A stretch of 64,000 nucleotides of DNA from Bacteroidales bacterium (GTDB taxonomy: Bacteria; Bacteroidota; Bacteroidia; Bacteroidales; VadinHA17). The stretch lies in contig JAIPBU010000016.1 of NCBI GenBank assembly GCA_021738535.1, positions 1-64,000 on the forward strand, written 5' to 3'. Below the pieces are notes generated by a model. The model had not been told where the DNA came from, made no database searches, and saw nothing but the letters and a program-made list of their open reading frames with translations. Within the stretch, counting starts at the first letter, position 1; each line of letters begins with the position of its first letter. The position numbers and the translations under genes are program-made. Positions 1-64,000 of this stretch are shown in pieces.

Positions 1-151
1 AAAATTAATTGCTCAATATGTTAACATTATAAACCAGTACGTCAAAGAACTTAATGTTGCTATTTAATTTGAAAAAATATTTAATAAAAAAAATGCATAT
101 TTACTTGTTTAGCCATATTGCTTTATCTCCGGGGGTGGGCGGTCAATAGCA

Positions 152-385
152 TCAGCCTCCTGCAAAGGGTGGCAATAAGGCTACCTCATCACCGTCATTA
201 AGTTTCTCATTACTGCCAGCCAGTTCCTGGTTTACCGAGACCCGGTATTTATAGTTTTTAAATGAGGGGTAGTTCTCTTTAATATACGCGTTGAGCTCAT
301 CAATTGATTTCAATCCCTCTGCCCGGATAGTATCTTTCCCGGCCTCTTCCGCGAGTATACCAAACAATAATATCTTAATATTCAT
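152..385 (-). CDS. moaD: MoaD/ThiS-like small sulfur-carrier protein (molybdopterin synthase small subunit-like)
   Basis: 77 aa beta-grasp-like protein ending in the diglycine tail ...LLPPFAGG typical of MoaD. Confidence 0.8.
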   Translation of the reverse strand: MNIKILLFGILAEEAGKDTIRAEGLKSIDELNAYIKENYPSFKNYKYRVSVNQELAGSNEKLNDGDEVALLPPFAGG

Positions 386-396
386 AACATTTATTT

Positions 397-3177
397 TTAG
401 TGGGCTTCAAGCCAGTTATTTCCGAAGCCATATTCAACAATCAGTGGCACATCAAGCTTGCAGGCTTTCTCCATTTCTTCAACAACAAGGTCCTTCAGTT
501 TGTTTTTGTCTTTTTCTTCCACTTCAAAAATAAGTTCGTCATGCACCTGTAATATCATACCTGCTTTAAGTCCGGATTTGCTTAAGCGCTTATTTACATT
601 GATCATTGCTATCTTAATGATATCAGCTGCCGTACCTTGTATAGGTGCATTGATAGCATTTCTTTCCGCGTTGCTCCTGAGCAATGAATTACGGGACTGT
701 ATATCCCTCAGGTACCTTTTACGACCGAACATAGTAGTAACATAACCATCGCTGCGTCCTTTTTCGATACTCTTATCCATATATTCCTTCACTCCCGGGT
801 AAGAATCAAAATAGCCGTCTATTAATTCTTTTGCCTCGCTCCTGCTTATATTGAGCCTCTGGGAAAGACCATAGGCCGATATCCCGTAAATAATACCGAA
901 GTTTGCTGTTTTAGCCTTTGCCCTCATCTCCCTTTTCACATCCTGCAGATCCACACCGAATATCTTTGCTGCCGTGGCTGAATGTATATCTTGGCCGCTG
1001 ACAAAATCATCCTTCATTCCCTTATCGCCGCTGAGGTGAGCCATAAGCCGTAATTCTATCTGTGAATAATCGGCTGAGAGGAATACATTTCCTTTTCCGG
1101 GAACAAAAGCCTTCCTGATTTTCCTGCCACTTTCATCCCTGATGGGAATATTCTGCAGGTTGGGATTATTTGAACTCAGGCGTCCTGTGGCTGCAATTGC
1201 CTGGTTATATGATGTGTGTATTTTCCCGGTCTTTTTACTTATTAGCTCAGGCAGGGCTTCAACGTAAGTGGAAAGCAATTTTTTAAACCCCCTGTAATCA
1301 AGCACTTTATTTATTATCGGGTGCTTATCGCTTAACCTCTGCAGTACTTCTTCATTGGTTACAAACTGCTTTGTCTTTGTCTTCCTTGCTTTATCGTCAA
1401 GCTTCAGTTTTAAGAAAAGCACATCGCCCAGTTGTTTGGGAGATGCAATATTAAATTCCGTTCCGGCCAGTTCATATATCTCTTTTTCAATTTCTATTAT
1501 TCTCTGGCGCAGTTCCCCGGCATATTCCTTTAAGGAATTTTGATTAAGCTTCACACCGGCTCTTTCCATACCGGCAAGAACCGGGATAAGGGGCATTTCA
1601 ATTTCTTCTGCCAGTTTTAACAGCCCGCCTTCCTTAAGCTGATCATATAACTTTAACTTTAATTGATAAGTTATATCTGCATCTTCCACAGCATATTCCG
1701 TAAGTTTATCTACAGTAACTGACCTCATATTTTTCTGGTTCTTTCCTTTGCGTCCAATCAGTGATTCTATAGACACAGGAGTATAGTCCAGGTATGTTTC
1801 AGCAAGGAAGTCCATATTATGCCTCATATCGGGTTCCAGCAGGTAATGGGCTATCATGGTATCAAAGAGTTTACCCCTGACCTCAACGTTGTAGCCGGCC
1901 AGCACCTGTATATCAAACTTGAGGTTTTGGCCTATTTTGGATATATTTTCGTTTTCAAAAACGGCTTTTAGTTTTTTAAGTTTATCCCCCGCGTTTTCAT
2001 CTTTTTCGAAATAAACCATATAGCCCTTTCGCTTTTCCCATGAGAAAGTTATTGCTATCAGTTCCGATTCAAGGGGGTTAATGGAGTCTGTTTCAGTATC
2101 AAAACAGAATTCTTTCAGTTTGCCAAGTTCGTCAACCAGCTTATCCAGCTGCTCTTCGTTTTCTATCCTCACATAGTCGTGGTCAGTGTTTTCAAGTGTG
2201 CTGTAGCTTTTAGTTGTACCTCCCTGCGGGGGTGCCGTATCAAAAAGTGAACCCTGCAGGGCTTCAGTGCTGCTTTTTCTTTCATCACCACCAGCTGCTG
2301 CATCCAGTTTTTGAGCCATGGTCCTGAACTCGAGTTCATTGAAAATCTTCCTGAGGTTTTCCTTATTCAATTCTTTCCTGAGCATTTGTTCTTCGCTCAG
2401 TTCAAAGGGTACATTTTTCTCGATTGTAACCAGCTTTTTTGAAAACAGTATTTCCTTGCTGTTATTTTCGATAATATCTTTTTGTTTTCCCTTCAGCTTA
2501 TCACTGTTTTCAATAAGATTTTCTACGCTCCCGAATTCAGCTATAAGTTTTTTTGCTGTCTTGGGTCCTATCCCCGGGGCGCCGGGGATATTATCAGCAC
2601 TGTCGCCCATAAGAGCAAGTATATCAATTACCTGTACCGGGTCTTCAATGCTGAATTCCTCGCATATCTCATCAACACCCATTACTTTCGCCGCTCCGCC
2701 CCTGGTAGCGGGTTTGTACATCTTAACGCTATCATTGACCAGCTGGGCATAGTCCTTATCAGAAGTCATCATGTAGGTTTCAAACCCTTTATCTGCTGCC
2801 TGCACTGACATGGTACCAATAAGGTCATCAGCCTCATATCCTTCAGCTTCATACACGGGTATACCGTATGCTTCCAGGATATTCTTTATATATGGAACCG
2901 ATTGTTTTATATCTTCTGGCGTAGCGTCCCTGTTAGCTTTATAATCGCTGTACATCTCGTGCCTGAAGGTTGGTCCCGGGGGGTCAAAAACGACGGCAAT
3001 ATGGCTTGGGCCTTGCTTCTGAAGTATTTCATCCAGTGTAAGCATAAAGCCAAAGATGGCAGATGTATTAAATCCTTTTGAGTTGATCCTGGGGTTTCTT
3101 ATAAAAGCATAATACGACCTGAAGATAAGGGCATATGCGTCCAGTAGAAAAAGTTTCCTGTCTGAGTTGTCGGGCAT
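397..3177 (-). CDS. polA: DNA polymerase I (5' nuclease, 3'-5' exonuclease and polymerase domains)
   Basis: 926 aa; DxETD exo motif (FCFDTETDS), polymerase motifs SADYSQIELRLMAHLS, QVHDELIFEV. Confidence 0.97.
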   Translation of the reverse strand: MPDNSDRKLFLLDAYALIFRSYYAFIRNPRINSKGFNTSAIFGFMLTLDEILQKQGPSHIAVVFDPPGPTFRHEMYSDYKANRDATPEDIKQSVPYIKNILEAYGIPVYEAEGYEADDLIGTMSVQAADKGFETYMMTSDKDYAQLVNDSVKMYKPATRGGAAKVMGVDEICEEFSIEDPVQVIDILALMGDSADNIPGAPGIGPKTAKKLIAEFGSVENLIENSDKLKGKQKDIIENNSKEILFSKKLVTIEKNVPFELSEEQMLRKELNKENLRKIFNELEFRTMAQKLDAAAGGDERKSSTEALQGSLFDTAPPQGGTTKSYSTLENTDHDYVRIENEEQLDKLVDELGKLKEFCFDTETDSINPLESELIAITFSWEKRKGYMVYFEKDENAGDKLKKLKAVFENENISKIGQNLKFDIQVLAGYNVEVRGKLFDTMIAHYLLEPDMRHNMDFLAETYLDYTPVSIESLIGRKGKNQKNMRSVTVDKLTEYAVEDADITYQLKLKLYDQLKEGGLLKLAEEIEMPLIPVLAGMERAGVKLNQNSLKEYAGELRQRIIEIEKEIYELAGTEFNIASPKQLGDVLFLKLKLDDKARKTKTKQFVTNEEVLQRLSDKHPIINKVLDYRGFKKLLSTYVEALPELISKKTGKIHTSYNQAIAATGRLSSNNPNLQNIPIRDESGRKIRKAFVPGKGNVFLSADYSQIELRLMAHLSGDKGMKDDFVSGQDIHSATAAKIFGVDLQDVKREMRAKAKTANFGIIYGISAYGLSQRLNISRSEAKELIDGYFDSYPGVKEYMDKSIEKGRSDGYVTTMFGRKRYLRDIQSRNSLLRSNAERNAINAPIQGTAADIIKIAMINVNKRLSKSGLKAGMILQVHDELIFEVEEKDKNKLKDLVVEEMEKACKLDVPLIVEYGFGNNWLEAH

Positions 3178-3185
3178 AGTATTAA

Positions 3186-3635
3186 TTATTTATTATCGTC
3201 AGCAAACCATTCTGCGTAAGACCTGGCTGTTTCGTACAACCTGAGGCTGTGCAGGCTTGTTTCCGGGGGCAGGTGAGGTATTATTCTATATGCAATATCA
3301 GCAACCATATTCTCGCATGTTGGCTGGTAGCCAACCACTATGACGTTTGAAAACATCTGCTCCATATTCTCCAGTTTAGCCCTGTCCACCATATCACTTA
3401 TAATAACTGAATGATCAAAAACATCCACCACTTCCCTGTTAACGGTTCTTTTAAGGTCGCCAAAATCTATCACCATACCATTTTTCGGATGATCCGAATT
3501 TTTCATCGGCTCCCCTATCAGTGTTACAAACAGTTTATATGAATGACCATGCACGTTCCTGCATGGACCGTCATAGTTCCAGAGGGCATGCGCCGTTTCG
3601 AAGGCAAATTCTTTTGTTACTCTTATTCTTGCCAT
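3186..3635 (-). CDS. queD: 6-pyruvoyl tetrahydropterin synthase / 6-carboxytetrahydropterin synthase family (QueD-like)
   Basis: FETAHALWNYDGPCRNVHGHSYKLFVT and CENMVADIAYRI motifs. Confidence 0.85.
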   Translation of the reverse strand: MARIRVTKEFAFETAHALWNYDGPCRNVHGHSYKLFVTLIGEPMKNSDHPKNGMVIDFGDLKRTVNREVVDVFDHSVIISDMVDRAKLENMEQMFSNVIVVGYQPTCENMVADIAYRIIPHLPPETSLHSLRLYETARSYAEWFADDNK

Positions 3636-3703
3636 AATCTTCTTATGAAATTACAATACAAAAGTAACCATTAAAAAAGATAATTGTTAATTGCAGGACG
3701 TAT

Positions 3704-4537
3704 TCAAATAAGGTTAAGCTTATTCCTGAGCCATGAAGTGAGCAACAGCCACATTTTAGCTGTGGTACCAAGACTGATCCTCTTTGACATCATGGTTTCA
3801 ATGTCTTTTTTGCTGATAATCTTAAAAAGTCTGAAGTAATATTTGTAGGCCAGGTAAACCCCGAAACGGGCTTCCTTTTTGAGACCCCTGATACCGTCCG
3901 GGGAATCCAGGAAGGATTTTTTTATATCTTTTTCGATGCGTTTTTTCATTTCCGGGCTGAATTTTTCGGGTAACAGGCCTGGGAAATAAACCCTTTCTCT
4001 TTCTACCAGGTCGGCATTAATATCCCTGAGGAAATTAACTTTCTGAAATGCTTCACCCAGTTTTTTTGCATACTCTTTGAGCTCCTCAAACTTTTCTTTC
4101 TCATCCTTATAAAAGACCTGAAGGCACATCAGTCCCACCACTTCAGCTGATCCGTAAATATACCGTTCATAGCTTTTTTCATCGTGCCTTGTTGGTTCCA
4201 GGTCCATTAACATACTGTCAAAGAAAGATTGTATAAGGTCTTTCCCTATGCCATATTCATTAACAGCCCACTGGAAAGCGTGGAGAATGGGGTTTGTTGA
4301 CAGTTTACGGCTGATAGCATCATATGTTTCCTGAACATACTGATCAAGCAGTAGTTTCTTATCCTGATCATGGAAGGTATCAACTATTTCGTCAGCAATA
4401 CGGACAAATCCATATATGGCATATACCGGGTCGCGGTATTTCCTGTTCAGCATACTAATTCCTTTTGAGAAGGAAGTGCTGTAGTTATTTGTAAAATCTT
4501 TACTTGCCTGGATGCAGGTCTTTAAGTACAGATCCAT
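3704..4537 (-). CDS. crtB: Phytoene/squalene synthase family (phytoene synthase-like)
   Basis: YSTSFSKGISML, DEIVD and FLRDINADLVERERVYFP motifs; overlaps the upstream crtI by ~38 nt. Confidence 0.9.
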   Translation of the reverse strand: MDLYLKTCIQASKDFTNNYSTSFSKGISMLNRKYRDPVYAIYGFVRIADEIVDTFHDQDKKLLLDQYVQETYDAISRKLSTNPILHAFQWAVNEYGIGKDLIQSFFDSMLMDLEPTRHDEKSYERYIYGSAEVVGLMCLQVFYKDEKEKFEELKEYAKKLGEAFQKVNFLRDINADLVERERVYFPGLLPEKFSPEMKKRIEKDIKKSFLDSPDGIRGLKKEARFGVYLAYKYYFRLFKIISKKDIETMMSKRISLGTTAKMWLLLTSWLRNKLNLI

Positions 4538-6008
4538 ATCGTTTTTCTATTCGTTCACTTACAAGCTTTGAGCTTATTATAGCCATTGGTACGCCCGTGC
4601 CCGGAACTGTTGAAGAACCGGCATAGAAAAGGTTTTCATATTTTTCATCCCTGTTTGATGGCCTGAACCAGCCCATCTGCATCATATTGTGTCCCAGTCC
4701 GAGGCCGCTGCCACGGTAAAGATTAAAACTGTCTTTCCAGTCGACAGGAGACAAAATAGTTTTACTTACAATGCTGTTTTTCAGATCATATCCGGTGCGT
4801 CGCGAGAGGTCATCTATTATTGAATCAGCAATTTCTTCCTTATCAGACCAGTCGGGTTTAAACCTGAGGTCAGGCACGGGGCAGAGGATGTAGAGGCTTT
4901 CATTTCCCTCTGGTGCAGCATCTGTATTCAGCCTGGATACCACGTTTACATAATAATAAGCCTGTTCGAGTGATGCCTGGCTTGTATAAATACTATTAGC
5001 ATATTCTTTAAAATTGCCCCTCAGGAAGTAGTTATGCATTTTCAGTTCCGGTAATTTCTTGTTTATCCCCAGGTACATTGAAAACGGTGCCATTGTCCAC
5101 CTCTTCTTATCCAGCTTTTCCTCACTGAATTTTCTCCTGCCCAGCACCTCTCCCCTGAAAAGCGCAGCATCAGCATTAATAACAAATACACCGGCTGTCC
5201 ATTTTTTACCCTTGCTGTCGATAACAGTTTTTATATCTCTGCCATTCCTTTCAACAGATGTTATATCGGTGTTGTAGTGTATTTTAACGCCGTTTGCCTC
5301 AAGTATTTCTACAAAGCCTTCCACTATCCTGTACATACCGCCGTTTACATTATAATATCCATCATACACAAATTCAGTATATGAAAGCATTGTAAAAACG
5401 GAAGGAGTATCAAAGGGTGTTCCTCCAAGGAAGAAAGAAACCAGCGAGACTATTTCCCTTACATCATTTGAATCAAAATACCTTGACACTTCTTTCCAGA
5501 AGGTTCTGAACAATTTAGGAAGATGTCCCATGGGAACCTTCATTAGTGTTGTTGCATAGTCAGTGAAAGAGTTAAAATTCTTCTTTATTATAAGGCTTTC
5601 GGTATCGTTATACAGTTTAGCTGTTGACTCAAGGTAGGCTTTCATCTTTTCTTTAAAGCCCGGTTCCACTTCTTCGAACTCTTTAGCAAGTTTTTCAAGG
5701 TCTTTATAAATTGTGTACCTTTTACCGGGCTGATCATACCACACTGTATAGAGCGGATCAAGCTCAAGCAGATCGAAGGGCAGTTCAATATCCAGGTCTT
5801 TTGCCAGTTCTTTAAATTCATAGCTCATGCTGAAGAAGGTGGGACCGGTATCAAATTTAAAGCCATCTTTTTCAATCAGGCTCATCCTGCCTCCCGGGAT
5901 ACTGTTTTTCTCAAGTATTTCTACTTCATACCCTCTTCTTACCAGCCTCAGCGCAGTAGATAAACCCGCTATTCCTGAACCCACTACGATTGCTTTCTCT
6001 GCATTCAT
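4500..6008 (-). CDS. crtI: Phytoene desaturase family FAD-dependent oxidoreductase
   Basis: N-terminal Rossmann VVGSGIAGLSTALRLVRRGYEVEILEKNSIPGGRMS; C-terminal YAGSSTVPGTGVPMAIISSKL. Confidence 0.92.
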   Translation of the reverse strand: MNAEKAIVVGSGIAGLSTALRLVRRGYEVEILEKNSIPGGRMSLIEKDGFKFDTGPTFFSMSYEFKELAKDLDIELPFDLLELDPLYTVWYDQPGKRYTIYKDLEKLAKEFEEVEPGFKEKMKAYLESTAKLYNDTESLIIKKNFNSFTDYATTLMKVPMGHLPKLFRTFWKEVSRYFDSNDVREIVSLVSFFLGGTPFDTPSVFTMLSYTEFVYDGYYNVNGGMYRIVEGFVEILEANGVKIHYNTDITSVERNGRDIKTVIDSKGKKWTAGVFVINADAALFRGEVLGRRKFSEEKLDKKRWTMAPFSMYLGINKKLPELKMHNYFLRGNFKEYANSIYTSQASLEQAYYYVNVVSRLNTDAAPEGNESLYILCPVPDLRFKPDWSDKEEIADSIIDDLSRRTGYDLKNSIVSKTILSPVDWKDSFNLYRGSGLGLGHNMMQMGWFRPSNRDEKYENLFYAGSSTVPGTGVPMAIISSKLVSERIEKRYGSVLKDLHPGK

Positions 6009-6068
6009 CTAATTGTTTTTGCTATATTCGGTTCTTAAATATACTATTTTGCCAATAGTTAAAATAAA
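6009..6068. promoter_or_regulatory. Divergent promoter region between crtI and the second carotenoid desaturase
   Basis: 60 bp AT-rich gap between divergently transcribed genes; no exact consensus found. Confidence 0.4.
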
Positions 6069-7565
6069 ATGACATCTAATAATATTACAACAAATATAAT
6101 AGGATCGGGTTTAGGCGGGCTTGCATCTGCCATCAGGCTGGCGAAACAGGGGTACAGGGTACGGGTGTTTGAAAAGAACGGCGGTCCCGGGGGAAAAGTT
6201 AATTCAATCTCAGAAGGCCCTTACCGGTTTGACACCGGACCCTCGCTGCTTACTCTGCCTGAAATGGTTAAGGATCTTCTTGCTGAAGCACCCGGGGATA
6301 TACGCAGGCTTTTTAATCCTCTCCGTCTTGACAGTATATGCAAATATTATTTCGCTGACGGTAAAATATTCAATGCCCCTTCTGATCCGGATGATTTTAT
6401 TGAGTCTTTTTCGAAATTAACGGGAGAAGACAGCGGCAGGATTAAAAAATACCTTGACAGGGTGCATGAGTTATATGAGCTGACCGCCCCGGTATTTATT
6501 TTCGGCAATTTTCACAGGCGGCAGGAGCTGTTCCAGCCGGGCAACCTGAAGGTTCTTTTCAACCTTTACAAGCTGAATCCTTTCTCATCGATGCATGCCT
6601 ATAACCGCAGAAGTTTCAGTAAAAAGAATATTGTTCAGCTATTCGACCGCTATGCTACCTATAACGGATCATCACCCTACAAGGCACCGGCCACCCTCAA
6701 TGTTATTGCCCACCTTGAACATAATATGGGTGCATGGTTCCCTGAGAACGGCATGTTCAGTATCACCGATGCCCTGTACCGTTATGCACGCCACCTGGGT
6801 GTTGAATTTATTTTTGACACTTATGTAAGCAGGATAATGACCGAAGGCAGGGAAGTAAAAGGAATAATTGCCGGCGGTAAAGAGTATAATAGTGATATAG
6901 TTGTAAGCGACAGTGATGTTTTTCACGTTTACGGGAAACTGTTGCCATGCATCAAGGCACCTGCAGGGAGCAGGAAGCAGAACCTGTCATCATCCGCAAT
7001 TATCTATTACTGGGGAATGAACAGTGATGCCTCAGACCTTGAACTGCACAACATATTTTTTGCATCGGACTATAAAAAGGAGTTTAACTGCATCTTCAAA
7101 GAGAAAGATATGCATGATGATCCTACTGTCTATGTATTTATCAGTTCAAAGATCGTTAAGCAGGATGCCCCGGAGGGCAAAAGTAACTGGTTTGTTATGG
7201 TTAATGCTCCACATGACAGCGGCCAGGACTGGAACGAGCTTGTTATGAGGACCAAAAAGAACATATTACTGAAGCTGGGCAAAAGACTTGGCTATGAGGT
7301 AAACGATATGATAGAGCAGGAATTCATTATTGCCCCGCCTGAGCTTGAGAAAAACACTCTTTCAACGGGTGGTGCCCTCTACGGGAACAGCAGTAATTCA
7401 CCCACGGCTGCATTTAACAGGCATGCCAATTTCAGCAGGAAGCTAAAGGGATTGTATTTCACTGGGGGCAGTGTGCATCCCGGTGGAGGCATTCCCCTGT
7501 GCCTGGCATCGGCAAAGATAGTTGAGAGTGAAATATTAAGAGAATACGGCAAAGATGAGCACTGA
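6069..7565 (+). CDS. Second CrtI/CrtD-like carotenoid desaturase/oxidoreductase
   Basis: IIGSGLGGLASAIRLAKQGYRVRVFEKNGGPGGKVNS; FTGGSVHPGGGIPLCLASAKIV; carotenoid gene context. Confidence 0.85.
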   Translation: MTSNNITTNIIGSGLGGLASAIRLAKQGYRVRVFEKNGGPGGKVNSISEGPYRFDTGPSLLTLPEMVKDLLAEAPGDIRRLFNPLRLDSICKYYFADGKIFNAPSDPDDFIESFSKLTGEDSGRIKKYLDRVHELYELTAPVFIFGNFHRRQELFQPGNLKVLFNLYKLNPFSSMHAYNRRSFSKKNIVQLFDRYATYNGSSPYKAPATLNVIAHLEHNMGAWFPENGMFSITDALYRYARHLGVEFIFDTYVSRIMTEGREVKGIIAGGKEYNSDIVVSDSDVFHVYGKLLPCIKAPAGSRKQNLSSSAIIYYWGMNSDASDLELHNIFFASDYKKEFNCIFKEKDMHDDPTVYVFISSKIVKQDAPEGKSNWFVMVNAPHDSGQDWNELVMRTKKNILLKLGKRLGYEVNDMIEQEFIIAPPELEKNTLSTGGALYGNSSNSPTAAFNRHANFSRKLKGLYFTGGSVHPGGGIPLCLASAKIVESEILREYGKDEH

Positions 7566-8226
7566 GAGGAAGAAGCTACTCAAAATACCCGGGCAGGATA
7601 AGATCAGGTCTTTCCTGATGTCATATTACATGATTGGTTTTGCCGGGTTTGTGATCAACCATACATATGATATTTTCAGGCAGCTGATATCTGCATCCAT
7701 ATTGCTGTCGGTAATACTGATGATGCTCTACCACAGGAACTGGAGCAGCAGGTTCCTGGCGGTATCGCTGATAATTTTCGTGTTCGGCTGGGGCATAGAG
7801 TTGATAGGCACAAAAACGGGCTTCCCCTTTGGCAGCTATTCTTATACCCGGTTGCTGGTGCCGCTGCTGGGCGGGGTGCCGCTGATACTCGGCTTAAACT
7901 GGTTCTTCCTTGTCTACTGCACTTTTATTATCAGCTCGTTCATCCCATCGACAAATACAGTGCGTTCACTGGCAGGGGCCCTGATGATGACGGCTTACGA
8001 TCTCCTTCTTGAACCATTTGCAACACATACGGGTATGTGGGAATGGGAGGCAGGAACGATTCCCTTATCAAACTATATCTCATGGTTTGTGATAAGCTTT
8101 ATTTTCCTCAGGCTGATGTATATTAATAAGCCAGAGAAACAGAATAAGACGGGGATTTTTGTTTTTGTTTTTCAGGCGGGATTTTTTGCGGCCCTGGTGC
8201 TTACGTGGAAAATCATGAGCCTATGA
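7555..8226 (+). CDS. Carotenoid biosynthesis membrane protein (CruF / bisanhydrobacterioruberin hydratase-like, DUF422)
   Basis: Polytopic protein with GWGIELIGTKTGFPFGSYSYTRLLVPLLGGVPLILGLNWF and AYDLLLEPFATHTGMWEW. Confidence 0.8.
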   Translation: MSTERKKLLKIPGQDKIRSFLMSYYMIGFAGFVINHTYDIFRQLISASILLSVILMMLYHRNWSSRFLAVSLIIFVFGWGIELIGTKTGFPFGSYSYTRLLVPLLGGVPLILGLNWFFLVYCTFIISSFIPSTNTVRSLAGALMMTAYDLLLEPFATHTGMWEWEAGTIPLSNYISWFVISFIFLRLMYINKPEKQNKTGIFVFVFQAGFFAALVLTWKIMSL

Positions 8227-8837
8227 TATATGCTCGTCATACGCGGATTCACACTGCCTTTTTCAGGTATTATTCGAAGTGGCTGATGAAAAAGAATTTT
8301 GCGGCTGTTAAGTTTGTTGATGATCCCGGGCCAACGGACAGGCCGGTGCTTATTATCGGCAATCATTTCAGCTGGTATGACGGTTTTTTCATGAATTATT
8401 ACAACAGCCTGGTGCTGGGGAAAAAATTTCATGTGATGATGCTGGAGGAGCAACTGAAAGACAGGATGTTCCTTAATAAAACCGGGGCATTTTCAATTAA
8501 GCCTGGCAGTCGTGATGTAATTGAATCGCTGAACTATAGTGCTTCCCTTCTTTCTGATCCGGGAAATATGTTGCTGATGTACCCCGCCGGGGAGATCCAG
8601 TCGGCTTATGTTTCTTCTTTCCGCTTTATGAAAGGTCTTGATAAAATACTTAGCGGTAATGACCCGGAGGTAAGGTTTTATGCCTGCATGGTTGATTACT
8701 TTTCCGAAAGAAAACCATCTGCGTGGATATATTTCCACCTGCCGCCCGGGGAATGCAGGGATACGGAATGCCTGGAGGAAGAGTACAATAAGTTTTACCG
8801 GGCCTGCATTGACAGGCAGAATGAGAACAGGACATGA
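8205..8837 (+). CDS. Lysophospholipid acyltransferase-like (PlsC-fold) protein, probable carotenoid-cluster acyltransferase
   Basis: GNHFSWYDGFFM (HX4D-like motif), LLMYPAGEIQ; overlaps flanking genes of the cluster. Confidence 0.7.
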   Translation: MENHEPMIYARHTRIHTAFFRYYSKWLMKKNFAAVKFVDDPGPTDRPVLIIGNHFSWYDGFFMNYYNSLVLGKKFHVMMLEEQLKDRMFLNKTGAFSIKPGSRDVIESLNYSASLLSDPGNMLLMYPAGEIQSAYVSSFRFMKGLDKILSGNDPEVRFYACMVDYFSERKPSAWIYFHLPPGECRDTECLEEEYNKFYRACIDRQNENRT

Positions 8838-9964
8838 CAAAGGTAATAAGTTATATAGCACTGGTTTTTGCCGGGTTAAGGCTTCTGGTGGCGCTTGTCA
8901 ATTTTTTGTATGATGCCTTCAGGCGCAGGCAGGTGGTTGAAGAGGAAGAGTTTATTTCGGTGCTTATACCTGCGCGGAACGAGGAAGCAAATATTGGCAA
9001 TTTGCTTGACAAGCTGCGCCTGCAGGATTATAAGAACATGGAGATCATTGTGCTGGATGATAATTCTGATGATGCCACGGCATCAGTGGTCAGTGAAAAG
9101 GCCGGTAGTGATGAGCGTGTAAGACTGGTATTTAACGACGAGCTTCCGGGGGGCTGGTCAGGTAAGAATTATGCCTGTTACCGCTTGTCCGCTGAGGCAA
9201 GGGGTAAATACTTTCTTTACCTGGATGCTGATATAAGTATATCCGGGGATATAATCTCCGAGATACTAGACTACATGAAGAAACTGAAGCTTGCGATGGT
9301 ATCTGTCTTCCCGAAGCAACTGATGCACAGCACGGGTGAGAGACTGACTGTCCCCTGCATGAACTGGATACTTCTCAGCCTGCTGCCCCTGCCCATGGTA
9401 CGCCTGAGCAAGAAGCCCTCACTTGCTGCAGCCAACGGCCAGTTTATTATGTTTGATGCCCTGGTATATGCTGAGCTTCGCCCGCATGAGATGGTAAAAA
9501 AATCGCTGGTTGAGGATATTGAGATGATGAGGAGGATAAAAAAGCTTAAGCCCGATAAAAGCAGGAGGCGTTCTCTGAAAAACCGTTACCGCACTGCGGT
9601 ACTGACAGGTGACAGGCGAATAAGCTGCAGGATGTACAGGGATTATAAGGATGCCGTGCACGGGTTCAGCAAGAATGTGCTTCATTTCTTCGGTAACAGT
9701 ATTGCCTGGACTTTGATTTTTCTTTTCCTTTGCGGACCGGTTATTGTTTTTCTTTTTTTGCATTCGCTTGCGTTTGGGCTAATGTTCATTGCAGCCGGTG
9801 TGCTTAACAGGTTATTTATATCATTAACAAGCAGGCAGAATGCACTTTATAACATTTTTCTGGGCCCTGTCCAACAACTCTATTTGTACTACATTGTTTA
9901 TAAAGCCGTAAGAATTAAATTTTCAGGAACATATACATGGAAAGGACGAAAAATAAAAACATAG
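8834..9964 (+). CDS. Glycosyltransferase family 2 (CruC/CrtQ-like)
   Basis: SVLIPARNEEANIGNLLDKLRLQDYKNMEIIVLDDNSDD, YLDADIS, C-terminal TM helices. Confidence 0.82.
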   Translation: MTKVISYIALVFAGLRLLVALVNFLYDAFRRRQVVEEEEFISVLIPARNEEANIGNLLDKLRLQDYKNMEIIVLDDNSDDATASVVSEKAGSDERVRLVFNDELPGGWSGKNYACYRLSAEARGKYFLYLDADISISGDIISEILDYMKKLKLAMVSVFPKQLMHSTGERLTVPCMNWILLSLLPLPMVRLSKKPSLAAANGQFIMFDALVYAELRPHEMVKKSLVEDIEMMRRIKKLKPDKSRRRSLKNRYRTAVLTGDRRISCRMYRDYKDAVHGFSKNVLHFFGNSIAWTLIFLFLCGPVIVFLFLHSLAFGLMFIAAGVLNRLFISLTSRQNALYNIFLGPVQQLYLYYIVYKAVRIKFSGTYTWKGRKIKT

Positions 9965-10731
9965 TAAGATTTCCCGGCAGTTTCAGTGCTTTACTGATTG
10001 CCTTTATCGTTTTATTGCATGCTGAACTTAGGGGGCAGGATATCAGTGATTACAGCCGGAGGGTCTATGATGCATATGCTGAAGGCAGGATGGAAGACTG
10101 GAAGCTTGTGCTGGAGGAGATGGAAAAACAGTATGGAAAAACCGGCAGTGAGGAGCTTCTGTACGAATTGCTTATGGCAGAATACGGGTATATTGGATTC
10201 TGTATCAAGGAGGATTATAAAAGAGCTGCATCGGCTTATCTTGAGAAAGCAAGGGATAATCTTGATATACTTAAAGAAGGAGATCCGGGGAATGCTGAAT
10301 TCCTGGCCCTGGAAGGTGCTTTCCTGGGATACGAGATGGGTATTCACAAGATAAAGGCCATGGTGCTGGGGCCAAGAGCAAAGGAAAAGATAGACCAGGC
10401 CGTGGAGAAGGATCCCTGTAACCTTAGGGCACTGCTTGAGAAGGCCAACCAGCTGAATTTCAGTCCGGGGATTGTCGGCGGCGACAAAGAAAAAGCAATT
10501 GAGTATTATAATAAGGCTCTCCGTGTAATTGAAGCAGACCCGGCACGATTAAAGAATAACTGGATTTATGTTAACACAATGATAGTACTTGCACAGGTAT
10601 ATGAAAAAATGGGTAATAATACTTACGCATGTCGCATTTATGAAAAAATCATGGTGTATGACCCTGGTATAGAATGGGTTAAAAAGGACCTTTATTCCGC
10701 TTGCAATGATACGGACTCTTCGTTTGATTGA
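9937..10731 (+). CDS. Exported TPR-like protein
   Basis: N-terminal signal-like segment (FSALLIAFIVLLHAELRGQ), helical repeat content (EKAIEYYNKALRVIE, YEKMGNNTYACRIYEKIM). Confidence 0.6.
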   Translation: MERTKNKNIVRFPGSFSALLIAFIVLLHAELRGQDISDYSRRVYDAYAEGRMEDWKLVLEEMEKQYGKTGSEELLYELLMAEYGYIGFCIKEDYKRAASAYLEKARDNLDILKEGDPGNAEFLALEGAFLGYEMGIHKIKAMVLGPRAKEKIDQAVEKDPCNLRALLEKANQLNFSPGIVGGDKEKAIEYYNKALRVIEADPARLKNNWIYVNTMIVLAQVYEKMGNNTYACRIYEKIMVYDPGIEWVKKDLYSACNDTDSSFD

Positions 10732-10814
10732 ACAAAACATTAAATATATTGCTATATTAATGTAAGTAATATTAAAATCACTAATATTGCAGGGCACAAA
10801 TTGGGATAAGAAGG

Positions 10815-12461
10815 ATGAGGATGGATAAAAACACAAAGTTGACGTTTCAGTCACTGGTAAGAAATTCAGCAGAGCAATATGGCGACAAGCATGCTTTATC
10901 ATTCATTGATGAAGACACATATTCGTTCAATGATATTTTAAGCAATGTTGAATCCCTTATTGCCTACCTGGAAAAGCTGGGTATTAACAAGGGCGACAGG
11001 ATTGCCGTACTCGGACCCAATTCACCCGAATGGGTTCTGGCTTACCTGGCAATAACTTCGATGGGATCAACTGTAGTTCCCATTCTTCACGATTTTTCTG
11101 CAGATGAAGTGTACTCCATACTTGAGCACTCGGAGGCCAGGGCACTTTTCGTTACTGAAAAGACAGATTTTTCTTTTGGCTCTTATCCCGGAAGCCTGGA
11201 GCATGTTATCAGTCTTGAAGATTTTTCCCTGTTGCGTACTCCTGATAATAAATTTAAGTATTCTGCCGGCATGAAGCCTTCACGTGAATATGATGTAAAC
11301 GAGGATGACCTGGCTGCCATTATTTATACTTCGGGTACCACGGGCAATTCGAAGGGAGTCATGCTTACCCACAAGAATATTATTTCCAATGCCTACATGG
11401 GCAAGACTTTCAGGCATGTAAGTGAAAGAGACAGGTTCTTATCCGTTTTACCGCTGGCACACACATTTGAGAACACCATAGGCATGGTTATACCGCTGGT
11501 AAGCGGGTCATCGGTCTATTATCTTCGGAAGGCCCCCACTGCATCGGTGCTTCTTCCAGCACTGAAAAAGGTCGAGCCCACCATGATGCTGGTAGTACCG
11601 CTTATTATTGAAAAAATATTTTACAGTAAGATAAAGCCTGCCCTCACTAAAAGTTCATTTATGCGCCTGCTTTACGGACTGCGCCCTTTCAGGGTTCTTT
11701 TGCACAGGGCTGCCGGTAAGAAGTTAATGGACACATTCGGGGGTAAGATGGAATTTTTCGGCGTTGGCGGAGCCAAGCTGAACCCCGAGGTTGACCGTTT
11801 CCTTAATGAGGGCCGCTTCCCCTATGCCGTTGGATATGGTCTGACTGAGACCTCTCCCCTGCTGGCCGGCATGGTGCATCCCACCTGCAAGGTTGAATCG
11901 ACCGGTGCTCCTGTGGAAGGAGTTGAAATAAAACTGAATGATCCTGATCCGGCCACCGGCGAGGGAGAGATATGGGCCAGGGGAGATAACGTCATGAAGG
12001 GCTATTACAAAAACCCTGAGAAGACAGCCGAGGTATTAACAGAGGACGGATGGTTCCGTACGGGTGACCTTGGTAAGTTCGACCGCAATGGATACCTGTT
12101 TATCAGGGGCCGGCTGAAAACAGTAATTATAGGGTCCAGCGGTGAGAATATTTACCCTGAAGAAATTGAGTCGGTTATAAACACCTTCAAGCATGTTGTT
12201 GAATCTCTTGTTGTTGAGAAAGGCGGCAAGCTTGTTGCCATGGTTCATATCAATCGTGAAGAAATTGAAGAGCAGTACCGGCATATGAAAGATGAGATGA
12301 GCCGTGTGGTGGAAGAAAAGATAGAAGAGATCATCACCGAGCTCAACCACCAGGTTAACCAGCGCCTTAACAGGTTTTCACGAATCAACCGGTTTGTTTT
12401 TCAGCCTGTTCCATTCCAGAAAACACCAACGAAGAAGATTAAAAGATACTTGTATTACTAG
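10815..12461 (+). CDS. AMP-dependent long-chain acyl-CoA synthetase
   Basis: IIYTSGTTGNSKGVMLTHKN, GYGLTETSPLLAG, WFRTGDLGKFDRNGYLFIRGR; start possibly 10821. Confidence 0.9.
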   Translation: MRMDKNTKLTFQSLVRNSAEQYGDKHALSFIDEDTYSFNDILSNVESLIAYLEKLGINKGDRIAVLGPNSPEWVLAYLAITSMGSTVVPILHDFSADEVYSILEHSEARALFVTEKTDFSFGSYPGSLEHVISLEDFSLLRTPDNKFKYSAGMKPSREYDVNEDDLAAIIYTSGTTGNSKGVMLTHKNIISNAYMGKTFRHVSERDRFLSVLPLAHTFENTIGMVIPLVSGSSVYYLRKAPTASVLLPALKKVEPTMMLVVPLIIEKIFYSKIKPALTKSSFMRLLYGLRPFRVLLHRAAGKKLMDTFGGKMEFFGVGGAKLNPEVDRFLNEGRFPYAVGYGLTETSPLLAGMVHPTCKVESTGAPVEGVEIKLNDPDPATGEGEIWARGDNVMKGYYKNPEKTAEVLTEDGWFRTGDLGKFDRNGYLFIRGRLKTVIIGSSGENIYPEEIESVINTFKHVVESLVVEKGGKLVAMVHINREEIEEQYRHMKDEMSRVVEEKIEEIITELNHQVNQRLNRFSRINRFVFQPVPFQKTPTKKIKRYLYY

Positions 12462-12617
12462 GTGCTTGTTGTGGTAATGTCTTGCTAAATAGGAAGATAC
12501 AAGATACAAGTACGGAAGATACAAGTGGGTTTTGCAGGGATGTAATGATTTGCATATTGGGAGATGCAAGGTGGTACACCAGCCGCATGGCCTGATCCAC
12601 GGGAGAGGGGGGACGAA

Positions 12618-12665
12618 GGGACGTAGCGACTAAGGGACGTAGCGACTAAGGGACGTAGCAACTAT
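12618..12665. repeat. Short tandem repeat, 16-bp unit GGGACGTAGCGACTAA x3 (third copy imperfect)
   Basis: Read directly in the sequence. Confidence 0.9.
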
Positions 12666-12696
12666 GAGTGATCCCTACAATTGACAATAATAAATA

Positions 12697-12714
12697 CCTT
12701 AGCCTTAGCCTTAG
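12697..12714. repeat. Hexamer repeat (CCTTAG)3
   Basis: Read directly in the sequence. Confidence 0.9.
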
Positions 12715-12820
12715 TCTCAGCTTTTCGCTTTTCTTCATTCGTTATTCCCTCGTATTTGCAATAATTTTCAACTTTCTGTTATCTTCGAAGGTTTTAAATC
12801 AGCAGCAAATTTACATCAAG

Positions 12821-14329
12821 ATGAAAGAAACAAGGAACAAAGGGATTCTCGGGTTTATAGAAAGGGGAGGTAATGCTCTTCCTCATCCTGCAAGTTTATT
12901 TGGTATACTGGCACTGAGCGTATTGCTTTTTTCATTACTGGGACATCTTTTCCACTGGCAGGCTATACATCCAGCCACGGGTGAGACAGTTGACACTATC
13001 AACCTGCTTTCGCGCGAGGGGCTGCACCGTATATTACTTGAGATGGTTGACAATTACACCGGTTTTGCACCCTTGGGCATTGTAATGGTTGCTCTTCTTG
13101 GTATTGGTGTTGCAGAAAGCAGCGGGCTTATCAGTGCTGCCATCCGTTTACTCGTTTCAAAAGCACCTGCAAGAATGCTAACTTTTGTAATTGTACTTGC
13201 AGGTATTATTTCAAATATTGCATCTGACCTTGGCTATGTACTCATTATTCCGCTGGGAGGAATTATTTTTCATTCGGTAGGACGCCACCCGATTGCAGGT
13301 ATAGCAGCTGCTTTTGCGGGTGTCTCGGGTGGATTCAGCGCCAACCTGCTTATTGGTACAATTGATCCACTGTTGGCCGGTTTGTCTACTGAGGCGGCCA
13401 GGATTATTGACACTGATTATTATGTCTTGCCCACTGCCAATTATTACTTTATGCTGGTATCTACCTTTATTTTATCGGTTGCCGGCACATGGGTAACCCA
13501 TAGGTTTGTTGAGCCAAAGCTGGGTAAATACGAAGGTAATGTTGAAGCGGACAGCCTCGAAAAGCTTAATCCTAAAGAGAAAAAGGGTCTGAAATGGGTT
13601 ACCTTTGCCACCCTGGCTTTTACTGTTGTAATAGCAGCAGGGTTAATCCCTGAGAATGGTATTTTCAGGGGAGAAGACGGCGGCCTGTTTACCTCACCCA
13701 TACTGAAGGGCTTTATTGGCGTCCTGTTCATAGTAGCAGCTGTTCTTGGAATAATATTTGGATTTATAACCGGCAATTTCAGGAATGATTCAGATGTTGT
13801 AAAAGGAATGGTTGATAATTTCAAGACACTGGCAGCTTTCCTGGTACTTGTTTTCTTTGCCGCCCAGTTTGTGGCCTTTTTTAAATGGAGCAACCTGGGG
13901 CTTATCATAGCAATTAAAGGAGCACATGGGCTGCAGGAACTTAATCTTGGATTAATACCCCTTGTAATACTTTTTGTCCTTCTCTCAGGCTTTATAAATA
14001 TGTTTATGGGATCGGCTTCTGCCAAGTGGGCAATACTGGGTCCTGTATTCATTCCCATGTTCATGCTCCTTGGATACTCCCCTGAGCTATCACAGGTCGT
14101 TTTCAGGATAGGAGACAGCATCACCAATATGATATCACCAATGATGAGCTTTTTTGCCCTTATAATCGTTTATTTTGAGAAATACGACAAAAATGCCGGG
14201 ATTGGTACGCTCATATCAACAATGCTGCCTTATACAATAGTCTATTTCCTTTTCTGGTCTGTACTCCTGATTGCATGGATATTGCTTGATCTGCCACTGG
14301 GACCGGGAGCAGGGCTTTATTATGGCTAG
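12821..14329 (+). CDS. AbgT family transporter (p-aminobenzoyl-glutamate transporter-like)
   Basis: ALPHPASLFGILALSVLLFSLLG, SNIASDLGYVLIIPLGG, GSASAKWAILGPVFIPMFMLLGYSPE; the ORF extends upstream to 12668 but that part lies over short tandem repeats. Confidence 0.85.
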   Translation: MKETRNKGILGFIERGGNALPHPASLFGILALSVLLFSLLGHLFHWQAIHPATGETVDTINLLSREGLHRILLEMVDNYTGFAPLGIVMVALLGIGVAESSGLISAAIRLLVSKAPARMLTFVIVLAGIISNIASDLGYVLIIPLGGIIFHSVGRHPIAGIAAAFAGVSGGFSANLLIGTIDPLLAGLSTEAARIIDTDYYVLPTANYYFMLVSTFILSVAGTWVTHRFVEPKLGKYEGNVEADSLEKLNPKEKKGLKWVTFATLAFTVVIAAGLIPENGIFRGEDGGLFTSPILKGFIGVLFIVAAVLGIIFGFITGNFRNDSDVVKGMVDNFKTLAAFLVLVFFAAQFVAFFKWSNLGLIIAIKGAHGLQELNLGLIPLVILFVLLSGFINMFMGSASAKWAILGPVFIPMFMLLGYSPELSQVVFRIGDSITNMISPMMSFFALIIVYFEKYDKNAGIGTLISTMLPYTIVYFLFWSVLLIAWILLDLPLGPGAGLYYG

Positions 14330-14457
14330 GTTCCTGCTTGTTGTTGTTGCTTATTGGAATATTGGATTATTGGGTATCCGTAACAAGCAGTATACATGTT
14401 ATATTTTACTATCAGCCCTTTCCATCAATCCCTTAATCCAGTATTCCATTATTCCAA

Positions 14458-14829
14458 CTATTTCTTCTTCTGCACCAGTATCAGAATAATTATGCTCAGC
14501 CTGGCTGTCAGGAACAGGATTGCTCCCATAAGCAGGTTTAGCAAGGCTATTTTCAGTCCACGTGCCAGGTAGCGGGGTGCCAGTTCACCATGTGCGCCAA
14601 CACTGTCAAATGCGGTAATCAGGCCAATAGTATGACCAAGAAATGCCCAGGCCAAAGTAAACCAGCCTAAGGAAATAAGAAGTCGTATTGTCTTTTCATC
14701 TTCTCTTTTCAATAATAAGCCCCGTACAAAAAGAACAAGGATAATTATCAGCATGATTACCATCGGGTAAGTAAAGAAAGGCCCGCCATCGTTTAGTTTT
14801 GAAATGATTTGATTGATCATAATATTCAA
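14458..14829 (-). CDS. Small MotA/TolQ/ExbB-like membrane protein
   Basis: 123 aa, three apparent TM segments, AWAFLGHTIGLITAFDSVGAHGELAPRYLARGLKIALLNLLMGAILFL resembles the conserved MotA_ExbB C-terminal segment. Confidence 0.55.
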   Translation of the reverse strand: MNIMINQIISKLNDGGPFFTYPMVIMLIIILVLFVRGLLLKREDEKTIRLLISLGWFTLAWAFLGHTIGLITAFDSVGAHGELAPRYLARGLKIALLNLLMGAILFLTARLSIIILILVQKKK

Positions 14830-15059
14830 ATTTAAAGATTATTAATAAACCGAATATATGTTTCTTAATAATACCCTTTACTTTTTATCGACAGTCTGCA
14901 TCTAACGTGCCGGTTTCTACGATTTTAGCATGATATTACTGTATTTGTACCCGCAAATGCGTAATCCCGGGTGCTAGAACCGCATTCTGTCGTTATAATT
15001 AAGTAGCTACGTGATTTTTATGTAATATTGTTATTTGGACAGGACTAAAAATAACACGC

Positions 15060-16157
15060 ATGCCCGGCATCACAGGAAAAATAAAATGGCCAAAAACAAA
15101 AATGTTCATACCCGGACATATCCTTATTCATATAGTATTCTGGGTGGCTGTTTGGTTTTTTTATGTTTATTTTTTCAGCTATAATTCAGATGACAGGGCT
15201 TATGTAATGTGGTTTTCCTCTTTATTGATGCCGGTAACTATAATTAATACATACTTTACCGTAAACAGGCTTATTCCGCGCTATCTTCTTAAAAAGGAAT
15301 ACCTCAGGTTTATCCTTTACAATTTCTATGTCTTTGTAATAACATCCTATCTTATTGCGGTTATCATTTACAGTTTCCTGTTTTTCTTTCTCGGCTTTGA
15401 TGTTACGGCCATGCCTCCAATGAGCAAAAACTTCTTTTTTATCCTTATCCTTGTTTATATTGTTGTCGGAATTGTAAGCTCAGTGAGCATACTGAAGAAT
15501 AATTTTGACACCGTTTCACAGAACAGGGAGCTGCAGAATAAGATATTATCTGCAAGACTGCAGCTCAAAGAGCAGGAGCTGAATTACCTGAGAAGCCAGA
15601 TTCACCCTCATTTCCTTTTTAATACACTCAACACCATATACGGACTGGCTCTTGAGAAATCCAGGCAAACACCGGGTGTAATTCTCAGGTTATCCAGCCT
15701 GCTCGATTACATACTGTACAGGGTAAATAATCCGGAAGTAAGCCTGAAGGAAGAGATTAAGCATGTAAAGGAGTATATTGAACTTGAGAAAATTCGTTTC
15801 GAAGATAATCTTACCATTAATTTCAGATCAGACAATATACCAGGCCATACTGCCATTGCACCAATGATACTTATCCCCCTTGTTGAAAATGCATTTAAGC
15901 ACGGGGGCAATAAAAAAGGAGAACTTAATATTGATATTGATATAAGAATGTATGGTAGTTGCCTGGATTTCATAATAGCTAACTCCTTCATGCAAGAGTC
16001 CGGGAAGGCAGGTAATAGAGGGATAGGGATTGAAAATACAAGGAAAAGACTGGAATATAACTATGAAAATAATTTTTCCCTGGAAAGGGAAATCAAGGAA
16101 AACACTTACATTGTAAACCTGTCAATTTATAATCTTAAACGGATAGAAAATGAGTGA
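15060..16157 (+). CDS. LytS-type sensor histidine kinase (His_kinase/YehU family)
   Basis: ELNYLRSQIHPHFLFNTLNTIYGLAL, LVENAFKHGG, GIGIENTRKRLEYNY. Confidence 0.92.
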   Translation: MPGITGKIKWPKTKMFIPGHILIHIVFWVAVWFFYVYFFSYNSDDRAYVMWFSSLLMPVTIINTYFTVNRLIPRYLLKKEYLRFILYNFYVFVITSYLIAVIIYSFLFFFLGFDVTAMPPMSKNFFFILILVYIVVGIVSSVSILKNNFDTVSQNRELQNKILSARLQLKEQELNYLRSQIHPHFLFNTLNTIYGLALEKSRQTPGVILRLSSLLDYILYRVNNPEVSLKEEIKHVKEYIELEKIRFEDNLTINFRSDNIPGHTAIAPMILIPLVENAFKHGGNKKGELNIDIDIRMYGSCLDFIIANSFMQESGKAGNRGIGIENTRKRLEYNYENNFSLEREIKENTYIVNLSIYNLKRIENE

Positions 16158-16860
16158 TATTATATCCTGCATAATAGTTGATGATGAGCCTGTTGCAAGA
16201 AACATTCTCCGTAATCATCTGTCTGCTGTTGACAATATCAGGATTGTGGCATTATGCAAAAATGCCATTGAAGCATTCAATATTATAAACGAAGAAAAAA
16301 TTGACCTGGTTTTCCTGGATATCAATATGCCTTCAATATCCGGTCTTTCCTTTGCAAAATCCATTAACAGTAATATAAAGGTGATATTTACAACTGCTTA
16401 CCGGGAATATGCGATTGACGGCTTTGACCTTAAAGCTGTTGATTACCTTCTCAAACCAATATCATTTGAAAGGCTACTGCAGGCCGTTAGCAAGTATACA
16501 GAAGAAAACCAAAAGCCTGTTCATCCGGCCCCTGTTGAAGAAAAAACCCGGAATGATCATTTCTTCGTACGTTCAGATAGAAAAATGATCAAAGTTTCCC
16601 TGGATGAGATTCAATATATTGAAAGTGTTGGTGACTATATAAAAGTCCATATGACCGAAAAAACAGTTACTACGCGTGAAACAATAAGTGGTATTGAAAG
16701 TAACCTACCCCCCGCAGATTTTATCAGGACTCACCGCTCATTTATTGTTTCAAAGCGTTATATTGAGTCATTTACTTCCGAATATATTGAGATCGGCAAT
16801 AAGCAGGTTCCGGTAAGCAGGAGCTACAAGGACTCGGTTTTAAAAAGGCTGGAAAGCTGA
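16150..16860 (+). CDS. LytTR-family response regulator
   Basis: Receiver domain (VDDEPVARNIL, VFLDINMP, KAVDYLLKPISFERLLQAV) plus LytTR DNA-binding domain (FIRTHRSFIVSKRYIES). Confidence 0.93.
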   Translation: MSDIISCIIVDDEPVARNILRNHLSAVDNIRIVALCKNAIEAFNIINEEKIDLVFLDINMPSISGLSFAKSINSNIKVIFTTAYREYAIDGFDLKAVDYLLKPISFERLLQAVSKYTEENQKPVHPAPVEEKTRNDHFFVRSDRKMIKVSLDEIQYIESVGDYIKVHMTEKTVTTRETISGIESNLPPADFIRTHRSFIVSKRYIESFTSEYIEIGNKQVPVSRSYKDSVLKRLES

Positions 16861-16899
16861 GAACGAGACTAATAAATATATTTGATACCAGGAGCCCAA

Positions 16900-17550
16900 T
16901 TACAGGCCCAGAAACAATATCCCGGCCCCACAGAGCATTAGTGCAAAACCGGCAATTAGGTGGTGGTACTTTTCGAGTGAACTTAGCCTGAAAAGGTTGA
17001 AGCCTTTAAGAAGTATAAGTACAGATATCAGCATGGTTCCTATGGTAGCAACAGCGAATACAAGGGCTATTAGTCCCACCGCCCCATAATTATGCTCGGC
17101 TGCAGGATACATTAATATCGGTATCAGTGGCTCACAGGGGCCAAAAAGAAAAATCATGAAAATAATCCAAACCGTCAGTTGCTTTTTACTGCTCTTTTCA
17201 TCAAGATTCTTATGTACATGTCCCCGCCTTCTGATAAGTCTGAACACTGCCCATGCTGTATATGCAACTCCAAAACTGAAAAGCAACCAGGCTGCCAGGT
17301 TACCTCTGTATCCTTCAAAAAGTTCCAGTTTTGACAAGCCGATGCCGGCAGCAATACCAATAAAACCAATTATTACAGAACTGAGTACATGAGCCAGACC
17401 ACTGAGTATAACAACGTTTATTGTTTTCGTCATGCTCCAGTTCCTTGATTTTGACAGAGCAACAAAAGGCAGGTAATGATCAGGGCCGGCTATGGTATGT
17501 ATAACGCCTATCGTCAGGGCTGTTAATAATAATGCAGTATAGTTATCCAT
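16900..17550 (-). CDS. Putative nickel permease / UreH-NicO-like transporter
   Basis: GVIHTIAGPDHYLPFVALSK; six-TM-like protein; directly downstream of nikR. Confidence 0.65.
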   Translation of the reverse strand: MDNYTALLLTALTIGVIHTIAGPDHYLPFVALSKSRNWSMTKTINVVILSGLAHVLSSVIIGFIGIAAGIGLSKLELFEGYRGNLAAWLLFSFGVAYTAWAVFRLIRRRGHVHKNLDEKSSKKQLTVWIIFMIFLFGPCEPLIPILMYPAAEHNYGAVGLIALVFAVATIGTMLISVLILLKGFNLFRLSSLEKYHHLIAGFALMLCGAGILFLGL

Positions 17551-17565
17551 TGATCAATCACTTTT

Positions 17566-17967
17566 TTAATTAACCCTGCTCATTGATAATTTGCCATGCT
17601 GTATATCTTTAACAGCAATCAAGCGGTCAGCCAGCTCTGTAAGATTTTTTGATTTCCCTTTTACCGCTATTATTTCCAGGCAATTATCATGGTCAAGATG
17701 AAAATGCTGGGATGAGAGTATTTCATCATGATACTCATGCTGAATATCAGTAATCTTATTCATAACATCTCCTTTATGATGATCATACAGAAGGGTAACA
17801 GACCCGGCAACTATATTATTACATTTCCATTTTTCCAGTACCAGGTTATTCGAAATTAACTGCCTTATTGCCTGCGATCTGTTGGTAAATCCATTATCAG
17901 AAACATATGCATCAAGAGCTTCAAGCAGGTCTTTCTCAACGGATACGCCGAATCTTACTACCGACAT
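17566..17967 (-). CDS. nikR: Nickel-responsive transcriptional regulator NikR
   Basis: Ribbon-helix-helix N terminus (VRFGVSVEKDLLEALDAYVSDNGFTNRSQAIRQLI); ACT-like metal domain with H...HFHLDHDNCLE. Confidence 0.92.
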   Translation of the reverse strand: MSVVRFGVSVEKDLLEALDAYVSDNGFTNRSQAIRQLISNNLVLEKWKCNNIVAGSVTLLYDHHKGDVMNKITDIQHEYHDEILSSQHFHLDHDNCLEIIAVKGKSKNLTELADRLIAVKDIQHGKLSMSRVN

Positions 17968-17997
17968 AGTGTTACGTTTTTAGTAAATAGTGTTACG
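17966..17997. promoter_or_regulatory. Putative NikR operator: two 11-bp direct repeats ATAGTGTTACG, 21-bp period
   Basis: 17966-17976 and 17987-17997 identical; abuts the nikR start codon. Confidence 0.5.
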
Positions 17998-18097
17998 GCA
18001 AATATAGAGTTAAAAGGAAGAAGTACAAAGGAAAAGGAATTAATTTGCTCCCCTGGTACCTCCTGTACTTGTATTTTCAGCACGTGTTTCTTGTATC

Positions 18098-19033
18098 TTA
18101 CATCTGCTCCAGAATCTGTATTCTCTCCTGTATGGGCGGGTGTGTTGCGAAAAGCGAAGAGAAAGAAGCTTTCTTCTTTTTCTTTTCGCCCGGGTTTTCA
18201 ATAAACATCTGTGCCACATCCTTTCTTTTCACTGCTTCAATCCTGGGATCTCCGGATACCTTTCTCAGGGCAGAGGCCAGGGCACTCGGCTTATGAGTAA
18301 GTTCAGCAGCTCCTGCATCGGCAAGATATTCCCGGCGGCGCGACAGTGCAAACCTGAAAAGTGTTGTGAGGAACCAGCCCGCTGCAGCAAGTAATAGAAT
18401 GAGCAGCATTGATATCCCGTTCTTACCGTCACGTCTCCTGCCTGCCCCATAAAGGGTGCCCCTTAGAAGAGCCTGTGTAGCAAAGGCAAAAATACCGACG
18501 AAAATTACCGAAATAATAAGAAGCCGTACATCCCTGTTACGAATATGTGTCATTTCATGAGCAATCACGGCCTGCAGCTCGTCATCATCAAGCTTGTCAA
18601 TTATGCCCCTTGAGAGAGATATAGTATAAGTCTTGTTGCTTATGCCACTTGCATAAGCGTTGAGACTATCATCCTCAATAATATTTATTGCGGGCATCTT
18701 CTTCATGCCGGACGCAATTGCAAGGTTTTCCACAAGGTTATATACCCTTTTGTTCTCTTTCCTTTCCAGTGGCCTTGACCCCGTAGCCTTATTGATCATT
18801 GAGCTGTGTGAAAACCATGCGATGCTAAACCATATTATCACGCCGGCTGCCACCCATGGTATTGTTCTGAGAAACTCATTTACCGGATCAATCTCTGCTT
18901 CGGCATTATAGGCACCATAAATCAGCCAGAAGATCATCACCAGGGCAAACATTACAAGAGGGAAAAGTATGAGAAGAAGTATCGAACGGGTATTATTCTT
19001 CCATATCTGTGATTGTAATCCTACGTACTTCAT
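18098..19033 (-). CDS. M48 family zinc metalloprotease (HtpX-like)
   Basis: AVIAHEMTHIRNRDVRLLI (HExxH), RRREYLADAGAAELT, TM segments. Confidence 0.9.
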   Translation of the reverse strand: MKYVGLQSQIWKNNTRSILLLILFPLVMFALVMIFWLIYGAYNAEAEIDPVNEFLRTIPWVAAGVIIWFSIAWFSHSSMINKATGSRPLERKENKRVYNLVENLAIASGMKKMPAINIIEDDSLNAYASGISNKTYTISLSRGIIDKLDDDELQAVIAHEMTHIRNRDVRLLIISVIFVGIFAFATQALLRGTLYGAGRRRDGKNGISMLLILLLAAAGWFLTTLFRFALSRRREYLADAGAAELTHKPSALASALRKVSGDPRIEAVKRKDVAQMFIENPGEKKKKKASFSSLFATHPPIQERIQILEQM

Positions 19034-19041
19034 ACTAATTA

Positions 19042-19605
19042 TTATTCAAAGCTTATTCCGGGAGGTTCTTCCATTTCTGCACGTCTGTCGCCCAGGTCGA
19101 ACATCGGCTCCTTATGAAAACCGAACATTCCGGCCACTAAATTGGACGGGAAAGACTGTACAGAGATATTGAGCTCTTTAGTTGCTGAGTTAAAGAACCG
19201 TCTTGCTGCCGCCAGCTTATTCTCCACATCTGATATTTCTTCCTGCAGGTTCATAAAATTCTGGCTTGCTTTCAGGTCGGGGTAAGCCTCCACGGCAACC
19301 TGCAATCCCCCAAGAGCATTTGATAAGCGGGATTCTGCAGCTATTTTATCATTAATACTGCCGGCATTCATTGCATTGGCTCTTGCTTCAGTAACTTCCG
19401 TCAAAAGTTCTCTTTCATGTTTCATATATCCCTTTACCGCATCAACAAGCTGCGGAATAAGGTCATGGCGTTGTCTCAGCTGCACATCAATATCAGCAAA
19501 TGCATTCTCCCTGTTATTACGTAATCGTACCAGCCTGTTATAGGCAGATATAAGTATAATAACGAGTAATACTACAATTGCTATTACAATAATTAATCCT
19601 GTCAT
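19042..19605 (-). CDS. LemA family protein
   Basis: AYNRLVRLRNNRENAFADIDVQLRQRHDLIPQLVDAVKGYMKHE; pairs with HtpX-like gene. Confidence 0.93.
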   Translation of the reverse strand: MTGLIIVIAIVVLLVIILISAYNRLVRLRNNRENAFADIDVQLRQRHDLIPQLVDAVKGYMKHERELLTEVTEARANAMNAGSINDKIAAESRLSNALGGLQVAVEAYPDLKASQNFMNLQEEISDVENKLAAARRFFNSATKELNISVQSFPSNLVAGMFGFHKEPMFDLGDRRAEMEEPPGISFE

Positions 19606-19673
19606 TTTCTTTTGTTTTTGTTAGACAACAAAGATAGTAAAACAATGGATTAATAGATTAGTGGATTATTGGA

Positions 19674-20333
19674 TTAATGGACCCGGGCAGCAATTTCATC
19701 TGACTCGTATATAGTCCTGCCATTAAGGTTATTAAGCTCTTTTACCATTGCTTCTGCAACTAAAGATGCTTGTATTCCCCTGTATTTTTCTCTTTTACCC
19801 CGTAACATAAATCCCAGGGTTTTTACCATTGATTTGCCTAATGATTCGAAAAGTCTGAACTCATTTCTTTTCCCAAGCAATATTGAAGGTCTGAGTATTA
19901 CTTTTCTTTTAAACTCAAGCTCCAGTATATCTTCTTCCATCCGGCCCTTAATCCTGTAGTAGTAATTCCGGGATGATGCGCTGGCTCCGATACTGGAAAC
20001 AAGAGCTACATTCTGTACACCCATCCTGAGGGCAGCTTTTGCAATTCTGACAGGCAGCCTCCGGTCTATATCCTCCATTTTATCCACCGTCCCTGCCTTC
20101 CTTCTGGTTGTACCAAGACAGATATACAGGTCGTTGCCCTTAAGCAAATCACTGTAGGAATCAACATCCTCAACATCAACGATTTTTTCAATGACTTTAA
20201 TATGCTCTATATTAAGCTCATTGCGAGTAAAGACCTTTACCGCCCGGTACCTGATATCGCGTATCAGTACATTTAGCAGTTCAGATCCCACAAGACCTGT
20301 AGCACCAAATACTATGGCTGTTTTGTTTATCAT
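19674..20333 (-). CDS. NAD(P)-dependent epimerase/oxidoreductase-like (NAD(P)H-binding, HTATIP2-like)
   Basis: AIVFGATGLVGSELLNVLI, LYICLGTTRRKAG, NVALVSSIGAS. Confidence 0.8.
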   Translation of the reverse strand: MINKTAIVFGATGLVGSELLNVLIRDIRYRAVKVFTRNELNIEHIKVIEKIVDVEDVDSYSDLLKGNDLYICLGTTRRKAGTVDKMEDIDRRLPVRIAKAALRMGVQNVALVSSIGASASSRNYYYRIKGRMEEDILELEFKRKVILRPSILLGKRNEFRLFESLGKSMVKTLGFMLRGKREKYRGIQASLVAEAMVKELNNLNGRTIYESDEIAARVH

Positions 20334-20390
20334 AATAGTCTAACAGTCCTGATCCTGTTTTAGTTCACAACATTTCAGCAAAGCGTTTTG

Positions 20391-20441
20391 ATGCGGCAAG
20401 CCCGCCTTCGCTGAAACTACGGCGGATAACACATGCCGCAT
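20391..20441. repeat. Nested inverted-repeat hairpin element
   Basis: Outer ATGCGGCA/TGCCGCAT (8 bp) enclosing inner CCGCC/GGCGG. Confidence 0.75.
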
Positions 20442-20545
20442 TTACAAATATCTATAAATATGAATCTTCTATTACGCTCTTCTCTCTTCGCTTGTCCTGA
20501 GCGAGCCTAACAGGCGAGCCGAAGGGCTTTTCGCTATTCTCCATG

Positions 20546-21865
20546 CTACTTCCCGCTAAAACTCACATCATCAAATAAGAGGGAAGGTGTTCGCCACGCG
20601 GAATCCTCATAGGCATCATTACCCACTTCTGCGAGATTCTTATAAAGCTCCAGGAAATTACCGGTAATATTCATCTCCGACACCGGCTTTACTATTTTCC
20701 CTTTTTCAACTAAAAAGCCCTCTATCCCGTATGAAAAATCACCCGTTGACCCGTTTGAATTTCCTCCGTTGAATCCTGTAACAAAGATGCCCCTGTCTAA
20801 TGATGCTATCAGTTCATCAATATTACGCCCGCCTTTATTCAGGACCAGGTTCGTTGTACTACCCCCGGTAGGCTCCATATCCAGTTTACCTGCATAATAA
20901 GTATCCAGGTAGTAAGAACGCAGAATGCCATTCTCAAATATCTTTCTCTTTTTAGTTGCCATGCCCTCGGAATCAAATAAGCGCGAACCCCGTCCCGATT
21001 CAATAAAGGGATCATCAATAAGAGTGAGCCTGGGTGATCCGACTTTTTTATCAAGCATATCCACCAGGAAGGAATTTTTCTGTTGTATGGCTGCACCGCT
21101 AAGTGCACGAATAAGCGGGCTAAGGCACTGCCCGGCAAGCCTGTTCTCAATCAGCATAGGCATGTTTCCGGATTCAATTTTTGACTGCCCGAGTTTCCTG
21201 AGAGCTCTTTCAAGGGCTTCTCTGCCTATCCCGTCATGTTTAAGGGTTTTATAAAAAACAGCGTTGTCGAACCATCCCTCGCCCGGACGGGCATCTCTCT
21301 GCTTCACAGATACAGATGCGCTCAGGTTATAATAAGTGCTTGTCCTGTCTCCCCTGAATCCATTGCTCGTTACCATAACCATCCCGCTCATGCCGTCATC
21401 ATATGATGATGTGACAGATACAATTCGCTCATCTTTGCCTGCCACTTCATTTTCGATTCCGAATGCCAAATCTATTTTTTGCTGTGGATCAATAGATTCA
21501 TACTCTTCATCAAAAATTTTAAGCTCCGGGCCGCCACCTTTGTAATAAAGTGACGCATCAGGTAATTTACGGTATTTATCTTCCGACAAGTACCTGGTTC
21601 CCTCAATAGCTTCTTCAATAAATTTTGCCAGTTCTTTCCATTTATCAAGCCTGTTCGTGGAATGAACAGAATATTTGTTATCCACGTAAAGGAAGATGCT
21701 CAGCCCGTTTTCTATGGATTTTTCAAGGTTTTCTATCTTTTTTTCCCTGACCGAGATACTGTTATTCTGGCTGTTATTTATTATTACCCTTGCCTGTGAG
21801 GCACCGTTATTCAAGGCATGCTCAAGAGCCCTGTCGGCGAGTTTATATTTATCTTTTGTTGTCAT
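20546..21865 (-). CDS. TldD/PmbA family protein, TldE-like (no HExxxH motif seen)
   Basis: Family pattern throughout, e.g. TGFNGGNSNGSTGDFSYGIEGFLVEKGKIVKPVSEMNITGNFLEL. Confidence 0.85.
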   Translation of the reverse strand: MTTKDKYKLADRALEHALNNGASQARVIINNSQNNSISVREKKIENLEKSIENGLSIFLYVDNKYSVHSTNRLDKWKELAKFIEEAIEGTRYLSEDKYRKLPDASLYYKGGGPELKIFDEEYESIDPQQKIDLAFGIENEVAGKDERIVSVTSSYDDGMSGMVMVTSNGFRGDRTSTYYNLSASVSVKQRDARPGEGWFDNAVFYKTLKHDGIGREALERALRKLGQSKIESGNMPMLIENRLAGQCLSPLIRALSGAAIQQKNSFLVDMLDKKVGSPRLTLIDDPFIESGRGSRLFDSEGMATKKRKIFENGILRSYYLDTYYAGKLDMEPTGGSTTNLVLNKGGRNIDELIASLDRGIFVTGFNGGNSNGSTGDFSYGIEGFLVEKGKIVKPVSEMNITGNFLELYKNLAEVGNDAYEDSAWRTPSLLFDDVSFSGK

Positions 21866-21910
21866 GGTCAGTTATTTTCCTGTTTAAATAATAGCTTAGT
21901 GCAAAACATC

Positions 21911-23437
21911 TCAGGCATTTAAGCCCCCCACGGTAAGTCCTTTCACCAGCACTGTAGGTAATCCCATCGTAACCGGAACCGACTGTCCTCCCTTACCACA
22001 CACCCATGTACCGTTATCTGTTTTGTAATCATTGGCAGCCATCACTACATCAGCAAGTGCCTGTGGACCGTTTCCGATGATATTGATGTCTTTCACCGGC
22101 CTCGTCATCTTACCTTTTTCAACGAGGTAACCGGATTTTACGAAAAAGGTAAAATCACCTGCTCCTATTTTCACCTGGCCGTTACTGAAATTATCAACAT
22201 ACACACCATAATCTACTTCTGCTAATATTTCCTCCCTTGTATGCGGCCCGGGTTCCATATATGTTGAACTCATCCTTGGCAGGGGTATGTGCCTGAAAGA
22301 TTCGCGACGACCGTTACCTGTAGGGTCAACACCATAATGAGCAGAACTGATCCTGTCATGTATGTACGAATTTAGCACCCCATCCTTTACCAGGCAGGTC
22401 TTTTTGACATCATTTCCCTCATCATCGATATTGAGTGCACCACGGTTATTTTCGAGGGTACCGTCATCAATGATATTAATAAAGTTTTCAGCAACTTTCT
22501 TTCCCATCTTGTCACTGAATATGGAAGTGCCCTTCCTGTTAAAGTCGGCCTCAAAAGTATGACCTATTGCTTCATGAAGCAGGATCCCTGATCCGCCTGC
22601 ACCGAGAACAACCGGCATTTCACCGGCCTTTGGCTTTGTTGCATCAAACAGGGTGTTTGTCCGCTGCGTTACTTCCACTGCCAGCTCTTCCACGAGGTCT
22701 TCCGTAAGCCATTCAAAACCCTTTCTGTACGACCTTGCGCTGTAAAAATTTTCGACCTGCCTGCCCTTTTGCATAATACACACTGCTCCAAAGCTTGCCA
22801 TCGGCCTGTAGTCGTAGCTTATCCTTCCATCCGAATTATAAAAAAGGACATAAGATGATTCATCGCTGAGGAAGGCATTTACCTTGATCACCTTTTCGTC
22901 AAGGCTGAAAATACGGTCATTGATTTTCTGAACAAAGGGAACTTTGTCTTTTACGGAAACATCCTCCCAGTTTTTCTCTATGTTGTAATAGTCGGCCGGA
23001 ACCTTTTCATTAAAAATATCTTTTTTAAAAGTATTTGGCTCATCTGCTATACTGGCGGCGAGCCTGGCAGCATCAAGCATGGATTGCATATCCAGCGATT
23101 CAGAATATGCAAAGCCTGTCTGGTCTCCCTTAAGCACTCTTATGCCCACACCATAATCAATCTTTGAAGAAGCACTGTTTACTTTTCCATCCTGTAAACC
23201 AATGTTATTACTTATTTTATGTTCAAAGAAGAGATCTGCATAATCGCCCCCTTTTGCCATAGCCACGGATATCACTTTGTTCAACGCAGCCCTGCTTACT
23301 TCGAAATGATTAAGATAGTCTTTCACGTTTGTAGATATTTTCAGGTTATTGCATGATTGCACCAGCGGAGGTATAAGCACCGCACCGGCAGCAGCTGCAG
23401 TCCCTGTTTTTAAGAAATTGCGCCTGTTGAGGTTCAT
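21911..23437 (-). CDS. TldD-like metalloprotease with N-terminal Tat-type signal
   Basis: HEAIGHTFEAD (HExxxH), GAGDFTFFVKSGYLVEKGKMTRPVKDINIIGNGP; N terminus MNLNRRNFLKTGTAAAAGAVLIPPLVQSC; track ORF begins at 23467 but MNLNRRNF starts at 23437. Confidence 0.87.
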   Translation of the reverse strand: MNLNRRNFLKTGTAAAAGAVLIPPLVQSCNNLKISTNVKDYLNHFEVSRAALNKVISVAMAKGGDYADLFFEHKISNNIGLQDGKVNSASSKIDYGVGIRVLKGDQTGFAYSESLDMQSMLDAARLAASIADEPNTFKKDIFNEKVPADYYNIEKNWEDVSVKDKVPFVQKINDRIFSLDEKVIKVNAFLSDESSYVLFYNSDGRISYDYRPMASFGAVCIMQKGRQVENFYSARSYRKGFEWLTEDLVEELAVEVTQRTNTLFDATKPKAGEMPVVLGAGGSGILLHEAIGHTFEADFNRKGTSIFSDKMGKKVAENFINIIDDGTLENNRGALNIDDEGNDVKKTCLVKDGVLNSYIHDRISSAHYGVDPTGNGRRESFRHIPLPRMSSTYMEPGPHTREEILAEVDYGVYVDNFSNGQVKIGAGDFTFFVKSGYLVEKGKMTRPVKDINIIGNGPQALADVVMAANDYKTDNGTWVCGKGGQSVPVTMGLPTVLVKGLTVGGLNA

Positions 23438-23642
23438 ATTGTTCTGAATAAATGCAATTGTTAACAATCATTGGCAGACGCAAGTTATAATAATCATCTG
23501 TATAATTTTAACAGTAAGCCCTATTTTGTCAGTACAGTTTTTGAGAGCTGATATTAATAATCTATCAGACAATTAAATACAAAATTTTTGTATATTGTGC
23601 CATCAGCATGACTTTGCATAAAATACATCTTACTCACCCTGC

Positions 23643-24491
23643 ATGAAAAAAGGCATCATAAAAAACAGTGAATTGAAGAAGATACTCCTAAACCTTGAAG
23701 AAAAGAGGGGATTTGATTTTACGGGTCTGTCCGCAGGCATGGCTGAAAGGAGAATTAGCAATCGTCTGCATTCCACACAAATAACAAAATATTCTGATTA
23801 TCTTAATTATCTTAAGTCTTATCCTCAGGAGTATGATGAATTGATTGATGCACTGACAATAAACGTTAGCGGCTTTTTCAGGGATGCAATATGCTTTGAA
23901 TACTTGTCCCGTGTACTAATTCCTTCCATGGTTGAAGATAAATTAGCTGCTAATAATAAGGAATTAAGGGTCTGGTCGGCAGGGTGCTCTACGGGTGAAG
24001 AAGCATATACTCTTGCATTGATCCTGACAGAATATGTTGACAAAACAAAACAGGATATCAATGTTAATATTTTCGCCACAGATATAAATGAACGCTATTT
24101 GTCTGTTGCCCGCAAAGGAGTATATACCATTAACTCGATGGAAGAACTGAAAGTGGGCTTACTGGGAAAATATTTCGTTTACCATCCTGATAAAACATAC
24201 AGCCTGGTTCCAGCAATTAAAAAGATAGTGCACTTTTCAGCATATGATCTTCTGGACAAAAAAACAGGAGTGCCCAGGGAAAGCATCTTCGGAAATTTTG
24301 ATATTGTCCTTTGCCGTAATGTACTGATCTATTATAATAAGGAGAAACAGGGCGTTATCTTTAACAAGATACTGAGAGCATTGCAGCCGGGAGGGCTGTT
24401 GGTCCTGGGGCAGGCAGAAATGCCTGATGCAAGAACAACAGATGCCGTAAAAGAGGAAAGTAAAATCTGTAAGATATATACCAAAAAATAG
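23643..24491 (+). CDS. cheR: CheR-type protein-glutamate methyltransferase
   Basis: LRVWSAGCSTGEEAYTLALIL, IFATDINERYLSVARKGVY, NFDIVLCRNVLIYY. Confidence 0.93.
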   Translation: MKKGIIKNSELKKILLNLEEKRGFDFTGLSAGMAERRISNRLHSTQITKYSDYLNYLKSYPQEYDELIDALTINVSGFFRDAICFEYLSRVLIPSMVEDKLAANNKELRVWSAGCSTGEEAYTLALILTEYVDKTKQDINVNIFATDINERYLSVARKGVYTINSMEELKVGLLGKYFVYHPDKTYSLVPAIKKIVHFSAYDLLDKKTGVPRESIFGNFDIVLCRNVLIYYNKEKQGVIFNKILRALQPGGLLVLGQAEMPDARTTDAVKEESKICKIYTKK

Positions 24492-27400
24492 TGACAGGCA
24501 TGAAGAAAATAAGTCTCAGGAACCGTCTCATCTTCTGGTTGATGTTTATTGGCATTATACCACTGCTCATTGTATTAATTCTGGTATTTGTTCACAATGC
24601 TGAAACCATAAGACAAGAGGAGACTGAGGGACTGAAAACAATTCGCAATCTTAAACTTAACAGGCTGCATGATTGGATTCATGACAGAGAAGGCGATATA
24701 AGCGTGATTGCCGGGGATTTTGAGATCAGGTCACTTGAATATGTTTTCTCCGGCGGGATGGGAACAAAGACAGATTCTAATATCCTCTATACTGCACAGC
24801 GTTTGTTAAAGAGGTATAAAGAAAGTTATGACGATTACAGTGAGATTTTCATCCTGCATTCTGACAACGGAAAAGTGATGCTTTCATCCGATCAGGATAA
24901 TATTGGTAAAATCAAGGCCCAAAGACCGTATTTCAGGGAAGCGCTACGCAAAGAGCAGGTATTTTTCCAGGATGTTCACCGTTCGCCCGCTACCGGGGAA
25001 ATACAAATGATAATATCCGCTCCGGTATATTGTATGACACATAATGAGCATTTGATTGGGGTTGTTGTGTGCAGGATCGACCTGTATGCAAATCTCTATC
25101 CCCTGCTGCTGGACAGGTCGGGGCTGGGAGACACCGGTGAATCGCTTATTGTTGATTCACTCGGATATGCGCTTAACAAGCTGCGGCATTATGACAATGC
25201 CCCCCTGAATCTTAGGATAGAAGCAACTCCTGCACAAATGGCAATTGAAGGGAAAACGGGTATAATTGAAGAAGAAGACTACAGGGGCGTGCCGGTAATG
25301 GCCGCATATACATGGTTGCCTGATATGAACTGGGGTTTTGTTGTTAAACAGGACAGAAGGGAACTGTTCAAACCTGTTAAAAGCATTCTTACATACCTCA
25401 TTATTGTAATTCTAATCACCGGGATCCTGGTTTTTTTGCTGGCAATCCTGGTAGGACGGTCTGTTATTAATCCCCTTATATCACTGCGTAATACTGCTGA
25501 ACAAATGGCTGGTGGTGATTTATCAGTACGGAACCGTGAAGAAAAATATACAGAAACAGCATCCCTGTCCGATTCCTTTAACAGCATGGCCTCGGGCCTG
25601 CAATCAAGGTCCGAAATCCAGGAAAAGATCAACCTTATATCCTCATCACTTATAGGCCGGGAAGATATGGCTCTTTTTGCAGAACGTCTCACAGCCACCC
25701 TGTTGGATACCAGCGGCTCACAGTTTATCTCCTTCTATTATTTTGATGACGGCCAGGAGACAGGCAAATGCCTTGCCTCCCAGGGATTAAACAGATCGGC
25801 CCGTGAAATGCATTTGCCCGGCGCGCCTGAAGGAGAAATAAATCTTGCCCTAAGCACAGGAGAAATTCAGCACATAACATTGCCGGATGATAAATCACGC
25901 TTCAGGTTTGTAACTACAGCTGGTGAGTTAATCCCTTCAGAGATATTAGCCATCCCTGTTACGGTTGCCGGGAAAGTATCAGCTGTTATTTCAGCCGGTA
26001 CGGTCAATAAATTTTCACCCGGGAGCATTGATGCTGTTAAGCAAAGTATTAAGATAATAAATAATGCATGGACTGTTCAGTTAATCAATGAAAGGACGAG
26101 GCAACTGGCTTCTGATCTGAAAAAGGCTAATGAAATACTTGAATCACAAAAAGAAGAACTGCATACGCAGGCAGAAGAGCTGCACTCTCAATCCGAGGAG
26201 CTGCAAAAACAATCCGATGAGCTCAGGTCACAGAACATGTCGCTGCAGCAAAAAACAGTTGAAGTAAGGGAAGCCAACCGACTGAAAAGTGAGTTCCTTG
26301 CCAATATGAGCCATGAATTAAGAACACCCCTGAACTCCATCCTGGCACTTACGGGCGTATTGACAGACCAGGCGAAAGATAAGCTTGACAGCGATGAATA
26401 TAAATACCTGGAGGTGGTTCAACGGAATGGCGCAAATCTACTTAAACTTATAAATGAGATCCTCGATCTCTCAAAAATAGAATCGGGTAAAGTTGATCTC
26501 TTACCCCGCAAGATTGCTTTAAAACCAATGATCTCTTCCGTTTGTGAGAGTGTTGCGCCCCTTGCAAAGGAAAAAGGCATTAAAATTATCCGGAAAACAG
26601 AAGAAAAGCTGCCCGGCATCGTAACAGACGAGTCAAGACTGCAGCAGGTACTTACAAATATTATCAATAATGCTGTTAAATTCACTGAAAAAGGTGAAGT
26701 AACAGTTTCTGCCCTTCAAAAATCAGAACAAATAATTATACGGGTTGAAGATACAGGTATTGGCATTCCCGAAGAATCACTGAAATATATTTTTGATGAG
26801 TTCAGGCAACTTGACGGGTCAACAGCCAGGAAATTCGGCGGCACAGGACTGGGCCTTGCCATTGTAAAGAAGTTAGTTGACATGCTGGGCGGTAAGATCA
26901 GCGTTCAGAGCAAACCCGGGGAGGGAACAGTATTTACCCTGATATTTCCTCTTAACTGGAAAAAAGAAAAACCTGATCCAAAAATAAAACCGGATGTGAG
27001 TGATAAAAAGGCAGAATCACCGGCACCCTCACAAACAAGCCTGGAAAACCGAACTATTCTTATTGTTGAGGATAATGAAGCTGCCATAATACAAATGAAA
27101 AGTGTCCTGGAAAACGAGGGCGTTAAAGTGGATATTGCCAGGAACGGTGGTGAAGCCATCGAATTCCTGCAGAATAGTAAGCCTGATGGTATACTCATGG
27201 ACTTAATGATGCCGGAAGTTGATGGTTTCAGGACTATTCAACATATAAAAGAATCTGATAAAACAGAAAAGATACCCATCCTTGTTATGACTGCAAAGGA
27301 TCTTACCAAAGAAGACATGGAGTTTTTTGATAAATATAATGTGCATCAGCTTATCCAAAAAGGAAATATAGATATAGAAGGCTTTAAAGAAAAGGTGCAA

Positions 27401-27829
27401 CAAATTTTGCAGCAGCACGTAGAAGCAGAAAAACCCGATACCGTCAGTACCAAAAAAACCAACGCAATCAACAAAGCAATTCTTATTATTGAAGACAACC
27501 CGGACAATATGCTTACGGTAAAAGCAATCCTGCAGGACAAATATCACCTTCTTGAAGCTGTAGATGGTGAACAGGGCCTACAGATCGCACTGGAAGAACA
27601 GCCAGGCCTCATACTTATGGATATAGCCCTGCCCGGCATGGATGGCTTTGAACTTATTAAAGAATTAAAAAGTAACGCAACAACAGCATCCATCCCCGTA
27701 ATAGCCGTAACGGCAATGGTTATGAAAGGGGACAGGGAGAAAATACTTAAAGCCGGTTGCGATGAATACCTGTCAAAGCCGGTTAATACGGATAGATTGC
27801 TTAGCGCAATAAGTTCTTTTCTTAAATAA
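24491..27829 (+). CDS. Hybrid histidine kinase: extracytoplasmic dCache-like sensor, HAMP, GAF-like, coiled coil, HisKA/HATPase, two receiver domains
   Basis: SHELRTPLNSILAL, GTGLGLAIVKKLVDMLGG, ILIVEDNEAAII..LMDLMMPEVDG and ILIIEDNPDNML..LMDIALPGMDG; likely ATG at 24500. Confidence 0.93.
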   Translation: MTGMKKISLRNRLIFWLMFIGIIPLLIVLILVFVHNAETIRQEETEGLKTIRNLKLNRLHDWIHDREGDISVIAGDFEIRSLEYVFSGGMGTKTDSNILYTAQRLLKRYKESYDDYSEIFILHSDNGKVMLSSDQDNIGKIKAQRPYFREALRKEQVFFQDVHRSPATGEIQMIISAPVYCMTHNEHLIGVVVCRIDLYANLYPLLLDRSGLGDTGESLIVDSLGYALNKLRHYDNAPLNLRIEATPAQMAIEGKTGIIEEEDYRGVPVMAAYTWLPDMNWGFVVKQDRRELFKPVKSILTYLIIVILITGILVFLLAILVGRSVINPLISLRNTAEQMAGGDLSVRNREEKYTETASLSDSFNSMASGLQSRSEIQEKINLISSSLIGREDMALFAERLTATLLDTSGSQFISFYYFDDGQETGKCLASQGLNRSAREMHLPGAPEGEINLALSTGEIQHITLPDDKSRFRFVTTAGELIPSEILAIPVTVAGKVSAVISAGTVNKFSPGSIDAVKQSIKIINNAWTVQLINERTRQLASDLKKANEILESQKEELHTQAEELHSQSEELQKQSDELRSQNMSLQQKTVEVREANRLKSEFLANMSHELRTPLNSILALTGVLTDQAKDKLDSDEYKYLEVVQRNGANLLKLINEILDLSKIESGKVDLLPRKIALKPMISSVCESVAPLAKEKGIKIIRKTEEKLPGIVTDESRLQQVLTNIINNAVKFTEKGEVTVSALQKSEQIIIRVEDTGIGIPEESLKYIFDEFRQLDGSTARKFGGTGLGLAIVKKLVDMLGGKISVQSKPGEGTVFTLIFPLNWKKEKPDPKIKPDVSDKKAESPAPSQTSLENRTILIVEDNEAAIIQMKSVLENEGVKVDIARNGGEAIEFLQNSKPDGILMDLMMPEVDGFRTIQHIKESDKTEKIPILVMTAKDLTKEDMEFFDKYNVHQLIQKGNIDIEGFKEKVQQILQQHVEAEKPDTVSTKKTNAINKAILIIEDNPDNMLTVKAILQDKYHLLEAVDGEQGLQIALEEQPGLILMDIALPGMDGFELIKELKSNATTASIPVIAVTAMVMKGDREKILKAGCDEYLSKPVNTDRLLSAISSFLK

Positions 27830-27837
27830 AATGCCAT

Positions 27838-29499
27838 ATGACAAAGAAAAAAATTCTTGCCATAGACGACCAGGAAGATAACCTTATCTCCCTGGAAGCA
27901 ATATTTAAACATTATTTACCTGGCTGCGAGCTTATAACAGCGCTATCAGGTGAAAATGGCATAAGACTGGCCGGACAGGAGATGCCTGATGCAATAATAC
28001 TGGATATCATTATGCCTGAAATGGACGGATACCAGGTATGCAACCTGCTAAAGGAAAATGAGAAAACAAGGATAATACCCATCATGATGCTTACGGCTAT
28101 TAAAACTGATACCGAAAGCATGGTAAGGGGGCTGGAATCGGGGGCTGATGCATTTCTTTCAAAGCCCTTTGACCCTGTTGAACTGACTGCCCAGATCAAG
28201 GTATTGCTGAGGATAAAAGATAATGAAGACAGACTGCGAGATAAGCATAAAATGCTGGAAGATATCGTTAGCGAAAGAACCAGGGAGCTGGTTAGTTCTA
28301 ATCGTGAGCTTACCAGAGAAATTGAGAGACGGAAAAAAACAGAGAAAGAACTTCGTGAGGCCGTGGAAAGAGCAAAGGAAGCCGACAAGATTAAAACCAA
28401 TTTCCTTGCTTCCATCTCACATGAATTCAGGACTCCCCTTAATGCTATCATTGGTTTTTCTGACATTATGGACAGTGATACAAGTACTGAAGAAATTGAA
28501 CAATATGCCGGAATGATTAACCACAGCGGGCAGATATTGCTTTCAATGGTTGAAGACCTCTTTGATATTACGCTGCTCGACAGCGGGGTAATGAAAATAA
28601 AAAATGAAGCATTTACCCTGCGGAACCTGTGTGAATCAATCAATAAAACAGTTCATGAGCTGCAGGTAAAACTAAACAGGGAAGAATTAGACTTTGTCTG
28701 TAATATACCGGAGATAATAATTGACAAGAAAGTAAGTTCAGACAGGGCCAAAATTGAAAAAATACTCAGCAACCTTATCTCCAATGCACTGAAATTCACT
28801 GAAAAAGGCAAAGTCGAATTCGGCCTCTCAGAACCGGTTAATAATAAACCTGATTCCCTGGATTTTTATATAAAAGACACCGGGATCGGGATAGACAAAC
28901 AAGACCAGGAAAAAATCTTTCAAAAATTCACCCAGGTTGATAATTCATTCGCGAAAAAATATGGTGGGCTGGGTATAGGCCTGACAGTTACCGATAAAAT
29001 GGTTAAACTCTTCGGTGGACAAATAAATGTCACATCAGATCCGGGCAGAGGGTCATTATTCAAGTTAACTATTCCGCTGCCGGAAAAAGCAGGTGAATCA
29101 GAAGACATGCAGGCAGAAGAAAGATTTAAGATCCTGTCTGCCAGGAATATACTGGTTGTGGAAGATGATGACAGTTCCTTTCAGCTTCTTAATATCTGGC
29201 TTCAAAAAGCAGGGTTCAGGACAGCCAGGGCATTAAACGGAAAGGAAGCCGTAGATCTTTGTAACAAGAATAATGATATTGACCTTGTTTTAATGGATAT
29301 AAATATGCCGGTTATGAACGGTTATGATTCAACCCGCATTATAACAAAACAAAGGCCCGAAATTCCGGTAATCGCACAGACAGCCTACGCCGTATCAGGC
29401 AGCCTGGAGAAAGCCCGCGAAGCAGGATGCAGGGAAGTCCTGTCAAAACCCCTGAAGAAAACGGAACTCCTTAAAACAATAACTGCATATTGTTCATAA
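27838..29499 (+). CDS. REC-HisKA-HATPase-REC hybrid histidine kinase (no transmembrane segment seen)
   Basis: ILAIDDQEDNL..ILDIIMPEMDG, SHEFRTPLNAIIGF, ILVVEDDDSSF..LMDINMPVMNG. Confidence 0.93.
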   Translation: MTKKKILAIDDQEDNLISLEAIFKHYLPGCELITALSGENGIRLAGQEMPDAIILDIIMPEMDGYQVCNLLKENEKTRIIPIMMLTAIKTDTESMVRGLESGADAFLSKPFDPVELTAQIKVLLRIKDNEDRLRDKHKMLEDIVSERTRELVSSNRELTREIERRKKTEKELREAVERAKEADKIKTNFLASISHEFRTPLNAIIGFSDIMDSDTSTEEIEQYAGMINHSGQILLSMVEDLFDITLLDSGVMKIKNEAFTLRNLCESINKTVHELQVKLNREELDFVCNIPEIIIDKKVSSDRAKIEKILSNLISNALKFTEKGKVEFGLSEPVNNKPDSLDFYIKDTGIGIDKQDQEKIFQKFTQVDNSFAKKYGGLGIGLTVTDKMVKLFGGQINVTSDPGRGSLFKLTIPLPEKAGESEDMQAEERFKILSARNILVVEDDDSSFQLLNIWLQKAGFRTARALNGKEAVDLCNKNNDIDLVLMDINMPVMNGYDSTRIITKQRPEIPVIAQTAYAVSGSLEKAREAGCREVLSKPLKKTELLKTITAYCS

Positions 29500-29510
29500 A
29501 AATGTTTTGC

Positions 29511-30215
29511 TTACATGATTACAGGCTGTAATTGCTCCTTGGCTTCTCTCCAGGCCGGTAAATATTTGTTCATGTAAGAATAAAACCTCTCATTGTGCTT
29601 TCTCTCAAGCAAGTGAACCATCTCATGCACAATAATATATTCCAGTATAAGATCATCATATTTTGCCAGCTCAAGGTTGAGCCATATTCTCTTCCTGGCA
29701 ATATTGCATGTGCCCCACCTGGTTTTCATCCTCTTTATCCTGGTCTCTGACACCCGTAAACCCATCCGCTTTTCCCACTTTGCTACAAGCAGGGGAACCT
29801 TTTCTTTCAGTCTTTCCCTGTACCACCATTCCAGTAATGCCTTTGTCTTTTCTGCAGTGCAGGCTGACCGGCAGCAAATAATAATTTCATCTTCCGTTAC
29901 ACTGACATCAGAGACAGATTTCCCGTTAACGACACGTAAAGTATACTTCTTTCCCCTGTAGTAATGAGATTCCCCGTCATTATAGGTTTTTAAGCTCCTT
30001 TCACCGATTTTTGACAGTTTTGTATGCTGCCGCTCTATCCAGGCCTTTTTCGAGTTTATAAAGCTCTTAACAGCCTTTGCAGGCATTTTTAAAGGGGCAG
30101 ATACAACCACCCTTCCGTCAGGGGGATATATCCTGATGTAGATATTTTTTATTGGTTTCCGGATAATTTCCATGGGAATGTTATCCCTGTCTTTTGCCTG
30201 TAACTTGTATATCAA
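29511..30215 (-). CDS. YgjP-like / DUF45 metallopeptidase
   Basis: YIIVHEMVHLLERKHNERFYSYM (HExxH), RMKTRWGTCNIARKRIWLNLELAKY. Confidence 0.9.
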   Translation of the reverse strand: MIYKLQAKDRDNIPMEIIRKPIKNIYIRIYPPDGRVVVSAPLKMPAKAVKSFINSKKAWIERQHTKLSKIGERSLKTYNDGESHYYRGKKYTLRVVNGKSVSDVSVTEDEIIICCRSACTAEKTKALLEWWYRERLKEKVPLLVAKWEKRMGLRVSETRIKRMKTRWGTCNIARKRIWLNLELAKYDDLILEYIIVHEMVHLLERKHNERFYSYMNKYLPAWREAKEQLQPVIM

Positions 30216-30290
30216 TTTTACCCCTCGTTATTCTTCTGCGCCAAATATACTTTTTTCCATGGCTGCAAACAGAATACAATTCATATTTTC

Positions 30291-30320
30291 TTGTTTATAT
30301 AAATCTTTTATTTAACTTTG
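30291..30320 (+). promoter_or_regulatory. Bacteroidota-type promoter (TTG -33 element, 19-bp spacer, TAACTTTG -7 element)
   Basis: TTG at 30291-30293 and TAACTTTG at 30313-30320 match the TTG / TAnnTTTG consensus. Confidence 0.6.
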
Positions 30321-30336
30321 CATTTCAAAGTACTTT
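30315..30336. promoter_or_regulatory. Operator-like element copy 1, ACTTTGCATTTCAAAGTACTTT
   Basis: 21/22 identical to the copy upstream of creD; contains CTTTG/CAAAG and AAAGTACTTT palindromes. Confidence 0.65.
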
Positions 30337-30340
30337 TAAA

Positions 30341-30928
30341 ATGAGCACCAATTCACATACAGAAGACCTGAAAACAATCAGGAAAATAATGGAAGAATCT
30401 TCCAGGTTTTTATCTCTTAGCGGATTATCTGGAATTTTTCCAGGTATTTTTGCGCTTATTGGTTTCTTTACTGCACTCTGGCTCTGCGGGAAAAATGATA
30501 TGAATATTAATACTGACCTTGCCATATTTATAGATGCAGTAGCGGTACTTTCTTTAGCCCTGATTACTGCTATCTTTTTTTCATACCGGAAAGCTAAACG
30601 CAAAGGTTTTAAAATCTGGACAACAGTCACGAAGAGCATGCTCGTTAGTCTTGCCGTACCTCTTCTGTCTGCAGCTATTCTGATACTGGTTTTTTACATG
30701 GATAATAATTTTCAGTATATCGTTCCTTCAATGCTTATTTTTTACGGTATTGCCCTGGTAAGCGCAGGTAAATTCATGTTTGGTGAAATAATATACCTTG
30801 GTATACTTGAAATAATTACAGGATTCGTAGCACTTTTTTTACCGGAGTATGGATTATATTTCTGGGGTTTTGGATTTGGAATACTTCATATTGTGTATGG
30901 TACCATTATGTACAGGAAATACATGTAA
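30341..30928 (+). CDS. Polytopic membrane protein of a wHTH/CreD-associated module
   Basis: Several hydrophobic segments; start at MSTNSHTEDLKTIR chosen because it follows the promoter/operator element; track ORF starts at 30194. Confidence 0.7.
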   Translation: MSTNSHTEDLKTIRKIMEESSRFLSLSGLSGIFPGIFALIGFFTALWLCGKNDMNINTDLAIFIDAVAVLSLALITAIFFSYRKAKRKGFKIWTTVTKSMLVSLAVPLLSAAILILVFYMDNNFQYIVPSMLIFYGIALVSAGKFMFGEIIYLGILEIITGFVALFLPEYGLYFWGFGFGILHIVYGTIMYRKYM

Positions 30929-30947
30929 ATTGTGTAAGTGATAGGGA

Positions 30948-31244
30948 ATGAAAGAAATTATCAATAATCTCAGTAAACTTCTTGAAAATCGTCTAAGACT
31001 TGGAATTATGTCGGCTCTGATGGTAAATGAAAGTCTTGATTTTAATAAGCTCAAAGCCCTGCTTGATGCCACTGACGGGAACCTGGCTACTCACCTGAAA
31101 ACTCTTGAAAAGCATAAGCTTATTAAAGTAAATAAGAAATTCGTGGGGCGTAAACCCAATACAAACTATTCAATAACAAATGAGGGCAGTAAGGTGTTTA
31201 AACAACACCTGGATGCCCTCGAACAGTTAATAAAAAACAAATAA
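30948..31244 (+). CDS. Winged-helix transcriptional regulator (MarR/ArsR-like DNA-binding domain)
   Basis: 98 aa; LENRLRLGIMSALMVNESLDFNKLKALLDATDGNLATHLKTLEKHKLIKVNKKFVGRKPNTNYSITNEG. Confidence 0.88.
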   Translation: MKEIINNLSKLLENRLRLGIMSALMVNESLDFNKLKALLDATDGNLATHLKTLEKHKLIKVNKKFVGRKPNTNYSITNEGSKVFKQHLDALEQLIKNK

Positions 31245-31259
31245 TTTTTTTATTCATAC

Positions 31260-31281
31260 ACTTTGTATTTCAAAGTACTTT
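31260..31281. promoter_or_regulatory. Operator-like element copy 2, ACTTTGTATTTCAAAGTACTTT
   Basis: 21/22 identical to 30315-30336. Confidence 0.65.
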
Positions 31282-31294
31282 AAAACTATAAAAG

Positions 31295-32608
31295 ATGAAA
31301 GACACTGATCAAAATGAAATCCGCTGGTACGAGACCATGACCTTTAAAATGGCACTGCTTGGCATTATGGCAATCATGTTCCTTGTTCCTCTTCAACTGA
31401 TCCAATCAATGATTGCAGAAAGAGCTGAAAACTCAAGGCTGGTACAACAGCAAATATCAGAAGAATGGGGCAAGAAACAAATAATTACAGGGCCTGTTCT
31501 TAACATACCTGTTAGCCGTGTTAATCGTCTGAGCGATGACAAGGAGGAACGTGAAACACTCCTCTGGCACATAATGCCCGGCGAACTCAATGTTTCTGGA
31601 CTTGTAGAGCCCCGGGTCAGGTATAAGGGAATATATGAAACTGTAATATATGAAGCTGACATGACATTCCGTGGTTTTTTCAGAATACCGGAACTTACAG
31701 GAGATAAATCTGACTATGAAATAATGTGGAGTGAAGCGTATTATACCCTGGGAATATCAGATAACCGGGGAATCAAAGACAGCATTTCACTCCTTGCGGG
31801 CAATGCGCATATATCAGCAGAACCGGGCGCAAGGGATAAGGATGTATTCACTTCAGGTGTTACATTTCCTGCCTTCATTAACAAGGACAGTGGAAGAATT
31901 CCATTCTCCCTGGATCTGGGTTTAAAAGGTTCATCCGGAATATTTTTTTCCCCGGTGGGAAAGAAAACCACAGTTGATCTTAGTTCATCCTGGACAGCTC
32001 CCTCTTTTACCGGCAATTTCCTTCCGGACGAAAGGACTGTTGATGACGATGGTTTTGAAGCAAAATGGAATATAACACATTTGAACAGGAATTTTCCCCT
32101 GACCTGGTTTGGAAAGATACATGATCCTGAACAGGAATCTTTTGGGTTTGATATGATACTTGAGGTGGATCATTACAGGAAGGCAGAGCGCAGCGCCAAA
32201 TACGGGCTCCTGTTTATTGCCTTTACCTTCCTTGTACTGCTCTTCCTTGAATTGTCAGCTAACAGGAAAATTCATTTGTTCCATTATTTTTTAGTCTCGC
32301 TGTCCCTGGTATTGTTTTTTTCATTATTAACCTCCCTGAGTGAGCATATAGGATTCAGTCCGGCCTATATTGTATCATCAGTGGCAACTATCGGTCTTTT
32401 ATCCGCCTTCAGCCGGTCATTATTTAAAAAAAGAAAATTTGTCCTTATAATCAGCGGTATGCTTACACTGTTATATGCTTTTATATATATTCTCCTTGCA
32501 CTAAATGAGTTTGCTTACCTCGCCGGAAATATAGGCTTGTTTGTTGGTCTGGCTGTACTGATGTGGATGTCGTCCAGGATGAACCTCTTCGGTAGGAGCA
32601 GTATTTAA
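31295..32608 (+). CDS. creD: Cell envelope integrity inner-membrane protein CreD
   Basis: LVPLQLIQSMIAERAENSRLVQQQISEEWGKKQIITGPVLNIPV; FGFDMILEVDHYRKAERSAKYGLLFIAFTFLVLLFLEL. Confidence 0.93.
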   Translation: MKDTDQNEIRWYETMTFKMALLGIMAIMFLVPLQLIQSMIAERAENSRLVQQQISEEWGKKQIITGPVLNIPVSRVNRLSDDKEERETLLWHIMPGELNVSGLVEPRVRYKGIYETVIYEADMTFRGFFRIPELTGDKSDYEIMWSEAYYTLGISDNRGIKDSISLLAGNAHISAEPGARDKDVFTSGVTFPAFINKDSGRIPFSLDLGLKGSSGIFFSPVGKKTTVDLSSSWTAPSFTGNFLPDERTVDDDGFEAKWNITHLNRNFPLTWFGKIHDPEQESFGFDMILEVDHYRKAERSAKYGLLFIAFTFLVLLFLELSANRKIHLFHYFLVSLSLVLFFSLLTSLSEHIGFSPAYIVSSVATIGLLSAFSRSLFKKRKFVLIISGMLTLLYAFIYILLALNEFAYLAGNIGLFVGLAVLMWMSSRMNLFGRSSI

Positions 32609-32616
32609 ACCATGAA

Positions 32617-32640
32617 AGGGGCGCAAAATTTTGCGCCTCT
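32617..32640. terminator. Palindromic hairpin downstream of creD
   Basis: GGCGCAAAATTTTGCGCC perfect 18-bp palindrome extended by AGG/TCT (one G-T); no long T-tract follows. Confidence 0.55.
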
Positions 32641-32718
32641 TACAATAATTGTCTCCTTCGCTTCGCTGAGGATGATAATTAAATCTTTTTTACTATTTTG
32701 CGGCCTCAAACTTTTATT

Positions 32719-33327
32719 ATGTCAATAAAGACTAAATCCTTACTGCTCATACTGTTAATACTGGTTGTTGATCAGGTTTTCAAGATATGGATCAAGACAA
32801 CAATGGTCATTGGGGAAGAAAAACATATCCTGGGCGACTGGTTTATACTTCATTTCATTGAAAATAACGGTATGGCTTTCGGAATGGAGATGGGTGGGAA
32901 AGCAGGTAAACTGATATTAAGCCTCTTCCGCATACTTGCATCAATTGGAATTGGATGGTATGTTTTTCACCTGATTAAAAATAATGCACACCCTGGTTTT
33001 ATACTGGCTGTTAGTGCAATATTTGCAGGAGCAGTGGGTAACATAATAGACAGTGCTTTTTACGGTATGATATTCAGCGAAAGTTTTTATGAGCCTGCCG
33101 TTGCCTTTCCTCCTGAGGGTGGTTATTCATCATTCCTGCATGGCCGTGTAGTCGACATGCTCTATTTTCCCGTAGTTGATACAACCTGGCCGGAATGGTC
33201 GCCTATCAGGCCCGGACGCTCTCTTGTTTTCTTCAGACCGGTGTTTAACCTGGCCGATAGCGCAGTAACAATTGGAGTCTTTCTTATTATAATCTTTCAG
33301 AAACGCTTTTTAAAAGATCTTAACTAG
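32719..33327 (+). CDS. lspA: Lipoprotein signal peptidase
   Basis: LVVDQVFKIWIK, IENNGMAFGM, GAVGNIIDSAFYG, VFNLADSAVTIGV; ATG at 32719 preferred. Confidence 0.93.
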   Translation: MSIKTKSLLLILLILVVDQVFKIWIKTTMVIGEEKHILGDWFILHFIENNGMAFGMEMGGKAGKLILSLFRILASIGIGWYVFHLIKNNAHPGFILAVSAIFAGAVGNIIDSAFYGMIFSESFYEPAVAFPPEGGYSSFLHGRVVDMLYFPVVDTTWPEWSPIRPGRSLVFFRPVFNLADSAVTIGVFLIIIFQKRFLKDLN

Positions 33328-33644
33328 TTTGCCTTGCACATACTGATACATTCCACGATATTCCTCAAACTTTCGTGTTTGAGTGAATAGTAGGTCTTTT
33401 TACCTTCCCTTCTGGATACCAGTACCCCCTTATCCTTCAATATGCCGAGGTGATGTGAGGTAGTGGATTGTTCTATTCCCAGTCTTTCGTGTATTTGTGT
33501 TACCGACAATGATTCTCCCTCCTCAAGAAACCCAATTATTGCTATCCTCATCGGATGAGCTATTGCCTTCAACATATTTGCCGCCCTGTCCAGTTGCTCC
33601 GGATTTAACCTTATCTTTTCCATATATAGCTCCTTTGTATTCAC
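33324..33644 (-). CDS. ArsR-family winged-helix regulator
   Basis: ANMLKAIAHPMRIAIIGFLEEGESLSVTQIHERLGIEQSTTSHHLGILKDKGVLVSRREGKKTYYSL. Confidence 0.9.
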   Translation of the reverse strand: MNTKELYMEKIRLNPEQLDRAANMLKAIAHPMRIAIIGFLEEGESLSVTQIHERLGIEQSTTSHHLGILKDKGVLVSRREGKKTYYSLKHESLRNIVECISMCKAN

Positions 33645-33813
33645 ATTACAAATATATATAAATATGTTAATATGTTAAAGGTCATTCTAATAATTTATAT
33701 AACCGCCAACAACATAACTCTTGTTTTGTTAGTAGCATGTATTTGATTCTATTTGATAATCATCAGGTAGGGTAAGGCTATATTTTTTATATTTGAATAT
33801 TCAAAATTTATAT

Positions 33814-34782
33814 ATGCTCAGTTCAATTAAAAAACCGGTTGCAAAAGAAATGAAAGAATTTGAGCGCTATTTTAACAATACGCTGCAAACCAAAGTTCCA
33901 CTGCTTAAGATCATTCTTAATTATATCATGAGAAGAAAGGGCAAGCAAATGAGGCCTATGCTTGTTTTTCTGTCGGCCGGATTGAATGGTAAGATTAAAG
34001 AGTCTTCTTATGTGGCCGCCACGTTCATTGAGCTCTTACATACTGCAACCCTTGTACATGACGATGTGGTAGACAATGCCAGGGAACGGAGGGGTGCTTT
34101 ATCCATTAATGCCCTGTGGAATTCGAAAATAGCTGTTCTCACGGGAGACTATTTACTGGCGCAGGGTTTGCTTATCAGCGTTCAGAAAGACGCATTTAAC
34201 ATGCTTGAGATAGTGAGCGAAGCCGTTCAGGCAATGAGTGAAGGAGAGCTCCTCCAGTTGCAAAAAGCAAGAAAACTTAACATTACCGAGGATGTTTACT
34301 TTGATATAATCAGGATGAAAACAGCCTCGCTGCTCGCAGCTTGTACGGCATGTGGAACCGCTTCAGTTACAACTGATCCTGAACAAATCAAGTTAATGAA
34401 GGATCTGGGTGAGAATATTGGCATTGCCTTCCAGATAAGAGATGATATGTTTGATTATCTCAACAATGGAAAAACCGGCAAATCATCAGGTAACGATATT
34501 AAGGAAAAAAAAATAACCCTTCCACTTATACATGCCCTTGATAAAACTTCGGCTGGAAGGAAAAAACAAATACTATCCATTATCAAAAACAAAAAGAAAT
34601 CTCCCAAACAGATCAAAGAGGTAATTGATTTTGTTGTCGAAAACGGGGGCACAGAATATGCAGCTAATATGATGGATAAATACCGTGACAAGGCTTTTGC
34701 CATTCTGGACACTTTCCGGGACAGTGATTACAAAACATCCATGAGGGAGTTTATTACCTATACCACTTCGAGAGCAAAATAA
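33814..34782 (+). CDS. Polyprenyl diphosphate synthase
   Basis: GKQMRPMLVFLSAG, LVHDDVVDNARERRG, QIRDDMFDY; start at MLSSIKKP preferred over 33793. Confidence 0.93.
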   Translation: MLSSIKKPVAKEMKEFERYFNNTLQTKVPLLKIILNYIMRRKGKQMRPMLVFLSAGLNGKIKESSYVAATFIELLHTATLVHDDVVDNARERRGALSINALWNSKIAVLTGDYLLAQGLLISVQKDAFNMLEIVSEAVQAMSEGELLQLQKARKLNITEDVYFDIIRMKTASLLAACTACGTASVTTDPEQIKLMKDLGENIGIAFQIRDDMFDYLNNGKTGKSSGNDIKEKKITLPLIHALDKTSAGRKKQILSIIKNKKKSPKQIKEVIDFVVENGGTEYAANMMDKYRDKAFAILDTFRDSDYKTSMREFITYTTSRAK

Positions 34783-34863
34783 AGACGAAAGAGGACCGAG
34801 CGTTAATAACCGAACGAAGAGAGCTCGCGAGCGGCTGGAGATTGTGGCCATCGGGAGCGAGCA

Positions 34864-34882
34864 ATTTGCCCGGTGGGCAAAT
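34864..34882. repeat. Hairpin ATTTGCCC-GGT-GGGCAAAT downstream of polyprenyl synthase
   Basis: Perfect 8-bp inverted repeat, 3-nt loop. Confidence 0.7.
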
Positions 34883-35104
34883 CTAGCGAGGGGCCAGGTA
34901 GTGGGGAGAAAGACAAAAGATAAAAGGAGTGCCACCAGACTTAGCCTCTCTTTTACCGCCTTATTATCAGGTAAGACAGTACCTAAGCAGAGTCTCCACA
35001 TGAATTTTTAAACCTGCTTAAGGTAAAACTAACCATATTATCATCTAATCCGCTGTTTATAAGCAATTTGTATAGCAAAGGAACATGAATAATAATTCAT
35101 CCAT

Positions 35105-36892
35105 CTAGGATAAATTCCTGATAAAATCCTGCATTTTCTTCGTTTTTGCCGGTCCAACAACTTTTTCCATTTCTTCCGGAGAAGCTTCCTTTATTTTTTC
35201 AAATGATCCGAATTTTTTAATAAGAACTTCTTTTGTTTTTGGTCCTATCCCATTAATTTCATCCAGCCTGGATTTTATCATTCCCTTGCTTCTCTTGTTC
35301 CTGTGAAATTCAATTCCAAAACGGTGAGCTTCATTCCTCAGGTGTTGTATTATTTTAAGGCTGACTGAATTTTTATCGATGTACAATGGGACTGAATCGC
35401 CGGGGAAATAAATTTCTTCAAGTTTTTTCGCAATACCTATCACAGGAACTTTATTTCTTATTCCCAGTTCATCCAGACTTTTTACAGCAGCGTTCAGCTG
35501 GCCCTTTCCCCCGTCAATAATTACTAGTTGCGGCAGAGAACTGTCTTCATCCATCATCCTCCTGTACCTCCTGAAAACAACTTCTTCCATCGATGCATAA
35601 TCGTCAGGACCTCTTACGCTTTTAATATTGTAATGCCTGTATTCCTTCCTGGATGGTTTGACATTTCTGAATACCACACATGCTGCCACCGGATCTGATC
35701 CCTGTATGTTTGAATTATCGAAACACTCAATATGTTCGGGTAATGAGGGAAGGTGCAGATCCCTTTTCATTCTTTCCATATTCTGTTTAATACGCTCACG
35801 TGGAGCTTTAGGACCTGTTTTCCTGCGGTTTAGCTTATAAACTCTGGCATTTCTTTCAGAAAGTTCCAGCAGGCGCTTTTTATCTCCTTTCCCCGGATTT
35901 GTATATTTTACACCCGAAATCCTTATATCCGGAATATCTGTAACAATTACTTCCGGTGCTTTACTTGAATGGCGTTCTCTTAACTCGGTAATAGCCAATG
36001 CAATAAGCTCTTCATTGCTTTCTTCGATGCGCTTTCTTAGCTCAATTGTATGTGTCTGCACTATCGCTCCCCTAATGATTTTCAGATAGTTAACAAATAT
36101 ATTGCCTCCTTCAGCGTCAACACCAAAAACATCAGCATCTTTTATCCTGGGATTTACAACGGTAGACCTGCTGCGATATTTGTTAATTATCTCCAGTTTA
36201 TCCTTGATCACCTGAGCCTCTTCAAACTTAAGCGCATCTGCATATTCCTTCATCAGGTTTTTCAGGTATATAGTCACAGTATGTAAATTTCCTTTAAGAA
36301 TCTCCTTAACCTGTCGGATTGATTCATTATAATCTTGATCGCTTTGCTTCCCTTCACAGGGACCAAGACAATTACCCAGGTGGTACTCAAGGCAAACCTT
36401 GTACTTACCCTCCTCTATCTTTTCCTTTGCAAGGTTATGTGAGCAGGTTCTTAAGGGATATAATTTTTTTATCAAACCCAACAGGGTCTTGACCATTACC
36501 ACAGATGTGTAAGGTCCGTAATATACCGAGCCATCCCTTACCACGTTCCTGGTCATAAATACCCTTGGAAAAGCTTCGTCCTTCACGCAAATCCATGGGA
36601 AGGTCTTATCGTCTTTGAGCAGGACATTATACCTGGGCTGATATCTTTTTATAAGGTTGTTTTCCAGCAGCAGGGCATCAGATTCCGTTTCAACAACAGC
36701 ATGCTGTATATCTACAACCCTTTGCATCATTACCCTTGTTTTCCCACTCAGGTTTTTGTTGAAATATGAAGCAACCCGCTTTCTCAGATTCTTAGCTTTT
36801 CCTACATATATTAGTTTTCCCTCACTGTCATAAAAACGATATACACCGGGACTGCCAGGTAAATTTTTTGCGATATTTCTAATTCCTTCCAC
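35105..36892 (-). CDS. uvrC: Excinuclease ABC subunit C
   Basis: GIY-YIG domain (PGVYRFYDSEGKLIYVGKAKNLRKRVASYF), FDNSNIQGSDPVAACVVF, C-terminal HhH. Confidence 0.97.
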   Translation of the reverse strand: MEGIRNIAKNLPGSPGVYRFYDSEGKLIYVGKAKNLRKRVASYFNKNLSGKTRVMMQRVVDIQHAVVETESDALLLENNLIKRYQPRYNVLLKDDKTFPWICVKDEAFPRVFMTRNVVRDGSVYYGPYTSVVMVKTLLGLIKKLYPLRTCSHNLAKEKIEEGKYKVCLEYHLGNCLGPCEGKQSDQDYNESIRQVKEILKGNLHTVTIYLKNLMKEYADALKFEEAQVIKDKLEIINKYRSRSTVVNPRIKDADVFGVDAEGGNIFVNYLKIIRGAIVQTHTIELRKRIEESNEELIALAITELRERHSSKAPEVIVTDIPDIRISGVKYTNPGKGDKKRLLELSERNARVYKLNRRKTGPKAPRERIKQNMERMKRDLHLPSLPEHIECFDNSNIQGSDPVAACVVFRNVKPSRKEYRHYNIKSVRGPDDYASMEEVVFRRYRRMMDEDSSLPQLVIIDGGKGQLNAAVKSLDELGIRNKVPVIGIAKKLEEIYFPGDSVPLYIDKNSVSLKIIQHLRNEAHRFGIEFHRNKRSKGMIKSRLDEINGIGPKTKEVLIKKFGSFEKIKEASPEEMEKVVGPAKTKKMQDFIRNLS

Positions 36893-37143
36893 AGCAGCAA
36901 AAATATAAAAAGGATTTGAATTCTGGCAGGTGATTGGGAGACGGAGAGAGACTCAGTAACTTAATTACCTCATCTCTTGACCCCCCGCGCTTTGTCCGAC
37001 GAAGCCCGAAGGGAGAAGTTGGAAGGGTTTAATATAAATAGCCCAGGTTTCACCCGTGGGTAAGGATGTTTACATAATCAACCTTTTCACGCGTGGGGAC
37101 GACAAAGCAATTGAGTGACTTAATAACATCCCGGATTACAGAC

Positions 37144-38772
37144 TCATTCTGCCCCAACAAATAAATCTACGAAATCAAATTTATTTACATCGAACAGGCC
37201 TTTATCAGTGAGCTTGAGATCCGGGATAACCGGTAATGCCATGAAAGAAAGTGTCATAAAAGGAGCCCTGAAACTACAACCCAGTTCTTTCACCCTGCGG
37301 GATAATTCTTCATATTTCGCGGCTACTGTTCCACATGGAACATTTGTCATTATCCCTCCTATTTCCAGCTGCAATGAATTAAGCTCATTACCGTCATACA
37401 CAGATAAGCCTCCTTTCATTTCCACTACACTGTTTATTGCTTTGCATATAGATTCATCATCAACACCAAGCGCAATGATATTGTGACTGTCGTGAGCAAC
37501 GGATGATGCAAAAGCTCCCTTTTGCAGGCCATAACCACTAATAAATGCAATAGCAGGATCACCGTCATTATACCTGTCCTTTACAACTATTTTCAGTATA
37601 TCCTGACCGGTACCTGATACTACATTCCCATTATTAATAACTGCATCCTTTATTAGATGATCTGTTATCAGCTCACCATCGCTGGCCTTAATAAGTCTTA
37701 TTTTACTGCCATAAGCACTTACTTGTATATCACTCTTACTGATTTTAGCAGAATTAAACCTGTTTATCTCTTTTCCTTTCCGGGCCTTAAAGCTTACATC
37801 CTGGCCGTCATACACCTTCTTCCCGTCTATCCAGGTCTCTTTAATATTGAACTCATATGGATTATCGATAACAATAAAATCAGCACTGTCTCCCTCTTTC
37901 AATCTACCCACATCAAGACTATAATGCTCTACCGGGTTAAAAACTGAAATTTTAATAACATCAAAAATATCATAACCAAGTTCAATCAGCTTCTTAACAA
38001 GCAGGTTAATGTGACCCATTTTTAACATCTCCGGATGCAGGTCATCAGAACAAAGCATTAACTTTGAGCAGTCGTCACCAAGCAGGTAATGAAAACTATC
38101 AAGGCTTCTTGCTGCACTTCCCTCCCTGATCTGTATCTTCATTCCTTTATCCATCTTTTCCCTGGCCTCTTCAATATCAATACTTTCATGATCAGTACTT
38201 ATACCTGCATCTATATATTTCTGCAAATCCCTTCCCCGTAATCCGGGAGCATGACCATCTACCGGCTTCCCTTTATCCAGTGCACTTTTTATTTTCTTTG
38301 CAGTCTGCTCATTATTTCCTAACACACCAGGCACATTCATCATCTCTGAAAGATATCTGACCTCATCCATTCTTAATAATTCTTCAACTCCTTTAGCATC
38401 TATAGTTCCACCGCTTGTTTCAAAAGGTGTTGCAGGAACACATGATGGAGCGCCAAAATAAAATTTCAAAGGCACTTTTCCGCAGTTTTCTATCATATAT
38501 TCCACTCCTTCAACTCCCATTACATTGGCAATCTCATGCGGATCAGTCACCACGCCTACAGTACCATGCCGGACTGCCTCCTCAGCAAAGGCAGAAGGTG
38601 TGAGCATAGAACTCTCAATATGTATATGTGAATCTACCAGCCCGGGTAGTATATAGACATCCTTATCTGTTTCCTCTTGTTTTATCCTCATTATCCTCCC
38701 ACCTTCTACCTCAACGCTGCCACGAATAAATTCCCTGTTATCTATATCAAAAATATTTCCAAAAACTTTCAT
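37144..38772 (-). CDS. ade: Adenine deaminase
   Basis: LPGLVDSHIHIESSMLTP, GTVGVVTDPHEIANVMG, LCSDDLHPEML. Confidence 0.95.
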   Translation of the reverse strand: MKVFGNIFDIDNREFIRGSVEVEGGRIMRIKQEETDKDVYILPGLVDSHIHIESSMLTPSAFAEEAVRHGTVGVVTDPHEIANVMGVEGVEYMIENCGKVPLKFYFGAPSCVPATPFETSGGTIDAKGVEELLRMDEVRYLSEMMNVPGVLGNNEQTAKKIKSALDKGKPVDGHAPGLRGRDLQKYIDAGISTDHESIDIEEAREKMDKGMKIQIREGSAARSLDSFHYLLGDDCSKLMLCSDDLHPEMLKMGHINLLVKKLIELGYDIFDVIKISVFNPVEHYSLDVGRLKEGDSADFIVIDNPYEFNIKETWIDGKKVYDGQDVSFKARKGKEINRFNSAKISKSDIQVSAYGSKIRLIKASDGELITDHLIKDAVINNGNVVSGTGQDILKIVVKDRYNDGDPAIAFISGYGLQKGAFASSVAHDSHNIIALGVDDESICKAINSVVEMKGGLSVYDGNELNSLQLEIGGIMTNVPCGTVAAKYEELSRRVKELGCSFRAPFMTLSFMALPVIPDLKLTDKGLFDVNKFDFVDLFVGAE

Positions 38773-38788
38773 AATATATTTTCATAAA

Positions 38789-38804
38789 TTGTTCCACGTG
38801 AAAC
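38789..38804. promoter_or_regulatory. parS site (ParB binding site) candidate
   Basis: TGTTCCACGTGAAACA matches TGTTNCACGTGAAACA at all positions; intergenic. Confidence 0.85.
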
Positions 38805-38880
38805 AATACATTTATAATTTATAATTGATAATTGTCAATTTGGGTCTTTTTACACTTTCCGGACCCATTATAAATAATCA

Positions 38881-38908
38881 ACAATCAATTGACAACAATC
38901 AATTGACA
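38881..38908. repeat. Perfect 14-bp tandem duplication ACAATCAATTGACA x2
   Basis: Read directly in the sequence. Confidence 0.9.
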
Positions 38909-38913
38909 CTACC

Positions 38914-40788
38914 TCATTTTCCCAGGTACAAGAGCAAAACACTTATATCAGCAGGTGATACACCACTTATTCTGCTTGCTGCCCCAACCGTTACCGGTCT
39001 GATCCTTTCCAGTTTTTGCCTTCCCTCTGTTGATATGGATTTCAGGCTTTCAAAATTCAGGTCATCAGGAATTTTGAGATCATTCATTCTTTTTATCCTT
39101 TCGGCTACCCCTCTCTCTCTTTCAATATATCCCCTGTATTTAATCTTAATTTCTGCAGACTCAATAATTTCCTCCAGCCTTTCCCCCATTTCATTCATTA
39201 ATACCATTCCCTCCCCGGATTTCTCCATCAATCCCTTCAAACCAAGTTGAGGCCGAAGGACCAGCTTTTCGATTCTTTGTGTCTCTTTTATAGCAGTGGT
39301 TCCACACTGTTCGAGATAATCATTTATCTCTCCCGGCTTAAACCTCGCGCTTTTAACAAAATCCATTACTCTTTCAACATACGCTTTCTTTTCCCTGTAT
39401 CTTTGAACCCTTTCCTCATCTGCCAGGCCAATTTTATATGCTCTTTCAGTCAGTCTTTCATCAGCATTATCCTGTCTTAACAATATCCTGTACTCTGCCC
39501 TGCTTGTAAACATTCTGTATGGTTCATCTACTCCTTTATTTACAAGGTCATTAATCAATACGCCTATATATGATTCATCCCTTTTCATTACAAAAGGCTC
39601 ATCGCCCCTTATTTTCTGCACGGAGTTTATACCGGCAATTAAACCCTGTGCGCCGGCTTCTTCATAACCGGTTGTACCATTAACCTGTCCTGCAAAATAT
39701 AGTCCATTAATTAATTTTGTTTCCAGCGTTTCCTTAAGTTGTGTTGGCTGAAAAAAATCATATTCTATTGCATAACCAGGCCTGTGAATTTTTACATTCT
39801 CCAGTCCTGGGATTTTTCTCAAAGCATCCAACTGCACCTCGAGCGGCAGGCTTGATGAATAGCCATTAATATAGTATTCATTAGTATCCCACCCTTCCGG
39901 CTCCAAAAATAACTGGTGACGGTCTTTGCCCTCAAATGTTACAATCTTATCTTCGATGCTCGGGCAATACCTCGGTCCTATTCCCTTAATCCTGCCCTGG
40001 AACAGTGGACTGTGTTTAATTCCTTCTCTTAGTTTTTCATGCACCCCTGTGTTTGTATGTACTATGTAACAGCTCCTTGGGTTGTCTATTTTTACCCTGT
40101 CATTCATAAATGAAAAACACCTGTGTTCTTTCTCCGACTCCTGTTCTGACATTTTACTGAAATCAACACTCCTCCCATCAATTCTAGCACTTGTTCCTGT
40201 TTTCATCCTCTCAACGCTAAACCCAATATCCCTTAATTGTTCACTGATTCCCTTTGATGGTTCATCTCCTGATCTGCCACCCTCAACCACATTATAACCA
40301 ACATGCATTAAGCCGTTAAGGAAAGTTCCTCCTGATAGAATAACAGCCTTGCCATAAAAACTTGTTCCAAAACTTGTCTCCACACCCTTAGCTCTTCCTT
40401 CGTCTATAATAATACGTGTTGCCTTTTCCTGCCACAAATCCAGCATCTTAACCTCCTCAAGTTTCTTTCTCCATACCCTGCTGAACATCATCCTGTCCGA
40501 TTGAGCTCTGGGGCTCCACATTGCCGGACCTTTTGACCGGTTTAAAAGCCTGTACTGGATCATGCTCTCATCTGTCACAATACCTGAAAGTCCACCCAGT
40601 GCGTCTATTTCCCTAATAATCTGACCCTTAGCAACTCCTCCCATTGCCGGGTTACACGACATCTGGGCCATCTTGCTCATATCCATGGTAATAAGGATTG
40701 TTTTCATTCCCATTTTAGCAGCTGCATGTGCAGCCTCACATCCTGCGTGACCTCCTCCAACAACAATTATATCATAATCAAATTGCAT
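38914..40788 (-). CDS. mnmG: tRNA uridine-5-carboxymethylaminomethyl(34) synthesis enzyme MnmG (GidA)
   Basis: IIVVGGGHAGCEAAHAAAKMG, MSCNPAMGGVAKGQIIREIDALGG, GQVNGTTGYEEAGAQGLIAG. Confidence 0.98.
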   Translation of the reverse strand: MQFDYDIIVVGGGHAGCEAAHAAAKMGMKTILITMDMSKMAQMSCNPAMGGVAKGQIIREIDALGGLSGIVTDESMIQYRLLNRSKGPAMWSPRAQSDRMMFSRVWRKKLEEVKMLDLWQEKATRIIIDEGRAKGVETSFGTSFYGKAVILSGGTFLNGLMHVGYNVVEGGRSGDEPSKGISEQLRDIGFSVERMKTGTSARIDGRSVDFSKMSEQESEKEHRCFSFMNDRVKIDNPRSCYIVHTNTGVHEKLREGIKHSPLFQGRIKGIGPRYCPSIEDKIVTFEGKDRHQLFLEPEGWDTNEYYINGYSSSLPLEVQLDALRKIPGLENVKIHRPGYAIEYDFFQPTQLKETLETKLINGLYFAGQVNGTTGYEEAGAQGLIAGINSVQKIRGDEPFVMKRDESYIGVLINDLVNKGVDEPYRMFTSRAEYRILLRQDNADERLTERAYKIGLADEERVQRYREKKAYVERVMDFVKSARFKPGEINDYLEQCGTTAIKETQRIEKLVLRPQLGLKGLMEKSGEGMVLMNEMGERLEEIIESAEIKIKYRGYIERERGVAERIKRMNDLKIPDDLNFESLKSISTEGRQKLERIRPVTVGAASRISGVSPADISVLLLYLGK

Positions 40789-41209
40789 TCTCTTTTTCTT
40801 TTAATTCCAGGTAGAAATCTTCTTTTTGCCTCATTATCCTTTTTGCCTTTTCATCTTTATCATCAAACCCTATAATATGTAAAACACCGTGTACCATTAC
40901 TCTCATAACCTCATTCCTAATGGTTTTGTTGAATTTTCCTGCATTTTCTTTTATAACATCAGTTCCAAGGTAAATCTCTCCATTAACCTGGTCTCCATTT
41001 CGATAATCAAAACATATAACATCCGTTTCATAATTATGATCCAGAAACTCTGTGTTTATATCTCTGATTTCGTTACGGCCGACAAAAATAAAAGAGAGGT
41101 CACCCGTAGTCTTTCCCTCCGACCTGATGACCTCTTTTATCCAGTTTTTAATGTCTTTTGTTTTTCCCAGCCTGTAATTTACATTCTTATAATAAATTTT
41201 TGGCTCCAA
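40778..41209 (-). CDS. ybeY: Endoribonuclease YbeY
   Basis: VMVHGVLHIIGFDDKDEKA (HGxLHxxGyDH-like). Confidence 0.93.
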   Translation of the reverse strand: MEPKIYYKNVNYRLGKTKDIKNWIKEVIRSEGKTTGDLSFIFVGRNEIRDINTEFLDHNYETDVICFDYRNGDQVNGEIYLGTDVIKENAGKFNKTIRNEVMRVMVHGVLHIIGFDDKDEKAKRIMRQKEDFYLELKEKENAI

Positions 41210-41612
41210 TTTTCTCTATTTTAAACTTCATTAATACTTCATTGCCATTCTTATTATAGTCAATTTCATCTGCCAGGTTTTTCATTAAAAATACTCCTCT
41301 TCCCCTTAACTTTTCAATATTCTCCGGAGATGTGGGATCCGGAACACAGTCCGGGTTAAACCCTACACCCTGGTCCCTTACCTGTACCATAAAATTATCA
41401 TCCTGCTGTGCAAAGCATATATTGACCCTCTTGTTTCTATCCCCGCCATTGCCATGTACAATGGCATTATTAACAGCTTCCATTGTGGCAACAAGGATTC
41501 TTCCATATTCCTCCTTGGTTATTCCAATTTGAACGATTAACTCATCCACCTTACTCTCTATAAGGCTGAGATTATTAATATCAGATTCAATAGCTATCTT
41601 TGTTTCCATCAT
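41187..41612 (-). CDS. RsbW/SpoIIAB-like GHKL ATP-binding protein (anti-sigma/serine kinase-like)
   Basis: VATMEAVNNAIVHGN, VRDQGVGFNPD, LRGRGVFLMKNLADEI. Confidence 0.88.
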   Translation of the reverse strand: MMETKIAIESDINNLSLIESKVDELIVQIGITKEEYGRILVATMEAVNNAIVHGNGGDRNKRVNICFAQQDDNFMVQVRDQGVGFNPDCVPDPTSPENIEKLRGRGVFLMKNLADEIDYNKNGNEVLMKFKIEKIGAKNLL

Positions 41613-41663
41613 ATTATCCCCATCTTTTCCTTATACTGTTTCAGGGCAATTTTGTTTCGATAT

Positions 41664-42845
41664 TTACCTTCTTTTTGAAAGCCACTGTTCGGGATTCTTT
41701 TTATCCTTCTCTTCGTATATCATGAATTTAATTGTACTCTTGCTGTTACCTTCACTATCAAAATAAACATCACCTATATACTGCTTTGTATCAACCTCAT
41801 CTCCCGGCTTAACTTTTACATTAACTAAATTCTGATATACAGTAAGATATGTACCATGCCGGATAATCACGGCCATATTTCCCCCACTAATTCCGAATAC
41901 ACTCATTACACTGCCTTTGAATACGGCTCTTGCAGCTTCCCTCGTACCGCTGCTTATTTCAATTCCTATATTATTAATCTCTGTTCCCTTAATAACCGGG
42001 TGTTGATGAACTCCAAACTGGGATGTTACTACTCCTCTCTCCACAGGCCACGGCAGCCTGCCCTTATTCTTTGCAAAATCGTCGCCAATAATTGCCATCT
42101 CAGGGGTCATATCAGACATCTCTCTTTTTCTTCTCTCTTCTTCAATGACTCTTTCAATTTCCCTTTCTATCTCTTCTGCTATCCGCTGTTTCTTCCTCAG
42201 GTTCTCCCTGAGCGTTCTCTCCTTCTGCTTTAATTCCGTTATCACACCTCTCTGCTTTCTCTGCTCTCTCTGCAGCTGAATTTTTTGACCCTCCTCCCTT
42301 GTTTTCAGTTCAGAAACCCTTAACAGGTCTTCCTCAAGTTTTCTCCTGTTATCTTCCACTTCTCCCTTAAGGTCCAGAATAATCTCGGCTTCCCTTCTCC
42401 TGTACTTTGCAACCTGCTGCAGGTATTTCAATCTCTTATAACCCTGGTTAAGATCCTTTGATGCAAGTATATAAGCAATTTCAGGATTCCCTTTACTCTC
42501 CTTTTGTGCATGAAGAATTGCTTTTTCATATTCCTTTATTAATATTTCAATATCCTCCTCCATCATTTCTACTGCAATCCTGTTAAGTTCCATTCTCTTC
42601 TCCAGTAAGGCCTGTTCCTCTTTATAACCGCGGATAACATTTTCTCTTAATTTTAATTTACTTCTCAGCAGGCTGAGGTCACCAATTGTCTCGGTCTTTT
42701 CTTTCTCCGTTCTCTTCAACATTGTATCCAGATACTTGATGTCTTTAATTGCCTGCTCTCTTTGCTTCTCCAGTTCTGCCCTTGTCTGCCCGCAGACCTG
42801 GATAAAAATCAATCCAAATACAGCTGTTATTATCAGTCTTTTCAT
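41664..42845 (-). CDS. M23/LytM murein hydrolase activator, EnvC-like
   Basis: Signal peptide, long coiled coil, C-terminal LytM-like domain (LPWPVERGVVTSQFGVHQHPVIKGTEINNIGIEI, HGTYLTVYQNL). Confidence 0.88.
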   Translation of the reverse strand: MKRLIITAVFGLIFIQVCGQTRAELEKQREQAIKDIKYLDTMLKRTEKEKTETIGDLSLLRSKLKLRENVIRGYKEEQALLEKRMELNRIAVEMMEEDIEILIKEYEKAILHAQKESKGNPEIAYILASKDLNQGYKRLKYLQQVAKYRRREAEIILDLKGEVEDNRRKLEEDLLRVSELKTREEGQKIQLQREQRKQRGVITELKQKERTLRENLRKKQRIAEEIEREIERVIEEERRKREMSDMTPEMAIIGDDFAKNKGRLPWPVERGVVTSQFGVHQHPVIKGTEINNIGIEISSGTREAARAVFKGSVMSVFGISGGNMAVIIRHGTYLTVYQNLVNVKVKPGDEVDTKQYIGDVYFDSEGNSKSTIKFMIYEEKDKKNPEQWLSKRR

Positions 42846-43603
42846 CTGATTACTTTCTTAGTATAATTATCCTGCTTTCTGAAATTAATAATTACCCTTT
42901 CTCTTCTTTTTGCCTTTGCAACTTTAAGCTCTATCCTCATGTTGCCTGATAAATCCCATTTAATAACTCCGGGATATGATAAACTGTCACTTTGAGTAAT
43001 CTCACTGAATTCACCCTTTATTAATTCGCCATCGTTACGCTTATATATCCTGATTTCATTAACCTTTTTCAACTCGCAATCAATCTTGTATCCTATTATT
43101 CTATTCCTTCCGCCATCTGCGATCTCTGCTATACCATTTACACATTTAATGTTTTCGTCAATATTCACTAACCCTGTAAAATCTCCAAATAATATTCCCG
43201 GCTCCATATTTTCAAAACCATATCTTCTACCTAATTCTTTAGTTTTACCGGTATAAAATATATCATTTATCCTGTCAATAACTTCCACCTTTTCTTGGCT
43301 TAACAAAATCCTTGCTGCCTCTATTCCAGCAATCGTACGGATGCTAACCAGCATGCTGTCCCTGCCGTTATATCTCAAATAGGCCCTGAATCTTCTCGTC
43401 GCTTTTCCATCATCAAATAAAACTGATATTTTGTCAATACTTGTTGGTCCGTCAAAAAGATTTCTGTTCCTTATCTCTCCAAGGTATTCTGTTTTTATAT
43501 TCTTCTCTTCAACTTCTGCAGATCTGTTTATTTTAGCAGACTTGCATGAAATTAAAGCAGTAAAAATAAAAACTATAAACGCTATTTTTTCCTTTCCATA
43601 CAA
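42842..43603 (-). CDS. DUF4292-like lipoprotein
   Basis: Lipobox (FTALISCKSAK); position between TPR and EnvC-like genes in a Bacteroidota-typical order. Confidence 0.72.
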   Translation of the reverse strand: MYGKEKIAFIVFIFTALISCKSAKINRSAEVEEKNIKTEYLGEIRNRNLFDGPTSIDKISVLFDDGKATRRFRAYLRYNGRDSMLVSIRTIAGIEAARILLSQEKVEVIDRINDIFYTGKTKELGRRYGFENMEPGILFGDFTGLVNIDENIKCVNGIAEIADGGRNRIIGYKIDCELKKVNEIRIYKRNDGELIKGEFSEITQSDSLSYPGVIKWDLSGNMRIELKVAKAKRRERVIINFRKQDNYTKKVIR

Positions 43604-45372
43604 TTTTCAATCTCTCCTATCAGATATTCTTTTGTTTGATCTTCCTTCAGTGCTGCCTGCCACAAAATAACAGCTTCCTCACAATTCTTTCGTTCTTTTT
43701 TTATATAACCATAATGCTCCAGAATTTCAGCATCGTTGACCTCGATTGAACGAAAAATCGTTTCCATTATCTTTTCAGCATCACGGTACTTTTTTCTTTT
43801 ATAAAGTACCCATGCATAAGTATCCATATATGTAACATTCTTTTCCATCTCAATGCACTGTTTAATCATCTCCTCTGCCTTATTAAGATTCTCACTATTC
43901 TCAGCGAGGTAATAGGCATAATTATTTAAAACCAGTGCATTACCGGGATCTATTTCCAATGCTCTCTCAAATTTTTCATAAGCTTCCTGTGATCTGCCCT
44001 TTCTGTACTCGATTTCTGCTTCCATAGAAAGAATCTGTACAAGATACTGTTCCCCGTTATTAACAAGTATTCTTACCTTTCGTAATTCTTCCTTTGCCTC
44101 ATTATACTCCTCTCTCTCAACTAATGCGAAGGCATATAATAACTTTGGCAAAGGAGCCCGGTTAAACAACTTTGCTGCCCTTCCTGCAAACTCATACAAT
44201 CTGCCTGTATCGGTTTCCTCATTTAGTAGTAACAGTAATTTTTCCCACAGGTAATATTCCGATTTCCTGTTTTCCAGGTAATCAGCAAGGAATGCGATCT
44301 CCTTATCTCTTTGTCCTGTTTGTTCCAATATTTCCGCATTAAGAGCTATTATTGAAGGGTTTTCCATATTATTTTCTATAAGAATGTTTCCCAGCTCTGT
44401 AATCTCTTCTCTCCTTCTTTCAATGTATGAGCTGTCCTGCATAAGTCTTAACACAAAGTTGATCTTTTCTCTGATCTCTCTTTCCTCATCCTTAATTACA
44501 TACTTCGCAAATATTGCAACTTCAGAATATTTCTTTTGCTCCAGCAAGAATTCTATATAAGAGTACTCCAGTCTACCCTTGTTTTCATCGCCTTCAATAT
44601 CTATGCTGTTGTATACCTCTTTTGCTTTATCTACTTTACCGCTTTCCCTGTAAACATCTGCCAGCATTCCCTTAAGGCTTGTATTTGCGGGTTGTTCACG
44701 TATTTCTTCCTCAAGAATACTTTCTGCTTCCCGGAATTTTCCCATTCTTATTTTACATTCCAGCAGGGCTCCTAATAGCTCCGGATTTCCAGGGTACCTG
44801 TCATAATATCTTTGGAAAATAGTCTCTGCTTTTCCATGATCTCCTGTTTCCAAATACAGGTTTGCCAGCCGATACTCTACACTTCTACGGTCCGGATCAT
44901 ATCTAACAACATTTTCCAGCCATGTTTTCGCGGTATCGAGTTTTCCAGTTTGCAGATAAATATTAGCCACGTGAAGCATATACCAGGTATTCAGGCTATC
45001 GAGTTCATGTGCGCGACGTCCGTACTTCAAGGCATTATCATAGTCTCTTCGCATTGCCGCTATCTTACTTATTTCATAATTAGCGGCATCGCTGTATGGG
45101 TTTATTCTTATTGCATCCTCAAACTTATCAAGGGCTTCTCCGTAATTACCACTCATTTGCTGCCTTAAGCCTTCCATATAAGTCAGATCATAGAGGGTCT
45201 CATTTACCTTTTCCTTAACCACATTATCCCCCTTACTGCTTCTCTTTACCGGAGAGCAACTTAATGTAAGCAACAGAAAAATAAAAGCCGCTATTAATCC
45301 CTTGTTATTTACTCCCGGTATGTCCAAAACCGCCCTTTCCTCTTTTGGTTTCTTCAAGTATTGTAACCTCAT
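43582..45372 (-). CDS. TPR-repeat lipoprotein
   Basis: [10 protein letters not shown] lipobox; multiple TPRs ([28 protein letters not shown] ...); 5' end overlaps dut, so start is uncertain. Confidence 0.85.
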
Positions 45373-45739
45373 TCCAGTTTACCCTTTCATGTTTAGCAAT
45401 TACCATCTGGCAAATTCTGTCACCATCCTGCAGTGTAAATTCTTCATTTGAAAGATTAACAATTATTATACCTATTTCGCCACGGTAATCGGCATCAATG
45501 GTACCGGGACTATTAAGTATTGATATTCCATACCTTATGGCCATTCCGCTTCTTGGTCGTATCTGTGCTTCATATCCAACCGGCAATTCAATATACAATC
45601 CTGTTGGCACAATCATTCTCTCAAGTGGTTTTAGAAGAACATCATTATCTAAATTTGCCCTTATATCCATTCCTGCCGATGCTTCCGTTGAATAGGCCGG
45701 TAGTTCATGTTGTGATTTGTTAACTATTCTTACCTGCAT
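45305..45739 (-). CDS. dut: dUTP diphosphatase
   Basis: [42 protein letters not shown]. Confidence 0.97.
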
Positions 45740-47220
45740 TAATTATTCCTTTTAAATAATATACTTAATATTTTATCCCTGTGTTCTGCATATCCAACAT
45801 ATGCCAGAAGAATTATGCTGTTAATAAGCAATTCACTGATAATTGATTTATAATTTATCATTGACACACCTAAAACTACTACTACACCTGCAATAACATA
45901 TTTCAATATATCTGCAACCGGATAATTTATCCTGTAATGTTTTCTGCTCAAATAAAACGACCCTGCAATCATTACTCCATAACACGCCACGTGAGCCCAC
46001 GCAGAAGCCATATAGCCATAATAGGGTACCAGTATTAAATTAAATAACAGCGTAACAACAGCTCCGGCCAGAGTCAGATAAGCACCATATTTAGTCAGGT
46101 CTTTAACCTTATACCAAATACTAAGATTAATAAAAATACCGAACATAAGGTACCCCATACTAACTATGGGTACTATTGCCAGTCCGCCCCTGAGGTGACT
46201 CCCTGCAATAATAAACTTAAATCCTGATATATAAAGATTTATAAGCAAATAAAGTATCATCGCATAGATAACAAAATACTTCATTACATAGGCATAAACA
46301 TCCTTCGCATCTTTGTTTTCTGCTCTTGCGAAAAAAAACGGTTCCATGGCATACCGGTACATTTGTATAAACAATGCCATTAACACCGCAATCTTGTAAC
46401 TGGCTCCATATTCCCCAACAACTTCAAGCGGGTTATCATTATTAACCAGTCGTCTCAGAATCATTTTATCCAGCGCATCATTAATTGATCCTCCCAGGCC
46501 TGAGATAAGTAAGGGGAAAGAATAAATTATCATTTGTTTCCACAGGGCTATCTCAAATTTCAGATGTACACTGAAAATTTCCTTAATAAGCATTATAAGC
46601 ATTGAAATACTACCTATTGCATTTGCCAGGAATACATAACCCACACCGAAATCCGGATTATAAAGATCACCCAATAGTGTTTTGCCTTTTTCTCTTAAAG
46701 CTGGTTCAATTTTTAAAAAAACAAAAACAAGTGAAATTGTAATAACAACGTTTATAATCTTTATTATACTGAACTTTATGGCTTTATTCTCCCTCCTGAG
46801 TTTAGCAAAAGGAACAGCGGTAATTGCATCTGTTGCAAGTATTATCGAGAACAACCTCAGGTATAATTCCCTGTCGCTGTATCTCAATACCATAGCTACA
46901 TCGTCTACAAACAAATTAAAGGCCAGAAGGAAAACCCCGGAGCTTATCAGGATTGAAATAAGTGCAGTACTGAAAACCTTATTACTTTTCTCCTGCTTTT
47001 GTGCAAACCTGAAAAAAGCAGTTTCCATGCCATAGGTTAGCACTATCAGCATAAATACCATGTAGGCATAAAGTTCAGTGATAACTCCGTACTCAGCTTT
47101 GTCAAATACCCAGGTATAGAACGGTGTCAGAACAGCATAGTTAAGGAACCTGGGTACAATTGTCCCGAGACCGTAAACCAAAGTCTGTCCTGCCAGTTTG
47201 TTTATTTCTTTCACGTTCAA
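45739..47220 (-). CDS. Polysaccharide biosynthesis flippase (MATE/Wzx-like)
   Basis: Polytopic; [41 protein letters not shown]. Confidence 0.85.
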
Positions 47221-47253
47221 TTATATCGCTGATCCTGCAAAGATACTATCTTA

Positions 47254-49560
47254 TTATTCAAGGCCTGATTTATTAAATAAAATATATCCGAAGTTAACGA
47301 ACAGGAATAATTTCTGTCTCTCCCTGCTAAAATAGTTCAGTCCTGCCGACACAGGACCAACCGGTGTATGGTAAACAGCGGCAATCTCGCCTATAGCATC
47401 CAGTTGATTATAATAATATTTATTATACCCAAAACCTGTTTCTGTTCTTTCAACCCTTCTTACAGGTGCAAACAGGTATAATCCGCCTCTCAAATGCATG
47501 TTGCCTGTAAATTTATACACAGGAATGAGCCCGGCACCCAGGTATGAATTTGCCCTCAGTGAATACCCGAAAAGAGTTTTACTCATTGCTGTAGGCTCAA
47601 ACTTATAGGAATCTATCATTGATGCCGTATAATTATTGCTAAGTTCTTTACTGCTAAAAACCATGTCTACAAGGCTGCCCAGGACAAAATTATCTGTAAT
47701 CTCTATATAACTTCTGTTCATAAATTTTAATGCAAACCAGTTATGGTTTTTATTAAAAATTTCTCCGGAGCTCAATGTGTCAGCGCCTCCTTCTTCGTAT
47801 CGCTCCAGCCCGGTATTATAATATAAGCCTGCATATGTGGAGCTCCCCTCTGTAGAATATTGCTTGCGGTTAAGGTTGTTATATTTATAGAACAGTTTTG
47901 CCGTAAGGTAAAAATAGTTAGTTTCATCCTGCCGGTCATCAGATTCGAAATCGAATTCCCTGTAATACCTGTCATTTATCCAACTGAAATTCAATCCTGT
48001 TCTTATCACCGAATTGTTACTTACCGGTGTTCCAAAAGATGTTCTGAAATTACTCTCCCTCCTGTTTATGTAAGCAGGCACTGTTTGTTCAAATAAGGAC
48101 GTTACCTCACTGGTAAAATAATTTCTGCTGTATCCTGTAAGGCTCAGATCGATCAGAAGGAGTTTTTTCTGTGGTACTGTAATCCTGTGTGATAAACTGA
48201 AAGATGAGTAATTCTTACCAAAATACAGGTTTAGCCCCAGCCTGTTATAAATATCGCTGAGTGAGTAGTATTCAAAACCCAGGTAGGCCTGGTTATACGT
48301 TGTCAGGCTAAGCAAGCCTCCGGCCTCAAAGCTGTATGACCCTTTCAGTTCCACGTCAAGATAAAGGTCGAACAAGGAGCTATGATTATTATATCGTGCT
48401 TCGGGATATACATTTTTAATATTTTCTTCCGTTACCAGTCTGAAATATTCACCTTTTATTTGCGATATATTAATTGTGTCACCTTCTTTCAGTATTAACT
48501 TTCTTATATACTGGTCCTGCCTTTCATTTACACCGTTTATATATATCTCTCCAAATAATGCATCCGGCAACCTTTTCCTGAATTGTGCTTTTCTTTCTGC
48601 AAGGAATTCCACTTTAGCCGTCCCGGCCCTGTGTCTGAAAAACGGTATCTCCTTTTTTGCATTAATATACCCCCTGTTAATAACGGAGTCTGCTTTACTG
48701 AAATCCAGCAATCCAACATCTTCAAGATCAATATTAATAACATAACCCGTGCTATCAGGAATTGCGTAATCCGTTGGTTGCATTACCATATTCTCCAGCT
48801 GAAGCATTACATCATCTTTTTCAGGTGGTTTTGATTTCTTTGCAACCTTGCTTCCTATTATGAAATCAGGATTAAAATCATCTATTAATACATCATAGGG
48901 AAAATTATTATATATACCTCCGTCGAATAACAATATACTGTCCTCCAGGTGAGGTTCAAAATATAAGGGATACGACATAGATGCTCTTATTGCATGTCCA
49001 AGATTACCCTTTCTGAAAATATATGGCCTTTTCCTGTATATATCAGCAGCAACACACCTGAAAGGGATCATCAAACTGTCGAAATCGCCGCCTGATGCCG
49101 CGCTTTCCCTGCAAGTAAGTTCCATAACGGCAAAGTCTATTACTTCCGAGGGTATAAGATGTGACGGTAGTCCGGCCTCCGTTTCATCCTCTTCAACAAC
49201 AAGGTCTATATCAATCATTGACGAACTGTGTTCATCCTCTTTGTAACTGAATTTAAATTTCTTGTCAATTGCGCCGGTAGACCACCTGAGAAACTCATCG
49301 GATGTCACAAGAACCGTCATCTCCTCCGTGGTATATCCCATAGCATAAAGTGCACCTACTATAGCCCCCATGGATGTCCCTGCAACATAATCAATTTCAA
49401 TTCCCTCTTCTTCCAGCGCTTTTATCACACCAATATGAGCCAGGCCTTTTGCTCCACCACCACTCAACACCAGGCCTGTCTTTTGCCCATTAACATATCC
49501 CGAAAAATAAACCAGGCTTGCCAATGCCAGTATAAGTACCCTGTATCCTGCAGTATTCAC
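47254..49560 (-). CDS. Patatin-like phospholipase with POTRA/outer-membrane barrel (type Vd-like)
   Basis: LSGGGAKGLAHIGV, GTSMGAIVGALYAMGY (GxSxG), LLFDGGIYNNFP; C-terminal beta-barrel-like region ending in an aromatic-rich strand (KLFLFVNFGYILFNKSGLE). Confidence 0.9.
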   Translation of the reverse strand: MNTAGYRVLILALASLVYFSGYVNGQKTGLVLSGGGAKGLAHIGVIKALEEEGIEIDYVAGTSMGAIVGALYAMGYTTEEMTVLVTSDEFLRWSTGAIDKKFKFSYKEDEHSSSMIDIDLVVEEDETEAGLPSHLIPSEVIDFAVMELTCRESAASGGDFDSLMIPFRCVAADIYRKRPYIFRKGNLGHAIRASMSYPLYFEPHLEDSILLFDGGIYNNFPYDVLIDDFNPDFIIGSKVAKKSKPPEKDDVMLQLENMVMQPTDYAIPDSTGYVINIDLEDVGLLDFSKADSVINRGYINAKKEIPFFRHRAGTAKVEFLAERKAQFRKRLPDALFGEIYINGVNERQDQYIRKLILKEGDTINISQIKGEYFRLVTEENIKNVYPEARYNNHSSLFDLYLDVELKGSYSFEAGGLLSLTTYNQAYLGFEYYSLSDIYNRLGLNLYFGKNYSSFSLSHRITVPQKKLLLIDLSLTGYSRNYFTSEVTSLFEQTVPAYINRRESNFRTSFGTPVSNNSVIRTGLNFSWINDRYYREFDFESDDRQDETNYFYLTAKLFYKYNNLNRKQYSTEGSSTYAGLYYNTGLERYEEGGADTLSSGEIFNKNHNWFALKFMNRSYIEITDNFVLGSLVDMVFSSKELSNNYTASMIDSYKFEPTAMSKTLFGYSLRANSYLGAGLIPVYKFTGNMHLRGGLYLFAPVRRVERTETGFGYNKYYYNQLDAIGEIAAVYHTPVGPVSAGLNYFSRERQKLFLFVNFGYILFNKSGLE

Positions 49561-49663
49561 AATGTTTCAGAAAATTATAAGTTTTTAACTAACAACGTTT
49601 ATCTTTGTGCTTTATCTCATACTGAAAAGCACTAAAATTACAAAGATTTATAAACTTATTGAC

Positions 49664-50518
49664 ATGATCAGATCTTATTCACTTTCCGCAACAGCTGTTT
49701 TTTTTGCATTTTTTCTTCTTGCTTCCTGCTCTGAATCCGGGAAGGAAAAAACTTACTTTGTTAATTTTGAAACCACAGAAGGCACAATCAAGGTAAAACT
49801 ATACAATAACACTCCTCTTCACCGGGATAATTTTATTAAACTGGTAAAGGATAAATATTACGATAACATCATGTTTCACAGGGTAATAGAAGATTTTATG
49901 ATCCAGGCAGGCGATTACAAAACAAGACCCGATCTTGCATCGGATACCAGCAATAAATATGTTTATACCATTCCGGCAGAGATTAAAAGAGAAAATTTTC
50001 ATAAGCGCGGTGCCCTTGCTGCTGCCCGAACAGGTGACCGCTTCAACCCTGAAAGAAAATCATCAGGCACGCAGTTTTATATTGTACAGGGACAGAAATT
50101 CTCTGACCGCATAAGTGAAAAAGGTGACACTATCTCCGCTGATTCGCTAATTGCCGGTGTTGAGCTTAGGATCAACTCCTCGTTAAAACAGAATATCTTC
50201 TACAACCATCTTCAGGATGAAAGGAAGAAATCTAAAGTTTCAGGCGATAACAGAACCGATGCTGAAATTCAACAGGCAGCAACACTTCTTACCTATGATG
50301 ACCTGGAGAATTTTCAGCCCATTGTAATCCCTGATGAACACAGGGAAGTATATATAAACTCAGGTGGTACCCCTCATCTTGATATGCAATACACTGTATT
50401 CGGCGAGGTTGTCGAAGGGATGAACGTTGTAGACAGCATTGCCGCTACAAAAACAGACCGCACAGACAAACCTGTTAAGGATATTAAAATTTTGAAAGCT
50501 CGCATTACCAGGAAATAA
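49664..50518 (+). CDS. Peptidylprolyl isomerase (cyclophilin type), lipoprotein
   Basis: FFLLASCSE lipobox; FVNFETTEGTIKVKLYNNTPLHRDNFIKLV, MFHRVIEDFMIQAGD, FGEVVEGMNVVDSIAA; track ORF starts at 49607. Confidence 0.92.
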   Translation: MIRSYSLSATAVFFAFFLLASCSESGKEKTYFVNFETTEGTIKVKLYNNTPLHRDNFIKLVKDKYYDNIMFHRVIEDFMIQAGDYKTRPDLASDTSNKYVYTIPAEIKRENFHKRGALAAARTGDRFNPERKSSGTQFYIVQGQKFSDRISEKGDTISADSLIAGVELRINSSLKQNIFYNHLQDERKKSKVSGDNRTDAEIQQAATLLTYDDLENFQPIVIPDEHREVYINSGGTPHLDMQYTVFGEVVEGMNVVDSIAATKTDRTDKPVKDIKILKARITRK

Positions 50519-50544
50519 TCAGTAAAATTCAGATACTACAACAG

Positions 50545-51585
50545 ATGCTTGATAAAATACGCAAACTAGAAAAAGAAATAAGCGAATTCCGGGATAATGA
50601 TGGCGGGGCTTTAGAAGAATTCCGGCTCAAATATCTTAGCAAAAAAGGACTGATACCTTCTCTTTTCCAGGAATTCAGGAACATTCCAAAAGAAGATAAA
50701 GGAAAATACGGTAAACTGATAAATGATCTCAAGAACGAAGCAACTGAAAAATATACCCGGCTAAAGGAATCCGTGGATACAGGGGACTCTCAATCTGGTT
50801 TTACAGATTTAACCAGGCCGGCGGAAAAAAGCTTCCCCGGCAGCAGGCATCCGCTTTCAATAGTAAGGAATGAGATAATCTCCATTTTTCAGCGTCTCGG
50901 ATTCACTATATCAGAAGGACCGGAAATAGAAAATGACGAGCATGTATTTACTAAATTAAATTTTCCTCCTGAGCATCCTGCCAGGGATATGCAGGACACC
51001 TTCTATATAAAACGTAAATCCGAAGAGGACAGTGATCCGGATGATATTCTGCTGCGCACACATACTTCCTCAGTCCAGGTAAGGGTAATGGAAAACGAGA
51101 AACCCCCGATAAGGACAATATCACCCGGAAGAGTTTTCAGGAACGAAGCTATTTCAGCACGCGCTCACTGTATTTTTCACCAGGTGGAAGGTTTATATAT
51201 AGATACTAACGTTTCGTTTGCCGATCTTAAACAGACATTATATTTCTTTGCCGTTGAAATGTTTGGTAAAGAAACAAAAATACGCCTCAGGCCCTCATAC
51301 TTTCCTTTTACGGAACCTTCTGCAGAAATGGATATCAGCTGTACTATATGCGGCGGAAAGGGCTGTAATGTCTGTAAATATACCGGCTGGCTCGAAATAC
51401 TCGGTTGTGGAATGGTCGATCCTAATGTTCTTGAATATTGTGGTATAGACAATCAGAAATATACAGGCTTTGCATTCGGTATGGGTATAGAAAGGGCTGC
51501 CATGCTAAAATACCAGGTGAATGATCTTCGCCTCTACTTCGAAAATGATGTTCGCTTCCTGAAGCAATTCAGCTCATCGTTTTAA
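50545..51585 (+). CDS. pheS: Phenylalanine--tRNA ligase alpha subunit
   Basis: HPLSIVRNEIISIFQRLGFTISEGPEIENDEHVFTKLNFPPEHPARDMQDTFY; GCGMVDPNVLE, GFAFGMGIERAAML. Confidence 0.98.
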   Translation: MLDKIRKLEKEISEFRDNDGGALEEFRLKYLSKKGLIPSLFQEFRNIPKEDKGKYGKLINDLKNEATEKYTRLKESVDTGDSQSGFTDLTRPAEKSFPGSRHPLSIVRNEIISIFQRLGFTISEGPEIENDEHVFTKLNFPPEHPARDMQDTFYIKRKSEEDSDPDDILLRTHTSSVQVRVMENEKPPIRTISPGRVFRNEAISARAHCIFHQVEGLYIDTNVSFADLKQTLYFFAVEMFGKETKIRLRPSYFPFTEPSAEMDISCTICGGKGCNVCKYTGWLEILGCGMVDPNVLEYCGIDNQKYTGFAFGMGIERAAMLKYQVNDLRLYFENDVRFLKQFSSSF

Positions 51586-52001
51586 GCTTCCACAATATTT
51601 ATTTCATGGCTTATCTCCATTGAGGCCCTGTAGTTGAAGGTGACACCACAATAATTATCCTGTGATAGTGACACCGCTCGCTCTACTTTCTTCCTGTCCA
51701 GGTCTTTCCCCTTTACAGTGTAGGTAATATGCATTTTTTCAAAATGCTTGGGGTGAGTTTCCGTAAGAACTCCGTCTACCTTTATTTCAAGGCTATCATA
51801 AAGAACTTTCATCTTCTTCAAAATAGAAGCTACATCCATGCCTGTGCATCCTCCGAGAGCTGCCAGCATCAGGTTCTTTGGCTTAGGACCCCTGTTTTTA
51901 CCACCAAATTCCTCAGCAGAATCAATCTTAAAACTATGTCCGTCTAAATCAATATTAAAGGACAGACCGTCTTCCTGTTGTAATTTTACCGTTTCTTCCA
52001 T
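51582..52001 (-). CDS. OsmC family protein
   Basis: GPKPKNLMLAALGGCTGMDVASILKKMK; SQDNYCGVT. Confidence 0.92.
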   Translation of the reverse strand: MEETVKLQQEDGLSFNIDLDGHSFKIDSAEEFGGKNRGPKPKNLMLAALGGCTGMDVASILKKMKVLYDSLEIKVDGVLTETHPKHFEKMHITYTVKGKDLDRKKVERAVSLSQDNYCGVTFNYRASMEISHEINIVEA

Positions 52002-52089
52002 TTCCTATAACATATTATAGTAAAAATTTTTACAAAACTAATCAATAATATCAAACCTTATTGCCATCTTTGTGTTAATATAGCCTGCT

Positions 52090-52800
52090 ATGAAACAAAA
52101 GGAAATACAAATACCTTTTTGCAATAATTGCGCAGTCAATACCAATTCTGTATTTAAACATCTCTCCAGTGATGAAATCGAAATCATTAATTTTGAGAAA
52201 GATTTCAAACAATACAAAAGGGGTGATGTATTGTATTCAGAAGGAAGCCGCATTAGTGGATTCTTCTGTATCAACAAAGGCATTATTAAAGTTTTCAAAA
52301 CAGGTATTGACGGCAAAGAACAGATAATAAGGTTTGCCCGTCCGGGCGACATTATCGCTTACAGGTCTGTATTAAGCAATGAACCTGCATGCACATCAGC
52401 AAAGGCAATTGAAGATGCAGGCGTTTGCTTTATTCCTGCACACATACTCACGGATTTTGTTAAGGAAAACAGTATGTTTTCCATGGAGGTAATGAAGTTA
52501 ACCTGCCACGAACTGGGAGAGGCAAATGAGTATATTACTGATATAGCCCAGAAAACAGTACGTGAAAGACTGGCTGAAGTATTATTAAACCTCATTAATG
52601 ATTTTGGTCTTGACAGTGATAATTACCTCAGAATTACACTCACAAGAGAAGAGCTTGCAAATATTGTGGGAACTGCAACTGAATCGGTAATAAGATTACT
52701 TAGTGAGTTTAAATCAGACAAACTGATAGAATTAAGCGGTCGGAAGATCAAAATACTTAACCGAAAGTCGCTTGAAAAAATAAGCAATGTATTCAGCTAA
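52090..52800 (+). CDS. Crp/Fnr family transcriptional regulator
   Basis: cNMP-binding fold (YKRGDVLYSEGSRISGFFCINKGIIKVFKTG) and HTH (LTREELANIVGTATESVIRLLSEFKSDKLIEL). Confidence 0.92.
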   Translation: MKQKEIQIPFCNNCAVNTNSVFKHLSSDEIEIINFEKDFKQYKRGDVLYSEGSRISGFFCINKGIIKVFKTGIDGKEQIIRFARPGDIIAYRSVLSNEPACTSAKAIEDAGVCFIPAHILTDFVKENSMFSMEVMKLTCHELGEANEYITDIAQKTVRERLAEVLLNLINDFGLDSDNYLRITLTREELANIVGTATESVIRLLSEFKSDKLIELSGRKIKILNRKSLEKISNVFS

Positions 52801-52829
52801 CCATAAACACATTGGTTAAAATAATTCTC

Positions 52830-53003
52830 TTATTTCTCAATTATTGTACTCATTATTATATAAAGCAGCAGGCCGCCTACTATCAATCCCCCGCTCCATA
52901 CCAGCAGGGCATTGCTTTCAAGCTTTTGAAATTCAGAATAAGCAAGTATAACCACACCTGCAACAACGAACAATAACCCGAATCTTCTTAAGAACGCTTT
53001 CAT
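52830..53003 (-). CDS. Small 57-aa membrane protein (not in the ORF track)
   Basis: Read manually on the minus strand: MKAFLRRFGLLFVVAGVVILAYSEFQKLESNALLVWSGGLIVGGLLLYIIMSTIIEK; two hydrophobic helices, fills the Crp-ruvB gap. Confidence 0.65.
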   Translation of the reverse strand: MKAFLRRFGLLFVVAGVVILAYSEFQKLESNALLVWSGGLIVGGLLLYIIMSTIIEK

Positions 53004-53076
53004 AATCAGTATTTTATATAATTTCTTTTATCTGTAAAAGCTTTTAAATATAATTAATACACCAAACAATGCAAAA

Positions 53077-54099
53077 TTAAAATAATAATCCGCTTTCTCC
53101 CAATTTGTGCCTGCCTAAATGTTTATATGCTTTCTCTGTTACTTCCCTTCCGCGGGGCGTCCTTTTAATATACCCTTCCTTTATAAGGAATGGTTCATAT
53201 ACTTCTTCAATTGTACCACTATCCTCACCCACTGCCGTTGATATTGTAGTTAATCCTACCGGGCCTCCACTGAATTTATCAATTATTACAGTCAGTATCT
53301 TATTATCCATTTCATCCAGACCGTGGTCATCAATATTCAATGCCTCAAGTGAATATTTTGTAATATCAATATTTATCCTTCCGTCTCCTTTTACCTGTGC
53401 AAAATCCCTTACCCTTCTTAGCAAAGCATTGGCTATACGTGGTGTTCCCCGGCTCCTTGATGCAATTTCATCAGCTGCATTCTGGTCTGTTTCAACTTTT
53501 AAAATGCCTGATGATCTCTGTACTATACTACATAAAATGCTTGCATCATAATATTCCAGGTGCATCTTGATACCGAACCTCGCCCTGAGGGGACTCGTAA
53601 GCAAACCAGATCTTGTTGTGGCACCAATAAGGGTAAAAGGATTGAGATTTAACTGCACAGACCTGGCACTGGGCCCTTTATCTATCATTATGTCAATTTG
53701 ATAATCCTCCATCGCAGAATACAGGTATTCCTCCACAACCGGGCTCAGCCTGTGTATTTCATCAATAAACAAAACGTCTCCTTCTTCCAAACCTGTTAAC
53801 AGTCCTGCCAGGTCTCCGGGCTTGTCCAGTACAGGTCCTGAACTTATCTTAAGACCAACATTGAGTTCATTTGCAATAATACTGGCCAGAGTTGTTTTTC
53901 CCAGCCCGGGCGGACCATGCAACAATACATGATCTAATGCCTCTTCCCTCTGTGCAGCAGCTGTTACAAAAACTTTAAGGTTATCAACAATCCTTTGCTG
54001 TCCCTTGAAATCACTGAAATAAACCGGTCTTAGTTTATTTTCTATTTCCCGGTCTGCAGGACTGACTGATTCTTTACGTACATTGAATTCTTCTCCCAT
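53077..54099 (-). CDS. ruvB: Holliday junction branch migration helicase RuvB
   Basis: [53 protein letters not shown]. Confidence 0.98.
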
Positions 54100-54107
54100 T
54101 AACAGGG

Positions 54108-55658
54108 CTATTTAATAATTTTTATTTCTCTTTCGGGCAGATTAACCTTTATTCCGTTTATCCTTGTTTCTATGTCGTTCTTATAGGTTATTGTCATTAC
54201 CAGTATTCCTTCTTCACTATATTTCTTCCATGTTCGATGCCTTAGGCCCATATCATAAAACTGCTCTTCCCTGATACGCCCGTTGTCATAATAATAGAAA
54301 TGATACCCGTCAGGATTATCCTGTATGTAATCTCCCCTGTAAAGCAGGTTATTTTCATCGTCATAATATTTCCATAATCCATCCCGCAAGCCAATAATAT
54401 AATTACCTTCTTCACGGTGGTCTCCTATTGTGATCTTCCATTTTCCATTTCTTTCACCATCAAGATATTCACCTTCACTAATAATTTTACCATCCTTTGA
54501 ATATTCAACAAACCTTCCATCACGGCTACCCTGGTAATATTGCTCTTCCCTCAAAATTGAACCATCCGGATAATACCACTTCCATAATCCCTCCGGCCGT
54601 CCGTTCCTGTATTGACCTGTCTGCACAATATTTCCTTCCCTGTTATAAAATTTCCATGATCCCGTTCTACGGTTATTATCATATGCACCTTCTTCCTTCA
54701 GGCTGCCTCCTGTATAATAATTCTTCCAATTCCCCTCTCTTCTGCCATCTTCAGTTACAATACCTTCAGACATTTTCTGACCCCTGTCATTGTAAATAAC
54801 AGACGATATTACATTTCCGTTTTTATCATAGTTTCTGTGTATGCCCACCGGCACATCCCTCCTGAAAGGACCGCTGAATATTAGATTACCATCATTGTCA
54901 TATTCATTTCTTAAATCTATTTCAGGATCATCATCAATATTTTCCTCTACTATTTTACCATTATCGTAGAGCATAGTTTCAGTTAAAATGCCTTTTTTGT
55001 TATATTTTTTATAATACCCGTTGAGTAATCCATCTTTATAGCTCATTTCAGTTTTGATCTTTCCGTCTTCATAAAATTCCTTCCATGGACCCTGTTTGAG
55101 ACCCTCACTATCTGTCCTGTTAATCCTTTCCCTGCTTATAAGAAAATCATTATTGTACTCATAAAGAGTAATTAACTTACCTTCTTTATCATATTCCCTT
55201 GACAGACCCTGCTTTTTACCGTCTATATACGGAATTGTTTGCTTTACAGAGCCATCGGGGTAATACCTGTATGCAGTTCCCTGTCTTTTATTTGCAGCAT
55301 ATAATTCCTTGGACCATACATACAGTCCATAGCTTATGTCTCTCTTATATTTATAGTAATAGCCGCTTTTTTTACCATAGAGGTAACTTATTTTCTCAAG
55401 TGTATCACCCGTTTGTGTGTAAAAAACCCAAATACTGTCAAGTAAATGATTTCTCCTTTTTCCTTCAGATTTAAGAACACCTGTAACATAATAACTTTTC
55501 CAGTAACCATCCGGTTTACCATTTCTTATATATCCCTCACTTGAAACAGTACCGTTTGGATACTTAAAAACATGATAACCGTCCTCCAGGTCCGTATTCT
55601 GAGAAAACATAACAGCCGGTACAGAAACAAGAAATATTATTAAAGCCTTCTTTATCAT
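54108..55658 (-). CDS. Exported YwqK/MORN-like repeat protein
   Basis: Signal peptide ([20 protein letters not shown]) then many G-x-W-K-x-Y-x-x-x-G repeats ([67 protein letters not shown]). Confidence 0.85.
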
Positions 55659-55661
55659 ATT

Positions 55662-56657
55662 TTATATACCAAGATGATCAGAAATTTCAAGCATTTTTCT
55701 TATTGGCCTCTCTGCTTTTTTCATCAGCTCATCATTCATTATTAATTCAGGTTCTTCATATTTTAAACTGAGATAAATCTTTTCCATTGTGATAAGCTTC
55801 ATAAAATTGCATTCACTGCAGCCACATGTAGAATCTTTTGCAGGTGCAGGAATAAATGTTTTATCCGGCCTGTTTTTTTTCATCTGGTGAATTATTCCCG
55901 GCTCAGTACCAACAATATATTTCAGGGAATCATCCTTATTAATATGCTTAAGCAAAGCACCCGTTGAACCAATGAAATCTGCTACCATCCTGACCGGTAA
56001 TTCACATTCAGGATGCACAATAATGCTTGCATCAGGATTACTGTTTTTAATATCCAATATTCTTTCAAGGGAAAACTCCTCGTGAACATGACATGCCCCC
56101 TGCCAGATAAGCATGTCCCTGTCAACCTTATTGCTTATATAATTTCCAAGATTCCTGTCTGGTGCAAATATAAGTTTTTCATCTTCCGGAAGATATTCAA
56201 CTATTTTAAAAGCATTGGTAGAAGTACAGATAATATCTGAAAGAGCTTTTATCTCAGCTGCTGAATTAATATATGTTATTACAGTCCTGTCCGGATTGGC
56301 CTCAACAAATTTTTTAAATTCTTCGGGCGGACAAGAATCTGATAGCGAACAACCGGCATTAAGATCCGGAATAAGCACTTTTGTTTGAGGCGAAAGGATT
56401 TTTGCTGTTTCAGCCATAAAATGCACACCGGCAAATAAAATAATGTCGGCATTTACACTGGCTGCTTTCCTGGAAAGGTCAAGACTGTCGCCTACAAAAT
56501 CTGCAATATCCTGTATATCTGGTGTCTGATAATAATGTGCCAGGATAACAGCATTCTTTTCCTTCCTTAGTTTGTTTATCTCTGCCTTAAGGTCTGTGCC
56601 TTTTTCAATTTTTTCGTCTATATATCCCTTTTCCGTAATATCAGACCTTTTAAACAT
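55662..56657 (-). CDS. nadA: Quinolinate synthase
   Basis: ILAHYYQTPDIQDIADFVGDSLDLSRKA, HPECELPVRMVADFIGSTGAL, CGCSECNFMKL. Confidence 0.97.
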   Translation of the reverse strand: MFKRSDITEKGYIDEKIEKGTDLKAEINKLRKEKNAVILAHYYQTPDIQDIADFVGDSLDLSRKAASVNADIILFAGVHFMAETAKILSPQTKVLIPDLNAGCSLSDSCPPEEFKKFVEANPDRTVITYINSAAEIKALSDIICTSTNAFKIVEYLPEDEKLIFAPDRNLGNYISNKVDRDMLIWQGACHVHEEFSLERILDIKNSNPDASIIVHPECELPVRMVADFIGSTGALLKHINKDDSLKYIVGTEPGIIHQMKKNRPDKTFIPAPAKDSTCGCSECNFMKLITMEKIYLSLKYEEPELIMNDELMKKAERPIRKMLEISDHLGI

Positions 56658-57176
56658 ATTATTATTATTATTTAATTATATATATAACCTCTATGATAAT
56701 AGTAGTATCCTGTTGAAACTGTTTAAACAAAATACAAAAATATCTTGCAAAAACAGATATTAATAGCCCGGAAACACTTTTTCAACATTTCAAATATTAT
56801 ACCGTTTTTGATTTACAGATAATTATGTACTTTACTAACAATTGTTAATATTGTTTTATCACCCTAAAAGTACAACAATTTTATACCAAATCATTGTTCA
56901 ACAGAAGTTGAAATATTGGTTTAAAAAATTAATAAATATTGCTTATTTAATGTTTAGCCTGGCAGATTGTTGAAAGAGCCCTAATTATTAAAACATTTTA
57001 ATAAGTAATTAACAGTTTTCAACAATACTTTGAACATGATTATAGTCAGAATCATTGAGTAATTAAACAATATAGATGCCATACTGTTGTAGTAAAGGGA
57101 CAGGTATTAAAAGACAAAAAAGTATTATATTTATTTTATTGATATTATCTTTATCATTGTCCCAATAAATCTTCAC
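56658..57176. other. AT-rich intergenic region with TTCAACA/TGTTGAA repeats; candidate oriC or large regulatory region
   Basis: Sites at 56711-56719, 56779-56787, 56895-56903, 56906-56914, 56968-56976, 57016-57024; palindromes TAACAATTGTTA and TTCAAC-AGAA-GTTGAA. Confidence 0.45.
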
Positions 57177-57620
57177 ATGAGTAAAAAAATAATAATAGCG
57201 GCAGATCATGCAGGTTTTAAACTGAAAGAAAAGATCAAAGCTTACCTTATCAAAAATAATTATGAGGTGAAAGATGCAGGCACTGCATCGGATGATAGTG
57301 TAGATTACCCTGATTTTGCCCATCCTGCTGCCAGTGGAGTAGAAGCAGGTAAATATGACCTGGGGATAACTGTCTGCGGTAGTGGAAACGGAATTAATAT
57401 TACAGCAAATAAATACCAGGGAATAAGATCAGCATTATGCTGGAATGAAGAGATAAGCAGGCTGGCACGGGCACATAATGATGCAAATATTTGTGCTTTG
57501 CCGGGAAGGTTTATATCCGAAGCGGAGGCATTGCTTATTGTGCGCACCTTCTTAAATACAGGTTTTGAAGGAGGAAGACATAAAAGGCGAATAGATAAAA
57601 TACCATTAAAGAGACTCTGA
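57177..57620 (+). CDS. rpiB: Ribose 5-phosphate isomerase B
   Basis: IAADHAGFKLKEKIKAYL, VDYPDFAHPAA, GITVCGSGNGINITANKYQGIRSALCW. Confidence 0.96.
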   Translation: MSKKIIIAADHAGFKLKEKIKAYLIKNNYEVKDAGTASDDSVDYPDFAHPAASGVEAGKYDLGITVCGSGNGINITANKYQGIRSALCWNEEISRLARAHNDANICALPGRFISEAEALLIVRTFLNTGFEGGRHKRRIDKIPLKRL

Positions 57621-57621
57621 T

Positions 57622-58059
57622 ATGTTATCAAGCACATCCAAATATGGATTAAGGGCAATAGTGTATATTGCAGGAAACCAGAAGAAGGGAGAAAAAATTG
57701 GTATAAAAAAGATTTCCAGCGACCTTGAGCTGCCAATGCCCTTTCTTGCCAAGATACTCCAGTTAATGGTTAAGCAAAAAATACTTGATTCATCAAAAGG
57801 TCCTCATGGCGGATTTTCTCTGGCACGGGATGCACGTGAAATCCATATATCAGAAGTTGTAAAAGCAATTGACGGTGAAGATGTTTTCCACAGGTGTGTG
57901 CTGCATAACGAAAATTGTGTAAGTTTTGAAAATACCAGGTCAAGGTGTATTTTACATGATGATTATGTTAAGGCCAGGTACAAAATAGAAAAATTATTTG
58001 ATGAAAAAACAGTTCATAGCCTGGTGAATACAGCGAAAAATACAGATGCATTATTCTAG
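57622..58059 (+). CDS. Rrf2 family transcriptional regulator
   Basis: KYGLRAIVYIA, PMPFLAKILQLMVKQKILDSSKGPHGGFSLARD; C-rich loop CVLHNENCVSFENTRSRCILHD. Confidence 0.93.
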   Translation: MLSSTSKYGLRAIVYIAGNQKKGEKIGIKKISSDLELPMPFLAKILQLMVKQKILDSSKGPHGGFSLARDAREIHISEVVKAIDGEDVFHRCVLHNENCVSFENTRSRCILHDDYVKARYKIEKLFDEKTVHSLVNTAKNTDALF

Positions 58060-58065
58060 TTTATT

Positions 58066-59193
58066 ATGGCCGGGATTTATATCCATATTCCTTTCTGTAA
58101 AAAAAAGTGTCATTACTGCGACTTCTACAAAACACTGGACACAGGTTTGGCTGACCGCTTCCTTGAAGCATTGAAGAAAGAGCTTGTATTGCAAAATAAT
58201 TACCTGGATAAGTCCATTATTAATACCATTTATATTGGGGGAGGAACACCGTCGGTGTTAAGTGCCGTCCAGGTAAGAGAGATAATTGATACGCTCAATA
58301 ATAATTTCAGTATAGACGGTGATGCAGAGATAACCATGGAGGCAAACCCTGATGATATTGATAAAGTTTATGTACGGGATATTAAAAGATCCGGAATTAA
58401 CAGGATTAGCCTGGGAATTCAATCATGGAATGATGAAATACTTAGTTTTCTGAACAGAAGGCATAATGCAGAACAGGCAGAACAGGCGCTCAATAGTATT
58501 TTTGAGGCAGGTATAGATAACGTATCTGCAGATCTTATTTATGGAATACCTGGTATGACACCGGGTGAATGGAGAGAAAACCTGTTGAAAACATTCAGCT
58601 ATGACCTGGTGCATCTTTCTGCATATCACCTTACAATTGAGCCGGGAACAGTCTTTGGCAAGATGAAGGACCAGGGTGAACTCAGTGAAATTGATGAGGG
58701 AATGAGTGAAAAACAATTCAGGACCTTACTAGATATTTCAGAAAAGAAAGGTTTTGAACAATATGAGATATCAAATTTCTGCAGGGAAGGATATCATTCA
58801 ATACATAATACAAATTACTGGAAAAGAGAGCCCTACCTGGGCCTGGGCCCCTCTGCCCACTCCTTCAACGGTGAGCAGAGGCAATGGAATGTGAGCAAGC
58901 TGTCAGTGTATTTGAGAAACGTGGAAAATGAAATAGTTCCTGCAGAAAGTGAAACTCTTGAAAAGAAAGATCTTTACAATGAATACATAATGACCTCTTT
59001 ACGGACAATGTGGGGCGTCAACCTGGACTATCTCGAGGAGATCACAGATAAAGAGTCAAGGGATTATATGAATAATCTGGTTGTAAGATTTATAAAATAC
59101 GGAATGGTCAGCAGGAATCAAAATAATATAGTTCTGACAGACCAGGGCAAAATGATTTCAGATAATATTATTTCAGAGCTTATGATGGTTTAA
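58066..59193 (+). CDS. hemW: Radical SAM family heme chaperone HemW
   Basis: YIHIPFCKKKCHYCDFYK, YIGGGTPSVL, RISLGIQSWNDEIL, LSAYHLTIEPGT. Confidence 0.96.
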   Translation: MAGIYIHIPFCKKKCHYCDFYKTLDTGLADRFLEALKKELVLQNNYLDKSIINTIYIGGGTPSVLSAVQVREIIDTLNNNFSIDGDAEITMEANPDDIDKVYVRDIKRSGINRISLGIQSWNDEILSFLNRRHNAEQAEQALNSIFEAGIDNVSADLIYGIPGMTPGEWRENLLKTFSYDLVHLSAYHLTIEPGTVFGKMKDQGELSEIDEGMSEKQFRTLLDISEKKGFEQYEISNFCREGYHSIHNTNYWKREPYLGLGPSAHSFNGEQRQWNVSKLSVYLRNVENEIVPAESETLEKKDLYNEYIMTSLRTMWGVNLDYLEEITDKESRDYMNNLVVRFIKYGMVSRNQNNIVLTDQGKMISDNIISELMMV

Positions 59194-60107
59194 AATCTGC
59201 CCTCAAGCATAAAACTGCTGCTTCCTATACTATGACCGTCCAGGTAAAGATCAACGGAATAAGTGCCCTCAATAAAATCACCGGTATTATCAACAAATAT
59301 GCTCATCTCAACATCCTTATTGAGATAATCCACCGTCCTGCTCTCCGTATATAACATTGTTTCATCATTCACTTCAAACAGGTTTTCAGGTGATGAGGTG
59401 ATAACCAGTCCATCCGGACGTGTAACCCTCATATAAACTGTTTTTTTACCGGGCTCAACGATGGGATTTTCATTGAGAATAAAGGCAACCTCAAGTTTAA
59501 CAAAGCGGCTTAACCTGTCTGTTTCCTTCCTCTTTTTATTCAGGGGTATGGGATTTATTTCACGGGCCTTAATAACTGATGCAACATCGACCTTATCGCT
59601 GAGCTCGTCTTTGACCTGGGACAATTCGGCGTTGGTCTCTTCAACCCTTCGCATCTGTTGCTTAATTTCTGTATTCTCAGCAATAAGAAGCTGGTTGCGT
59701 GTATTAAGTGAATCAATCTGAACAATGTAACTCTTCATTATTTCCCTCATTGTTGATATCTCCTTACGGTAAGTTCTGATTGTTTGTACATTGGAGGCAT
59801 TGATAGCCAGCAGGCGCTCAATTTTCAGGCGTTCTTCTTCGAGCTTTGCATTCAGTGTATCATTATCCGTCTTCAGTGTATCATATGAATATTTTAATTC
59901 CACAAGCTCATTGGTCAGTGAATCTTTCTGTTCAGTTAAAAGAGTCCTCATTTCCGTCATGTTGTTACGCTGCACAAAATACAAAACAATCATTGCTGCC
60001 AGTATTGTGCCCAGCACTGAAGCAGTAATGATCAGTATCTGCCTTAGCTTTCCCTGTTTGGGACTGCCGTTCTCAAATTCAGTTTTCTTATCTCCTTCTT
60101 CCATCAT
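59190..60107 (-). CDS. Single-TM coiled-coil protein with C-terminal beta domain
   Basis: MMEEGDKK start, TM (ILIITASVLGTILAAMIVLYFV), long heptad coiled coil; track start at 60188 runs through a dispersed repeat and is unlikely. Confidence 0.7.
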   Translation of the reverse strand: MMEEGDKKTEFENGSPKQGKLRQILIITASVLGTILAAMIVLYFVQRNNMTEMRTLLTEQKDSLTNELVELKYSYDTLKTDNDTLNAKLEEERLKIERLLAINASNVQTIRTYRKEISTMREIMKSYIVQIDSLNTRNQLLIAENTEIKQQMRRVEETNAELSQVKDELSDKVDVASVIKAREINPIPLNKKRKETDRLSRFVKLEVAFILNENPIVEPGKKTVYMRVTRPDGLVITSSPENLFEVNDETMLYTESRTVDYLNKDVEMSIFVDNTGDFIEGTYSVDLYLDGHSIGSSSFMLEGRF

Positions 60108-60297
60108 CTTAATATATAGATTCCTGTTAAAGCTCACAAAGTTACTAAAAATGCATAAATCAAGTAATGGAATAATCCAATAATCCATTCCTCAGCGGAG
60201 TTCATAAAATATTGATAACATTTACAAATTTATTAGCCGGGTAAAATAAGGATTGCCTATTTTTTGGCCTTAATAAAAACAAAAAAATTATCATTTT

Positions 60298-61701
60298 ATG
60301 AGTGGCTTCTATGGCGCTATTTCAAAAGAGGATACAGTAAGAGATGTATTCTACGGAACAGATTACAATTCACATCTTGGAACAAAAAGGGCAGGGCTGG
60401 TTTTTTATAACAGGCAGGACGGCTTCCAGAGATCCATACACAGCCTTGAGAATTCATACTTCAGGACTAAGTTTGAAGATGATCTGGATAAGTTCAGCGG
60501 GAATAAAGGGATAGGAATAATAAGCGATACCGATCCCCAGCCAATAATGTTTAACTCGCACCTGGGCCGCTTTGCTATAGCAACCGTTTGCAGGATGGTG
60601 AATATCGAAGAACTTGAGACATACTTCCTTACTGATAAGAAACACTTCACAGAAAATTTTGAAGGTAATGTAAATCCCACCGAAGTGGTTGCCAACCTGA
60701 TCTGTGAAGGTGATGATTTTGTTTCGGGTATAGAAAATGTATTTGATAAAGTAAAGGGATCGTGTTCCTTACTCATAATGACAGGCGACAGTATTATTGC
60801 TGCCCGTGATAAGCTGGGACGTACACCTGTGCAGATAGGAAAAAAAGAAGGAGCATATGCAGTAGCATCTGAAACAACATGTTTCCCGAACACCGGCTTT
60901 GAAGAGGAATATACACTGGGCCCCGGCGAAATTGTTGAAATCAATGCTGAGGGGTACAGGACAATTAAAAAGGCAGGCAGTAAAATGCAGATCTGCGCTT
61001 TTCTCTGGGTATATTATGGTTATCCATCATCAAATTATGAGAATATCAATACCGAACAATGCAGGTATCGTTGCGGCGCCGCACTTGCACGCAGAGATAC
61101 CGTTGAGCCGGATCTTGTGTCGGGAATTCCCGATTCGGGAATAGGACATGCAATAGGCTATGCCAATGAAAAAAAGATACCTTATTCACGTCCCTACCTG
61201 AAGTACACCCCAACATGGCCCCGGAGCTTTATGCCGCAGAACCAGAAGATGAGAGATTTGGTTGCCAAGATGAAACTGATACCAGTAAAAAGCCTGATAA
61301 AGGATAAAAAGCTGGTATTCCTGGACGATTCCATTGTCAGGGGTACGCAGATGAAAGACAATACTGCTGATTTAAGGGGGGCAGGAGCAAAGGAGGTACA
61401 TATGCGTGTTGCTTGTCCGCCCCTCACTTTTCCATGTAATTTTCTTAATTTCTCGCAATCAAGATCAACGCTTGAACTGGCAAGCAGGAAAGCAATAAAT
61501 AAACTGGAGGGATCAGAAAAGAACCTGGAGGAATACTCTGATCCGGCAAGCGATAAGTACCGGGCCATGGTTGACACCATAGCAAAGGATATGGGTATTG
61601 ATTCACTTATTTTCCAGGACCTTAACGACCTGGTTGAAGCCATCGGTTTACCCAAAGAAAAGGTATGCACCCATTGCTGGGACGGCAGCAGTTATTATTA
61701 A
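60298..61701 (+). CDS. purF: Amidophosphoribosyltransferase
   Basis: Ntn/GATase domain and PRTase motif LVFLDDSIVRGTQMKD; VSGIPDSGIGHAIGYA; CTHCWDGSSYY C terminus. Confidence 0.95.
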   Translation: MSGFYGAISKEDTVRDVFYGTDYNSHLGTKRAGLVFYNRQDGFQRSIHSLENSYFRTKFEDDLDKFSGNKGIGIISDTDPQPIMFNSHLGRFAIATVCRMVNIEELETYFLTDKKHFTENFEGNVNPTEVVANLICEGDDFVSGIENVFDKVKGSCSLLIMTGDSIIAARDKLGRTPVQIGKKEGAYAVASETTCFPNTGFEEEYTLGPGEIVEINAEGYRTIKKAGSKMQICAFLWVYYGYPSSNYENINTEQCRYRCGAALARRDTVEPDLVSGIPDSGIGHAIGYANEKKIPYSRPYLKYTPTWPRSFMPQNQKMRDLVAKMKLIPVKSLIKDKKLVFLDDSIVRGTQMKDNTADLRGAGAKEVHMRVACPPLTFPCNFLNFSQSRSTLELASRKAINKLEGSEKNLEEYSDPASDKYRAMVDTIAKDMGIDSLIFQDLNDLVEAIGLPKEKVCTHCWDGSSYY

Positions 61702-61709
61702 CAGGCAAG

Positions 61710-62141
61710 ATGAAAAAAATGAACTTAAAGCCCTCAGTCAGGAAGAAATATCTTATACTTATATCCGGTGTAGTATGGATACTGATAGGTTTACTGTTAA
61801 ACCATTATGCCTTTAACTGGTTAACGGAAAACAGTTATGCACACACCTATGTATATGTTATTTCAGGTATAGTGCTGGCTATTATTATTCATCATTTCGG
61901 CTTCCTTAAGGTTGTTGACAAGAACCTGGGAAGGATAAAGACACTTAATACCGAGACCTGTGTCTTTGCATTTATGTCGTGGAAAAGCTACCTGCTGGTA
62001 ATCATTATGATGGCTTTGGGTATTGCCCTCAGGCATTCCATGCTTCCCCGTAATCTTCTTTCGGTTATTTATATAGGCATAGGCCTGGCCCTTATACTCT
62101 CCAGCATCAGGTATATAAGAGTTTTTTTAAAAAGTGAATAG
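61710..62141 (+). CDS. Small polytopic membrane protein
   Basis: 143 aa, four hydrophobic segments; MKKMNLKPSVRKKYLIL start 8 nt after purF stop. Confidence 0.65.
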   Translation: MKKMNLKPSVRKKYLILISGVVWILIGLLLNHYAFNWLTENSYAHTYVYVISGIVLAIIIHHFGFLKVVDKNLGRIKTLNTETCVFAFMSWKSYLLVIIMMALGIALRHSMLPRNLLSVIYIGIGLALILSSIRYIRVFLKSE

Positions 62142-62191
62142 GGCTGTAGAATAATTGTTGATCCGGGGTACCCTTATATGTTGAACAGCTG

Positions 62192-62209
62192 TTATGCAAT
62201 ATCGCATAA
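62192..62209. promoter_or_regulatory. Inverted repeat TTATGC-N6-GCATAA upstream of the M16 peptidase
   Basis: Perfect 6-bp arms; adjacent AACAGCTGTT palindrome at 62184-62193. Confidence 0.45.
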
Positions 62210-62275
62210 TTGATATAATTATCGTAGTTTTATACCACTTATGCCTGAAAAAACTAAATCAAAACCCAAAGAATA

Positions 62276-64000
62276 ATGAAAACACGTCTTTTAATTATTG
62301 CAGGGATCATAATGATGGTCCTTGGAGCCTGTTCCTCATCTGATGAACAGGGCGAAATGAAAATTGATTATGAAAAGTACAGCCTGAATAACGGTCTGGA
62401 TGTAATACTCCATCATGACGGGTCAGATCCCATTGTGGCTGTTGCCATACAATACCATGTAGGTTCGAACCGCGAGGTGCCCGGACGTACAGGCTTTGCC
62501 CACCTGTTTGAGCATATGATGTTCCAGCAGTCGGAAAATGTTGGCCAGGACCAGTTTTTCAAGCTTATACAGGGTGCCGGAGGTACGCTTAACGGCGGTA
62601 CAAACAAGGACGGCACGGTTTATTACGAGGTGGTGCCAAAAAATGCCCTTGAGATGGTGCTGTGGGCCGAATCCGACAGGATGGGTTACCTTGCCAATAC
62701 GGTTACCAAATCTGCTTTTGCCAACCAGCAGAATGTTGTACAGAATGAGAAAAGACAGAATTATGACAACAGGCCTTATGGCCATACCAGCTATGTGATT
62801 GACAAAAACCTTTTCCCGGAAGGTCATCCCTATTCATGGCAGGTAATAGGTGAGATGGAAGACCTTTTCAATGCCACTGTTGAAGATGTAAAAGAATTCC
62901 ATGCAAAGTACTATGTCCCCAATAATGCTACACTTACCCTGGCAGGTGATTTTAATGCTGAAGAGGTGAAGGCGCTGGTTGAAAAATATTTCGGCGAAAT
63001 ACCGGGAGGCGAAAAGGTTGAAGACCTGGAACCCATGCCCGTAACACTGGAGAAGACAAAGAAGCTGTACCACGAAGATAACTTTGCACGCACACCGGCT
63101 CTGACAATGGTATGGCCAACGGTGGAGCAATACCACCCCGATGCCTATGCCCTTGACTTCCTGGGGCAGATACTGGGCCGGGGCAAGAAAGCCCCCTTTT
63201 ACAGGATCCTGGTGAAAGAAAAGAAACTGACATCAAGGGCCGGCGTCTATAATAGATCACAGGAGCTGGCCGGTAAATTCAGTGTCTCAGTCAATGCCTA
63301 TCCCGGTATCTCACTAGCTGAAGTGGAAGATGCTGCAAATGAGGCATTTGCCCTTTTTGAAGAGGAGGGAATAACCGAAAAAGACCTCGAGAAGATAAAG
63401 GCCGGACTGGAAACGAGGTTTTATAACGGTATGAGCTCAGTACTGGGCAAATCTTTCCAGTTGGCCAGGTATAATGAATATGCCGGCAACCCCGGGTTTA
63501 TCACCGAAGACCTTGCAAGGATAAAAGCTGTAAGCATCGATGATATCATGCGGGTATACAAGAAGTATATTAAGGATAAGCCTTTCGTGGCAACCAGTTT
63601 TGTGCCCAAAGGTCAGACAGACCTTATAGCTGAAGGATCAGAGGATGCAGGTATTGTGGAAGAGAACGTGCTTGAAGCAACAGAGGTGGATCAGTCGCAG
63701 TTTGCAGAAGATGAAGTAATAGAAAAAACGGCAACAAGCTTTGACAGGTCGGTTGTCCCAGCGATTGGTCCCGATCCCGGGCTCAAGCTTCCGGAGATAT
63801 GGACCGCCGGAATGGATAATGGTATGCGTATATGGGGCATAGAGCATAATGAACTGCCGCTTGTTAACTGCTCCATGGAAATTGATGGCGGGCACCTGCT
63901 CGAAGATATGGATAAGGCCGGCACAGTAAACCTGATGGCACAACTGATGAATGAGGGTACAGCCGGCAGGACGCCCGAAGAACTGGAAGAGGCAATAGAC
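62276..64000 (+). CDS. M16 family zinc peptidase, 3' truncated by window edge (not in the ORF track)
   Basis: Read manually: MKTRLLIIAGIIMMVLGACSSSDEQ lipobox, GRTGFAHLFEHMMFQ (HxxEH), open to the end of the window. Confidence 0.93.
   Translation, partial: MKTRLLIIAGIIMMVLGACSSSDEQGEMKIDYEKYSLNNGLDVILHHDGSDPIVAVAIQYHVGSNREVPGRTGFAHLFEHMMFQQSENVGQDQFFKLIQGAGGTLNGGTNKDGTVYYEVVPKNALEMVLWAESDRMGYLANTVTKSAFANQQNVVQNEKRQNYDNRPYGHTSYVIDKNLFPEGHPYSWQVIGEMEDLFNATVEDVKEFHAKYYVPNNATLTLAGDFNAEEVKALVEKYFGEIPGGEKVEDLEPMPVTLEKTKKLYHEDNFARTPALTMVWPTVEQYHPDAYALDFLGQILGRGKKAPFYRILVKEKKLTSRAGVYNRSQELAGKFSVSVNAYPGISLAEVEDAANEAFALFEEEGITEKDLEKIKAGLETRFYNGMSSVLGKSFQLARYNEYAGNPGFITEDLARIKAVSIDDIMRVYKKYIKDKPFVATSFVPKGQTDLIAEGSEDAGIVEENVLEATEVDQSQFAEDEVIEKTATSFDRSVVPAIGPDPGLKLPEIWTAGMDNGMRIWGIEHNELPLVNCSMEIDGGHLLEDMDKAGTVNLMAQLMNEGTAGRTPEELEEAID

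Follow-up and report, generated by a model that had tools for sequence, protein, structure and literature searches.

A predicted chromosomal replication origin with variant DnaA-boxes between nadA and rpiB in a Bacteroidota bacterium

Introduction

In the Bacillus subtilis oriC, the basal unwinding system (BUS) consists of tandem DnaA-boxes, a short G-containing spacer, and at least three triplets, the DnaA-trios (PMC6669920, PMC8287927). The trio consensus is 3'-GAT-5', and the rule used to search for a BUS asks for a DnaA-box no more than 16 bp from at least three NAN triplets, the box having at most two mismatches to TTATCCACA, with species-specific boxes allowed (PMC8287927). An oriC lying away from dnaA is common in Bacteroidetes (PMC4755523). 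The origins predicted there with DoriC/Ori-Finder, such as that of Prevotella intermedia (PMC4755523), are intergenic regions at a skew switch that contain several DnaA-boxes and lie far from dnaA. For P. intermedia, the prediction was made with the E. coli box, allowing one mismatch.

Lineage-specific boxes have been described in other phyla. The box TT(T/A)TCAACA was proposed for mollicutes, in which oriC was sought around dnaA; the review that discusses it doubts the motif in phytoplasmas (PMC3322544). The epsilonproteobacterial variant, in which the change is T5, has been attributed to changes in the DnaA recognition helix near residue 435 (PMC5043019). According to work that the same article summarises, DnaA residues 432-435 contact bases.

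Here we analyse a window of 64,000 nucleotides from a draft Bacteroidales genome, and predict that the gap between nadA and rpiB (56658-57176) is very probably where chromosome replication starts (oriC) in this Bacteroidota bacterium. Computation finds a skew minimum, conservation, a box array, and an unwinding module at this place. The locus resembles the published Bacteroidetes predictions in being an intergenic region at a skew switch, with several DnaA-boxes and far from dnaA, and differs from that of P. intermedia in its TTWTNAACA box, its nadA-rpiB context, and its conserved unwinding module. Neither a nadA-rpiB rule nor a TTWTNAACA box for Bacteroidota was found in the searchable papers, which include no preprints or subscription articles and not the DoriC tables.

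Results and discussion

A dense array of DnaA-box-like sequences

The gap is 519 bp long with an A+T content of 77%. It separates nadA, encoding quinolinate synthase (55662-56657, minus strand; NF006878, 443 bits), from the divergent rpiB, encoding ribose-5-phosphate isomerase B (57177-57620, plus strand; TIGR01120, 152 bits); both are neighbours of the gap that are conserved in relatives. A preliminary description of this DNA reported five copies of TTCAACA in the gap, and all five are present: 56781-56787, 56897-56903, and 57018-57024 on the plus strand, and 56711-56717 and 56968-56974 on the minus strand. The chance expectation is 0.14 with a maximum of 2 in 2000 dinucleotide shuffles of the gap, close to the rough ~0.1 first estimated. 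TAACAATTGTTA and TGTTTAAACA had likewise been located correctly. TTCAACA is nevertheless too narrow as a consensus, since k-mer counts in relatives return TGAACA, TTAACA, and TCAACA alike.

Counted as WTNAACA, the motif occurs 12 times over both strands of the gap. Canonical boxes of the TTATCCACA type, which are typical of oriC but not obligatory, are absent: neither WTNCACA nor TTWTNCACA occurs on either strand of the 519 bp. Apart from a tandem pair near nadA, described below, sequence matches define DnaA-box-like elements at 56779-56787 (TTTTCAACA, plus strand), 56843-56851 (ATATTAACA, minus strand), 56895-56903 (TGTTCAACA on the plus strand and TGTTGAACA on the minus strand), 56968-56976 (CTTTCAACA, minus strand), and, all on the plus strand, 57006-57014 (TAATTAACA), 57016-57024 (TTTTCAACA), 57028-57036 (CTTTGAACA), and 57061-57069 (AATTAAACA).

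The unusual feature is the clustering of the motif in the gap, rather than its excess in the window or the genome. TTCAACA is somewhat over-represented across the whole window (31 copies against 13.5 expected), and TTTTCAACA occurs 157 times genome-wide against 31 for the reversed pattern, which served as control. Codon usage or dispersed DnaA sites are possible reasons for this genome-wide excess. Within 461 kb of sampled stretches of the same genome, however, other stretches of 519 bp reach at most 3 TTCAACA and 6 WTNAACA, compared with 5 and 12 in the gap. The second-densest WTNAACA stretches, with 6 each, are the dnaA promoter on another contig (C42) and a site at ~25.2 kb of the window.

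Strand asymmetry in the genome and its relatives

On the whole 72.6-kb contig, which is the extent covered by the skew analysis in this 61-contig draft, the cumulative GC-skew minimum lies at 56902 and the cumulative AT-skew minimum at 56723, both inside the gap. The switch in gene polarity noted in the preliminary description is confirmed, except that genes at 49.6-51.6 kb lie on the plus strand. Skew partly follows gene orientation, and orientation also switches at the gap; skew was therefore examined in relatives.

The complete genome G251 (a single 4.118-Mb contig) has its skew minimum at 1,861,949, adjoining the gap upstream of rpiB. Skew is negative in 11 of 11 samples to the left of this gap (1-1.862 Mb) and positive in all nine to its right (1.862-3.82 Mb), and the signs are the same when third codon positions are taken alone and the two coding strands averaged. 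The dnaA gene of G251, at ~1.2 kb, is 1.86 Mb from the gap and near the expected terminus, and no negative-to-positive switch occurs there. The skew minimum also falls within the nadA-rpiB gap in G016. Skew is weak in some relatives, namely G128, G173 (see below), and G019. In G128 it switches sign where expected, with the exact minimum 33 kb off; in G019 the minimum is elsewhere. The GC-skew minimum thus lies inside the gap on the contig itself and beside it in G251, and matches it inexactly or not at all in these three relatives.

Conservation of the gap

Loci of relatives were oriented by tblastn. The same cluster, which the preliminary description had suggested looking for, is conserved: an AT-rich nadA-rpiB gap rich in WTNAACA is retained, and the gaps first compared contain 6-12 WTNAACA in 19 of 19 cases, the window's own included. 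On the far side of nadA, a gene for a protein that by eye resembles MORN/YwqK-like repeat proteins (54108-55658) adjoins it, and a similar gene, again judged by eye, seems to be present next to the origin in some relatives (G026 and G251; L036, L193).

The complete relative G173, from the same order and assembled as a single 3.288-Mb contig, separates the two flanking genes. Its rpiB has moved to 1.24 Mb, away from the skew minimum at 2,627,301, and has no WTNAACA cluster in its upstream region. A density search over 320 kb around the minimum, made independently of any gene, placed the densest WTNAACA window at 2,665,679, ~38 kb from the minimum and directly adjoining nadA (minus strand). This window contains three copies each of TTATCCACA and TTATCAACA; the nadA-linked place thus combines classical with variant boxes.

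A BUS-like unwinding module

The end of the gap that faces nadA contains a BUS-like unwinding module on the minus strand (56694-56728), composed of GTTTAAACA, GTTTCAACA, the spacer GGATA, and the triplets CTA CTA TTA TCA, and directed towards nadA. The first of the tandem DnaA-boxes, GTTTAAACA (56720-56728), is a palindrome already picked out in the preliminary description; the second, GTTTCAACA (56711-56719), includes one of the TTCAACA copies, and the two stand one base apart. Of the DnaA-trio-like triplets (56694-56705), the first three fit the trio consensus, reading 3'-GAT GAT AAT-5' on the other strand. Beside them lies an AT-rich stretch (56658-56693) that is presumably part of the unwinding element, A+T amounting to 90% at 56658-56697.

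The strict module pattern is present in 19 of 147 rpiB-upstream regions, compared with 0.03 expected from shuffles, and occurs once in the 461 kb of its own genome. Aligned relatives have the same order of elements at a similar distance from nadA, namely TNAACA boxes in tandem, then a spacer resembling GGATA, then NNA triplets. Their triplets are mostly 3'-ART-5' (TYA on the box strand) and do not keep strictly to the B. subtilis pattern 3'-RAT-5'.

Like the B. subtilis BUS, the module has tandem DnaA-boxes, a short G-containing spacer, and at least three triplets, and its CTA CTA TTA fits 3'-GAT GAT AAT-5'. It is unlike that BUS in its TNAACA boxes, its conserved GGATA spacer, and the predominance of TYA triplets among relatives. 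The arrangement GTTTCAACA-GGATA-CTA-CTA-TTA (56697-56719, minus strand) conforms to the triplet part of the BUS search rule. By inspection, GTTTCAACA has three mismatches to TTATCCACA and GTTTAAACA has four, which exceeds the two allowed, while boxes of relatives, such as TTATCAACA, have one. The module is therefore called BUS-like, and not BUS, because the boxes in the window break the mismatch rule and because the triplets of relatives more often read 3'-ART-5'.

The variant box and the DnaA recognition helix

In 45 gaps, comprising the nadA-side gaps of relatives and those of G173 and G251, position x of TTWTNxACA is A in 115 cases (22.9 expected), C in 10 (6.9), T in 13 (17.5), and G in none (5.2). 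A dominates, and the box is therefore TTWTNAACA, that is, TTWTNCACA with C6 replaced by A. What had been taken for degenerate boxes are instead copies of a consistent variant. The mollicute box has the same C-to-A change at position 6 in another phylum. The epsilonproteobacterial variant is comparable as a lineage-specific change, though at T5 and not at A6.

The DnaA encoded in this genome matches domain IV of the E. coli protein (1j1v), with GGKDHATV in place of the GGRDHTTV of E. coli. KDHATV is common to all family members examined. G173, in which the boxes are mixed, has RDHSTV, and the DnaA of the complete genome G254 has KDHSTV. In G035 (L038), canonical TTATCCACA and TTATGCACA are mixed with variant boxes upstream of rpiB, and DnaA reads GNKNHATV, with Asn where Asp433 is usual. 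To judge from few contrasts, it is probable that the altered recognition helix (KDHATV for RDHTTV) reads the C6-to-A change. TTTTCAACA and TTATTAACA are predicted binding sequences of the cognate DnaA.

The dnaA locus and a parS-like site

The dnaA gene is on contig C42, and the proposed origin, on contig C9, is not adjacent to it. The preliminary description considered such a separation noteworthy; as set out above, it had already been reported as common in Bacteroidetes. The dnaA promoter (C42 near 38997, L290; L009 2860-3207) has 6 WTNAACA in 519 bp, tied for second place in the 461 kb. Fifteen dnaA upstream regions together contain 14 TTWTNAACA and no TTWTNCACA, and the cluster at the promoter suggests DnaA autoregulation via the same variant box.

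A parS-like site, TGTTCCACGTGAAACA (38790-38805, plus strand), is located ~18 kb from the proposed origin, just beyond the 3' end of mnmG (38914-40788). It adjoins mnmG as first described, but is one base off TGTTTCACGTGAAACA and so not a perfect parS; 0.01 such sites with one mismatch are expected.

Alternative explanations

That the gap is a region of divergent promoters, and that TTTTCAACA is found 157 times in the genome, might be expected if the array were a dense set of operators for a transcription factor controlling nadA and rpiB. The preliminary description had named repeats upstream of many genes as an outcome that would favour such a motif, and no comparable density was found elsewhere in the 461 kb. 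Comparable clusters exist without a nadA neighbour (for example L105 from Marinifilum, L161 from Flavobacterium, and G251), and in G173 it is the nadA-side gap near the skew minimum that has a cluster, while the distant rpiB has none. The other dense cluster sits at dnaA; the motif differs from the DnaA-box by a single base and is accompanied by a trio-like module. On context and skew, a plain transcription-factor array was rejected, and we consider it very unlikely.

In E. coli, clusters of DnaA-binding sites occur outside oriC. By that precedent, the origin could lie elsewhere, for example at dnaA with its own 6 WTNAACA, and the gap could titrate DnaA or have a regulatory role in the manner of datA or DARS. 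A skew switch is not where a titration site would be expected, however, and an origin at dnaA was rejected: 20 kb of C42 around dnaA show no skew minimum, and in the complete genomes G251 and G173 dnaA is at the start of the record and distant from the minimum. This explanation seems to us even less credible than an operator array. The reading of the gap as an origin is in turn supported by the skew minimum within it, the switch beside the orthologous gap in G251, the conserved cluster, and a motif density unmatched in the 461 kb.

Proposed mechanism and implications

At the proposed origin, DnaA encoded on the other contig would bind the array of TTWTNAACA-type boxes, and a DnaA filament would extend from the tandem pair (56711-56728) across the GGATA spacer and the triplets. 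The AT-rich DNA next to nadA would then melt and the helicase would load, with two forks departing in opposite directions. The switches in gene polarity and skew, and the nearby parS-like site, are consistent with such a two-fork mechanism.

We further propose, with about equal expectation of being right or wrong, that in much of Bacteroidota a change from Thr435 to Ala in the DnaA helix (E. coli numbering) made the box TTWTNAACA. Origins would occupy an ancestral nadA-rpiB site, distant from dnaA, and share a conserved module of tandem boxes, GGATA, and triplets, and lineages with Ser at residue 435, such as G173, would keep a mix of TTATCCACA and TTATCAACA.

Origins of this kind can escape software that by default looks for TTATCCACA and takes dnaA as its marker gene. 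The variant box, the nadA and/or rpiB context, and the module together make Bacteroidota origins predictable in draft genomes and metagenome bins, and the co-evolution of DnaA and its box becomes directly testable.
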